Source of the DNA: Akkermansiaceae bacterium
Lineage (GTDB): Bacteria > Verrucomicrobiota > Verrucomicrobiia > Verrucomicrobiales > Akkermansiaceae
Assembly (NCBI GenBank): GCA_023301765.1
Contig: JALZUC010000060.1
Span: 1-50,969, forward strand
Direction of reading: 5' to 3'
DNA: 50,969 bases
A program made the position numbers and the translations under genes. The notes beneath the pieces are model-generated. The model was not told the origin of the DNA. It worked only from the letters and a program-made list of their open reading frames with translations, and did not search any database. The stretch's first letter is position 1. Every line of letters starts with the position of its first letter. This document shows positions 1-50,969 of this stretch, in pieces.

Positions 1-332
1 CCTCCTACTCCGCCTGCGCCTTGCATGCTGCCGCTCATGTCCATACCCCAAGTGTATGAATTGAGAATGGTGAATGAGGAATTAACTATGGAGTAGTCTG
101 CGATCATGTTCCAGCCGTCATAGATGTAATATATGGCTGGGGTGGTGTCAATCTGTTTACTGGTGCGGCGACTTTGGGCATCATAGCTGTAGTAGATGGT
201 GCTATTGTTTGCTTTGACCACTGCTATTAGCCTATTTTCTGCGTCCCAGATGAGCTGGGCGTTGCTGGTAGCCTCGCTTGGGAGTGGGTATGATGTGGCA
301 TTACCATCTTCGTCATAGCCAACGTAAATTAC
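1..332 (-). pseudogene. Rhs-repeat core fragment, 5'-truncated
   Basis: The minus strand is open from about 332 to the left edge and encodes Rhs/YD-repeat core sequence: YDEDGNATSYPLPSEA, then IWDAENRLIAVV, YSYDAQSRRTSKQ, IYDGWNMIADY and finally YTWGMDMSGSMQGAGGVGG at the edge. These are hallmarks of the Rhs core just before its variable C-terminal tip, as seen in many Verrucomicrobiota. An in-frame TGA at 333-335 and several more stops upstream mean the long N-terminal shell is missing, so this is a remnant or a displaced 3' end. The 3' end lies outside the window, so an intact tip cannot be excluded. Confidence 0.75.
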
Positions 333-522
333 TCAGTTCAGTATGGGGCGTGCGGATAAGGGGTAGGCAATACCGATTTAGAACTGGGGAGTTAGTATTG
401 GCACGTTTCTCCATGGAGTTTGAAGGCCGAATGTGCGACCTAGGACGAATCAATTCCCAGATCAAAGACGCGAACTGTGCGGTTACGCTTGCCTATGAAT
501 AAGAGCGAAACTAGACCGCTGA

Positions 523-553
523 AAAACCCCCAGCTTTGTAGGCTGAGGGTTTT
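523..553. terminator. Hairpin terminator, probably bidirectional
   Basis: A 12-bp stem with one C.A mismatch (523-534 with 542-553; arms read AAAACCCCCAGC and GCTGAGGGTTTT) closes a 7-nt loop. On the minus strand the stem ends in GGGGG followed by five T, so it fits a Rho-independent terminator for the minus-strand cluster ending at 617. On the plus strand it ends in four T. Confidence 0.75.
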
Positions 554-616
554 ACTAAAAAGGGAAATACCTTAGGTGTATTAGTACCTTAAGAAAGGTG
601 TAAGGCTAATGTTTTG

Positions 617-841
617 TTACTCTTCGACTTTTTTCAGAGGAGCTATTTCATTAGTTTTAGTTTCTAACTTAGTTTCTACTTCTGGTGCTGTATCTAAGGC
701 TTTGTTTTTTTCTGCATCATCACTCTCACCCGGAGAGCACTGACCTGACATTCATGTAGGGACACCAAAGGCTGGAAGAATCCAGAGCTGAAGTGCAAAG
801 TATAGGCCGACCATGCCGACGAAGATAAATATCTTTTCCAT
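617..841 (-). CDS. Candidate selenoprotein: 74-aa membrane protein with Sec30
   Basis: Reading from ATG at 839-841, one frame runs 74 codons to TAA (617-619), interrupted only by TGA at codon 30 (752-754). Residues about 3-27 form one hydrophobic segment (MEKIFIFVGMVGLYFALQ...), then GVPT-(TGA)-MSGQC, then a charged hydrophilic tail rich in Glu and Lys. If TGA is read as selenocysteine the site is U30-MSGQ-C35, a plausible redox pair just outside the membrane. A hairpin with a CGGGU loop follows the TGA by 19 nt (see 717-743). The frame, hydrophobic start and acidic tail continue coherently across the TGA, which argues against random sequence. It lies 32 nt after the truncated haemoglobin gene and before the terminator at 523-553, so it is probably the last gene of the argG cluster. 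Alternatives: a nonsense mutation, or two tiny ORFs (an ATG directly follows the TGA). I do not recognise a named family and propose no specific reaction. Confidence 0.65.
717..743 (-). promoter_or_regulatory. Putative bacterial SECIS hairpin
   Basis: Counting from the base after the TGA, nt 15-19 (CUCUC) pair with 25-29 (GAGAG) around a five-base loop CGGGU. Two G.U pairs, one mismatch and three more pairs extend the stem to nt 9-35. The loop starts 19 nt after the TGA and has G in its second position. Known bacterial SECIS elements lie inside the coding region, with a small apical loop 16-37 nt after UGA and a G in its first two bases, so the geometry fits. SelB binding is inferred. Confidence 0.55.
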
Positions 842-873
842 GTTTTTGAGTATAATCTAGCTTGGTAATTTGG

Positions 874-1245
874 CTACTGATTTTTCATATTATGCGCCAC
901 CATGGTAAAAAATGTGCGTAGATCTAGCTGAATAGACTTTGGAACATTAGTCTCATCCATAGCATCATCCATAAGTTCTAACCAGCGCACAGCTTCAGCC
1001 TCACCAATGGCAAAGGGGGCGTGCCGCATACGAAGCCGTGGATGGCCACGTTTTTCCTGATAACGGGGGTCTCTACCAAAGCGGAAGAGTAAGAAGTCGC
1101 GGAGACGCTCTTCTGCACCGACTAAGTCTTCCTCAGGATACATCGGCCCTATGAGGTCATCGACTTTAACCCGTTTGTAAAATGCTGATACCATCTTGGT
1201 AAATCCTGCTTCACCAAGGATGGTGTATATGATGGCTTCGTCCAT
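874..1245 (-). CDS. Truncated haemoglobin (group II-like)
   Basis: This 123-residue protein has the short 2-over-2 globin pattern: Tyr at the B10 position (FY22-23), the motif GHPRLRMRHAPF with the proximal F8 histidine at H75, and W88 at the G8 position in RWLELMDD. Tyr-B10 with Trp-G8 is characteristic of group II (trHbO/YjbI-like) globins, which bind O2 or NO in the cytoplasm and are linked to oxygen handling and nitrosative defence. Length is normal for the family. It lies 43 nt downstream of argG and 32 nt upstream of the small candidate selenoprotein, all on the same strand. The physiological ligand cannot be told from sequence. Confidence 0.9.
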   Translation of the reverse strand: MDEAIIYTILGEAGFTKMVSAFYKRVKVDDLIGPMYPEEDLVGAEERLRDFLLFRFGRDPRYQEKRGHPRLRMRHAPFAIGEAEAVRWLELMDDAMDETNVPKSIQLDLRTFFTMVAHNMKNQ

Positions 1246-1288
1246 TAATCGGTTATTTCTTAGTTATTAAAGGCTGCACGGCACCCTA

Positions 1289-2575
1289 CTATTCAGCTGT
1301 CTGGCGGGCAGATGCCTTGAGGCGTAGTGCATTAAGCGCAATAAAGCCAGTGGCATCATTCTGATTATACGCTTCTTCTGCTCCACCTTCCATGGTGGCT
1401 ACGTCTTCACTGTATAGGGAGAAAGGTGAACGGCGCCCAGCTTGCATACAGTTACCTTTGTAGAGCTTGAGACGAACTTCACCTGAGACGGTCCTCTGTG
1501 TGGAGGTAACTAATGCCTGTATGGCCTCACGCTCTGGCGCAAACCAGAATCCGTTATAGATTAACTGAGAGTATTTGGTAATGAGGTCATCACGCACATA
1601 TTGTGCTTCACGGTCCATTGTTAGAGTTTCTAAGTCGCGGTGTGCGGCTAGGATGATTGTGCCTCCTGGAGTTTCATAAATACCACGTGACTTCATACCT
1701 ACAAAGCGGTTCTCCACTATGTCTACTCTGCCAATTCCATGTTTACCACCAAGGAAGTTTAGCACGCGCATTACTCCGTATGGGGTAAGTAGAGTGTAGC
1801 CATTCTTTTCGCCCTGCACGGTAAAGTCACCTAGCTCGGAAATCACGGCGTCTAGCCCCTCGTATTTCAGGCCGACTATATCGCCTTTTTCAAAGAGAAA
1901 TTCTACATATTCGGGAGTATCAGGTGCTTCTTCAGGCGAAACGGAGAGCACATACATATCACGGTCAGCTTCACCGGTAGCATCATACCAGGTATCTTCC
2001 AGAGCGCCTGCTTCAAAGGAGATGTGCAGGAGATTTCTATCCATAGAGTAGGGCTTACTCTTGGAGGCTGTGACATCAATGCCGTGCTCTTCACAGTAGG
2101 CGATCATCTCTAAGCGCCCGGGGAACTGAGCTCTAAATTCATCATCACGCCATGGTGCGATCATCTTGATATCTGGTGCGAGTGCTGCCACAGAGAGCTC
2201 AAAACGCACTTGGTCATTACCTTTTCCGGTGGCCCCATGAGCGATGGCGTCAGCACCTTCCTTGATGGCGATATCGACCATACCTTTAGAAATACATGGC
2301 CGTGCGATGGATGTGCCTAATAGGTAGCGGCCCTCATAAAGAGCATTTGCCTGGAACATAGGGTAGATATAATCAGCCGCAAACTCCTCACGAAGGTCAC
2401 CGATGTAGCACTTACTAGCACCTGTGCTAAGGGCCTTTTGCTCTAGCCCATCCAGCTCCTCACCCTGGCCAACATCCGCACAGTATGCGATGATTTCTGC
2501 ATTGTATTTCTCCTTTAGCCAAAGAAGCAGGACGGAGGTATCAAGACCTCCTGAGTAAGCGACGACGATTTTCAT
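1289..2575 (-). CDS. argG: Argininosuccinate synthase
   Basis: ArgG joins citrulline and aspartate with ATP to give argininosuccinate, the penultimate step of arginine synthesis. The N-terminal PP-loop ATP-pyrophosphatase motif AYSGGLDTS follows directly after the chosen start, and family blocks such as [13 protein letters not shown] and [12 protein letters not shown] are present. The open frame extends 26 codons upstream (to 2653), but that extension (beginning MNLATHRAF) is not conserved in the family. I therefore place the start at ATG 2573-2575, giving 428 aa, slightly longer than typical (about 400). It is followed by the truncated haemoglobin and preceded by a coiled-coil membrane protein on the same strand. 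No ARG box was seen. Confidence 0.95.
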
Positions 2576-2683
2576 AATAGTGGTTGTTGAAAAATAAAGT
2601 GTATCTGCCTGAGAAGGCGTGTGGAGAAAAGCACGATGAGTGGCTAGATTCAAGACATACCTAATAATTAGGCATTCAGTCTT

Positions 2684-3193
2684 TTAATTCTCTTTCTGTA
2701 TATGAGGTTCATTTACCTCTAGGGCAGGAGTGGATTTACCAGCAGGAAGGACCTTACGCATCAGTTTTTTAAGACCTCCCTCAGCGGCTAACTCTGCGGA
2801 CTCGGCATCACGGATTGCCTTTTCCCATGCTGGGGCAAATCCTGGTGCTTGCTCACGCATCACATTGACCGCGGACTCCATGATGTGGAGCTGGCGCATC
2901 TCTGCCCGGCCTGCTTTCTGCCCTACGGTGTTGATATTTACCCGTAAGTTTTCGTTCTGCTCACGTAGTTCCTCTAGCTGACTCTCTAGCTGTTCATTAC
3001 CCTTAGAGTTTATCTTAAGCTGGGTATTGAGGTGTGTCTGTAGCTCTTTATTTTCAGTGGCGATACGTGCATTTTCACGGCGTAGCATAGTGATATCTTT
3101 ACGCATCAGTTTCCAGACCATAATGACAAGGCCAAGCCCGAGTAATAAGCCCCAAGTAAACGGCTCAGAGATGATATCGACAAAAGTTTCCAT
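2684..3193 (-). CDS. Membrane-anchored coiled-coil protein, function unknown
   Basis: This 169-residue protein has one hydrophobic segment at about residues 12-27 (FTWGLLLGLGLVIMVWKL), then a long heptad-rich helical stretch (about 35-90; LRRENARIATENKELQ and ESQLEELREQNENLR) and a less ordered C-terminus ending in a charged tail. The organisation suggests a single-pass inner-membrane protein with a cytoplasmic coiled coil, similar in general architecture to RmuC or YhcB-like proteins. I see no RmuC nuclease domain and do not assign it to a family. It precedes argG on the same strand. Confidence 0.6.
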   Translation of the reverse strand: METFVDIISEPFTWGLLLGLGLVIMVWKLMRKDITMLRRENARIATENKELQTHLNTQLKINSKGNEQLESQLEELREQNENLRVNINTVGQKAGRAEMRQLHIMESAVNVMREQAPGFAPAWEKAIRDAESAELAAEGGLKKLMRKVLPAGKSTPALEVNEPHIQKEN

Positions 3194-3359
3194 ACCAGGA
3201 TCATAGGCTGACCTTGTTTTTGGTCAATAGTCCTGAGGTTCTTTTTAAATAAGTATATCTACCACACTTCTGAGACAATTAATTGCAAACTGCGTCTACG
3301 TTTATAATCGCCCACATCAGGAGACTAACATACCTTTATGGCCGTTAAATAAAACCTCC

Positions 3360-3773
3360 ATGCAGCTTAATAAATTCAAAAAAGGATTCTCCTGTATCCG
3401 CCCTGAAAGAGGGCTGAAGGGGCTAGTTGGCACTCAGAAAATTGAGCTTCGTGATAAGGCGGCTGAGACTATTAGAGTTTCAGGAACATACATCCCAGGT
3501 CACAAGGGCTCGATTAAAGCTGGACGGTTTTTTGGCATGCTCTCTTACATTACATCATGGTTAGTCGGAGGGCTAATGCTCCTGAGCAGCTTACTGCCGG
3601 AGCTTAATCTACCTCACCCTCTAAGTTCATTTATCTTTGGATGCGTTTTAGTGCACATCTGTATGATGCTCGCTGACGGACTTCAGAACTCTAATTCCCC
3701 ATGGGCTCGAAAGTCTGTGATTATCTTCTGGAGTGCTGCCTTACTCACCTTTCTGCTATGCTTAATCAGCTAG
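3360..3773 (+). CDS. Small membrane protein, unknown function
   Basis: A 137-residue protein starting at ATG 3360. The first 60 residues are polar and basic. They are followed by two or three hydrophobic segments: about 60-80 (SYITSWLVGGLMLLSSLLP), about 87-107 (LSSFIFGCVLVHICMMLAD) and about 117-136 at the C-terminus. No catalytic motif is apparent. It stands alone on the plus strand and its 3' end overlaps the convergent M50 protease gene by 4 bp (3770-3773). Coding is supported by length and by its coherent membrane topology only. Confidence 0.5.
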   Translation: MQLNKFKKGFSCIRPERGLKGLVGTQKIELRDKAAETIRVSGTYIPGHKGSIKAGRFFGMLSYITSWLVGGLMLLSSLLPELNLPHPLSSFIFGCVLVHICMMLADGLQNSNSPWARKSVIIFWSAALLTFLLCLIS

Positions 3774-4396
3774 CGGTGCTGCTGCAGTATCTGGTAATTC
3801 TGCCATGCAAACATACCCATGAATATACCCATGAGCATTATCCCACTGGTAAGTGCAAGGACTCCAATCAATATTGCACAGCTCATCCCTATAATATGAA
3901 CAGCGCGCACGCGGCGAGGCCCCATAGCAGATGCTAACATCTGACCTCCATCCATGGGGAAAATAGGTAAACAGTTAAACAGAGCCCATACGATACTTAC
4001 CCAAATAAGGTCATCTATGAAGTTCACCAGCTGACTATTCTCTACAGAAATATATTTGCTGAGAAACAAGACTGCTATACCAAACGCTAGCTGGATAGCT
4101 GGACCGGCAGCCGTAACTAGAAATGATTTTGTCCGAGATAATATCCCAGGTGGGTATGTAGCATAGCCGCCAAAAGCAGATAGCACCACCTGTGTGGGTA
4201 AACCAAACTTACGAATCATGAGTGCATGCCCCATCTCATGAATCAATACGGAAACAAATGCCGCAAGAGCAAAGAGCGCCACGCCTAGTAGCTCTTCAGT
4301 ACTTCTTGCGTAAAGGATACCACCAAGAAACGCCGCGGTAAGCCAGAAGATTGGCTCTATCCGAACGGGGATACCAAAAAGTGAAAATGGAATCAT
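3770..4396 (-). CDS. Site-2 protease family (M50) integral membrane peptidase
   Basis: A 208-residue polytopic membrane protein with the zinc-metalloprotease signature HEMGH (H53, E54, H57) inside a transmembrane helix and the second M50 motif IFPMDGG, with D149 as the third zinc ligand. It is a compact version without PDZ or CBS domains, like rhomboid-sized archaeal and bacterial S2P homologues. M50 enzymes cleave transmembrane segments of regulators such as anti-sigma factors, or process signal-peptide remnants; the substrate here is unknown. It follows leuA by 23 nt on the same strand, so it is probably cotranscribed. Confidence 0.85.
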   Translation of the reverse strand: MIPFSLFGIPVRIEPIFWLTAAFLGGILYARSTEELLGVALFALAAFVSVLIHEMGHALMIRKFGLPTQVVLSAFGGYATYPPGILSRTKSFLVTAAGPAIQLAFGIAVLFLSKYISVENSQLVNFIDDLIWVSIVWALFNCLPIFPMDGGQMLASAMGPRRVRAVHIIGMSCAILIGVLALTSGIMLMGIFMGMFAWQNYQILQQHR

Positions 4397-4419
4397 AATA
4401 TATTATCGGTTATTGATTA

Positions 4420-6111
4420 CTACGCCTTCTGTGAAAGTAAATTCGCGGCGCAAACTAGTGCCCTCAGGCCTGCCATTTCAATAGACGGGTCAATACCACA
4501 TCCCCAGAGAGTGCGGCCATCCTCGTGGCTGAGCTGCACATAGGCGGCGGCATTAGCATCTGAGCCACCGCGCACAGCGTGAGAGCGGTAGTCAGTGAGG
4601 TGGAAGTTCTTCAGCCCAGCATTATCTAGGGCTTCTACAAAGGCGTTAATAGGACCATTGCCACAGCCTTGGATACTCTTTGTCTCACCATCTACCATAA
4701 TGGTAGCACTGCAGTCGACCATACCCTTTTCTTCAGTATGGTTCACCAGCTGGTAATCACTGACTGCAATGGGTGACTTCACATTAGCAAAGAGGTCATA
4801 GAAGGCATCACGAATTTCATCAATAGTAAGTTCACGGCCTAACTCATCTGCTAGGTCATAAATGCGTTTACCCACCTGCGGGTGCATGGTTTTAGGTAGT
4901 TCGAGTCCGTGCTCTTGGTCCAGCACCCAGGCAATCCCCCCTTTTCCTGACTGAGAGTTAATGCGGATGATCGCCTCATAGGAACGGCCAATATCCTGTG
5001 GATCTATGGTTAGGTAAGGCACACCCCAAGCAAGGTCTGGATCTTCCTGAAGTTCACGCTTTCTTCTATCCAAGCCTTTTTTAATAGCGTCCTGATGAGA
5101 CCCTGAAAAGGCGGTGAATACAAGCTCACCAGCATAAGGGTGACGCTCCCCTACTGTCATACGCGTGACACGCTCATAGACGGAGCGCAGCTCTGTTAGA
5201 TTAGAGAAATCCAGCCCTGTCTCAAGACCATGACTATTCATATTAAGTGCCACATTGATAATATCTAGATTACCAGTGCGTTCACCATTACCAAAGAGTG
5301 TACCTTCTACACGATCTCCCCCAGCCATAAGCCCCAGCTCCGTGGCGGCAGTGCCTGTACCTCGGTCGTTATGAGTGTGTAGAGAGATTAATACAGAGTC
5401 ACGTCGATTGAGGTGGAGCCCCATCCACTCGATCATATCTGCATGGATATTAGGTGTAGCCCACTGCACGGTATCGGGCAGATTAAGGATCATCTTTTTC
5501 TCTGGCGTAGGCTGCCAAATATCAACCACCGCATTACAGCACTCTAGGGCGAAATCTAACTCTGTATCAGAGAACGATTCTGGTGAATACTGAAGGATAA
5601 CTTCGGTATTAGGTAAGGTAGCTGCTAGCTCTTTTACAAGCTTAGTGCCCTCGATAGCTAGTGTGCGGATATCGTCACGGCTGGCATCACTAAATGTGAC
5701 ACGGCGCTGAAGTGGTGAGGTGGAGTTATAAATATGAACAATGGCTCTCTTCGCCCCGTCGATGGCCTCAAAAGATCTACGAATCAGGTGCTCGCGTGTC
5801 TGCACTAGAATCTGGATAGTGACATCATCTGGAATTAAGTCTTCTTCGATCAAGCGACGGCAAAACTCAAATTCTGTATCTGCTGCTGAGGGAAAGCCTA
5901 TCTCGATTTGCTTAAAACCCACACGGCAGAGTAGCGCAAAGAACTCCACCTTCTCATCCACAGACATAGGCTGAGGAAGCGCCTGATTACCATCACGCAG
6001 ATCCACAGAGCACCATATGGGAGATTGAGTAATCACGCGGTCCGGCCACTGCCTATCAGGTAGATCAACGGCTGGAAATGCTCGGTATTTCTGGATACTT
6101 TCAGGTTTCAT
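4420..6111 (-). CDS. leuA: 2-isopropylmalate synthase
   Basis: Catalyses the first committed step of leucine synthesis: condensation of 2-oxoisovalerate with acetyl-CoA. At 563 aa it matches the longer LeuA subgroup (LeuA2-like, as in actinobacteria and fungi), starting with the family-typical YRAFPAVDLPDRQWP. The HMGL-like TIM barrel carries the metal-binding DLRDGNQAL and HTHNDRGT motifs. The C-terminal LeuA allosteric dimerisation domain (about 430-560) suggests leucine feedback inhibition. It sits in a minus-strand series map, epimerase, leuA, M50 protease. The 77-nt gap upstream shows no obvious leader peptide or T-box. Confidence 0.95.
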   Translation of the reverse strand: MKPESIQKYRAFPAVDLPDRQWPDRVITQSPIWCSVDLRDGNQALPQPMSVDEKVEFFALLCRVGFKQIEIGFPSAADTEFEFCRRLIEEDLIPDDVTIQILVQTREHLIRRSFEAIDGAKRAIVHIYNSTSPLQRRVTFSDASRDDIRTLAIEGTKLVKELAATLPNTEVILQYSPESFSDTELDFALECCNAVVDIWQPTPEKKMILNLPDTVQWATPNIHADMIEWMGLHLNRRDSVLISLHTHNDRGTGTAATELGLMAGGDRVEGTLFGNGERTGNLDIINVALNMNSHGLETGLDFSNLTELRSVYERVTRMTVGERHPYAGELVFTAFSGSHQDAIKKGLDRRKRELQEDPDLAWGVPYLTIDPQDIGRSYEAIIRINSQSGKGGIAWVLDQEHGLELPKTMHPQVGKRIYDLADELGRELTIDEIRDAFYDLFANVKSPIAVSDYQLVNHTEEKGMVDCSATIMVDGETKSIQGCGNGPINAFVEALDNAGLKNFHLTDYRSHAVRGGSDANAAAYVQLSHEDGRTLWGCGIDPSIEMAGLRALVCAANLLSQKA

Positions 6112-6188
6112 ATCAGGGGGTCACATGAGGCTTTTTGACTGAAAATGCAAGCGACAAGCTACATACTAGTTAATTTTCCCTCTGAAGC

Positions 6189-6989
6189 TCATTTCTGAGT
6201 AGCTAATGCCATCAATAAAAAACTGGGATACATCGGTTCCCAGCCGAGGCTCTTCATCAGCTGATTAGAAACTATCTTACTATTATTACCTCGTTTACGA
6301 GGGACTTCACCATCGGACACTGGGGGTAGAGGTAGGGAGAAGTGGTCGACAAGAGACTGATAACACTCTCGCTGAGTGACGGCACCAGCTGAGACATTAT
6401 AAACGGCTGGTGTCGTGGTGGGAGCTGCGATGATACGTATGGCTGAGGCGGCATCGTCTCTGTGGATGAAGTTCATTACCCTACGCCCTTCTCCATCCAG
6501 TCTAGCAGTACCGCCTAGGATACCTTTCAGAATGTGGCAGCGCGCCGGCCCATAGAGGCCTGATAGTCTAGCTACAGATCCCCCAGCAGCGAGCACCTCA
6601 TCCTCTGTCTGTTTAAGAATCCTCCCAGTGGCGGTAACTGGCTCTGCGAGGCTACGCTCTGTGACTATAGTATCATCCGTCTGCGGGTAGACCGATGTGC
6701 TGGAGATAAAGATCAAGTTCTCTCCACCGAACTTTGCTAACAAATTCCTAGCGGCATCCAGATAAACAGCCCGATATACATCCTCGCCCCCTCCCCCTGA
6801 GGCAGCACACTGGATAACAAGATCATACACTCCAGAGATCGCCTGTACCTGGTGCACGGATGTTAGGTCACAGCTGATATCAGCTGAGTCACTCCGGCTA
6901 AGAGTCGTAACCTCCCAGCCCGCAGCTGAGAACTCACGCTTCAGCGCGGCACCTAAAAACCCGTAGCCAGCAATGAGAAGCTTAGCCAT
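6189..6989 (-). CDS. NAD(P)-dependent epimerase/dehydratase-like protein
   Basis: A 266-residue extended-SDR-type protein. The N-terminal Rossmann nucleotide-binding motif is GYGFLGAAL (about 8-16). The strand-4 motif with catalytic serine is FISSTSVYPQ, and RLSGLYGP follows; the usual YxxxK is not clearly placed, so catalysis is uncertain. It resembles the YeeZ-like NAD-binding group more than classical sugar epimerases. Its start overlaps the 3' end of map by 8 nt (6982-6989), implying translational coupling. Substrate unknown. Confidence 0.75.
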   Translation of the reverse strand: MAKLLIAGYGFLGAALKREFSAAGWEVTTLSRSDSADISCDLTSVHQVQAISGVYDLVIQCAASGGGGEDVYRAVYLDAARNLLAKFGGENLIFISSTSVYPQTDDTIVTERSLAEPVTATGRILKQTEDEVLAAGGSVARLSGLYGPARCHILKGILGGTARLDGEGRRVMNFIHRDDAASAIRIIAAPTTTPAVYNVSAGAVTQRECYQSLVDHFSLPLPPVSDGEVPRKRGNNSKIVSNQLMKSLGWEPMYPSFLLMALATQK

Positions 6990-7788
6990 TCATCGAAATA
7001 CCTAATAGTTCCTCAGTAGCCTCACGTGGACGTGCAGTAAGAATATCTGGCTTCCCCTCGGTAACGAGCACGGTGTGCTCAAAGTGTGAGGACGGCTTCC
7101 GGTCATTAGTAATCACTGTCCAGCCATCATCGAGGATGGTCACATCTGGAACGCCAGCATTTACCATTGGCTCAATAGCTAAGACCATACCAGGGCGCAG
7201 CTTCGGTGAGCGCCCTGCTGGGCGGAAGTTAGGCACCTGCGGCTCTTCATGCAGATTCCTCCCCACACCGTGACCTACAAACTCTCTAACCACGGTAAAG
7301 TCAAACGGCTTTACGTGCGCTTCTACAGCACCGCAGAGGTCTGCTAAAAATACGCCATTACGCGCGTGATCTATAGCCTCGTAGAGAGACTGCTCAGTAG
7401 CGCAGAGTAGGCGTTTAGTCTCTAGGTCAATCTCACCTGCAGGTACGGTGGTAGCATTATCACCTATCCAGCCGCCTTTTACGATGCCTACATCGATCTT
7501 TAAAATATCGCCAGGCTGGATAATTGTGTCTGACCCTATACCGTGTACTACCTCTTCATTTCTAGAGATACAAATTTGCCCGGGGAATCCGCGATAGCCG
7601 AGAAATGCACTCTTACAGTCGCGCTCTTTCATAAGCTCTGCGGCGTAGGCGTCTATTTCACCCGTTGTTTTACCAGGTTCTACGGCCTTGGCACATAACT
7701 GGAGAATCTCACTGGCGGTCTCACAGGCGACGCGCATTTTGCGGATATCCGCAGGGGTTTTGATGGGGATACGGATTTTTTTAGCCAT
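6982..7788 (-). CDS. map: Methionine aminopeptidase, type I
   Basis: Removes the initiator methionine from nascent proteins. All five metal ligands of the pita-bread fold can be placed: D99 (KIDVG), D110 (IGDNATT), H173 (GHGVG), E206 (AIEPM) and E237 (FEHTVL), together with the substrate-binding H81. Length (268 aa) is typical for type Ia enzymes, with no N-terminal zinc-finger extension. The gene is first in a run with the epimerase-like gene, leuA and the M50 protease. Confidence 0.95.
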   Translation of the reverse strand: MAKKIRIPIKTPADIRKMRVACETASEILQLCAKAVEPGKTTGEIDAYAAELMKERDCKSAFLGYRGFPGQICISRNEEVVHGIGSDTIIQPGDILKIDVGIVKGGWIGDNATTVPAGEIDLETKRLLCATEQSLYEAIDHARNGVFLADLCGAVEAHVKPFDFTVVREFVGHGVGRNLHEEPQVPNFRPAGRSPKLRPGMVLAIEPMVNAGVPDVTILDDGWTVITNDRKPSSHFEHTVLVTEGKPDILTARPREATEELLGISMNG

Positions 7789-7914
7789 AGCTTGTGTCTC
7801 TTAGATTGGTGACTGCAGGGATACTATTTTTCCTAAGGATGAAAAGCAAAAAGCCTTAATGTATGCTAAATCAATCCGCTAGGGCGTAGATGGCTAACTA
7901 CATCTGCTCTACAT

Positions 7915-9267
7915 TTAATCACCCGAACGGGTGGATACATCGACTAGTTCGGCAGCTCTGGTAAGCAGCGTAAGCGCATGTCTACGCTCGCCACTCAGTG
8001 TAGATTTATCTTTTTCCTCCAGTAAGCCTAACAAAGAAAGTAATCTACTAGCATCCAGCTCTCCAGCAGATGTGGTGGTGGTGAGTAACATTCCCGTGGC
8101 TGTTACCGTGGAGGCAAAACGTAAATCAGCACTGGAGGTAAACCAGCTCTTAGCCTGGTCAGGATACACAGTAAGGCTAGCTGCTACCTCATCTCCTAGC
8201 TGTAATGTAGCAATGGATAGATCACTATCGCCGCTGAGTTCTAACTCATAGATGACGTAGTTTCCATGTGATCTAGACATACCCCGTATACTGGAGTTAG
8301 TAGCACTAGATTTTAGACTTGAGTATCCTAGTAGGCGCGCACGCGACACCTGCTGAATATTAAAGCTCACTGTAGCGGCCGCCTCTGCAGTCAATTTAAC
8401 ATCTGAGCTGATATGCACGGCTAGAAGCATGGTGGCAGGATTCCATGGTGTATTACAGAGCTCTATATCCGCTACTAGCCCCGCTCCTCTGAGCATAGAG
8501 GGAGTCTTGTAGTGAAAGTGATTCACCATTTCCTCGATGCGTACTGCCGAGATAGGTGGCAGTGCTGAATTTTCTGTAATATAGCGCTGTAGTAACGGCC
8601 AGCTAGTGGCACCAGAGGCCTGCGGCACCGGTAGAGTCAGCCCACTATTTCCCTGGGCCTCATGCCAGTCTTGCTCCTTAAGCTCAGGTAACTTCTGTAG
8701 AGCCTCTGCGTCCTGCTCGCTGATACGCTTATGCAGCTCTTCACGAAAACTTACGGTATCCTCCCTAATGGCTGCAGCCACTGCAGTGGCGGAAGCCTCC
8801 GTCTGGGCGTGAGGTGGCTTATCACCAGTATAATCTACCACCACTGGAGATGTTAGATTTTCCATGGCTACCGCCGACCAGTCCCAGCCAGGCTCGATAT
8901 CTACTACCTCCCTAGTGTCTCGACCATTTTTCTGTGTGATAAAAACCCCTAATGTAACGATAGCTGCAGCTCCTATAGCAACTATTACAGGGCGCCTCCA
9001 AAAAGACACCTCAGCGCTAGTAAGCTGAGTAAGAGGGCCTTCTCCACCTGCGCTATGCACAGCCTCACGCTGCTCCGTTGTTAGCAGGCCCACCTGCCCG
9101 CCACCCACCGAGCCATGCAGAAGTGCCGCAGTCTCACGGGTCTCCTCCACAGCTGCACGAACTCGGAGATCAGAGCGCACAGCACGTGCGATCTCGATAG
9201 CTTCACTGCCTGTTAGCTCGCCGAGAGCGAAGGCTGTGATACGAGGGTCATTAATATCGATTTTCAT
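7915..9267 (-). CDS. Membrane protein resembling YfbK without its vWA domain; putative anti-sigma factor
   Basis: This 450-residue protein starts with DPRITAFALGELTG (residues 7-20), a stretch typical of the cytosolic N-termini of anti-sigma-like proteins in this phylum. A transmembrane helix lies at about 92-111. Residues about 222-285 (including AVRIEEMVNHFHY and CNTPWNPATMLLAVHI) match the von Willebrand N-terminal module of YfbK-like proteins. Normally a roughly 180-residue vWA domain with a DxSGSM metal site follows. Here the sequence passes directly to DVKLTAEAAA and ARLLGYSS, which resemble the C-terminal DUF3520 module. The vWA domain is thus absent. It lies 29 nt downstream of an ECF sigma gene, so regulation of that sigma factor is a reasonable inference. 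The periplasmic role is unknown. Confidence 0.65.
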   Translation of the reverse strand: MKIDINDPRITAFALGELTGSEAIEIARAVRSDLRVRAAVEETRETAALLHGSVGGGQVGLLTTEQREAVHSAGGEGPLTQLTSAEVSFWRRPVIVAIGAAAIVTLGVFITQKNGRDTREVVDIEPGWDWSAVAMENLTSPVVVDYTGDKPPHAQTEASATAVAAAIREDTVSFREELHKRISEQDAEALQKLPELKEQDWHEAQGNSGLTLPVPQASGATSWPLLQRYITENSALPPISAVRIEEMVNHFHYKTPSMLRGAGLVADIELCNTPWNPATMLLAVHISSDVKLTAEAAATVSFNIQQVSRARLLGYSSLKSSATNSSIRGMSRSHGNYVIYELELSGDSDLSIATLQLGDEVAASLTVYPDQAKSWFTSSADLRFASTVTATGMLLTTTTSAGELDASRLLSLLGLLEEKDKSTLSGERRHALTLLTRAAELVDVSTRSGD

Positions 9268-9296
9268 GCCGCTGAAATTATTGTTTGGAGTGAAGG

Positions 9297-9830
9297 TTAT
9301 TTAAGGTTTTCTGGTAGAGTTTCTCGCAGGCGTTTCATACCAGTGTGGATCAGGAACCCTACGTTCCCTGTAGTCAGTCCCGTTTCTTCACTGATTTGCT
9401 GGTAGCTATATCCTTTTTCAAATTTAAGAATGATGGCTGTGGCTTGATTTTCTGGCAGACGTGCAATGTAGGACTTCACCATAGCTACACGTTCCTGTTC
9501 AGCGGTAATGGTGGCGGGTGACTTTATGTTACTGGCATTAGCATCTAAGATCTCATCCTCTACTAGAACCATTCGCTTTTCTTTACGGAGCACATCAAGT
9601 GCACGATTCCGGCAAACGGTAAAAAGCCAGGACTTTAAGCCTGAGTTTACTTTCCCCACATCTTGTTGATAAAGGCGGATAAAAGTATCCTGCACTACAT
9701 CACGAGCCCTATCCAGATCATGCACAATCGTTTTTGCATAGCCGATCAAGGGCGACTCGAATTCCGAGATTGCCCGCTCGACCAGTTCTGAGCTGGTTTC
9801 CGCCATATCTGTATCGTTTTTTTCGCCCAT
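9297..9830 (-). CDS. ECF-type RNA polymerase sigma factor
   Basis: A 177-residue sigma-70 family protein with only regions 2 and 4. Region 2 includes DLDRARDVVQDTFIRLYQQ and the -10 recognition helix KSWLFTVCRNRALDVLRK. Region 4 ends with the helix-turn-helix GYSYQQISEETGLTTGNVGFL. The two are joined by a short linker, as in extracytoplasmic-function sigma factors. The downstream gene is a membrane protein with an anti-sigma-like N-terminus, the common sigma/anti-sigma arrangement. The regulon and inducing signal are unknown. Confidence 0.9.
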   Translation of the reverse strand: MGEKNDTDMAETSSELVERAISEFESPLIGYAKTIVHDLDRARDVVQDTFIRLYQQDVGKVNSGLKSWLFTVCRNRALDVLRKEKRMVLVEDEILDANASNIKSPATITAEQERVAMVKSYIARLPENQATAIILKFEKGYSYQQISEETGLTTGNVGFLIHTGMKRLRETLPENLK

Positions 9831-9896
9831 TGAGGCACTTTCTGTAGAATGAAACGTCTCGCCCCAACTTTTCTTAGAAAAAAATACAATAACCGC

Positions 9897-10538
9897 CTAT
9901 TTCCTAACAAAATAACTTAGATTTTCCAGCTCAAGGGCTAAATCTACGTTGTTAACCGTAACTTCAGAAGGCACTTGCAGCACAGCTGGAGAGAAATTTA
10001 AAACCCCCTGAATACCAGCTTCAACTAGCTGATTAACTGCCTGCTGCGCATATTCTCCTGGCACGCAGAGGATAGCCATCTGCACTTGATGTTTTTTTAC
10101 AAAGTCTTCAATCTCAGCGGATGAATACAACGGCACTGGGATATTTTTATTCGTAAGCTTCTCAGCGGCAGAATCAAAGGCAGCTAAAATATCATAACCC
10201 TCCTTACGAAAACCGTCATAGCGTAGTAAAGCCCGCCCCAGATTCCCCGCCCCCACCATGATAACTGGCTGTAACTTAGCTCGCCCAAGCCCCTCGTGAA
10301 TAGCTATACGCAACGCCTGCACCGGGTAACCTCTACCACGAGTGCCAAAAGCTCCAAAATAGGCTAAATCACGCCTTAGCTGAGAGGGCTTCACCCCCGC
10401 CGCAGTTGCTAAAGCGGAGGAACTAACCATCTCATGACCATTTTCGTGGAGGCGCTCTAGGCACCTATTGTAGAGAGATATCCGGTAAATGGACTTCTGC
10501 GGTATTTCTAATTTATCCACAAAGTTATCTTGTCTCAC
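9897..10538 (-). CDS. rex: Redox-sensing transcriptional repressor Rex
   Basis: Rex senses the NADH/NAD+ ratio and represses fermentation and respiration genes when NADH is low. The 213-residue protein shows the winged-helix DNA-binding domain (about 10-85; MVSSSALATAAGVKPSQLRRDLAY and the GTRGRGYPV wing), then a Rossmann fold with VGAGNLGRAL and the family motif AAFDSAAEK, and a C-terminal domain-swapped helix. Length is typical. It lies 33 nt downstream of an oxidoreductase gene on the same strand. I found no full TTGTGAA-N4-TTCACAA operator in the window. Confidence 0.93.
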   Translation of the reverse strand: MRQDNFVDKLEIPQKSIYRISLYNRCLERLHENGHEMVSSSALATAAGVKPSQLRRDLAYFGAFGTRGRGYPVQALRIAIHEGLGRAKLQPVIMVGAGNLGRALLRYDGFRKEGYDILAAFDSAAEKLTNKNIPVPLYSSAEIEDFVKKHQVQMAILCVPGEYAQQAVNQLVEAGIQGVLNFSPAVLQVPSEVTVNNVDLALELENLSYFVRK

Positions 10539-10571
10539 CCTGCTGAGATAGTCAAGAATTGCGGCTTACCA

Positions 10572-11504
10572 TTAGGCTTTACCTTGTTTGATCCCCTGCA
10601 TGATCTGTTCAGTAATATCTAGAGCTAAGCTGAGCGCTTCAGCACCTTGCTGGCCAGAAACAACTGGCTCCTGACCTTTTTTAGCGCTCTCAATAAAAGA
10701 AGCCAGCTCACGTTTTAGTGGTTCATCTTTCTCCACGTTAACCTCCACCTTCTCAACACCGGCTTGCCCTATCCGGTACATCCCAGCGCTCTGCTCTTGA
10801 TAATCTAAAGAAAGGTAGCAATCCCCCTGAAAAACTCTGATCTTACGCATACGCTCCGGGCTGATTCGGCTCGCGGTGACATTAGCTACACAACCATTTT
10901 CAAAGCGGATTCTCGCATTAGCGATATCTTCTCTCGAGGTCATCACTGATACCCCTACAGCATCAACACTCTCAATAGGTGAACGCACGAGGTGAAGAAT
11001 AATTTCCAAATCATGAATCATGAGATCTAGAACCACTCCAATATCGATACTTCTATTGGGAAATGGGGAAAGTCTATGAGCTTCGATAAATCTTGGCTCA
11101 GAGAGACGGTCTTCGAGTTCACGCATCACAGGGTTAAAACGTTCGATGTGACCTACTTGCAGGACACGCCCGTACTTTTGGGATGCCTCAATCAGAGCTT
11201 TAGCGTCATCTAGGGTATCCGCAATCGGCTTTTCCATCAAGACATCCACCTCTTTCTCCATGAGTTCACAGCCTACAGCGCGATGCGCTATGGTAGGAAC
11301 AGCTACTGTAGCAGCATTCACAGCCTGAGAGAAATCATCTAGCGAATCCATGGCCACACCACCAAACTCAGCGGCTACCGCCTCCGCCCTTTTTTTATCC
11401 TGATCATAGATCGCTACCAACTCTACCCCCTCAAGTAAGGAAAATACTCTGGCGTGATTACGCCCCATTGCCCCAGCCCCTGCTACACCTACACGTAAAT
11501 TCAT
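10572..11504 (-). CDS. Gfo/Idh/MocA family oxidoreductase
   Basis: A 310-residue NAD(P)-dependent dehydrogenase. The N-terminal Rossmann motif is GVAGAGAMGRNHAR and the family EKP motif is VLMEKPIAD (lysine near residue 92). The C-terminal alpha/beta substrate domain starts with VGHIERFNP. In this subfamily a similar protein often sits beside lipid A genes and acts on UDP-sugars, but no such neighbour is present here, so the substrate is unassigned. It precedes rex by 33 nt, suggesting cotranscription. Confidence 0.85.
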   Translation of the reverse strand: MNLRVGVAGAGAMGRNHARVFSLLEGVELVAIYDQDKKRAEAVAAEFGGVAMDSLDDFSQAVNAATVAVPTIAHRAVGCELMEKEVDVLMEKPIADTLDDAKALIEASQKYGRVLQVGHIERFNPVMRELEDRLSEPRFIEAHRLSPFPNRSIDIGVVLDLMIHDLEIILHLVRSPIESVDAVGVSVMTSREDIANARIRFENGCVANVTASRISPERMRKIRVFQGDCYLSLDYQEQSAGMYRIGQAGVEKVEVNVEKDEPLKRELASFIESAKKGQEPVVSGQQGAEALSLALDITEQIMQGIKQGKA

Positions 11505-11725
11505 GAAGTTCTTTTAGATCAAAGCCCTCCACCTGACAAGACCATGAAAAAAAAATATCCAAATAAACCTAAGATTCTAAATCGCCGTGCGTTTCCTCTC
11601 TCGGAGAGAGTATTTCCTTCATACTAAAAAATACCTAAATCCATCATTTTTGAGCTGGCCTAATTAATAGCTAGCTCTATAGATAAAATCACTAAGAGCC
11701 TTCCATAAAACACCTAATAAAAAAA

Positions 11726-13228
11726 ATGAGCTTACACGCCCAATTATCTCCAGAAGCAGAAGCACGACTAGCTGCGCAACAACGTAACGCCACCATCACC
11801 AGTGTGATCATAGCATTACTAGTAGTTCTCTTAATCGGCGTCGTACTGCTCTTGCTTCTGCTTCCTAAGGTTGAAACCTTTACACCTGAAATTATATCTT
11901 ACCAGGCAGGCACTGAAGAAAGCGATCAAGTTACTAAACGTGAAATGAACCGTTCTGTAGAGCGTAAGCCCTCTGCACCATCTGCCTCTATGGCAAAGGT
12001 GATCGCGGCGAATACCAGTGCTACCACAGCAGTTCCTGTTCCTGACGTTGATATTCCAGATCCATCTACTGATTTCGGTAACGGTAGTGACTTCGGTGAT
12101 GGCTGGGGCAGTGGTGATGGAGTAGGTAGCGGAGGCGGATTTGGTAATATCCCTGCTGTTTTGCGCGAGCGTTGCTCTAAAGCAGACCGCCTTGACCGAC
12201 TGGCTAAAAACGGAGGCAATGAAAAATGTGAAGAAGCTGTGGTAAAATCTCTTCGTTGGCTTAAGAAAACTCAGTCAGAAGACGGCAGCTGGGTTGGACA
12301 ATACAAGGTGGCCATGACTGGCTTTTCCCTACTTGCCTATTTAGGCCACTGTGAGACGCCTAACTCTGAAGAGTTTGGTGATTCTGTGCTGCGTGCCATC
12401 GTATATCTAATCAATATTAGTATTAAAAATGAGGGTAAAATAGCAGACGATTACAAAGACAAACACTGGTGTTATGACCACGCTATCGCCACCTACGCTC
12501 TTGCTGAGGCCGCTACCTTCTGTACCAAACTGGATATCAATATTCCCAATCTTAACAAAGCGGTTAAACTATCTGGAGACTGGATTTTAAATCATCAGGC
12601 TAGCTCCGGATCATGGGAATACTCTTATGACCAATCTGGAGAGCGCGGCGGAGATAACTCCATAGGACTCTGGCAGATCCAGGCTCTGAAAGCTTGTAAA
12701 CACACTGGATTATGGGAGAACAAAGAATTCACACGTCCCATACGCACAGCACTTGAATATATCAAAAGAACTCAAGCAGATAGCGGTGGAATCGGCTACG
12801 CTAGTGCCCGTGAGCATGACTCAATTGGATTCACTATGACAGGAGCCGGCATGCTTGCATACCAAATGTGGGGAAAAGGTCATGACTCTGTAGTTAGAAA
12901 AGGAGCTGAATATATCAAAAAGAATACCGAGTTTGATTACAACTCTCCAACAGCTGACTTATATCGCCACTACTACCATGCTCAAGCAATGATTAACCGT
13001 GGCGGTAATGATTGGAAGTTTTACAATAATATTTTTCGCGACCAAATTCTTAATAATCAAAACGAGGATGGTAGTTGGAAAGATGTAGGAGGAGGTGAAA
13101 AAATAAAAGGCGTTGCCACTAATTTCCAAGGTAATACCGGCTTCGCTATTCACTACCGCACATGCCTAGCCACATTCATGCTAGAAGTTTACTATCGCTT
13201 CCTTCCCGCTACCGGCTCAGGTCACTAA
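11726..13228 (+). CDS. Membrane-anchored prenyltransferase/squalene-oxidase-repeat (alpha/alpha toroid) protein
   Basis: This 500-residue protein has a cytoplasmic N-terminus, one strong transmembrane helix at about 23-47 (an almost pure Val/Leu/Ile run), a linker with a Gly/Asp-rich segment (about 118-146; DFGDGWGSGDGVGSGGG), then a helical toroid from about 165. Repeats carry the QW-like signature KTQSEDGSW, NHQASSGSW, RTQADSGGIGY and NNQNEDGSW. Catalytic DDTA or DCTA motifs of true squalene or terpene cyclases are absent, so it is not a cyclase. Proteins of this plan are common and uncharacterised in PVC bacteria. It is transcribed alone and ends at a strong terminator. Confidence 0.8.
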   Translation: MSLHAQLSPEAEARLAAQQRNATITSVIIALLVVLLIGVVLLLLLLPKVETFTPEIISYQAGTEESDQVTKREMNRSVERKPSAPSASMAKVIAANTSATTAVPVPDVDIPDPSTDFGNGSDFGDGWGSGDGVGSGGGFGNIPAVLRERCSKADRLDRLAKNGGNEKCEEAVVKSLRWLKKTQSEDGSWVGQYKVAMTGFSLLAYLGHCETPNSEEFGDSVLRAIVYLINISIKNEGKIADDYKDKHWCYDHAIATYALAEAATFCTKLDINIPNLNKAVKLSGDWILNHQASSGSWEYSYDQSGERGGDNSIGLWQIQALKACKHTGLWENKEFTRPIRTALEYIKRTQADSGGIGYASAREHDSIGFTMTGAGMLAYQMWGKGHDSVVRKGAEYIKKNTEFDYNSPTADLYRHYYHAQAMINRGGNDWKFYNNIFRDQILNNQNEDGSWKDVGGGEKIKGVATNFQGNTGFAIHYRTCLATFMLEVYYRFLPATGSGH

Positions 13229-13254
13229 TAGTCCCAAACATTAATTTTTGCTTA

Positions 13255-13286
13255 ACGGCTCCGTCACAAGACGGAGCCGTTTTTTT
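13255..13286 (+). terminator. Rho-independent terminator
   Basis: A perfect 11-bp GC-rich stem (ACGGCTCCGTC at 13255-13265 with GACGGAGCCGT at 13270-13280) closes a 4-nt loop and is followed by a T run. It sits 27 nt after the toroid-protein stop codon. Confidence 0.95.
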
Positions 13287-13532
13287 ATCTTCTACTCCTT
13301 AGCTTACCATATTTCTTACTTTGTTCGTAAATACTATCGTCAATACTCAATAGGTAACAAATCAGTATTATAGGGCCAGAGGTCAGAGTAAAGTAAGAGC
13401 CACATAACTCTGTAAATGTCATCAAACAGACTAATCGCAATATAAATACTACTGTAATTTACTTGCGTTAGCGTTTATCGTGGACACCCTCTCTTTAGCA
13501 CACTCCTCTGAGTGCAATTATCCACTTTCTCT

Positions 13533-14108
13533 ATGACAGCATCTGCAGAACATACTAAGTTAAGTTTATTACTCAAAGACTGCGCTAAAGGTTTTTATCA
13601 GCAGATGTATTTTTTAGGTAAAGACGTGATCAACCCTAGAGGAAACCAGCTCCAGAACTATAGTTTTAAAAAGTCACCGTCAAAGGGGCTAAAAGGCACC
13701 AGCTGCTACACCCATAAAAATCACTCCAGAACCATAGAACTATATGGCTCTTGTGCAGCCCTTTATACAAGTTCAGAACCCGTCGTATTTTTAAGAAAAA
13801 GGTGTCGGTTTTACCACTGGGTACCAGATCAAAAACTAGTAGCTGGGCAATGGTCTCAGGCTGATATTAAGCCCGTGGCCTCCAGTGTTATGCTAGCATC
13901 CTTAACCCCGTTATTAGAATGGTGGGTAACTTACGAAATGTGGATAGAAAATTGCCTTGGTAAAAGATATCGGGAACAATGCTTTACTGAGTGGAGTAAA
14001 GTCCAAGGAAAGGCAGTATGGCTCCCGCCCACTGAGGCCCGAGATTGGGTAATGCAATTTTTGCAAGAAAAGGGTAAGCATGTGCGCCCTAAAGATTTTG
14101 CGAAATGA
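13533..14108 (+). CDS. Unknown protein coupled to a COG0523 GTPase
   Basis: A 191-residue soluble protein with no domain I recognise. The frame stays open to a GTG at 13512, but ATG 13533 (MTASAEHTKL) looks the better start. It is rich in aromatic residues, with WVPDQK, LLEWWVTYEMWIENC and AVWLPPTEARDWV in the C-terminal half, and has several Cys and His. Its TGA stop overlaps the start of the COG0523 GTPase gene (ATGA at 14105-14108), so the two are translationally coupled. This makes it a likely partner or client of that metal chaperone. The function is a guess from context only. Confidence 0.6.
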   Translation: MTASAEHTKLSLLLKDCAKGFYQQMYFLGKDVINPRGNQLQNYSFKKSPSKGLKGTSCYTHKNHSRTIELYGSCAALYTSSEPVVFLRKRCRFYHWVPDQKLVAGQWSQADIKPVASSVMLASLTPLLEWWVTYEMWIENCLGKRYREQCFTEWSKVQGKAVWLPPTEARDWVMQFLQEKGKHVRPKDFAK

Positions 14109-15082
14109 ACCTCCCACATATACCTCAGGTAATATCTATCCAGCCTATGATCCTGCTGACAGGATTTCTAGGGGCCGGTAAAACAACTCTACTGCGAGAA
14201 CTCCTCACCAGCACGAAGGATGCAGGACTGGTAGCTGATGTTATTCTTAATGATTACGCTGACGCTGCACTCGATAGCTCTACACTCGAAGAAATTGCAG
14301 AAAGCGTAGAGCCCCTTACTGCCACATGCGCATGCTGTGAGGGCCTCGATTTCTTGCTCGAACTCTCGATTAAGTCAGCCAAGAGCAGCTCCGATCTTCT
14401 CTTTGTTGAACTTAACGGCACGGCAGACCCTGTGCCCATTGTAGAATCATTTACACTACTGGAAGATAAATTAAAGATTCACCCTAGATGGCAGGTCTGT
14501 GTGATTGATGTCCGTAATTTTGGCCAGCGTGGAGCCTACAGAGATATCGAGACACTACAGCTCCAGACCGCCAGCCATATCTACCTTTCACACACTAACA
14601 CTGACATAGATACAGGCCCTCTGCTAGAGCAAGTTAGAGAGATTAACGCCCATGCATCCATCGTGAGTAAAAGTGAGCTTTTAGAAATGGCTACATCCAT
14701 GGCAAAGGCCAAAAAACGGATATTATCAGCACAGTGCTCCGCTAATGCTGAGCAAGACCCCGCTGTCATTAAAAAGCCTGATAATCACGAGAAAACACAC
14801 GAGTTCACCTCTTGTCAGATTCTACTTCCAGCACATTGCTCTGAGAATGTAATCAGAACATGGCTAGCGGAACTCCCATCAGGGGTGATACGGGCCAAAG
14901 TCTTAATCGGCATTTCAGACAAACCAGATGGTCGTTACCTCTTTGAGCGCGTGGGAACTGAGATCAGCCCTGATGTGCAGTATGTAAAACTCGGTGATCG
15001 TGTTCCGAATTCCGCCATTCTCATAGGCCCAGACCTAGATCTAAAAAGCCTCCAAGAGTTAACGAGCTCACACCTTTCTTGA
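14105..15082 (+). CDS. COG0523 (CobW/ZNG1-like) metallochaperone GTPase
   Basis: G3E GTPases of this family insert or traffic metals such as zinc or cobalt using GTP. The 325-residue protein has Walker A GFLGAGKTT (20-28, K26), the family metal site CxCC as CACC (C76, C78, C79) and the ELNGTADP block. The C-terminal CobW-C-like half (about 225-325) is diverged. The guanine-specificity motif, normally NKxD, reads HTNTD here, so nucleotide preference may be altered. It is coupled to the preceding unknown gene and faces a His-rich lipoprotein gene, which suggests zinc homeostasis. No clear Zur box was found upstream. Confidence 0.85.
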   Translation: MNLPHIPQVISIQPMILLTGFLGAGKTTLLRELLTSTKDAGLVADVILNDYADAALDSSTLEEIAESVEPLTATCACCEGLDFLLELSIKSAKSSSDLLFVELNGTADPVPIVESFTLLEDKLKIHPRWQVCVIDVRNFGQRGAYRDIETLQLQTASHIYLSHTNTDIDTGPLLEQVREINAHASIVSKSELLEMATSMAKAKKRILSAQCSANAEQDPAVIKKPDNHEKTHEFTSCQILLPAHCSENVIRTWLAELPSGVIRAKVLIGISDKPDGRYLFERVGTEISPDVQYVKLGDRVPNSAILIGPDLDLKSLQELTSSHLS

Positions 15083-15159
15083 GCTGACACTTAGCCTATT
15101 AGTTACATGCCTGAAAAGATATCGGTTAGAGAGCCGACGATTTATCACAAGCTCCCGTT

Positions 15160-15777
15160 TTAGTGGGTATGAGGGCTTAGCTCAAACTCATCTGTCACGT
15201 AGCGGGTCTCGCCATTTTTAAAGAAGATAACCACCTTGCTTACAAAATCCTTACCAGTGAGGAAGCTTGCATCCACTCCTGTATCACCGGGGAAGATAAA
15301 GTAATTCGTCTTCCCCTCACGGATATTCTCTTTACCGTCTTCATCCTCATTTTTTTCGTTATTACGCGCACGCAGAGTCACCGTTTTATCGTTAAGTTCT
15401 GAAAATGTAATCGTGATCTCTGAATCCAGAGCTATATCGAAAGGCTTAGTCCCCTCCTTATCTGAGGTCAGCCATAGTTCAAGGTCACCCTTATCGTCAT
15501 GAAGCTTAAGCTCTGCATAGCCTGGGCCTCTTTGCCCTGACCAGAGAGTTTCTATGATGCCATGGTGAGCTGTTTCCTCATGGGCGTGATCATTACCATC
15601 TTTATGGCTGTGGCCGCTATCATCACCATGGCTGTGCCCATGTTCTTTATCTTTCTTCTCCTGCAGCTTTTTTTCTATATGCGCGCTCACAGATTCCCGC
15701 TCTGAACATGCAGAGATAAACAGGTATAGCAGACAGACTAAGGCTGATAATAAAAGGGCGGTTTTAGAGGTTTTCAT
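15160..15777 (-). CDS. His-rich lipoprotein, putative metal binding
   Basis: A 205-residue lipoprotein with a signal peptide ending in ISAC (lipidated C24). Then comes a helical Lys/Glu stretch and a histidine-rich segment at about 45-74 (KEHGHSHGDDSGHSHKDG and DHAHEETAHHG). The C-terminal domain of about 130 residues is predicted mostly beta, with ELWLTSDKEG and TITFSELNDKTVTLRAR. The His clusters strongly suggest zinc (or nickel/copper) binding in the periplasm. It converges with the COG0523 GTPase gene, which reinforces a metal-handling role. The family is not recognised. Confidence 0.75.
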   Translation of the reverse strand: MKTSKTALLLSALVCLLYLFISACSERESVSAHIEKKLQEKKDKEHGHSHGDDSGHSHKDGNDHAHEETAHHGIIETLWSGQRGPGYAELKLHDDKGDLELWLTSDKEGTKPFDIALDSEITITFSELNDKTVTLRARNNEKNEDEDGKENIREGKTNYFIFPGDTGVDASFLTGKDFVSKVVIFFKNGETRYVTDEFELSPHTH

Positions 15778-15932
15778 TTTCTACAGATAAGGTGCTGAAG
15801 TATTTGTGTGTGCTCAATTAAAAAACATTTATCTAGTGTTTCAAGGTTTTTTGCGCACAGAAGGCATACCTCCGAAATTATCTGTATTACATTCCGACCC
15901 CCAGAAAACTTAACCCTCCCCATTAAGTAATG

Positions 15933-17405
15933 CTAATCCTTCCGCCGTCTATGCAGTGGTTTAAATTCAGTTTTTGCACGTCCTTTTTTCTTATCAGATA
16001 TTCTCTCCCAGTCCGCTGTATTAGTGATAATTGGGACTTCCGGGAAGAGCGTTCCTGTGGCGCGCTGCTCAGATCCCCGCTGCATAAACTCACCTAACTT
16101 TAGCCGTGTGGCATCTGCTAGAGCTAACATTTCCACTACTAATGCCGGATTATCTATAGCTACATCGCTAGACTCACTAATGTCTGAGGCAAGATTATAG
16201 AGCTGCGCTTTCTCGATGGGCTTCTGCTTTTTAATTGCCCAGAATGGGATCTGCTTCTTCTTACGTGGTAGGTGTAACTTCCAGTCACCTACGCGGACGG
16301 CCTGAAGGTTCTCACAATTATAGTAAAAAAAGGGCTCTTTCTCTGAACGTGAAATATCACCTCCTGTAAATAGGGGGGTGAGGCTGAGGCCATCATAGAC
16401 TCTATCCTTAGGTAAGGTCTCCCCCATCAGCTCAGTTAGTGTGGGAAATAAATCCATAGCATTGACTGCAACATCAGATTCCGCAGGGTGGATCTCCCCC
16501 TTCCAATAGAGGATAAATGGCACGCGATGGCCGCCTTCTAGGCTTACATATTTAGTTCCTCGATATGGTTTTGAATGCCTTTCAGAAGTAGGCCCATTAT
16601 CTGAGCTGAAAATAACGAGCGTATTCTCAAGGATTCCGTTTTTCTCAAGAGCCTTAAGAATCTCACCTATACCCCAGTCCGCCTCTTGGATGACATCCCC
16701 CCTGACACCATCTCTAGACGAGCCCTTAAATTTCAGTCCAGCCTTGTATGGGGTATGCGGGTAGTTATGTGCGAAGTAGATAAAAAAGGGCTTATCCTTA
16801 AAGTTATTTACATGCTCTACCATACGCTCCGTGTAGAGGGTATTCAGTTTTTCCAAAGGTGTTTTCTGATAGATTACATCGCGTCCATCACGGAAAACCT
16901 GGCTATGCCCCATATTCTCAGGCGCTCCGTAGTAGTGATCAAACCCTTGATGAAAATATAAAAATGGCTCCTGCATGCCAAGGTGCCACTTACCTACTAA
17001 TGCCGTGGTGTAACCTTGTTTTTTAAACTGTTCAGCAATAGTAATCTCCTCTGGATGCAGCCCCAGAAACCAATGAGGTTCCCGGTTAGGATTAATCCCC
17101 ATATACAGCCCTGCACGCTGAGGGTAGCCGCCCGTAAGAAACGCAGCTCGTGATGGGGAACAGATAGATGCAGCCGTATGGAAGTGGGTAAACTTTAGCC
17201 CCTCTCTAGCCATACGATCAATGTTCGGGGTTTTTACCCTTTTTGCCCCGTAACAGCTCAGATCACTGTAACCCATGTCATCCATAAGGATAAATATCAC
17301 GTTCGGCTTTTTGACTGAATTCTCCGTATCTAAAGCTTCTGCACTAGCATATATTCCCAATGACAGGTATGTGGTAAAAATGAATTTTATATATGTGGAT
17401 ATCAT
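15933..17405 (-). CDS. S1-family sulfatase (secreted)
   Basis: A 490-residue sulfatase hydrolysing sulfate esters, probably on algal or other marine polysaccharides. It has a signal peptide (about 1-24), the N-terminal metal site MDDMGYSDLSCYG, the formylglycine motif CSPSR (C82-R86, Cys-type, matured by a formylglycine-generating or anaerobic sulfatase-maturing enzyme outside the window), GKWHLG and the second metal site SSDNGPTSE. Length is normal for an A-type arylsulfatase fold. It lies 96 nt downstream of the esterase gene on the same strand, suggesting shared substrate use. Substrate specificity cannot be read from sequence. Confidence 0.93.
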   Translation of the reverse strand: MISTYIKFIFTTYLSLGIYASAEALDTENSVKKPNVIFILMDDMGYSDLSCYGAKRVKTPNIDRMAREGLKFTHFHTAASICSPSRAAFLTGGYPQRAGLYMGINPNREPHWFLGLHPEEITIAEQFKKQGYTTALVGKWHLGMQEPFLYFHQGFDHYYGAPENMGHSQVFRDGRDVIYQKTPLEKLNTLYTERMVEHVNNFKDKPFFIYFAHNYPHTPYKAGLKFKGSSRDGVRGDVIQEADWGIGEILKALEKNGILENTLVIFSSDNGPTSERHSKPYRGTKYVSLEGGHRVPFILYWKGEIHPAESDVAVNAMDLFPTLTELMGETLPKDRVYDGLSLTPLFTGGDISRSEKEPFFYYNCENLQAVRVGDWKLHLPRKKKQIPFWAIKKQKPIEKAQLYNLASDISESSDVAIDNPALVVEMLALADATRLKLGEFMQRGSEQRATGTLFPEVPIITNTADWERISDKKKGRAKTEFKPLHRRRKD

Positions 17406-17501
17406 GATTTTAAAAATATCTAGCTCTCAATATAGCCCTCTTAAAATTTATATACGTGAGAGTAATGGCTTTCTGTTCTAAAATACTTGATTAATCTTTA
17501 C

Positions 17502-19037
17502 CTAAGGAGCAAAGCTATCCGTTCGAAATGGATAAGCTGGAAGCCCTGCAGCATTTACCAAGTTTACATTCGGTTTTCCGGCAAAGGCGTAGCGCACGTA
17601 GCGCGGTTTTTTAAGCTCTTCCGTATGAAGTTCTACTGTTTGCCCCTTAATCTCGGCATTGGCCCTAACCCATTTTTTTGATTCATCAGTTACCCAAAAA
17701 CCCTCAGGAGCCTGCTGATTATTTGTTTTTAACCCACTCCCATGTGTAAAGCTCACTATGAGTCGCCCCCCTTTCTCCTCCACACTCTTCATCATCGGTC
17801 CTTCAGCCACAATTTTATGCCCGAGTGTGTCACGCGCCGCTAACAGGGCGAGACGTTTACCTATAGGTAGTTTATCTTTAGGGTGAATATTTTTTAAGTG
17901 GCCAAGATCGATGGTGTTAGTAACGGAAGTGTGTTTCAGCTCTAGCACCTTCATCTGTGACTCCCGCATCCACGCCCATGAGTGGGCCCCTGGGTGCTCA
18001 GAACCAGTGTTCTCACCTCCCGCTAAAGTTTCACCGTATCCAGGTAACATCACAACCTGAAATTGCATAGCTTCATTACCCCATTCTTTGCGGTAGCGCC
18101 TGACCCACGCATTTAATGTATCACCATACTTAAGAATACCCGAGTGCCTAGAATACCAAGGCACCTTAACCATGCCCTCCATATTCTGCGCATTACGCTC
18201 ACCTTGGTACCAGACCAGCCCACGGCAAGCGTAAGGCACCAGAGGATGAATCATCGCATTATAAAGAATATTTGTCTGCCTCCGCAAAAACACATCATCT
18301 TTTCTCCCCCACGGCTGCTTCCCCTCAAGTATCGATGTAATCTTCTCACGCGTCGTAGTATTTGTATCCAAATCTTTCATCATCGTTTTGAAATGCGGCA
18401 CTACCTCTATCATGTCACGTGGCATCCATGCCTCTAGTGACGAACTTCCCCATGATGCATGAATGATACCCACAGGTACATCAGCAGCCAACTGAAGATG
18501 GTATGCAAAGGCAAAGGCCACGGCACTAGTCGGCGGCCCCACTGACCACTCACCGCCACAAGTGTCTCGCTCTTTAAATGCCACCATGCGCTCCACCTCA
18601 AAAGAGCGGATATTACTAGTTTTAGAAACTAATGGTTTCATCTCAGGGATCACCTTGTGCCCCATGGCCATATTTGACTGGCCTGAGCAGATCCAGACTT
18701 CACCTACCACTATGTTAGTGATTTTTATCTCAGGAGATTGAGCTGAACTAATCCGCATCTCTAAAGGCTTAGATGTCGCTTTGGTAGCCACTAAATCCAC
18801 CCTCCACTCACCATTGGCATCAGCAGTAGTCACCCTCGTTTGCCCTGCAAAATTAACCTGAACCTCCACGCCGGCATCCGCTGTCCCCCAGACAGGTATC
18901 TGCATATCACGCTGCAGCACTGCATTATCCGAAAATGGGGAAGCCACCGTAAGATCTGCTGAACTTATTAAGGGGTAATATACAGCTAAAGTCACATAAG
19001 TCCCCAAGATGCACTTCATTAAATTTTTTATTATCAT
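17502..19037 (-). CDS. Sialate O-acetylesterase-type carbohydrate esterase
   Basis: A 511-residue SGNH-fold esterase. A signal peptide covers about 1-26. The family N-terminal block SPFSDNAVLQRDMQIPVWG is followed by a beta-domain. The nucleophile serine is in CSGQSNMAMG (S121); the oxyanion/substrate block WYQGERNA and the C-terminal catalytic Asp-His region DLGHLKNIHPKDK complete the triad. Such enzymes remove acetyl groups from sugars such as sialic acid or acetylated xylan. It precedes a sulfatase on the same strand, consistent with removal of decorations from acetylated, sulfated polysaccharide. Confidence 0.9.
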   Translation of the reverse strand: MIIKNLMKCILGTYVTLAVYYPLISSADLTVASPFSDNAVLQRDMQIPVWGTADAGVEVQVNFAGQTRVTTADANGEWRVDLVATKATSKPLEMRISSAQSPEIKITNIVVGEVWICSGQSNMAMGHKVIPEMKPLVSKTSNIRSFEVERMVAFKERDTCGGEWSVGPPTSAVAFAFAYHLQLAADVPVGIIHASWGSSSLEAWMPRDMIEVVPHFKTMMKDLDTNTTTREKITSILEGKQPWGRKDDVFLRRQTNILYNAMIHPLVPYACRGLVWYQGERNAQNMEGMVKVPWYSRHSGILKYGDTLNAWVRRYRKEWGNEAMQFQVVMLPGYGETLAGGENTGSEHPGAHSWAWMRESQMKVLELKHTSVTNTIDLGHLKNIHPKDKLPIGKRLALLAARDTLGHKIVAEGPMMKSVEEKGGRLIVSFTHGSGLKTNNQQAPEGFWVTDESKKWVRANAEIKGQTVELHTEELKKPRYVRYAFAGKPNVNLVNAAGLPAYPFRTDSFAP

Positions 19038-19209
19038 ATCGAATTACTCCTATGCTCATACCACAGTGAAACACTCACCACAAATACAAGCTTAGCTAAC
19101 TTCTGCATAGTATTTTGCACCCTAAGATATAGGGCTAACTGTAAATAAAAATAATATGTCTAAAAAATAGTAACCGTGTAATTATGACATCAGAAAAACC
19201 TCCATCACC

Positions 19210-20010
19210 ATGTCCCCTATTTCACTCCAGCCTGTAGCTCTCACCGTCGCTGGCTCAGATTGCTCGGCAGGAGCTGGAATACAAGCAGACTTAAAAACGC
19301 TGCAACAGCTGGACGTGCATGGCCTGTGCGCCCTCACTAGCATCGTCTCAGAGACACCTCTTGAGGTTCGGGAAATCGCACCCGTAGCAACATCACTAGT
19401 CCAAAGCCAAATTCAGATACTCCTAGAAACCTACCCTATAGCGGCGATTAAAACAGGTATGCTTCCGTCTAGCTCCTGTATCATTTCAATATGTAAAATA
19501 TTCCAAGATCTGGATATTCCTATCGTTACAGATCCCGTGATGGTAGCTTCTAGCGGCCGATCACTCATGGAGGACGATGCCGCTGCTACAATGTCTGAGC
19601 ATCTCATACCTCTCTCTACGCTAGTCACACCGAACATTCCAGAAGCATCCTCACTCCTAGACCGTGAGATCAACTGTGCGGCGGATCTTACACGAGCCGC
19701 TAAAGACATTGCAGAAAAGTTTCAGACCTCATGTCTAATCAAAGGGGGGCATCTCCCCGCTGGTGATGACCGTTTAGACCTCCTCTGGCATCATGGAGAG
19801 GCATACCCATTCTCTCATCCAGATGCAGGTATTGGTGCCGGTATTCACGGTACAGGCTGTACACTCTCCTCCGCAATTACGGCTAACCTGGCACACGGAA
19901 AGCCTCTTCAAGAGGCCGTTGCACAGGCAATTGCATATGTGCAAAGACTAATAACTGAGTCCAAAACATGGCACCACCTCGATCACGAGGTTACATGCCT
20001 CGGTTGGTAA
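19210..20010 (+). CDS. thiD: Hydroxymethylpyrimidine/phosphomethylpyrimidine kinase
   Basis: ThiD phosphorylates HMP and HMP-P for thiamine synthesis. The 266-residue ribokinase-fold protein starts with the family block TVAGSDCSAGAGIQADLKT and contains KTGMLPS, VTDPVMVASSG and the anion-hole/ATP site GIHGTGCTLSSAI with the catalytic cysteine. Length is normal. It stands alone, divergent from the esterase gene. No TPP riboswitch (no CTGAGA core) was found in the 172 nt upstream. Confidence 0.94.
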   Translation: MSPISLQPVALTVAGSDCSAGAGIQADLKTLQQLDVHGLCALTSIVSETPLEVREIAPVATSLVQSQIQILLETYPIAAIKTGMLPSSSCIISICKIFQDLDIPIVTDPVMVASSGRSLMEDDAAATMSEHLIPLSTLVTPNIPEASSLLDREINCAADLTRAAKDIAEKFQTSCLIKGGHLPAGDDRLDLLWHHGEAYPFSHPDAGIGAGIHGTGCTLSSAITANLAHGKPLQEAVAQAIAYVQRLITESKTWHHLDHEVTCLGW

Positions 20011-20157
20011 CGACTTACTATCAATACTATATACACACAGCCTCAAATATTTCATGAACACGTAAAACGTAGCTTACCTACTCCTATCTACGTATCGTAA
20101 GCTTTGTCGTGTGTTTATAAACGTGCATAGTCTTAACTCACACACTATCACTTACAT

Positions 20158-20712
20158 ATGAATCAAGTCAGCACTACCTCAGCTAATCTCCATAGATTCA
20201 TCTACACATGCTTAACCCTCGCTCTCTGCGTGAATATTAACTCTTGTAGCAGTTTTAGCGTATCTAATTTAGCTGGAAAATCTGCCACCACTATTACTAA
20301 ATCTACGGCTGCAGTCTCCAGTTCGATCGCTACACTTTCAAAAAAATCCACCTCCACGGTTACTAATTCTGCATCTGCATTCTCTAGCTCCATCGCTACA
20401 TTTTCAAAAAATTCTACCTCCACCGTTACTAAATCTGTAGCAAAGCTACGCCCCAAACGAGTGCCTATAGTAAGCGCCCGTGTTAATGAGCTAAAAGAGC
20501 TGCCCTCTGGCGCAGATCGTGCACTAGCCTGGGAGCGCCAGCAGACAAGTAAGCAGCTCGCCTCATACTCACTCGGCAGTTGGTTTATCCCCAAAAGCTT
20601 TAAAGCACCTACACTTCCTGATGATAGTGGTATACCTATCTCTGGAAGCCTGCTCCCACCTCTTCAGCCGAGCCCTGAAACACCGCTTAAAACTGCTGCC
20701 GAGAAACCTTAA
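20158..20712 (+). CDS. Lipoprotein with tandem Ser/Thr-rich 22-aa repeats
   Basis: A 184-residue protein with a signal peptide ending in the lipobox INSC (C29 or so). A Ser/Thr-rich region follows with two full and one partial 22-residue repeat: KSATTITKSTAAVSSSIATL, KSTSTVTNSASAFSSSIATF, NSTSTVTKSVAKL. The C-terminal half is charged then proline-rich (GSLLPPLQPSPETPL). No enzyme domain is visible. The repeated low-complexity stalk suggests a surface or periplasmic spacer. It lies 147 nt after thiD. Confidence 0.6.
   Translation: MNQVSTTSANLHRFIYTCLTLALCVNINSCSSFSVSNLAGKSATTITKSTAAVSSSIATLSKKSTSTVTNSASAFSSSIATFSKNSTSTVTKSVAKLRPKRVPIVSARVNELKELPSGADRALAWERQQTSKQLASYSLGSWFIPKSFKAPTLPDDSGIPISGSLLPPLQPSPETPLKTAAEKP
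20278..20450 (+). repeat. 66-bp imperfect tandem repeat inside the lipoprotein gene
   Basis: Two and a half copies of a 66-bp unit, visible at DNA level in blocks such as TCGCTACA(C/T)TTTCAAAAAA and CCTCCAC(G/C)GTTACTAA. They encode the 22-residue Ser/Thr-rich repeat. Such units can change copy number by slippage or recombination. Confidence 0.65.
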
Positions 20713-20755
20713 TATTAATTCTAACTTAAGATTTATGACTCAAGGTTTTTTACCC

Positions 20756-20861
20756 TAGCAGGGTTATCACACGGGGGTGTCTTACAGGTGGTTAAAATCT
20801 ATTGTGGTTAACCAAAGAGGTTCATATGATTTTAAGGGGTAAGACCCGTTCCCCCCTGCTA
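20756..20861 (+). ncRNA. Structured intergenic element: candidate regulatory RNA
   Basis: Three perfect or near-perfect stems nest around a 28-nt apex. Outer: TAGCAGGG (20756-20763) with CCCTGCTA (20854-20861). Middle: ACGGG and TCTTAC (20771-20775, 20780-20785) with GTAAGACCCGT (20839-20849), with a 4-nt bulge. Inner: TTAAAATC (20792-20799) with GATTTTAA (20828-20835). A competing helix TGGTTAA/TTAACCA shares the inner left arm, so two exclusive folds are possible, as in a switch. There is no T run after it, so it is not a simple terminator. It lies 90 nt before the start of the spermidine-synthase-like gene. I cannot match it to a known family. A MITE-like inverted repeat is the main alternative. 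Confidence 0.4.
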
Positions 20862-20951
20862 TATTAGCTGAAAACAGCGTTAGATAAGAGTAATGATAGT
20901 CTCAATTGCCATTAGCCTTGTTCCAAATAAAGTACAGTGCTACTTGAAGCT

Positions 20952-21638
20952 ATGAAGTCTTATGTCCAACTAGATCAAGCCACCCTCCCCGATGGTAACT
21001 TACTTGCCCTATATTATGAAGATGGTGATTACGTCTTAGAGTATAATGGCCTAGAACTTATGAGCACTAATCTGACTTGGTCCGAGCAGTTACTTGCGGA
21101 GTTAGGCTGTGTTGATCTACTGGAAGATTCCCCGAACCGCCCTGATCACCCTAAAGTCTTGATTGGAGGTTTAGGTATGGGATTCACGCTCAAACGTGTG
21201 CTGGAATTAATAGGCTCACCGGCCACCGTAGATGTGGCAGAGCTTATGAGTCAAGTTATCGAGTGGAACCAGACGCACCTCATCGAGCACAATGGCCCCC
21301 TACTCGATGACCCAAGAACAAATGTCATTCTAGCTGATCTATACGACTGCCTAGGAGAAGGGAATACCTACGATGCCATCCTCATCGACATCGATGACAC
21401 CCCAGATGACGTAATTACTAAGGGTAACGTAAATCTCTACACACCCAGTTTCCTGGCATCTCTAAGAAACTCTCTTAACCCAGGTGGTTGCCTAGCTTAC
21501 TGGATGGCAGAACCATCACAAAAACTAGTAAGTGCCCTTAAGGCTGCAGGGTTTAAGCTAACAGAGCATGAAGCAAAAGCCTCAGAAGATGCAGAAGAAA
21601 ACTGGCACAGAATCTACGTAGCACGCCTACCGGAGTAA
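20952..21638 (+). CDS. Spermidine synthase-like methyltransferase-fold protein
   Basis: A 228-residue Rossmann-fold protein of the spermine/spermidine-synthase superfamily. It carries the nucleotide-binding block VLIGGLGMGFTLKRVLE, the acidic VDVAELMSQVIEW following beta-2, and the YDAILIDIDD block. The usual N-terminal beta-domain is short, so it belongs to the YvyJ/SpeE-like short group often called spermidine-synthase-like rather than a proven polyamine enzyme. ATG 20952 (MKSYVQLDQATLPDG) agrees with family starts better than the upstream GTG at 20937. The structured element at 20756-20861 lies in its leader. Confidence 0.75.
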   Translation: MKSYVQLDQATLPDGNLLALYYEDGDYVLEYNGLELMSTNLTWSEQLLAELGCVDLLEDSPNRPDHPKVLIGGLGMGFTLKRVLELIGSPATVDVAELMSQVIEWNQTHLIEHNGPLLDDPRTNVILADLYDCLGEGNTYDAILIDIDDTPDDVITKGNVNLYTPSFLASLRNSLNPGGCLAYWMAEPSQKLVSALKAAGFKLTEHEAKASEDAEENWHRIYVARLPE

Positions 21639-21694
21639 TGGATAATACAGCAGGTGATCATCTTGCTAAAAACACCACTCTATACTGGCCTGAA

Positions 21695-22963
21695 CTAATA
21701 GTCTCTGGGCCACGGCTCAGTAGTCACGCCCTCCTTTACCTCGCTGATTTTGGTAACTTTTTCACCATCCAGCTTGAGTAAAAATTTTTGGCCTGATGCC
21801 TTTTCTATTGTCATCTCAGAGTCATCATCGCCAACAGTGATTTTTATATTTTTAGGTAACTTATTTCTATCCAGTAAAATAATTACCTCGGCCCCTTCAC
21901 TTTGAACAGAAAAGGCATCAGGCATATTTATAGAACTTTGTATGTATGCTTCGGTATAATCATGATGCCAAATTTCCCTCGCCCAGGCTGGCACCGATGA
22001 TGCTGGCTGATCCATAATTTCCTTCAGCCGAACTAGGTTATTCCTGTGATGATATCCTCTAGAAGGAGGGAAATCGTGGATCAATGAAAAATCATCCGCC
22101 TTTTTATCATTAAGAAAATGAAAAGCCGCTTCCATATTATCTTCACTCACTAGCAGCCGTTGTAATTCCTTGTTGTTTTTTACTTTCGATTGAAAATCCT
22201 CCGTGAAAAAAAACGAACCTCCGAATATCAGGCTACATAAAATCACAGCATACAAAGGAAACTTAGGTGCCTTTTGCCAAGGAAGCGGTTTTGCGTAATT
22301 ACTCGGCTGCCCTTGGTAGAGCGCAAGCTTAACGAGAAGAAGGATAAATAATAAGAAAAAACTATACTGCAGGGTCACTTTAGCTGCCGATTGTAATAGT
22401 AAAGTTTCTGGAGGCAAACGGACTCCACCCATAATTCCAACAAGTGAGATCCCTTTAAAGAAGCTTGCTACAAAAGAAACTAATGAGGCGGGTAGAAGAA
22501 TAGAGAGAAAAGCCCAGATAAACTTCATCTCAGTAAGAACTATTAAACAGCGCACCATCAGTGCCACACGCCAAATTGATACGATCGCAAGAAAGGCAAT
22601 ATTCCATTTTGTAGCCGTAATGATATCAGTAAACGACTCTACCGGAATCCCATAGATCCATGCACAGGGCGCTGTCATCCAGTAGACACTCAGAAAAGAA
22701 AGAAACGACAGCCTTGATGCTGGATGACGCCAAACTCGACGCATCCCAAGCACGTAAACAATGACACAGGAAACTAATGAGGCGGTAATGGGCCCTAGAA
22801 CCCACTCCCAACTATTCTGAAAGTCGATATGATCATAGTTACGCGCAACTCCCGCTGATAGTACTAAGATAAGTCCTACTAACAAGCTCCAGTAGCTACC
22901 GGCAATTCGTTTGATCGAGGCTTTACTACCAATCAAAAATAAAAATGGATCATAGATTTTCAT
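21695..22963 (-). CDS. Polytopic membrane protein with a C-terminal soluble domain, unknown
   Basis: A 422-residue protein. Residues 1 to about 255 contain about six or seven hydrophobic helices (for example LLVGLILVLSAGVA, ITASLVSCVIVYVLG, FFLLFILLLVKLAL). The final roughly 165 residues are hydrophilic and probably extracytoplasmic, with a beta-rich end (AEVIILLDRNKLPKNIKITV). The N-terminal arrangement resembles Yip1-type membrane proteins, but I cannot confirm this. Its ATG overlaps the stop of the B12/radical-SAM gene (ATGA at 22960-22963), so the two are coupled and may act together, perhaps on a membrane lipid. Confidence 0.55.
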   Translation of the reverse strand: MKIYDPFLFLIGSKASIKRIAGSYWSLLVGLILVLSAGVARNYDHIDFQNSWEWVLGPITASLVSCVIVYVLGMRRVWRHPASRLSFLSFLSVYWMTAPCAWIYGIPVESFTDIITATKWNIAFLAIVSIWRVALMVRCLIVLTEMKFIWAFLSILLPASLVSFVASFFKGISLVGIMGGVRLPPETLLLQSAAKVTLQYSFFLLFILLLVKLALYQGQPSNYAKPLPWQKAPKFPLYAVILCSLIFGGSFFFTEDFQSKVKNNKELQRLLVSEDNMEAAFHFLNDKKADDFSLIHDFPPSRGYHHRNNLVRLKEIMDQPASSVPAWAREIWHHDYTEAYIQSSINMPDAFSVQSEGAEVIILLDRNKLPKNIKITVGDDDSEMTIEKASGQKFLLKLDGEKVTKISEVKEGVTTEPWPRDY

Positions 22964-24285
22964 AACTGTTTTTTTCTTCGGATAGACTGACGTAACTGAG
23001 ACTTAAAGCTCCTATAACGCTGCTCAATAAATGCCTCATCATACACCTTCATTAATAATTGCTCATACCCAGATTGAAGCTGTTTCACGCTCATTGAATC
23101 TGGCTGAAAGTTAATATCAAAAAGAGTACAGAGCTCACTGGCTCCATCTACCAAAATTCTGCCCTCCTCAGTGAGCCTGCTATAGAGCGGTGTTCCTGGA
23201 AAAGGTGTTAAGTAGGTAAGTTGCACATCATACACTCCACTTGATTGAATAAAGCGGTACACATTTTCAAAGCTCTCAGGCCCATCTCCATCCATACCAA
23301 GAATAAAGCAGCCATTTACTGTAATTCCGTGGCTCTGGATCGTCTCGATAGCTTTAAGGTATTTATCAGTGCGTTTGGCTTTCCAGTTAGCTAGCTTTTC
23401 CACTCCATTCATCGTATGGAAAGAGGGGCTTTCAAAGCCTATCAAAACCTGCTGACAGCCAGCATCACGCATGGCTTTTAAAAGATCTGGATCGTCCGCT
23501 ACGGACACATCTGTCTCAGTAAACCATCTGATGTTTTCTTTTTCCAAAGCTTGTACAAGCTTCCTCCCGTGTGCCTTATTAGCAAAGGTATTATCATCGG
23601 CAAACTCTATGAATGGTCTTTGATAAAGGTCTTTTAAAAACCTGATCTCACGGATTACTTGCTCTACGGGTTTAGTTCTAAATTTTGGTGATAACCGCAT
23701 GGAGGCAGCGCAGAACTCACATGCAAACGGGCAACCTCTCTGAGTCTGCACAGTAAAACGAGGGTAACGATCCGCATCTAACAAATCAAACCTAGGCATA
23801 GGGGAATTTATAAAATTATACGCCCCCCTTTCTTTGGCGTTATAAACTGGCTTTAATCTACCCGCTAATAAATCCGAGACGATATCAGGCCAAATAACCT
23901 CACCTTCACCAATCGCTAAACAGTCCACATGTTGCCGAGCCTCTTCTGGGCAGAGAGTAGCATGTAGACCTCCGAGAATAGTGGTAATACCTATTTCCTT
24001 AAACCTAGCAGCAAGACGATAGGCCTCTTTACTCGTTGCTGTGAGGGACGATAAAATAACAGCGTCAAAATCAACAGGCAGATCATCATAATCTACATCT
24101 CTTACTTCTAGATACTCCACATCCACCTCCTTAGGTGTCATCCCCGCGAGAGTGAGTAGGCCTAGGGATGGTAGCGCCTCAATCTCCTTCGCGCGACCAG
24201 CAAGAGACGGAAAGGATAAGCCCTTCTCTAACAAACCTGGGTCACATACCCTAAGTCCGCTGATAGCAATCATACCTAACTTCAT
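22960..24285 (-). CDS. B12-binding-domain radical SAM protein
   Basis: A 441-residue enzyme. The N-terminal cobalamin-binding-like Rossmann domain (about 40-150) includes DFDAVILSSLTATS and ILGGLHATLCPEEA. The radical SAM core carries the [4Fe-4S] ligands in RGCPFACEFCAAS (CxxxCxxC), followed by a TIM-barrel with FADDNTFANK and LIGFESP. The typical DUF4070-like C-terminal region ends in a basic tail. Class B radical SAM methylases (for example hopanoid C-methylases) share this plan, but the substrate is not identifiable. The canonical B12 DxHxxG motif is not present, so cobalamin may bind base-off without a His ligand or not at all. Coupled to the downstream membrane protein. Confidence 0.85.
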   Translation of the reverse strand: MKLGMIAISGLRVCDPGLLEKGLSFPSLAGRAKEIEALPSLGLLTLAGMTPKEVDVEYLEVRDVDYDDLPVDFDAVILSSLTATSKEAYRLAARFKEIGITTILGGLHATLCPEEARQHVDCLAIGEGEVIWPDIVSDLLAGRLKPVYNAKERGAYNFINSPMPRFDLLDADRYPRFTVQTQRGCPFACEFCAASMRLSPKFRTKPVEQVIREIRFLKDLYQRPFIEFADDNTFANKAHGRKLVQALEKENIRWFTETDVSVADDPDLLKAMRDAGCQQVLIGFESPSFHTMNGVEKLANWKAKRTDKYLKAIETIQSHGITVNGCFILGMDGDGPESFENVYRFIQSSGVYDVQLTYLTPFPGTPLYSRLTEEGRILVDGASELCTLFDINFQPDSMSVKQLQSGYEQLLMKVYDEAFIEQRYRSFKSQLRQSIRRKKQL

Positions 24286-24410
24286 GAAGGATAAAGACTA
24301 AAATAGACTCTACCTCGACTCAAGAGAATGTTTACAGAATTAGGAGCAAACATCAAATCACGATGCTAAAAACGCATCAGCTGTTTATCACAGCTCAGAA
24401 TCTACCTGTT

Positions 24411-26282
24411 CTATTTTTTAACCTGAATAGCGTCTACCGAATATGGATTCCCCTTACCATACTTACCCTTTAGGTCTGGATAGCTTACAAGGAAGTTATT
24501 TGCATCAATGAGGTTAAGAACGTAGTGCGTAGTACCTTCAGGCAGAGTGCAGGTGATGGTTCCATTTTTAATATGAGCTGATGCTCTATACCATTCTTCA
24601 TAGCTCTCTCCCCCATTCAGCGTGTAGATAAGTTCTGCTTTGATGAGTTTCGTTCCATTTTCTGTGAACTTAGCTGTGATGATGTCCCCTTTGATAGAGC
24701 TACTATTCACTACAGGAATCTTCTCCTTATTTGTGAGACCTTTGCGGCTATGCGGATTATAGTAAGGGTAGCTTGCCTTCATTTCTGTAAGACTCTCTTT
24801 GAGCTTGCCGTGCATCTCTTGTGCCTTTTCCGGCATTGCTGAATAGAGGTTATTCGACTCTTCGAGATCTACTCTAGTAGCTACGTTATCTTTTGTTTCA
24901 TAGAGTCGGTAGAGTTCAAATTCATCTGTATTCTCCGCGTGGAGGTGATCATAGTTTTGAATCAGTTTATAATCCCCTATGCGTATGGTGCTCTCAAGTG
25001 CTACCCCATGCGGAAAGTGCCACACCATGGTGTCACGTACTTTACCACCGGCATCTATGACGAGGCTTGGGTCCTTTGGGTTAGTAGTAAGTAATGGTAA
25101 AAGATCTAGCCCATCGAGATTTTTCCCTTCTGGTTTTTTTACTCCAGCCATGGAGAGAATAGTAGGGTAGAAGTCCAGACCATTAGCCATAACCTCTGTT
25201 TGCGTAGCTTTAGGTATATTGGGCCCTGTGATGATAAGTGGCACACGTGTTCCGCCCTCCATAGCAGATATTTTACCACGATCTAGAGGTGCGTTATCAG
25301 TATATCGCTCACTTCGTCCACCTTCCATACCACCGTTATCAGAGGTGAAAATAATGTAGGTATTCTCACTAAGCATGTGCCCAGGCCAGCGCGGGTCTTC
25401 TGTTTTTTCTAAGTAGTCAAATACCTTGCCTACGTAGTAGTCTAACTCCTCAACCATGGCACAGTAGTAAGGGTTTGTCTGCCCTACTTGATCACGTGGA
25501 GGGAGGTTAGCGGGATCAATTTTTAACTTCTTAGTATATTTTTTAAGTAACTCCTCTGAGCGAGTATGGATAGGTGTATGGACGAGCCATGTGGCATAGT
25601 AGAGAAAGAATGGCTTAGGCTGTAGTTTGGCCTGATCAATAAAATTAAGTGCGTCTACATTAGTCTGGTGATATGGATAACCATTTTCATCCAGGCGAAA
25701 GGGATCATCTTTAGCTGTGGTGGCAAAATTTTTGAGGCGATCTTTCATGCCTTTACGTGCGCCACGAACTGCACGGGTGTAGTCAAAACCTACATCCCCT
25801 GGCTGAGGGTAGGCGTGGTGGTCTATCGCAATATGCCATTTCCCTGCATGCCCTGTCGTATAGCCATGCTGTTTTAGAACCTTACCAATGGTAAGTTCAT
25901 CTGCTGGCATTCGGCCGCTGTACCATGGGTCCATCATAGTAGTGTGCTTATTACGCGGTAGCGGTGGGTGACCACCTACCACATGTGTTTTCTGTGCACG
26001 GGCTGGATGATTACCACTCATGATGGCACAGCGAGAGGGCGCACACGTGGGGGCTGGTGAGTAGCCTTGCCAGAACATGACGCCCCTTTTCGCTAAAGCA
26101 TCAATATGCGGAGTCTCCATCGGTGAAGGTTCATCAAGGTCATAGCACTTCACATCTTGCCAGCCGAGATCATCGGTGAGCAGTAGAATGATATTAGGCT
26201 GTTTAGGCCGTGTATTTTCCGCAAATCCTAGGGAGACACTGGATGCGATGAGTAATGAAATAATAGTATACTTTTTAAACAT
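24411..26282 (-). CDS. S1-family sulfatase (secreted)
   Basis: A 623-residue arylsulfatase-type enzyme. It has a signal peptide (about 1-21), metal-binding LLTDDLGWQDVKCYD, the formylglycine motif CAPSR (C80-R84), GKWHIAIDHHAY and TSDNGGMEGG. The C-terminal roughly 120 residues form a beta-rich extra domain (SSIKGDIITAKFTENGT), which makes it longer than a typical sulfatase. It is transcribed alone between the radical SAM gene and prfC. It is the second of three sulfatases in the window and is probably used on sulfated polysaccharide. Confidence 0.93.
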   Translation of the reverse strand: MFKKYTIISLLIASSVSLGFAENTRPKQPNIILLLTDDLGWQDVKCYDLDEPSPMETPHIDALAKRGVMFWQGYSPAPTCAPSRCAIMSGNHPARAQKTHVVGGHPPLPRNKHTTMMDPWYSGRMPADELTIGKVLKQHGYTTGHAGKWHIAIDHHAYPQPGDVGFDYTRAVRGARKGMKDRLKNFATTAKDDPFRLDENGYPYHQTNVDALNFIDQAKLQPKPFFLYYATWLVHTPIHTRSEELLKKYTKKLKIDPANLPPRDQVGQTNPYYCAMVEELDYYVGKVFDYLEKTEDPRWPGHMLSENTYIIFTSDNGGMEGGRSERYTDNAPLDRGKISAMEGGTRVPLIITGPNIPKATQTEVMANGLDFYPTILSMAGVKKPEGKNLDGLDLLPLLTTNPKDPSLVIDAGGKVRDTMVWHFPHGVALESTIRIGDYKLIQNYDHLHAENTDEFELYRLYETKDNVATRVDLEESNNLYSAMPEKAQEMHGKLKESLTEMKASYPYYNPHSRKGLTNKEKIPVVNSSSIKGDIITAKFTENGTKLIKAELIYTLNGGESYEEWYRASAHIKNGTITCTLPEGTTHYVLNLIDANNFLVSYPDLKGKYGKGNPYSVDAIQVKK

Positions 26283-26331
26283 GGTGTGTGGAACTTAGGG
26301 GGGGATTTTACGGACGTGAACGGCGGATCAG

Positions 26332-27969
26332 CTACTCTGTAGCGTGATCTCGGAATATTAAATGCTCATTCCCCTCATGAAGGACAGTGAGCATGTATTT
26401 TGATGAGAGTAGGACGACCCAGAAGTTATCTTGATCACGAGCGATCGTGCAGCCTGATGGAAGTTTAACTTGAGGCGGATCACTATCACGCCTCATCGTG
26501 TCTGGTTCCTTTTCCTCAAACCACTGCACAACGGAATACGGCGAGCTCTCAAGACGGGTTTCCACCTGATACTCTGAGATTAGGCGAGCCTGTAGAACTT
26601 CGAACTGTAGCGGACCCACAGCACCCAATAGCGGCACACGCTCAATACTTCCATGAATGTAGTATGCCTGAGCTACACCTTCCTTCATCAGCTGGTCAAT
26701 ACCTGCACGGTAGCGTTTAATATTAGTGGTATCACTATTCCGGATGTAGATAAAACATTCTGGGGTGAAGCGGGGCATCTCATTATAGACTATTTTAGGA
26801 TCGCTTGTTAGAGTGTCACCAATAAGAAAGTTATAATTACCCACGAGGGCAAGAATATCTCCAGCGTATGCAGTATCTAGAGTCTCACGGTCCTGACCAA
26901 AAAGTTTCTGCGCGTTAGCTAGCCTCACCTTTTTTCCAGAACGTTGATCTATGACCTGCATATCACGCTCAAAAACTCCGGAAACAATACGCACGAATAC
27001 TGCACGGTCTCGGTGCCGTGGATTCATATTGGCTTGGATCTTAAAAACAAAACCTGAAAAGTTCTCAGCATTCGGGTCGATCATTTCACCCTTGCTGACT
27101 CGGCCAGATGGAGGTGGTGCCATATCCAGAAAGCTTTCTAACATATTCTGCACCCCGAAGTTATTCATCGCACTACCAAAGTAGATCGGCATCTGCTCCC
27201 CTGCGAGTACTCGCTCTACATCGAGCGGCTCAGTGAGACCATCGAGCATCTCCACCTCCTGAGTCACTGTCTCGTAGAGATCATCATTAAGTATCTCACG
27301 CACTTTATCGTCCTCGATTCCGGCAACTTCAAGAGGAGCCATAAATGCCCCACGTTTAGTGCGCTCAAAAAGATTTACCTCCCCCTTCTTCCGGTCATAG
27401 ACGCCACGAAAACGTGGACCGTCACCCAGTGGCCAGTTGACTGGCGCGGGGGCTAGCTTAAGCACCTTTTCTAACTCGTCTAGTAACTCCAGCGGCGGAC
27501 GTGAGGGCCTATCCATTTTATTAATAAAAACAAAAATGGGAACTCCCCTCCTCCGACAAACCTCAAATAGCTTTAATGTCTGCGCCTCAATACCCTTACC
27601 GGCATCAATCACCATCACCGCAGCATCCACGGCAGAAAGCACACGATAGGTATCTTCAGAGAAATCATGGTGCCCAGGAGTATCCAGCAAATTTACACAG
27701 TAATCATTATATTCAAACTGGAGTACTGTAGAGGAAACTGAGATACCTCGTTCCTTTTCCATAGTCATCCAGTCACTGGAGGTTGACTGCTGTTCTTTTT
27801 TTGAAGTAACGCTCCCAGCTAAACCGATCGCCCCCCCGTAGAGTAGAAGTTTTTCGGTAAGTGTCGTTTTACCCGCATCCGGGTGAGAGATAATAGCAAA
27901 AGTTCTGCGACGAGAGCATTCTCGTGCAGCGGCGGCAGATACAGTGGTAATGGAAACTGGAGTAGTCAA
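26332..27969 (-). CDS. prfC: Peptide chain release factor 3
   Basis: RF3 is a translational GTPase that recycles RF1/RF2 from the ribosome after peptide release. The 545-residue protein has G1 SHPDAGKTTLTEKLL, G3 DTPGHHDF and G4 FINKMDRPSRPPLELLDE. The RF3-specific domains II and III follow (FVFKIQANMNPRHRDR; GAVGPLQFEVLQARL). About 18 N-terminal residues precede the usual RRTFAIISHPD start of the family. It lies 50 nt upstream of the sulfatase start on the same strand, which is probably fortuitous. Confidence 0.96.
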   Translation of the reverse strand: MTTPVSITTVSAAAARECSRRRTFAIISHPDAGKTTLTEKLLLYGGAIGLAGSVTSKKEQQSTSSDWMTMEKERGISVSSTVLQFEYNDYCVNLLDTPGHHDFSEDTYRVLSAVDAAVMVIDAGKGIEAQTLKLFEVCRRRGVPIFVFINKMDRPSRPPLELLDELEKVLKLAPAPVNWPLGDGPRFRGVYDRKKGEVNLFERTKRGAFMAPLEVAGIEDDKVREILNDDLYETVTQEVEMLDGLTEPLDVERVLAGEQMPIYFGSAMNNFGVQNMLESFLDMAPPPSGRVSKGEMIDPNAENFSGFVFKIQANMNPRHRDRAVFVRIVSGVFERDMQVIDQRSGKKVRLANAQKLFGQDRETLDTAYAGDILALVGNYNFLIGDTLTSDPKIVYNEMPRFTPECFIYIRNSDTTNIKRYRAGIDQLMKEGVAQAYYIHGSIERVPLLGAVGPLQFEVLQARLISEYQVETRLESSPYSVVQWFEEKEPDTMRRDSDPPQVKLPSGCTIARDQDNFWVVLLSSKYMLTVLHEGNEHLIFRDHATE

Positions 27970-28267
27970 AGCTGATAATTTAGTAGCTCAAAGCAGCATC
28001 ATTGACAACCCACCAGACCGAAGATCTGATACAGCCTCACTAAGCTATGAAAGCCAGCCCAGCTTCACCGCTTATTACATCGGTTTCTAACGCTCCCTAA
28101 ATCCTTGTTAATAACTAATAATAAGCATGTTACCAAACTCAAACAAACCCGCCGCCCCCCACCTTTCCGCTAGTGGTGCATTTAAAGATCACTTTCATAA
28201 CTAAGTTATTTTTTAAACTTTTCAAGCCCATGTGAGGGTCTCATCCACCTCAGTGCATTCTTTAAAA
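27970..28267. other. Intergenic, no gene seen
   Basis: About 300 nt between the sulfatase stop and the prfC start, both minus strand. The stretch is not coding in any frame of plausible length. I see no terminator hairpin with a T run and no known riboswitch core; it presumably holds the prfC promoter. Confidence 0.6.
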
Positions 28268-29842
28268 CTACTGTTTCTCCTTTGTTCCACCGCGTCCTTT
28301 AAATTTGATATTAACCCATCCCAAGGGCTTCCCTTTAGGGACAGTCCTCTGTTCCCTCTCAAGCAACACAGAGAGTTCCGCAACCACCTCTGGATGATCT
28401 CTGTAAACATTCTTCCTCTGCTGCAGATCATTAGTAAGGTTATATAGTTGTGCCTTAGGTGCATTTTTATACAGCTTTCCATTCACTATATCGCTATGCT
28501 CTTTCCCCATAAAGGTCGCAGCAGCCTCACCTCCTAGCAAGTGATCACCGACCTTGTCACTCTGAAATCCACCTTCACCTTGGCGTGGAATGTATACCCA
28601 GTTACCCTTCCTGATAGAGAGGTGTAGAGGGCTATTTGGACATATCACTAAGGTATCCCTAACCGCTGTCTCGGGAGTTCCCGTAAGAGTTTCTAGCTGA
28701 TTCAGGCTATCCGCCGGATCAACTAGCACCTCACCAACAATCTCTGCAAAAGTAGCCAGTAAATCGACATGACTAATCAAGGCATCTGACACCGTATTAG
28801 CAGGAATTTTCCCCGGCCAGCGCACGATCATGGGAATTCGGTGCCCTCCTTCCCACGCTCCAAACTTGGCACCTAATAGATTACCATTAATTTGGTGCCC
28901 CTTTTTTACAGCACGTTGACCTTCGAGGTTTAGCATTCCACCATTATCACTAGTAAAAATAAAGACAGTATTCTCAGAGACACCGTGCTCTTTAAGCGCC
29001 TCCATTAGCTGGCCAGTCATCCAGTCTAACTCATGGGTGAAATCACCGTAGTCGCCAACCTCACTAGTACCTACAAATTTTTTATCCGGGGTAAATGGGT
29101 GATGAATATTAGTCGTAGAGAGCAGGAGAAAAAATGGCTTCTCCTTGTCCCTTTCCTCCAGCCACTTGATAGATCTTTCCGTAAGATTAACGCCAATTTT
29201 ATCATCAACGTAGAGATCATGAGCCACCTTACCGCCTCCAATCCGCCCGGCGCCCTTACCCTCCATTGTTTTGGTGTGTTTTTCACCTCCCGTTTTGATT
29301 GGGTCTTCAGGGTCTATACCAACAACACGATGGTTTTCTACATAAACAAACGGGCACACACTATTCGCGCAAGGAATACCATAGAAGTAATCAAAGCCCA
29401 ACTCAAGTGGACCTGGTTTTAAATCATCATTCCAATTAGGCCTCTTATCACCAAAGCCAAGGTGCCACTTGCCAAAAAACGCCGTCTGATAGCCCGATTT
29501 CTTAAGTAAACTAGAAATTGTTTCGCGATCAGTGTCGATGGTAAGAGCTCCTCCATTCGTCACAGGCCCCCAAAAGTTCTTTCGATGTGGGTAGCGTCCC
29601 GTCATCTTTCCATAACGTGACGGAGAGCATACTGCAGAAGCTGAGTGCGCATCTGTAAACTTCCTCCCCTGAGAGGCTAACTTATCAATATTCGGAGTTT
29701 TCAGCAGCTTTGCGCCATAGCAGCTCAGATCTCCGTATCCTAAATCATCTGCAAAGACTAAAACGATATTAGGTTTTTCAGCAGAAAAAGCCGCGTGGGA
29801 TAGGACTAAAACTAAACAAGTAATTGAGAAAGGACGCCTCAT
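28268..29842 (-). CDS. S1-family sulfatase (secreted)
   Basis: A 524-residue arylsulfatase. The frame stays open to 29878, but ATG 29840-29842 gives a clean signal peptide (MRRPFSITCLVLVLSHAAFSA), so I use it. It has the metal site FADDLGYGDLSCYG, formylglycine motif CSPSR (C72-R76), GKWHLGFGDKRPNW and TSDNGGMLN. The usual C-terminal small domain is present. It lies 51 nt downstream of the Sec-redoxin gene on the same strand. Sulfatase maturation requires an oxidised cysteine, so the neighbouring secreted redox protein is suggestive, though no functional link is shown. Confidence 0.92.
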   Translation of the reverse strand: MRRPFSITCLVLVLSHAAFSAEKPNIVLVFADDLGYGDLSCYGAKLLKTPNIDKLASQGRKFTDAHSASAVCSPSRYGKMTGRYPHRKNFWGPVTNGGALTIDTDRETISSLLKKSGYQTAFFGKWHLGFGDKRPNWNDDLKPGPLELGFDYFYGIPCANSVCPFVYVENHRVVGIDPEDPIKTGGEKHTKTMEGKGAGRIGGGKVAHDLYVDDKIGVNLTERSIKWLEERDKEKPFFLLLSTTNIHHPFTPDKKFVGTSEVGDYGDFTHELDWMTGQLMEALKEHGVSENTVFIFTSDNGGMLNLEGQRAVKKGHQINGNLLGAKFGAWEGGHRIPMIVRWPGKIPANTVSDALISHVDLLATFAEIVGEVLVDPADSLNQLETLTGTPETAVRDTLVICPNSPLHLSIRKGNWVYIPRQGEGGFQSDKVGDHLLGGEAAATFMGKEHSDIVNGKLYKNAPKAQLYNLTNDLQQRKNVYRDHPEVVAELSVLLEREQRTVPKGKPLGWVNIKFKGRGGTKEKQ

Positions 29843-29893
29843 AAATGAGAACGTTGCCCACAGGAAAACCGACTGCAAGCGTTAATCACATAA

Positions 29894-31168
29894 TCATTTC
29901 TTCAGAGTAATCTCAATATCCTGAGCCAGGAACTGGCAGGTATGATCAGTCTTGGTGCAGACGTAATAGAATGCTGAGGCGTTGAATGACTCGGGAAACT
30001 TTTCCCCTGCTTTGGGGTGAAGCTCAAACTCGATCACTCGCGTCTCTGAGCTACTTTCCTCCTGAGGGAGTTTGGGGATTTTTAAATCCTGAATCTCGAG
30101 GCCTGAATCCGGTGCTAAATGGAAACTAATATTCCCTGCGTCATTGTTCCATGTGGTATTAGGAGCTGGCTGGAGTGTGAGATGCACTCGCACAGCTGGC
30201 TTTCTCTTGTTTGTAGAGGTTACGATGACCGTGCGGTGAGTAACAAGAGCCTTGGTATCGCGTGAGACCTTACCTTCAGGATCTGGGTGTTTCTGCGCTG
30301 AGGTATTGTTTTCCCTATTACTACGTGAGGGAACGGCAAATTCCGCCCCGGATGGCTCGGCCACTAGTGGGTGTGGTTTTCCCCCACGTTTCGTTATATC
30401 TACGCGGGCTCTATTCACCCAGTCATAGAATGAGTAGGGCTTATCAAGACGAGGCCCGTATTGCTGGATTCGTCTGCGCCAGATGTATTGATTAGGGTTC
30501 AGAGCCAAGGCCTGCTCCCAGTGTGCCATGGCTTTAGAAAAATCATTGGGTGCTCGTTTATCTGAATCAAAACGCATACGATAAGCTACCCCTAGACGGA
30601 AGTGGGCAGAGCCATTCTTAGGCTCTGCAGTCAGGATCTTCTCCAGAGCAGGGATCTTCTTGGGCAGAAGATTGATGGACTGGGTTTTAGCCTTGTTAGG
30701 ATACTCGGCAGCTAAAAATTCCTGTAGATCGTTTGGCCGAGGATTACGGTAGCGAATGATACCGTGCTCATCAATGAGGAGAGTGATAGGCACAGCGGAA
30801 ATACCCAAATCATTATAAGGATCAGCTAGCACTGGCCAGTCCATCTTCTGCCACTCCATATAAAGAGCGGCACGATCAGGATGCTGCTCTTGCACGATGC
30901 CTGCTATGCTGAGTTTACCTGTATCTACAAGTTTCTTAGTTTGCTTATGCCAGCCTGGCACATGTCTGCGGCAGCCTGCTCACCATGAGGCATAGAGGTG
31001 GAGCATAAGCTTCTTATCTGTGAGCGTAGAAATAGACTTTTTCTCACCATTAGTGATGGAGGGTAAGTTAACGTCAGGAAAACGGTCTCCCAGCTTAAGA
31101 GAAAAAGCACCCGAGGCTGCGGAGATCACAGCCAGAGTGAAAAGAAAATAATACAGCAAAATTTTCAT
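29894..31168 (-). CDS. Candidate selenoprotein: secreted thioredoxin-fold (redoxin) protein with UxxC active site
   Basis: One frame from ATG 31166-31168 to 29894 encodes 424 aa if TGA at codon 63 (30980-30982) is read as selenocysteine. Residues 1-21 form a signal peptide. The thioredoxin/AhpC-TSA domain (about 24-160) starts LKLGDRFPDVNLPS, then LHLYASW-(TGA)-AGCRRHVPGW: the TGA sits precisely at the first catalytic cysteine, giving U63-A-G-C66. The cis-proline loop follows (AVPITLLID, P127). Residues about 175-250 resemble TPR helices; the last 120 form a beta-rich domain ending with YYVCTKTDHTC. Both flanking segments are in the same frame, so no frameshift is needed. A short hairpin with a GGC loop starts 17 nt after the TGA (30946-30962). 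Alternative: a nonsense mutation, which would also have to hit the catalytic codon by chance. It is probably a periplasmic thiol oxidoreductase. Confidence 0.8.
30946..30962 (-). promoter_or_regulatory. Putative bacterial SECIS hairpin in the redoxin gene
   Basis: Seven consecutive pairs (UGUGCCA with UGGCAUA, one G.U) close a three-base GGC loop at nt 25-27 after the TGA. If the last A-U opens, the loop reads AGGCU, close to the AGGUCU loop of the E. coli fdhF element. Distance from UGA to loop is 24 nt, within the known 16-37 range, with G in the first two loop positions. SelB recognition is inferred. Confidence 0.65.
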
Positions 31169-31328
31169 ACTGTAGTATATTAGAACACCATCTTCGCCTT
31201 GGCCATGATGTTCTCAGCCGTTAGTCGCGTTTCTTTAGAACTTGTCCTTTTTCTAAAGAAAAACAGCTGCTAAACCACCATAATAAACTTCTCTTATTGA
31301 AGCTAATAAGTTATTCTCGTTCGACACT

Positions 31329-34300
31329 ATGAAAACCAGCCTCTTTTTTACCTTACTTCTCACCATTTACGCTCAAGCCACCGAGCCGATCACTGTCTCA
31401 AAAAACGATAACATCGTATTCCTCGGAAACGGCCTAGGCTCCCGCATGATGCAGTATGGCATATTTGAAACCTTTGCCCATATTCTCTATCCTGATAAAC
31501 ATCTAGTCATCCGTAACATGTGCGATGAGGGGAACACACCAGGTTTCAGGCCTCACTCATCACGTCCCTCACCGTGGGCTTTCTCTGGTGCGGAAAAGTT
31601 CCACCCACCACTTTCTAAAACAACAGATCGCTGGGGATCTAAACAAACAGGAAACGGAAGTATGGAGACTCCCGACCAATGGCTGACACGTCTAAAGGCG
31701 GATACCATCATTGCTTTCTTCGGCTTTAACCAATCTTTTAATGGTCAGGCTGGGCTAGAGAACTTTAAGGGAGAGCTACGCGCGTTTATCAAACATACCC
31801 GTGCTCAGAATTACAACGGCAGCTCCGCTCCACAGCTAGCCCTTGTCTCCCCTCTTGGATACGAGGACGCCAGCACTGAGCGCGAGCGTCTAGTGGATGC
31901 TAATCTAGAACTCTACACCGCCGCTATGGATCAAGTAGCAAAAGAGGAGAATGTGCTTTTCATCAACTGCTATCAACCTTCCCGAAGATGGTTCCAACAG
32001 AAGAAAAAACTCACGCGTGACGGAGTCACTCTGAATCTCACTGGCTACCAGCTCCTGAGTAATCTTCTCACTGAGAAAATTTTTGGTTCAACACCCAATG
32101 CTGTAGGTGGTAAAAATACCCTGACTGCAGTTCTTGAAAAAAACTGGGTCTGGGAAAAATTCTACAAAATTCCTAACGGCGTGCATGTCTACGGTAAGCG
32201 CCACCGCCCATACGGAACAGAAAATTACCCCTCTGAGCTCAAGAAACTAGAGGAAATGACCTCTAATCGAGACCAAGCCATCTGGGCCACACTCGCAGGA
32301 AAAACCTTCGACCTAGCAGCCGCAGATGCACAAACGACAAAGCTCGCAAATATCAAAACCAACTACAAACCTAGTAAGCAAAACGGCTCTACCAAATACC
32401 TCTACGGCCAAGAAGCCATCGATTCTTTTACCACAGCCCCAGGTTATAAAATCGAGCTCTTTGCCTCTGAAAAAAAATTCCCCCACTTAGCCAATCCGGT
32501 GCAAATCTCCTTTGATAATAAAGGACGTCTCTGGGTAGCTACCATGCCCAGTTACCCACACTGGAAACCTGGTGATGCCAGACCTTCTGATAAGCTGATC
32601 ATCCTAGAAGATACCAATAACGATGGTAAAGCAGACAAGGAAACCGTCTTTGCAGAAGATCTCCACCTCCCTACTGGATTCGAACTCTCACACGATGGTG
32701 TGTATGTGGCGCAAGGTAATCACCTAATCCTACTGAAAGATACTAACGGTGATGATAAAGCGGACCACCGCGAAATAGTTCTGAGCGGATTTGATGACCA
32801 TGATACCCATCACGTGATCAGTGCCTTCTGTGCAGATCCATCTGGTGCCATCTACATGGGTGAGGGCACCTTCCTGCACTCCCATGTGGAAACTACTCAC
32901 GGCCCTGTTAGATCATCTAATGGCGGTTTCTTCCGTTACTCGCCACAGCGAAATCAGCTAGAACGCACCTCACGTATCTCCATTCCTAACCCATGGGGCA
33001 CAGCATTTGATGATTACGGGCAGCCTTTTTTCCTAGAAACATCAGATTCTGATCTACACTGGATGACTCCCTGTAACGTTAATGTGGACTACGGCCAGAT
33101 AGCACCGAAGCCCATCACCATGTTAGAAAAATCACACCGCGTCCGCCCTACCTCCGGACTTGAGTTTGTCTCTAGCCGCCATTTCCCAGATTCAGTTCAG
33201 GGCGATATCCTCATTAACAATACCATTGGATTTCTCGGCACAAAGCAGCATCAAGTCATCGACTCTGATGCTGGCTATAAAGCCAAACACCGGCACGATC
33301 TAGTAACATCCAAGGACGGAAACTACCGCCCTGTAGATCTAGAATTCGCCCCAGATGGCTCCCTCTATATGGTGGACTGGCACAATGTACTTATTGGCCA
33401 CATGCAGCACAGCGCTCGTGACCCACTGCGTGATCACAAGCACGGCCGGATCTACCGCATCACCTATCCAGCACGCAAATTGGTAAAACCTGCACATATT
33501 CATAATGCATCTCTTAGCACCCTGTTTAAAAACCTAACAGTCCCTGAGTATCGCACTCGCTACCGCACACGCCGTGAGCTCCGTGGCCGCTCAGCTGATG
33601 AGGTGATTCCAGCTATAAAAAAATGGGTGAAAACCCTAAACCGCAAAACCCCTCGCTATGAGCAAACACTGCTCGAAGTCCTCTGGGTCACCTGGGGGCT
33701 GGAGCAAGTAAGTGAGCCACTTCTCAAAAACCTACTTCAAGCGAAAGACCATAGTGTCCGTGCCGCCGCCATCGAGGTGCTACGCCACTCAACTCAGCAT
33801 ATTTCCAATCCAGCTGCACTATTGAAAAAAACAGCCACGGACTCATCCGCCCGTGTCCGCCTCCAGACGGCGGTGGCGGCCTCGTGGTTACCTGCTGATG
33901 AAGCTCTCCCAGTGCTTAACGCCGTAAAACCTCTAGATCCATGGATTAAGCCAGTTGTGACCACCGCCAAGGCTCAGCTAGAAGGCAAAATTATCGCTGG
34001 AGATGCTCCTGAGAAACTGCACAAACCTACTACTCCACTCACAGGTGAAACTCTCGCCTTATTTAAAAAGGGATCAGAAGTTTACTCCCGTGAAGGTCAC
34101 TGCATCACCTGCCACCAGCCAGATGGAGGCGGGCTACCAGCAGCGATGTTCCCTCCTCTCAACAAAACCAAATGGGTAAATGAATCTGCAGATCGCCTAA
34201 TCAAACTCACCATGCATGGGCTGATGGGGCCGATAGAGATCAAGGGGAAAAAATACCCAGGCCAAGTTCCTATGACGGCGTTTAAAGCGCTCAGTGATGA

Positions 34301-34457
34301 GGAAATGGCCGCTGTCCTCACCTATGTTAGAAATACCTTTGGGAACTCTGCGCCAATGATTAGCCCCACGAAGGTGAAAGAAGTCCGTGCAGCAACCAAG
34401 AATAAGCAAGGCTTCTACTCACCTGATGAGCTCCTCAAGGATCATCCACATCAGTAG
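31329..34457 (+). CDS. PVC-type haem-binding CxxCH protein (SGNH-like N-terminus, dehydrogenase propeller, HEAT, cytochrome c)
   Basis: A 1042-residue secreted protein. A signal peptide (about 1-18) is followed by a GDSL/SGNH-like domain (about 25-270; NIVFLGNGLGSRM). The membrane-bound-dehydrogenase-like beta-propeller (about 365-720) begins APGYKIELFAS and contains FDNKGRLWVATMPSYP, VDYGQIAP and FAPDGSLYMVDWHN. HEAT-like helices (about 730-880) precede a C-terminal cytochrome c with GHCITCHQPDGGG (C925, C928, H929) and a later Met-rich DEEMAAVLTYVR. This fused plan is characteristic of Planctomycetota and Verrucomicrobiota and proposed to act in sugar oxidation. It is divergent from the Sec-redoxin gene, with 160 nt between starts. 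The substrate is unknown. Confidence 0.92.
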   Translation: MKTSLFFTLLLTIYAQATEPITVSKNDNIVFLGNGLGSRMMQYGIFETFAHILYPDKHLVIRNMCDEGNTPGFRPHSSRPSPWAFSGAEKFHPPLSKTTDRWGSKQTGNGSMETPDQWLTRLKADTIIAFFGFNQSFNGQAGLENFKGELRAFIKHTRAQNYNGSSAPQLALVSPLGYEDASTERERLVDANLELYTAAMDQVAKEENVLFINCYQPSRRWFQQKKKLTRDGVTLNLTGYQLLSNLLTEKIFGSTPNAVGGKNTLTAVLEKNWVWEKFYKIPNGVHVYGKRHRPYGTENYPSELKKLEEMTSNRDQAIWATLAGKTFDLAAADAQTTKLANIKTNYKPSKQNGSTKYLYGQEAIDSFTTAPGYKIELFASEKKFPHLANPVQISFDNKGRLWVATMPSYPHWKPGDARPSDKLIILEDTNNDGKADKETVFAEDLHLPTGFELSHDGVYVAQGNHLILLKDTNGDDKADHREIVLSGFDDHDTHHVISAFCADPSGAIYMGEGTFLHSHVETTHGPVRSSNGGFFRYSPQRNQLERTSRISIPNPWGTAFDDYGQPFFLETSDSDLHWMTPCNVNVDYGQIAPKPITMLEKSHRVRPTSGLEFVSSRHFPDSVQGDILINNTIGFLGTKQHQVIDSDAGYKAKHRHDLVTSKDGNYRPVDLEFAPDGSLYMVDWHNVLIGHMQHSARDPLRDHKHGRIYRITYPARKLVKPAHIHNASLSTLFKNLTVPEYRTRYRTRRELRGRSADEVIPAIKKWVKTLNRKTPRYEQTLLEVLWVTWGLEQVSEPLLKNLLQAKDHSVRAAAIEVLRHSTQHISNPAALLKKTATDSSARVRLQTAVAASWLPADEALPVLNAVKPLDPWIKPVVTTAKAQLEGKIIAGDAPEKLHKPTTPLTGETLALFKKGSEVYSREGHCITCHQPDGGGLPAAMFPPLNKTKWVNESADRLIKLTMHGLMGPIEIKGKKYPGQVPMTAFKALSDEEMAAVLTYVRNTFGNSAPMISPTKVKEVRAATKNKQGFYSPDELLKDHPHQ

Positions 34458-34603
34458 GTTTATTTCTGAATGAAGACAACGGCACCTTTTTTATTAACAA
34501 TTGCGAGGTGTAAAATGGGCTGTGGTGAGATTTAGAGCTACCGTAATCGGATATTAGCAACTATCCTTCCAGTTCTGAGATTTCAATAAATCTACCAGAT
34601 ACC

Positions 34604-34869
34604 ATGCATGCTCTATCACGTCACAGCCTACTATCTCTACTCCTCGTAGCAGGTGTCTCTGCAGATCCACTGCTAAACTCGTGGATCACAGATCTCTCTG
34701 GGCGCTTATGCGCGCATCTATGAGGATGCTGAGGCGATGGTGTCGCAAGAACTCCGTGACTACCCAGTCACGTGGCGCAGTCACTCAGACACAGCCTACA
34801 TTTGCAGGTGTGCATGAGATCGCGAGTGGTGATAACTTTGTCTATATCCGCATCACAGATCATTATTAA
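34604..34869 (+). pseudogene. YHYH-domain protein remnant, frameshifted
   Basis: From ATG 34604 a signal peptide and mature start can be read (MHALSRHSLLSLLLVAG, then SWITDLSGR). Homology then continues in the next frame (ARIYEDAEAMVSQE) and again in a third frame (QTQPTFAGVHEIASGDNFVY) before TAA at 34867-34869. This order matches the N-terminal part of YHYH-domain secreted proteins. Two frame changes and loss of the C-terminal YHYH region show it is a decayed fragment. Confidence 0.7.
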
Positions 34870-34921
34870 GTAGAGCACTCTTATCGTTCAGCTACGCAAT
34901 GTAGGACACAGCATCACCGAC

Positions 34922-35722
34922 ATGGCAATTAACTCAAACGTGGTCTCTCAAGCTCTTTTTGAAAGCCTCAGAGCAGCACCACTACTCGTCAATACCCTGC
35001 CAGAGGCAGGTGTATTTCCCCTCCATACACTCACTGCCCCGGATAACACCGTAGCTTTAAATCTAGAGCAAAAGCTCGGCCACCTCTACGAAGACGCACT
35101 TGCCGTCATGCTGGAGCATACACCTAGATATAAACTTCTAGCAAAAAACCTACAGCTCCGTGAAGAAACTGGCCGTACTGTTGGTGAGCTCGATTTTCTC
35201 ATAAGAGATCACATCAGCCATAACCTCGTCCACCTTGAACTCGCCGTGAAGTTCTACCTCGCCGTAGAAACAACCACCGGTCTCCTGCTGCCCGGACCAG
35301 ATGCTCGTGATAACTACTACAACAAATTAGCTAAAATGCGCAGCCATCAGCTACTACTTAGTAAGAAATATCATCACCTACTACCAGAGGAATTCAGAGA
35401 GGATAAAATCACCGTGCAGCACATGGTGCATGGCTGTATTTTTAACCATATCCATGCTACACAACCCAGTGACATAGAATATCTGACTCCAGATAGACGA
35501 CACGGTAAATGGCTACACGCCTCCGAGTGCGCAGAGTTTTTTGGACATGACAGACACTACAGGATTATCCCCAAGCCTCTTTGGCCAGCCTCTTCAACGA
35601 CCATCGCCACGCATCTATTAGAACAATGGAAGCCCAGCGACAACATAGAGCGCTGTATTATGGTTTTCGCCAATGGTGATAATACCCCCTACTTTATCGC
35701 CCCTAACAAATACCCATACTAA
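34922..35722 (+). CDS. DUF1853 family protein
   Basis: A 266-residue protein with the hallmark blocks of DUF1853: LGHLYEDALAVMLEH, ETGRTVGELDFLIRD, HLELAVKFYLAV and GPDARDNYYNKLAKMRSHQ. The conserved Glu, Asp-x-Leu and Glu-x-Ala-x-Lys residues resemble a PD-(D/E)XK nuclease core (GELDFLI then LELAVKFYL), but catalysis is unproven for the family. Function unknown. It sits at the left of an accessory patch, beside pseudogenes and an ATPase. Confidence 0.88.
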   Translation: MAINSNVVSQALFESLRAAPLLVNTLPEAGVFPLHTLTAPDNTVALNLEQKLGHLYEDALAVMLEHTPRYKLLAKNLQLREETGRTVGELDFLIRDHISHNLVHLELAVKFYLAVETTTGLLLPGPDARDNYYNKLAKMRSHQLLLSKKYHHLLPEEFREDKITVQHMVHGCIFNHIHATQPSDIEYLTPDRRHGKWLHASECAEFFGHDRHYRIIPKPLWPASSTTIATHLLEQWKPSDNIERCIMVFANGDNTPYFIAPNKYPY

Positions 35723-35825
35723 ATCTTATTTCGAGGGCGTGAAGGTGCCACAGAGTAAGTAGAAGTTTTTAAAAGAGAGCTCTTCTAGTCAGACTAAGGT
35801 AACCACAGTCAACACCATAGCTTTT

Positions 35826-35882
35826 TATACCAAGTTTACCCTAGTTTATCTTTTTCTGGTAAACCTAGGTAAACTTGGTATA
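35826..35882. repeat. 57-bp imperfect palindrome upstream of the ATPase gene
   Basis: Arms of 25 nt (TATACCAAGTTTACCCTAG... and ...CTAGGTAAACTTGGTATA) are near-perfect inverted repeats separated by TTTTTCT. It ends 8 nt before the GTG start of the ATPase gene, where it would form a strong hairpin over the ribosome-binding region or serve as an operator. A second, partly decayed copy lies at 37428-37476 in the same orientation. Confidence 0.8.
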
Positions 35883-35890
35883 TTTCAGCT

Positions 35891-37081
35891 GTGAACCCAA
35901 TACGTAATCCTTATTCTCCAGGTGCAGGAACTCCCCCTCCCGCCCTTTCTGGCCGTGATGATATGCTAGAACAGGTTGCCGTCGCTATTGAGCGTATTCG
36001 CTTGGGACGAGCTAGTAAAAGCGTGCTGATGATCGGGCTTCGCGGTGTTGGAAAGACCGTTCTCTTAGACAGAATGAGATTAAATGCGGAAGCCGCAGGT
36101 CATCAAACAATCCGCATTGAAGCGCCAGAAGAGCGCTCGCTACCAGGCATTTTAGCACCTCAGTTACGACAGGCTTTATTAAAACTTTCTCGCATTAAAA
36201 AGTCTAAAGATCTCGCGAATAGAGCTCTACGAGCACTAGCTGGGTTTGCGAAGCTGAAAGTCAAATATGAGGACTTAGAAGTAAGCCTCGATTTCGATCC
36301 CGAACCTGGCTTGGCCGATAACGGAGACTTGGAAAGTGATCTTCAAGATCTACTCATCGCAGTTGGCGAGGCCGCCAAGGCTGCAGATTCGGCCTTTGTA
36401 ATGTTTATTGACGAGCTGCAATATGTTCCTGAAAAGCAACTAGGCAGCCTTATCTCATCTCTGCACAGAGCCGCACAAATGATGATGCCTGTTACATTGG
36501 TGGGTGCTGGCCTACCTCAGCTGACAGGGCAGATGGGTAAAGCAAAGTCCTATGCTGAACGGCTCTTCGAATTCCCATTCATTGGAGCTCTTGAGCCCGA
36601 CGAAGCACGATTGGCATTAAGCTTACCGGCACAGGACGAAAAGGTGAAATTTTCTAACAATGCGCTCGACTATCTTGTGGAGCAGACTCAAGGCTACCCC
36701 TACTTTTTACAGGAGTGGGGTAAACACGCATGGGACGTCGCAGACGACTCACCCATCACATTGGAGAATTGCCAGCAGGCTACAATAACAGCCATTGCAG
36801 CGCTGGATGCGAGTTTCTTCCGAGTGCGCTTTGACCGACTTACCCCTTCGGAAAAAAGATACCTCAGAGCCATGGCAAAGCTAGGAGCAGGGCCACATCG
36901 AAGCGGTGACATAGCCGACATACTAAAACGTAAATCAACCTCTCTAGCCCCCACTCGAGCCAAGCTCATCAACAAAGGCATGATCTGGAGCCCCAACCAC
37001 GGCGACACCGCATTTTCAGTGCCCCTATTTGATCAGTATATGAAGCGGATTATGCCGAATGGACAATCATACCAACCCTAA
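35891..37081 (+). CDS. AAA-type ATPase (archaeal-ATPase-like / ORC-Cdc6-like fold)
   Basis: A 396-residue protein beginning at GTG (35891), since MNPIRNPYSPGAGTPP is the usual family start. Walker A is GLRGVGKTV (49-57, K55), Walker B FVMFIDELQ (D174, E175), and sensor-type segments VTLVGAGLPQL and GYPYFLQEWGKHAW follow. The C-terminal winged-helix (about 320-390) includes LTPSEKRYLRAMAKLG. The group is widespread, transferred between distant bacteria and usually annotated ATP-binding protein. Its cellular role is not established; toxin-antitoxin or defence links have been suggested for relatives. It is bracketed by copies of a palindromic repeat, hinting at cassette-like mobility. Confidence 0.85.
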   Translation: MNPIRNPYSPGAGTPPPALSGRDDMLEQVAVAIERIRLGRASKSVLMIGLRGVGKTVLLDRMRLNAEAAGHQTIRIEAPEERSLPGILAPQLRQALLKLSRIKKSKDLANRALRALAGFAKLKVKYEDLEVSLDFDPEPGLADNGDLESDLQDLLIAVGEAAKAADSAFVMFIDELQYVPEKQLGSLISSLHRAAQMMMPVTLVGAGLPQLTGQMGKAKSYAERLFEFPFIGALEPDEARLALSLPAQDEKVKFSNNALDYLVEQTQGYPYFLQEWGKHAWDVADDSPITLENCQQATITAIAALDASFFRVRFDRLTPSEKRYLRAMAKLGAGPHRSGDIADILKRKSTSLAPTRAKLINKGMIWSPNHGDTAFSVPLFDQYMKRIMPNGQSYQP

Positions 37082-37129
37082 CAAACGTAAAACATCTCTC
37101 TTCGTTAGTCGTTATACTTAACTGAACCA

Positions 37130-37354
37130 ATGGCCTCTCTCAGATACAAACTCGACGACCTAGGATGGCTCAGTTTTGAACAGCTATACTACAGGTATGA
37201 TTGACTAGAAAAACGCTCCGCCATCATGAGCGGATTTAAAACTCGCGGCACACCATGGACCATCATCATCGGTAAAGACGGTATTGTGAAATACAATAGC
37301 TTCCACATCAAACCTGAAACTGCCATCAAACTCATCGACACTCTCAAAAAGTAA
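37130..37354 (+). pseudogene. Chimeric remnant: DLGW-type N-terminus plus redoxin C-terminus
   Basis: One frame (ATG 37130 to TAA 37352-37354) contains an in-frame TGA at 37202-37204. The 24 codons before it read MASLRYKLDDLGWLSFEQL, a start typical of large nuclease/STAND NTPase proteins. The part after it (GTPWTIIIGKDGIVKYN and a final helix) is the C-terminal end of a thioredoxin-fold protein. The halves belong to different families and no Cys lies near the TGA, so this is not a selenoprotein. It is best read as two gene ends joined by deletion. Confidence 0.55.
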
Positions 37355-37427
37355 TCCTAACTAAAAAAATCTCTATTGTTAATTCATAATTCGGAGCCTC
37401 CACCAGGAAGCTGGCCGGGTCTTTTTT

Positions 37428-37476
37428 TATACCAAGTTTACCCCAGTTTATCTTTTTTAGATAAACTTGCTTATGC
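37428..37476. repeat. Decayed second copy of the palindromic repeat
   Basis: The left arm (TATACCAAGTTTACCCCAG, then TTTATC) is almost identical to that at 35826. The right arm retains only GATAAACTTG, so an 8-bp inner stem (37445-37452 with 37460-37467) remains. Both copies are in the same orientation and bracket the ATPase gene plus the chimeric remnant. Confidence 0.7.
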
Positions 37477-37571
37477 CCGCCCTCCCTCTTAAAAATTCGC
37501 TTCTAGCTGCTGCAAAACCTTTTCCATTTTATAATAGCCCTGAATACTTTAACTATTTAAAATACTAAATC

Positions 37572-39266
37572 ATGCTAAGCGTAGAAAACCGATTGAAATG
37601 CTTTTTAAGCACAGCCGACACAAAAGTTATCTCCCTCAAGGGAGAATGGGGAGTTGGTAAAACCTATTTTTGGAATGCCTTCATCGAAGAACAAAGGGCA
37701 ACTTTAACTAAGCAGAATAACTTTAAAGGCTACTCTTATGTATCAGTCTTCGGATTATCTAGCATTGCTGAAATCAGGCAACAAATTGTATCAAAAATCG
37801 ACATCTTCTCAGACTCATTAGCAAAAAAAGGATTTTCTAGTGTCAGTAAATGGTCCGACATCCTCAAAGAGGTAAAGGTTAAGGGGGTATCTACATCTTT
37901 TATGGCCGACATAATTCAAAACAACATTCTTCAAAATCTGATAATTTGTATAGATGACCTAGAGCGCAAAGAAAACTCAATATCTACATCATCGATTTTA
38001 GGATTGATCTCTGAATTAGCTGAGCAAAGGAATTGTAAAATCGTCATCGTCTATAATGATCAGAATGAAGCTCTGAATTCAGAAACAAGCCAATCCCTAG
38101 CAGAATACAAAGAAAAAGTCATAGATTTTGAAATTAGCTATAAACCTTCATTAAAACAGAACATAAAGCTTATCTGGCCTGATACTATACCCCATGGCCT
38201 GGAAGAGGTTTTAGAAGAGTTCGAATGCCATAACATAAGAATTATGAAAAAAATGAAATCCGCAATCGCGTATTTCCAACCTTTTTTAGAAAAAAAATTC
38301 CCTTACTTGTGGGTATTTTTTCAGAGGAAGTTAATTATTTTCTCGGTAATCCATCACCGACATCAGCACGATATAGACATCGAAGATAAGAAGCTGTTAA
38401 ATTTATCCCGTTACCTGCCTGAAGACTTTTCAAAACAAGAGTCCGAACGATACAATATCACAGAAAAAAATCGCCCAGTGTTACGGCATCTTCACATACT
38501 CATGTTTTACCACGAAGATTTTGACCCAATCATTATACAATTCCTGAAAAATGGCTCTGTAGATCTCACCTGTAATTCTAGTCTATTCGACGAAAAAAAC
38601 TATGACTCCAAAAAATCACAAGCACGTGATGCAGCGAGTAAAATATCCTCTCAATATTGGAATGGTAGTTTTTCCTATACTCAAGAAGACTTCGTGACTG
38701 AAGTAAATGTATTACTAACAGATCATTGGCAATCACTTGATCTCTATCAAGTAATTAACTCCATCAATGAGGTAAGAAAATTATTATCCACGGGTGACTG
38801 GCATGAAGACACTCTCTGCAAGAAAATAGAACATTCTGCAATACATGAAGGTGTCGATTTTTCTCACCTTAATAAATTACTTCAAGACTACCCTGAAGAA
38901 AAACGTTCTTTTCTTCTTAGTAAGGCCAAGAACTGCAAACGAAAATGGACACCCAGCAAACCTATCGAAAACATCATGCTAGAGATGCTTCCTGCTATGA
39001 ATGGCTGTAACCCCCAATACATGAACGATCTCCTTGGATATACCAAAAAAGACTTCTATGACTGGATGTTGACGTCAAATCTCGCATTGAAACACTTAAA
39101 ATTTTTTAACAAATGGTTCCCAGATGATCTCGAAGCAAAGGTTTACAGCTCCGTTGAAATAGAAACAATCCGCAAAGTTCAAACCTCATTACAAGCGGCT
39201 ATAAAAGACATTAAAAAAATCAGTGATTTTAACGCTCAGAGGTTAAATAAAGCCTTCACAGAATAA
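37572..39266 (+). CDS. KAP-like P-loop NTPase, probably defence-associated
   Basis: A 564-residue protein with Walker A GEWGVGKTYFW (24-34, K30) right after the N-terminus and Walker B NLIICIDDLERKE (D128, D129), followed by a long helical region with no recognised effector domain. GExGxGKT with a downstream DDLER is the signature of KAP-family NTPases, which in bacteria often occur in mobile or anti-phage loci. The gene is visibly more A+T-rich and Lys/Asn/Ile-rich than its neighbours, suggesting transfer. It converges on ppdK. There is no transmembrane insertion like that of classical KAP proteins, so family assignment is tentative. Confidence 0.7.
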   Translation: MLSVENRLKCFLSTADTKVISLKGEWGVGKTYFWNAFIEEQRATLTKQNNFKGYSYVSVFGLSSIAEIRQQIVSKIDIFSDSLAKKGFSSVSKWSDILKEVKVKGVSTSFMADIIQNNILQNLIICIDDLERKENSISTSSILGLISELAEQRNCKIVIVYNDQNEALNSETSQSLAEYKEKVIDFEISYKPSLKQNIKLIWPDTIPHGLEEVLEEFECHNIRIMKKMKSAIAYFQPFLEKKFPYLWVFFQRKLIIFSVIHHRHQHDIDIEDKKLLNLSRYLPEDFSKQESERYNITEKNRPVLRHLHILMFYHEDFDPIIIQFLKNGSVDLTCNSSLFDEKNYDSKKSQARDAASKISSQYWNGSFSYTQEDFVTEVNVLLTDHWQSLDLYQVINSINEVRKLLSTGDWHEDTLCKKIEHSAIHEGVDFSHLNKLLQDYPEEKRSFLLSKAKNCKRKWTPSKPIENIMLEMLPAMNGCNPQYMNDLLGYTKKDFYDWMLTSNLALKHLKFFNKWFPDDLEAKVYSSVEIETIRKVQTSLQAAIKDIKKISDFNAQRLNKAFTE

Positions 39267-39357
39267 ATTTAGTTCACTCATAACCGAACTTCTTTAGAAT
39301 AATCAATGCTCCAATGTAGGGACAATTATTATATCCCTCGTCCGAGCGAGCCCCAAA

Positions 39358-39387
39358 AAGCCCCGATCAGTTTCCTGATCGGGGCTT
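39358..39387 (-). terminator. Rho-independent terminator of ppdK
   Basis: A perfect 13-bp stem (AAGCCCCGATCAG at 39358-39370 with CTGATCGGGGCTT at 39375-39387) closes a TTTC loop. On the minus strand it is followed by a T run (CTTTTTGGGG). It lies 27 nt after the ppdK stop and also separates the convergent KAP-like gene. Confidence 0.93.
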
Positions 39388-39413
39388 GTGAATTTTTAGA
39401 TCGGTTAGATCAA

Positions 39414-42230
39414 TTAGCTAACCTCTCCGCGAGCCATGCCCTTTTCCTCAAGCGCGGCTTGAGCAAGTGCTAGGCGTGCTACAGGGATACGGAATGGTGA
39501 ACATGAAACGTAGTTAAGTCCTGCGCGGTGGAAGAACTTCACTGAGTCTGGATCTCCACCGTGCTCACCACAGATGCCGAGCTTAAGCTTTGGCTTAGTA
39601 GTGCGGCCACCTTTTACACCCATCTCAACAAGTTGCCCTACACCCTCTTGGTCGAGGCCTGCAAATGGGTTATTGCTAAGAACTTCTGCGTCCTGGTATG
39701 CAGGAAGGAAGCTTGATGAGTCATCACGTGAAAGACCTAGGCCTGTCTGTGTAAGGTCGTTAGTTCCGAAGGAGAAGAACTCAGCGTGCTTCGCTACTTC
39801 AGCAGCAGTGATAGCAGCACGTGGGATCTCGATCATTGTTCCTACAGTGTACTTTAGCTGGCTCTTCTTAAGCTTAAGCTTAGTGCGAACTTGGTCAGCT
39901 GTCTCATCGATCACCTTCTTCTGAAGCTCAAGCTCACGTGCGTAAGCTACGAGTGGGACCATGATTTCAGGAACTACCTTAGTGCCTTTAGCTTGCACTT
40001 CAGCAGCAGCTTCGAGGATAGCCTCTACCTGCATTGCTGTTACAGCTGGGTAACTGATACCAAGACGACAACCACGGTGACCTAGCATTGGGTTCTCTTC
40101 GTGAAGAGCGTGGATACGCTTAGTAATAGCAGCTGCAGTCATACCAATCTTCTTAGAAAGGTCCTTCTTCTGAGCTGTATCCATAGTTCCGATAAACTCG
40201 TGAAGTGGTGGATCTAATAGACGGATAGTAGCTGGGCGGCCAGCAAGTGACTTAAAGATACCTTTAAAGTCTTTCTTCATGAAGACCTTGATCTTCTTAA
40301 GTGCCTTAGCGCGGCCTTCATCATCATCAGCAAGGATCATCTCACGAACAGAGTCGATCCGATTACCCTCGAAGAACATGTGCTCAGCACGGGTAAGACC
40401 GATACCTTCAGCACCGAACTTAATTGCCTGCTCTACCTGCTCTGGAGTGTCAGAGTTAGTGCGGACACCAAGCTTACGGAGGCTGTCAGTCCACTTCATA
40501 AGCTCCATGAACTTCTTGTAAGTGTCAGACTTCTTAGCCGCAGCTTTACCTTCGATAAGACCTTGGATTACCTGAGAAGGTGATGACTTGATAGAGCCTT
40601 TATAGACGCTACCAACAAAACCATTCAGTGAAAGCTCATCGCCTTCTTTAAGAGTCACACCGTTACCGGAAAGTGTCTTCTTGCTGTAGTCAATAGACAT
40701 GCTGTGTGCACCACAGACGCAAACCTTACCCATCTGGCGGGCAACGAGAGCAGCGTGTGATGAAGCACCACCTTCAGTAGTAAGAATACCATCAGCAGCG
40801 ATCATACCGCGAAGGTCTTCTGGAGATGTGGCCTGACGAACAAGGATGACTTTCTCACCTTTTTCAGCAGCTTTAACTGAGTCTTCCCAGCTGAAGTAAA
40901 TCTTACCAGATGCAGCACCTGGGCCAGCTGGAAGGCCGCTACCCACTTTCTTAGCTTCTTTCTCTGCCTTAGTGTCAAAGATAGGAGCAAGGAGGTGGCT
41001 GAGGTCATCAGCAGGAATACGGAGGATAGCCTCCTCTTTCTTGATGAGCTTCTCTTTCACCATGTCGAGTGCGATGTTTACAGCGGCAAAACCGGTGCGC
41101 TTACCGTTACGAGTCTGGAGCATCCAGAGCTTACCCTCTTCAATAGTGAACTCAACGTCCTGAACATCACGGAAGTGCTTCTCAAGCTGCTTACGGATTT
41201 TCAGAAGCTCTTTGTGAGACTTGGGAAGGTCCTTAGCCATCTTTGCAATTGGCTTAGGAGTACGAACACCTGCTACAACGTCCTCACCCTGGGCATCGAT
41301 AAGATACTCACCGTAGAAAACGTTTTCGCCAGTGGCGGGGTCACGTGTGAAGGCAACACCAGTTCCTGATGTCTTACCTGTGTTACCAAATACCATGGCC
41401 TGCACGTTAACTGCAGTTCCCCATGCGGCTGGGATACCGTATTTCTGACGGTAAACGATAGCACGGTCATTATTCCATGAGTTAAACACAGCGTTTACAG
41501 CTCCTGTGAGCTGATCGCGCGGGTCTTCAGGGAAGTCTTTACCGGAACGCTTCTTGATGAGTTTTTTAAATTCAGCAACTACAGCTTGGAGCTGCTTTGC
41601 AGAAAGTCCTGAGTCATCTTTTACTTTGGCCTTGGCCTTAGCTTTATCAAGAATGACTTCGTATGGGTCATGGTGCTCACCGGCTTCAGCTTCAACTTCC
41701 ATTACCACGCTACCATACATCTGAAGGAAGCGACGGTATGAATCCCAAGCAAACTTGGCATTGCCAGTCTTCTTAGCAAGAGCTTCTACAACTTTATCGT
41801 TAATACCCAAGTTAAGAATAGTATCCATCATGCCGGGCATGGACTCACGTGCGCCGGAGCGAACAGAGAGAAGAAGTGGATTCTCAAGATCACCAAACTT
41901 TTTGCCCATGGCTTTTTCAACCTTGGCGATATTAGCTTCGATCTCTGCGTTAAGAGTCTTAGGGTATTTCTTAGCGTTATCGTAGTAGTGTGTGCAGACC
42001 TCAGTAGTGATGGTAAAGCCAGCAGGAACAGGAATTCCGATGAGGCCCATTTCAGCAAGGTTAGCACCCTTACCTCCGAGGAGGTTTTTCTGGGAGCCAT
42101 TACCGTCAGCTTTGCCACCTCCGAAGAAGTAGACGTTCTTGTTTGAAGCAGACTTCTTAGTCTTGCTAGCGGCTGCCTTAACGGCAGTTTTCTTAGTGGC
42201 CTTTTTAGCGGCCTTTTTCTTAGTTGCCAT
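39414..42230 (-). CDS. ppdK: Pyruvate, phosphate dikinase
   Basis: Interconverts pyruvate, ATP and phosphate with phosphoenolpyruvate, AMP and pyrophosphate, a glycolytic/gluconeogenic node. The frame stays open to 42371, but ATG 42228-42230 is preferred (938 aa). The nucleotide domain starts [11 protein letters not shown] with [12 protein letters not shown]. The phosphohistidine motif is [18 protein letters not shown] (H492). The C-terminal PEP domain includes [39 protein letters not shown] and [10 protein letters not shown]. Unusually, the first roughly 32 residues are Lys/Ala-rich ([18 protein letters not shown]), absent from typical enzymes. It is transcribed alone and ends at a strong terminator. 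Confidence 0.96.
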
Positions 42231-42617
42231 GTGGATGGTATTTAGTAGTAGTGAAAACGTTAATTTTTTTGTTAGAAAAAATGAGGTGTTATCATACTTC
42301 TGCTTCCGCATCAGTATCCTCGTAAAATGAAGGCGCAAGTTACCAAGTAAACCCTTCTGGTCAAGCATCATTCGGCAGCTTTACTGGCTACTATCATAAT
42401 CCACCCTCTGATTTTTTAAAAAATAAACCTATTGAAGAACATATTACATATTTTACCTACCATGGAAATTTCTGATTATATTTCACCAACCATAATTTTT
42501 AACATATAGCCCATTAAAAGCAGTTCATATCTAACCAGCATTTTCATATTTTTTAGCGACCCTAAATAACTGATACTTGAAATTTCTCCCTCCAAACCTT
42601 AGTAATACTATTTAAGT
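42231..42617. other. A+T-rich divergent intergenic region
   Basis: Nearly 390 nt between the ppdK start and the DUF2231-cytochrome gene. It is rich in A/T runs, without a plausible coding frame or hairpin terminator, and must contain the two divergent promoters. No specific operator or riboswitch was recognised. Confidence 0.55.
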
Positions 42618-43616
42618 ATGGCCGGCCACACTATCATCCCATCGCCCCTGCAGCAGCGCTACCACCGCCACTGCCTAATTATGGGTAGCCTCGCCATTCT
42701 AGGCGTTGCCCTCATGCCCTACATCGGGGAAGTAGGTATGGCTAACCCAAAAACAGCCTCCACTCTGGGGCTATGGGTAAACTTCTTTGGTCATCTTCAC
42801 CCCGTCTTTTTGCACTTACCCATCGGCGCATTCATGCTGGTTATAGTAATGGAGCTTGGAAGTATTTTTACTAAGGGGGGATATCGGCCGAATACCACAT
42901 TAGGTTTATTTTTCACCTCAGCAACGGGACTCTTCGCTCTGTTCTTTGGCTATGCCCTCTACCTCACTGGAGATTTTCAAAGTGAACTCATGGAGGAACA
43001 TAAACGTGATGGTATCATTTTCACCATTCTCATCATCGTTACTTTCTTAGTAAAATATTCTGCAGACCTTAGGCCCAAACAACGCTTTTACAGACCCCTT
43101 TACTACATCACTCTAGTAGCCAGCTGTGCAGCATTACTGGGAGCTGGTCATCATGGAGGTGAGATCACGCATGGCGATCCACTCGATGTTCTGCCATCTA
43201 AAATATTAAAGAACCGAGCTAACCGTGAGAGCAAGCAAGTAGCTACAGTAGACCCCGTGGTTTACACTGATATTATTCACCCTATTCTCATAGAAAAATG
43301 CATCACCTGCCATGGTGCTAAAAAGAAAAAAAGTGGTCTCCGCATGGATAGCTACGCCTACCTGTTAGAAGGCGGTGAAGAAGGCGACTGTCTGGTACCT
43401 GGAGACCTCCAAAGTAGCGGCTTAATTTCTACCCTCCATCTCCCCCTTTCTGACGATTTACGTATGCCCCCTGAGGACAAACCCCAGTTAACTGAAGATG
43501 AAATTAAAGTGTTAGAGTGGTGGGTGAAAATCGGCGCTCCAGAGCACGCGAGACTCAGCGAGGTAGAGCGCGAAGGGGAAGTAGACGGCGCACTACATTC
43601 CATCATGGGGCATTAG
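42618..43616 (+). CDS. DUF2231 membrane protein with planctomycete-type cytochrome c domain
   Basis: A 332-residue protein. Residues about 20-190 contain four hydrophobic helices with the DUF2231 motif FGHLHPVFLHLPIGAFML, which carries conserved His residues in the membrane. Residues about 210-315 form a planctomycete-type cytochrome c module with KCITCHGAKKKKSGLRMD (C228, C231, H232) and LRMPPEDKPQLTEDEI. This fusion is characteristic of PVC bacteria and is probably an inner-membrane redox protein with a periplasmic haem. It is transcribed alone, divergent from ppdK. Confidence 0.88.
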   Translation: MAGHTIIPSPLQQRYHRHCLIMGSLAILGVALMPYIGEVGMANPKTASTLGLWVNFFGHLHPVFLHLPIGAFMLVIVMELGSIFTKGGYRPNTTLGLFFTSATGLFALFFGYALYLTGDFQSELMEEHKRDGIIFTILIIVTFLVKYSADLRPKQRFYRPLYYITLVASCAALLGAGHHGGEITHGDPLDVLPSKILKNRANRESKQVATVDPVVYTDIIHPILIEKCITCHGAKKKKSGLRMDSYAYLLEGGEEGDCLVPGDLQSSGLISTLHLPLSDDLRMPPEDKPQLTEDEIKVLEWWVKIGAPEHARLSEVEREGEVDGALHSIMGH

Positions 43617-44040
43617 CACTCAGCGCCCGTTATTATATTTTTTCTGGGCTAAAAAAAGTCAAAGGCTTGCCTAAGATTCAAAATCTAACAAGCCACCTTC
43701 GAATGCCAGCTGCATGAGTTAGTGTCCTAGCTAGTAAAGCCCTCTGCATTTGCTCCATTCAAAATCTGTTCCTCAACATTTTTATTTAGCTAAGGACAGC
43801 ACCCAACTGTTGTTAGCTATGAATGTGAGTCACTCTCCAAGTTTCATCATATTACATATATTCATTTATTTGAATATCACTTTCCAAATCACGCCTAAAC
43901 AATTTCTGTTTATCCAGAAAGGCAAAACTTTTCACAGATTGTACAACATCTAGCTGAGTGCTTCTATTTTAATTCTGGTAGCTACCGCTATTAAAAGTAA
44001 TTAGAATAACCAGCCCCTAGCCTACTTACTCTACAAAGGC
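43617..44040. other. Intergenic, no supported gene
   Basis: More than 400 nt between the cytochrome gene and the rpoC terminator, both ending here. It is A+T-rich; short open frames present lack a start with conserved features. I see no tRNA, CRISPR or insertion sequence. Confidence 0.55.
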
Positions 44041-44080
44041 ATAAAAAAAGCCCGCTAGCGTTTTTCACACTAGCGAGCTT
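44041..44080 (-). terminator. Rho-independent terminator of the rpoBC operon
   Basis: An 11-bp stem with one C.A mismatch (AAGCCCGCTAG at 44048-44058 with CTAGCGAGCTT at 44070-44080) and an 11-nt loop is followed on the minus strand by a run of seven T. It lies 20 nt after the rpoC stop. Confidence 0.92.
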
Positions 44081-44099
44081 GATGATTCTTTAAGCAGAA

Positions 44100-47000
44100 T
44101 TAAGCTGTAGCGCCTTCGTCAGAAGATGTGGCTGAAGAATCCACAGCGAGTGGTGCATCCACCTCTTCTGCACTAGCAACCTCCTCAGCTCCTTCAGCTG
44201 GCTCTTCCTTAACTGGCTCTGGCTCTTCCACAGTAAACTCAATTTGAGTATCACGGTGCTGGTGGAAACCTGTTCCGGCTGGGATAAGGTGACCCATGAT
44301 CACGTTTTCCTTAAAGCCTTTGAGGTAGTCCACACGGCCTACGGTAGATGCATCTGTAAGAACACGTGTAGTGTCCTGGAAGGATGCAGCTGAGATGAAT
44401 GACTCAGTCTCAAGTGATGCCTTAGTAATACCTAGTAGCACTGGCTCAGACTCAGCGGCCTTACCACCTTGGGAAACGACAGACTCGTTCTCCTTCTTAA
44501 AGGTAGTGCGGTCAATCTGGTCTCCCCAGAGGAATTCAGTATCACCTGGCTCAGTAATCTTCACCTTGCGAAGCATCTGGCGGATAACGATTTCAATGTG
44601 CTTGTCATTGATCTCTACACCTTGCAGACGGTAAACGCGCTGAACCTCATTAGTAAGGTGCTCTTGCAGGGCTTGTGAACCACATGCTTCGAGAAGATCA
44701 TCAGGAGAAACAGGTCCTTCAGTAATCTGATCACCACGCTTGAGGAAGTCTCCTTCACCCACGATGATGTGCTTACCCATAGGCACCAGATGGTCTGCAC
44801 TTTCGCCAGTGTCCATATCTGTAACGATAACCTTTTTCTTACCACGGACGTTTGGTCCGTATGAAACTTCACCATCGATCTTGGCAATGGTGCAGGCCTC
44901 CTTAGGTCTACGTGCTTCAAAGAGCTCAGCAATACGTGGTAGACCACCAGTAATATCACCAGTCTTAGCGATCTTACGCGGTGTTCTAGCTAGTTGAGCA
45001 CCACCTTTGACACTTGCCCCTTCCTTAACAGAAAGGTGCGCGCCCACAGGAATGGAACAGCTGTAAATGACTTCACCTGTCTTTTTATCTACAATGACTA
45101 CTTGCGGGTGCAGGTCCTCTTTATGCTCAGTGACTACCATGCCTTTCTTACCAGTTTCCTTATCGGTCTCTGACTGAACGGTAATACCTTTGATCATATC
45201 ACGGAATTCAACCTTACCGGCTTGTTCTGTGAGAATTGGCACGTTGTATGGATCCCAAGTTACAAAGGTCTCACCTTTCTTAACTGTTTCACCGTCTGGC
45301 ACCGAAATTACAGAGCCTATCACAAGTTTATAGGACTCAAGTACGAGGCCCTCCTTGTTCTTAATGGTGATCTCACCCTTCTTATTAAGGGAGACAAAGT
45401 TACCATCAGCATCCTTAACAGCACGCACATCTTTATAGGCTACAATACCTGCACTCTTAGCCTTAATAATAGGCTGTTTGAATGATGATGATGCCACACC
45501 ACCAACGTGGAAAGTACGCATGGTCAGCTGTGTTCCAGGCTCACCGATCGACTGTGCAGCAATAATACCGACAGCTTCACCGATCTTGGCTAGTTTACCA
45601 GATGCTAGGTTTAGGCCGTAACACTTCTGACATGCACCACGATCAGCCTCACAGGTGAGAGTGGAACGGATCTTAAGACGCTCAAAACCGAGTTCTTCGA
45701 TCTTGTTCGCCTCTTTTTCACCGATCATCTGACCTACCTCTAGAACAATATCACCACTGACAGGGTCTACCACTTTTTCACAAGATACGCGTCCATAGAT
45801 ACGTGAGGAAAGTGAAGCGGCTTCTTCATCATTTTCAACTATTGGGATAGCGGTGATTCCGTTAACAGTGCCACAGTCTGGCTCAAAGATAATAACATCC
45901 TGAGAAACATCAACGAGCTTACGAGTCATGTAACCTGAGTCCGCAGTCTTAAGCGCGGTGTCAGCAAGACCCTTACGAGCACCGTGAGTAGAGATGAAGT
46001 ATTCCAATACAGAAAGACCTTCACGGAAGTTAGAAGTAATCGGGCGTTCGATAATGTCACCGGATGGCTTAGCCATCAGACCACGCATACCAGAAAGCTG
46101 CTTAATCTGCTGCTTATTACCACGGGCACCGGAGTCAACCATGAGGAAGAGTGGGTTAACAATCTTATCCCCTTCGTTATGCTCAAGCTTACGGTAGAGG
46201 GCGTCAGCAATGTTATCTGAAGCGTGTGTCCAAATATCAATCACCTGCTGGTAGCGCTCGTTGTCAGTAATGACACCGTTACGATACTGCTTAGTTACTT
46301 TCTCCACTTCAGCGTAGGCTTTCACAAGTTCTGGCTTCTTCTCCTCAGGCACGACCATGTCGATAATACCAATAGAAATTCCAGAACGAGTAGCTTCCTT
46401 GAAACCGAGGCTCTTAAGATCATCAAGCACGATAACTGTGCCAGCTTGACCAGCACACTGGTAACAGCGCCAGATAATGTCACTTATCTGTCCTTTACCA
46501 ACGTTGAAGTTAATAAAGCCAAGACCAGATGGCCAGATCTCATTAAAGCGCACACGACCAGGGGTGGTGTGGATAATCTTTGGCTCAGGTTCGCCGTATG
46601 CCTTTTCACCACCTTGATAATCAGGGTTACGGAGGCGGATCCAGTCATGATAGCCTACTTTGCGAGATGCTATAGCATACTCAACCTCAGTAGTATTCTC
46701 AAAGAGAGGAAGATGAGTCTCCTTCTGTGCCTCTAGCTCCTTAGCAGTCAACTGACGTGCGTAGGTAAGATAGTAAGATCCAAGAATAATATCCTGTGAA
46801 GGAACTGTGATTGGCTTACCTGACGCAGGTGAGAAGATGTTATTAGGCGCAAGCATTAGCTGGCGCGCCTCCATCTGTGCTTCTATAGATAGTGGCACGT
46901 GCACAGCCATCTGGTCACCATCGAAGTCCGCATTATAAGCAGTACAAACGAGCGGGTGAACACGAAGCGCAGAACCTTCAATAAGAACTGGCTCAAATGC

Positions 47001-48317
47001 CTGGATAGACAAACGGTGCAGAGTAGGTGCACGGTTTAACATCACTGGGTGGCCTTTAGTAACTTCCTCGAGAATGTCCCAGACCTCAGTGGTCTTACGG
47101 TCAATCATCTTCTTAGCACTACGCACAGTGTGGCAGTAGCCGAGCTCTTTCAAGCGGCGGATGATAAATGGCTCAAAGAGTGTAAGCGCCATCTTCTTAG
47201 GAAGACCACACTGACCAAGTTTCAGCTCAGGTCCGATAACAATAACTGAACGACCAGAGTAGTCTACACGCTTACCAAGAAGGTTCTGACGGAAACGTCC
47301 ACCCTTACCTTTAAGCATGTCTGAGAGTGACTTCAGCGCACGGTTACCAGCACCAGTGACGGCACGGCCGTGACGACCATTATCAAAGAGCGCATCCACA
47401 GCTTCCTGTAGCATGCGTTTCTCGTTACGGATAATTACGTCTGGTGTCTTAAGTTTAAGTAGATTCTTAAGACGGTTGTTACGGTTGATAACGCGGCGGT
47501 ATAGATCGTTAAGATCAGATGTGGCAAAACGCCCACCTTCAAGTGGCACCAACGGACGAAGGTCTGGAGGAATCACAGGAAGAACATTCATCACCATCCA
47601 CTCAGGGCGGGTGTTAGACTGATCGAATCCACGCGCAAGCTTGATACGCTTGGCAAGTTTCTTCTTAGTCTGCTTAGAACGTGTGTTCAGCATTTCTTCT
47701 TCTAGCTGCACAGTAAGCTCAGCGAGCTTCACTTGGCTAAGTAGTTCTTGGAGTGCTTCAGCACCCATGTGGGCTTTGAAGTTTCCTTCACCGTATGCGT
47801 CCTCTGCATCGAAGAGTTCGATTTCGCTGAGAAGCTGGCCAAGCTGTAGATCAGAGTTTCCTACATCAGTAACAACATAGTCCTCATAGTAAATAATACG
47901 CTCTAGCTGACGAGCGGCAAGATCAAGGATAAGGCCGATGCGGCTAGGCATACATTTGTAAAACCAGATGTGAGAAACAGGGACAGCAAGTTCAATGTGG
48001 CCCATGCGCTCACGGCGAACGCGAGAGAGAGTTACCTCCACACCACAGCGGTCACAGACCACGCCCTTGTGTTTGATACGCTTATATTTTCCGCAAGCAC
48101 ACTCCCAGTCACGGGTAGGACCGAAGATACGCTCACAGAAGAGACCGCCTTTTTCAGGTTTGAAAGTACGGTAGTTAATAGTTTCAGGGTTCAGCACCTC
48201 GCCACTTGACCAGCTCCGGATGATGTCCGGTGAGGCTACAGTGATGGCAACGTGGTCGAACTGCTCAGGCTTTTCATTCACTCCGAAGAGTTCACGCAGA
48301 TTATTTTCAACGCTCAT
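44100..48317 (-). CDS. rpoC: DNA-directed RNA polymerase subunit beta'
   Basis: The 1405-residue largest subunit of RNA polymerase. It has the N-terminal zinc ribbon [20 protein letters not shown], the catalytic loop [12 protein letters not shown] (462-473) with D464, D466 and D468 binding the active-site magnesium, the bridge-helix/trigger-loop region with [36 protein letters not shown], and a second zinc site [13 protein letters not shown]. Length is close to E. coli RpoC (1407). The last roughly 45 residues are an acidic Glu/Ala-rich tail. It lies 51 nt downstream of rpoB. Confidence 0.99.
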
Positions 48318-48368
48318 GATAAATTGATAGGGTAAGTATTAAGTTTTAGGTTCGGTTGTTTACTGCGA

Positions 48369-50969
48369 TTAGAGTGTGAGATCATCGAGTGAGAAGTCAG
48401 CACCTCCAGCCTTCGGCTTGCCACCAGTTCCGGGGCGAACATCGAGACAGAGTGACTGCATTTCTTTCATCAGAACATTAAAAGACTCCGGAGTTCCAGC
48501 TTCAAGGGTGTTGTCCCCTTTAACGATAGCTTCGTAGATCCTTGTCCGGCCTTGCACGTCATCAGACTTCACTGTGAGGATTTCCTGAAGAGTATAGGCG
48601 GCACCGTATGCCTCTAGTGCCCATACCTCCATCTCACCGAATCGCTGACCACCGTATTGTGCCTTACCACCTAGCGGCTGCTGGGTAACAAGACTGTATG
48701 GCCCAACGGCACGAGCGTGAATCTTATCCGCCACAAGGTGACCGAGCTTAAGCATGTAGATCATACCTACCACAACTGGGTTCTGGAAGGCTTCACCAGT
48801 GCGGCCATCATAGAGAGTGGACTTACCAGCAATGGAACCATCCTGACCGTCACCGATCCATGTGTATCCTCTGCCTTCTTTTTCACCCTTCTTACGCTCG
48901 CGTAGCTCACCATTGTCACCAACGAGTTTTACTCCGTCAACTTGCTTGGCTTTACTCATGAATTTCCAAATTTCAGCTTCTGGAATACCATCGAAAATAG
49001 GAGTAGCTACCGTGAATCCTAGAGCTTTAGCAGCAACACCGAGGTGAGTCTCAAGAACCTGTCCAACGTTCATCCGTGATGGCACACCGAGTGGGTTCAA
49101 GCAGATCTCCACTGGAGTTCCGTCACTTAGGTATGGCATATCCTCTTCAGGAACAATGGTAGCAACAACACCTTTGTTACCGTGACGACCAGCCATCTTA
49201 TCACCTACGCTGAGCTTGCGCTTAGCAGCGACAAAGACTTTAACCTCCTTGATAGCACCAGGATCTACTTCATCACCACTCTCGAGCTGATCGAGACGAC
49301 GCTCACGGTCTGTATCAAGCTCACCAAAGCGGGCTTCGAATGATGAGATGATTTCAAGAATCTTGTTACGGATAGGTGAAGGATCAATCTCGATATGATC
49401 GTAGATAGCGGCTAGCTTACGAAGTAAGGTCTTAGTGATCTTACGATTCGCAGGGATGATGATTTCACCTGACTGCGCGTTAACTACATCAAGCGGGATT
49501 TTCTCCCCTAGAAGGATATCAGAGAGTTTCTCTGTGAGCTGCTCTGTAAGTTGATCTTTCTTCTTCTTATAGTCATCGTTGATCTTCTTAACCTGCTTTT
49601 TGAGCTTTACTGGATCCAGCTCATTCTCACGCTTACGTGCGAGACCGTGAGTAACTACACGAATGTCTTGAACGATACCTGTGCAACCGGAAGGAACACG
49701 CAGTGATGTGTCCTTTACGTCAGCAGCTTTCTCACCAAAGATTGCTCGGAGAAGGCGCTCCTCAGGGGCTAATTCAGTCTCTGACTTAGGCGTGATTTTA
49801 CCAACAAGGATATCACCAGGTTTCACCTCTGCACCGATACGGATGATACCGTCGTGGTCAAGGTTCTTAAGAGCCTCATCACCAACGTTAGGAATATCGC
49901 GTGTAATCTCCTCAGGTCCTAGCTTCGTGTCACGTGCTGCGCACTCAAACTCGGAGATGTGGATAGATGTGTAGATGTCTTCTTTTACAACCTTCTCTGA
50001 GATGACGATGGCATCCTCAAAGTTGTATCCATTCCAAGGCATGAATGCTACTAGTATATTACGCCCTAGTGCAAGCTCACCACCTTCTGTGTTAGGCCCG
50101 TCTGCAAGAACGTCACCTATCTTCACCTTAGTTCCTTTAGGCAAGATTGGCTTCTGGTTAAGGCATGTTCCAGCATTAGAACGCATGAACTTACGGAGTG
50201 GGTAAACGAAGGTTCCTTTAGCAGGGTTACTCTTTACAGAGTTTATGTCTGAAAGGAATTTCTCATCAGATACAGGTAATTCTCCATCTTTAGTAGTGAC
50301 GATGATTTCTGCTGTGGCTGCAGCAATAATGCCGTCTGCCTCAGCTGTAACTACGGCGCGGGAGTCAGCAGCGGCCTTAGCCTCTAGTCCTGTGCCCACA
50401 AGTGGTGCATCAGAGATCAGAAGTGGCACACCCTGACGCTGCATGTTTGCACCCATGAGGGCACGGTTAGCATCATCGTGCTCGAGGAATGGGATGATAC
50501 CGGCAGCAACTGAAACAAGCTGCTTTGGCGATACATCCATGTATTCCACTGTTTTAGGATCTACTTCGATAAATTCGCCACTCTCACGAGCTGTGATTTT
50601 CTCAGTAAGGAAGTTACCTTTTTTATCGATTGGGTTATTCGCCTGCGCGATGAGGAATTCCTCCTCTTGGTCAGCAGTAACGTATTCGATTTGGTTAGTG
50701 ACTTTACCATTTTTCACCTGACGGTATGGAGTCTCAATGAAACCAAACTCGTTAATACGAGCATATGTGCAGAGTGAGTTGATGAGACCAATGTTTGGTC
50801 CCTCCGGTGTTTCAATAGGGCAAATACGTCCGTAGTGAGAGGTGTGAACGTCTCGAACTTCGAAGCCAGCACGATCACGATTCAAACCACCAGGTCCTAG
50901 CGCAGACAAACGGCGCTTGTGAGTAAGTTCCGCCAGAGGGTTAGTCTGGTCCATGAACTGGGAAAGCTG
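48369..50969 (-). CDS. rpoB: DNA-directed RNA polymerase subunit beta (5' partial)
   Basis: The gene runs off the right edge; 866 codons from [20 protein letters not shown] onward are visible, equal to E. coli RpoB from about residue 510. The rifampicin-binding segment keeps the sensitive-type residues S, Q, D, H and S in SQFMDQ, THKRR and [39 protein letters not shown] and [24 protein letters not shown] follow. The C-terminus ends in a short tail. It is cotranscribed with rpoC. Confidence 0.99.

Follow-up and report, generated by a model that had tools for sequence, protein, structure and literature searches.

A predicted selenoprotein that joins a ResA-like UxxC domain to an nDsbD-like domain in an Akkermansiaceae bacterium

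Does an in-frame TGA that coincides with the first catalytic residue of a thioredoxin site encode selenocysteine (Sec), and if so, what would the resulting protein do? The question is raised by a gene on the minus strand of a 50,969-nucleotide stretch of DNA (contig JALZUC010000060.1, referred to throughout as the window). The source is an Akkermansiaceae-type Verrucomicrobium whose genome of 2.46 Mb is assembled in 68 contigs and is 97.8% complete. The read-through frame occupies 29894-31168 and encodes 424 residues; it begins with an ATG at 31166-31168, passes through an in-frame TGA at 30980-30982 (codon 63) and ends with a TGA at 29894-29896, which is a true stop. The local sequence, YASW-U-AGC, puts the internal TGA where a W-C-x-x-C thioredoxin site has its first Cys, as both the sequence and the homologue column indicate. 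The second catalytic residue of the UxxC, Cys66, is encoded by a TGC at 30971-30973 and is invariant in the homologue alignment. A preliminary description of the locus had claimed a single frame through the TGA with redoxin homology on either side of it, and both points are borne out: the codon coordinates and the homologues agree on the frame, the Pfam matches cross the TGA, and the homologues are conserved on both sides. It had also anticipated that annotation would break the gene in two, and ORF calling with table 11 indeed yields a 62-aa ORF (30980-31168) and a 355-aa ORF with a GTG start (29894-30961). By standard annotation every gene of the family would be halved in this way and its active site hidden.

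Homologues were collected with queries in which Cys was put at the site, or with peptide patterns located away from it; neither the patterns nor the profile carried a requirement for U. The family is present in Verrucomicrobiota, Planctomycetota, Acidobacteriota, Gemmatimonadota and Armatimonadota, and a scan of viral contigs returned no relatives. Among 97 distinct sequences scoring >200 bits, 92 cover the site, and all 92 have TGA in this column and none Cys, which excludes a chance origin of the in-frame TGA. The U-x-G-C spacing is likewise found in all homologues examined. The other five were counted as not covering the site. One of them, from Gemmataceae (L091, near 5100), does carry the TGA and, five codons downstream of it, a TAG (AGCR-TAG-HVP); it is taken as a damaged copy or an assembly error. 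The homologue tree is weakly resolved, with 16 of 36 inner branches supported and the window's row 35% filled.

The preliminary description had proposed a search for selA, selB, selC (tRNA-Sec) and selD, and all four are present in the genome. The tRNA-Sec scores 57.6 bits, above the Rfam cut-off, with the anticodon read as tca by ARAGORN; SelB, SelA and SelD score 301, 509 and 376 bits, and SelD itself contains an in-frame TGA (SCAG-U-ASK). In the bacterial family from which the window comes, selA is found in 11 of 12 gene-positive genomes versus 70 of 260 overall (P 3e-6, relatedness ignored), and the single gene-positive genome without it is a 72% complete assembly. SelB is above the cut-off in 44 of 50 genomes with other homologues. 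In two Phycisphaerales loci (L065 and L083) the gene lies directly downstream of selB-selA-tRNA-Sec (selC), and in a Verrucomicrobium (L067) directly downstream of selA-selB. Apart from these sel genes, no fixed gene neighbours are seen among the relatives examined.

These data bear on two ways in which the gene might be something other than a selenoprotein. A nonsense mutation, a pseudogene or a sequencing error could leave a TGA at this position, and the assembly that contains the window is indeed a draft, in 68 contigs; given that the same TGA recurs in every site-covering homologue, with the frame intact on either side, and that the genome holds the full Sec machinery, we regard this explanation as extremely improbable. 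It is equally hard to credit that UGA has been reassigned to another residue, since the window gene and several homologues terminate in TGA, the site requires a redox residue, and a tRNA-Sec with the tca anticodon is present.

A hairpin with a GGC loop had been noted 24 nt after the TGA. A SECIS-like hairpin does lie at 30946-30962 on the minus strand (UGUGCC-AGGCU-GGCAUA), with a 6 bp stem in which all six pairs are formed and a 5-nt loop, AGGCU. The UGA is separated by 18 nt from the five innermost pairs of the stem, and the first loop base is the 24th nt after it. The homologues have the same six-pair stem and a loop of five bases, often CGGGU, GGUCU or CGUGU. In 53 sequences, 96.2% of cells are paired and three pairs show compensatory changes; the covariation score is reached by 0 of 500 shuffles, and sliding the register by 1-3 columns brings pairing down to 20-56%. 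Because the stem sits within coding sequence, we used a null model in which synonymous codons are randomised by each gene's own usage. The observed pairing of 97.3% compares with 86.3 ± 1.0% under this model (maximum 89.3% in 1000), and all six pairs occur in 80 of 92 homologues versus 30 ± 4 under the model, although the sequences are related and these figures are not strict probabilities. When 66 nt of the window copy are folded alone, z is +0.66 and the minimum is a different fold, such that the hairpin is not preferred. The hairpin is present and conserved across homologues, as claimed, but single-sequence folding gives no signal for it; its conservation goes well beyond codon constraint, and the case for it rests on comparative evidence.

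The machinery, the TGA column and the conservation of the hairpin support the proposal of a selenoprotein with Sec at a UxxC site. Indeed, the gene almost certainly encodes a real selenoprotein, and the comparative evidence indicates that the UGA at codon 63 is decoded as selenocysteine via the downstream hairpin and the selA, selB, selC and selD products of the genome.

It had been suggested that aligned homologues might show Cys in place of the TGA. Homology across the column is conserved, but replacement by Cys is never seen in full-length homologues. Profile searches found no full-length Cys form in 388 Verrucomicrobiota, 392 Planctomycetota, 347 Acidobacteriota or 260 same-family genomes; these sets overlap partly and come to roughly 1,400 in all, and the Verrucomicrobiota sample contains few carriers. 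The Cys-bearing matches score about 60 bits and are TlpA-like proteins of a generic kind. On this sampling, the family appears to be Sec-only. The deep-Sep paper states that nearly all selenoproteins have many homologues with Cys (PMC12013277). Sec and a C-terminal Cys pair, described below, are found together in every readable relative across five phyla, which suggests that selenium is required for function. The family would be a clean case for studying why a reaction depends on selenium and not on sulfur. A genome of the same order holds another exported thioredoxin-like frame, with the site FAASW-U-GPC (L044, G040:C1:3392763-3393182).

The features of the protein were assigned by Pfam, by structure prediction and by fold comparison. 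An AlphaFold2 model built with 46 homologues (pLDDT 93.2, pTM 0.90 for the full length) consists of a signal peptide, a thioredoxin fold, about five TPR-like helices and a beta domain. A putative Sec-type signal peptide takes up residues 1 to about 21 (31106-31168, minus strand; MKILLYYFLFTLAVISAASGA), the model shows a helix at 2-18, and N-termini are hydrophobic in nearly all homologues in which the start is present; from these features we infer export to the periplasm. The ResA/TlpA-like thioredoxin (redoxin) domain spans residues 26-147 (30728-31093, minus strand). It is matched by Pfam Redoxin PF08534 (residues 26-147, E 6e-11, 42.7 bits, cut-off 26.6) and AhpC-TSA PF00578 (residues 27-140, 42.3 bits, cut-off 26), with E about 1e-10 for the pair, and its best Foldseek matches are 2ls5, 3gl3 (DsbE) and ResA. 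The site itself, W-U-A-G-C-R, does not contain the PxxxTxxC/U peroxidatic motif of peroxiredoxins. A TPR-like helical linker follows at residues 172-260 (30389-30655, minus strand), as judged from the helices of the model and from weak TPR matches that are found in 40 of 46 family members. Besides the active site, this linker is the best-conserved stretch of the alignment, and it contains a hallmark, IWRRRIQQYGPRLDKPYSFYDW, at residues 229-245 (30434-30484).

The C-terminal domain, residues 303-424 (29897-30262, minus strand), could be identified only by fold comparison, as Pfam and the PDB sequence profile both failed. Pfam DsbD_N (PF11412) has no match in the window protein and matches 2 of 46 members weakly (best E 0.005, below the cut-off), and a sequence-profile search of the PDB returned no relative of the domain. 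Predicted alone by AF2, the domain has a pLDDT of 96.2, and Foldseek ranks 1-8 are all nDsbD. VIA-align gives ScsB at Z 9.8 (110 residues, 2.9 Å), nDsbD at Z 9.4 and adaptin ears at Z 8.3. We therefore assign the domain a probable nDsbD fold (Ig-fold, DsbD alpha-like/ScsB-fold), a match made on a predicted model at about 10% identity, with adaptin-ear domains scoring nearly as high. In the model, a Cys pair is located in the last beta hairpin of the domain, where nDsbD has its active site: C404 (29957-29959) and C411 (29936-29938), together spanning 29936-29959 on the minus strand. In E. coli, the active-site pair of nDsbD is C103 and C109 (C-x5-C). C404 and C411 are invariant in both homologue alignments, and a C-x5 to 7-C pair is found in 82 of the 82 homologues that reach the C-terminal end. 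The TPR-like and beta-rich C-terminal extension of the preliminary description is supported, and its beta-rich part can be specified further as an nDsbD-like domain in which a Cys pair is invariant. A Sec-less paralogue from Pirellulaceae (L154, G644) has W-S-A-N-C at the site, so that Ser stands in place of Sec, and neither of the C-terminal Cys is left. This joint loss, a single natural case, suggests that the two sites cooperate.

The genome contains one DsbD (DsbD_N plus TM domain; L183, G000:C33, about 22.3 kb, frame 601-3120, minus strand). In this protein, too, a TGA is read through at the first catalytic position, here of the C-terminal thioredoxin domain (DYTADT-U-LIC), and it is probably also a selenoprotein, judging from its sequence. 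We consider it fairly likely that the window protein reduces disulfides in the periplasm, with electrons moving between its Sec/Cys thioredoxin site and the Cys pair of its nDsbD-like domain, and with DsbD as the probable supplier. In the ResA-like domain, Sec63/Cys66 would catalyse fast disulfide (selenenylsulfide) reduction in the periplasm, and the nDsbD-like domain would be the redox partner permanently attached to it. Electron transfer between Sec63/Cys66 and C404-C411 would resemble that between the DsbD gamma and alpha domains, and the TPR-like segment would fix the arrangement of the two domains and perhaps bind a client. Membrane DsbD would be the likely electron source, as suggested by its presence in the genome, where it appears to be a selenoprotein.

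Since the DsbD of the genome also has a read-through UxxC, both ends of the proposed electron chain appear to be Sec-dependent. More tentatively, the protein may be a soluble "mini-DsbD" that exists only with Sec and is made up of a Sec-thioredoxin, a TPR-like brace and an nDsbD-like domain. Together with the Sec-containing DsbD it would make up a reducing chain in the periplasm, with electrons carried by selenium at successive steps, and no Cys version of the protein would be viable; we hold this larger proposal to be possible rather than probable. If it is true, the lack of a viable Cys version would mean that the family ties its hosts to selenium, and would help explain the retention of selA/B/C. 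The partner domain and DsbD are candidates that can be tested in vitro.

Two other readings accept the selenoprotein and differ on its chemistry. The protein could have Prx-like peroxidase activity, with Sec reducing peroxides and the C-terminal Cys pair resolving or recycling it. The best family matches are Pfam AhpC-TSA/Redoxin, Prx-like UxxC selenoproteins are known (PMC1088965), and a gene for a Prx-like selenoprotein lies directly upstream in a genome of the same genus (G013). We nonetheless judge this activity unlikely, because W-U-x-x-C followed by R is the arrangement of ResA/DsbE/TlpA and not the PxxxTxxC/U of peroxiredoxins, the closest structures are DsbE and ResA, and dithiol exchange is the role of nDsbD domains. 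Alternatively, the C-terminal domain could be an Ig-like domain for ligand binding in which C404-C411 is a disulfide with a structural role only. The protein would then serve a specific client, such as a c-type cytochrome or an extracellular enzyme, as its reductase or maturation chaperone. Structural disulfides are common in Ig-like folds, adaptin ears are among the matches of the C-terminal domain, and a TPR segment suggests protein binding; however, the two Cys occupy the position of the active pair in nDsbD and do not vary across five phyla, and both are lost along with Sec in the Pirellulaceae paralogue, so that we find this reading improbable.

Several known systems resemble the protein in part. 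ResA, TlpA and CcmG (DsbE) share the fold and the site of its N-terminal domain but have a single redox domain and use only Cys. DsbD (alpha and gamma domains; E. coli, Neisseria) likewise combines thioredoxin-fold and Ig-fold Cys-pair domains in one protein, the latter being found also as the N-terminal domain of ScsB. In comparison with DsbD, the window protein has no membrane domain, reverses the order (thioredoxin first), has Sec at the active site and contains a TPR-like linker. The class of UxxC redoxin selenoproteins is already known (PMC1088965, PMC2398784, PMC9312934, PMC13188914). The Prx-like UxxC selenoproteins share an AhpC/TSA-like domain and the UxxC with the window's family, but they have Cys homologues (2,740 and 2,608 for Prx-like 1 and 3 in an ocean survey; PMC1088965, PMC2398784), while none was found here. 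A "Redoxin family protein" (PF08534, UxxC) is entered in prokaryotic selenoprotein inventories (PMC13188914, 2026, representative HEU0032618.1; PMC9312934, MBA3499694.1), and it may include the protein family described here. In the available parts of these inventories it appears by name only, without architecture, partner domain or absence of Cys forms. In the literature searched, we came across neither an account of the Sec-thioredoxin/TPR/nDsbD-like architecture nor any mention of a lack of Cys forms.

The best NCBIfam match, at 60.6 bits, is NF041054 (ResA-like WAxxUGC motif-containing protein, WAxxUGC_long), which also has a ResA-like Sec thioredoxin domain; its curated cut-off of 300 is not reached by the window protein. 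Its motif, WASW-U-G-C, has one residue between Sec and Cys, whereas the window's family has two (U-x-G-C). Three of the loci collected here (L157, L158 and L159) form a sister family with WASW-U-GC, a TPR-like segment and a KQIW...W motif. By their motif these would belong to NF041054; they have an extra N-terminal region and, in the copies examined, no nDsbD-like C-terminal domain.

Several neighbouring genes were also noted. In the same-genus genome G013, a second TGA gene, encoding a Prx-like AhpC/TSA protein with the site SRAHW-U-PFC (L022:968-1501), is directly upstream of a 70%-identical orthologue; the window is without this gene. About 50 bp downstream of the selenoprotein gene, on the same strand, is a sulfatase gene (28268-29842, minus), and divergently upstream is a gene for a large GDSL/DUF7133/HEAT/cytochrome c (heme-binding-type) protein (31329-34457, plus); both are absent beside the relatives examined. 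Two genes downstream of the UGA-recoded gene, the window encodes peptide chain release factor 3 (RF3_C domain; 26332-27969, minus), a proximity that is probably a coincidence.
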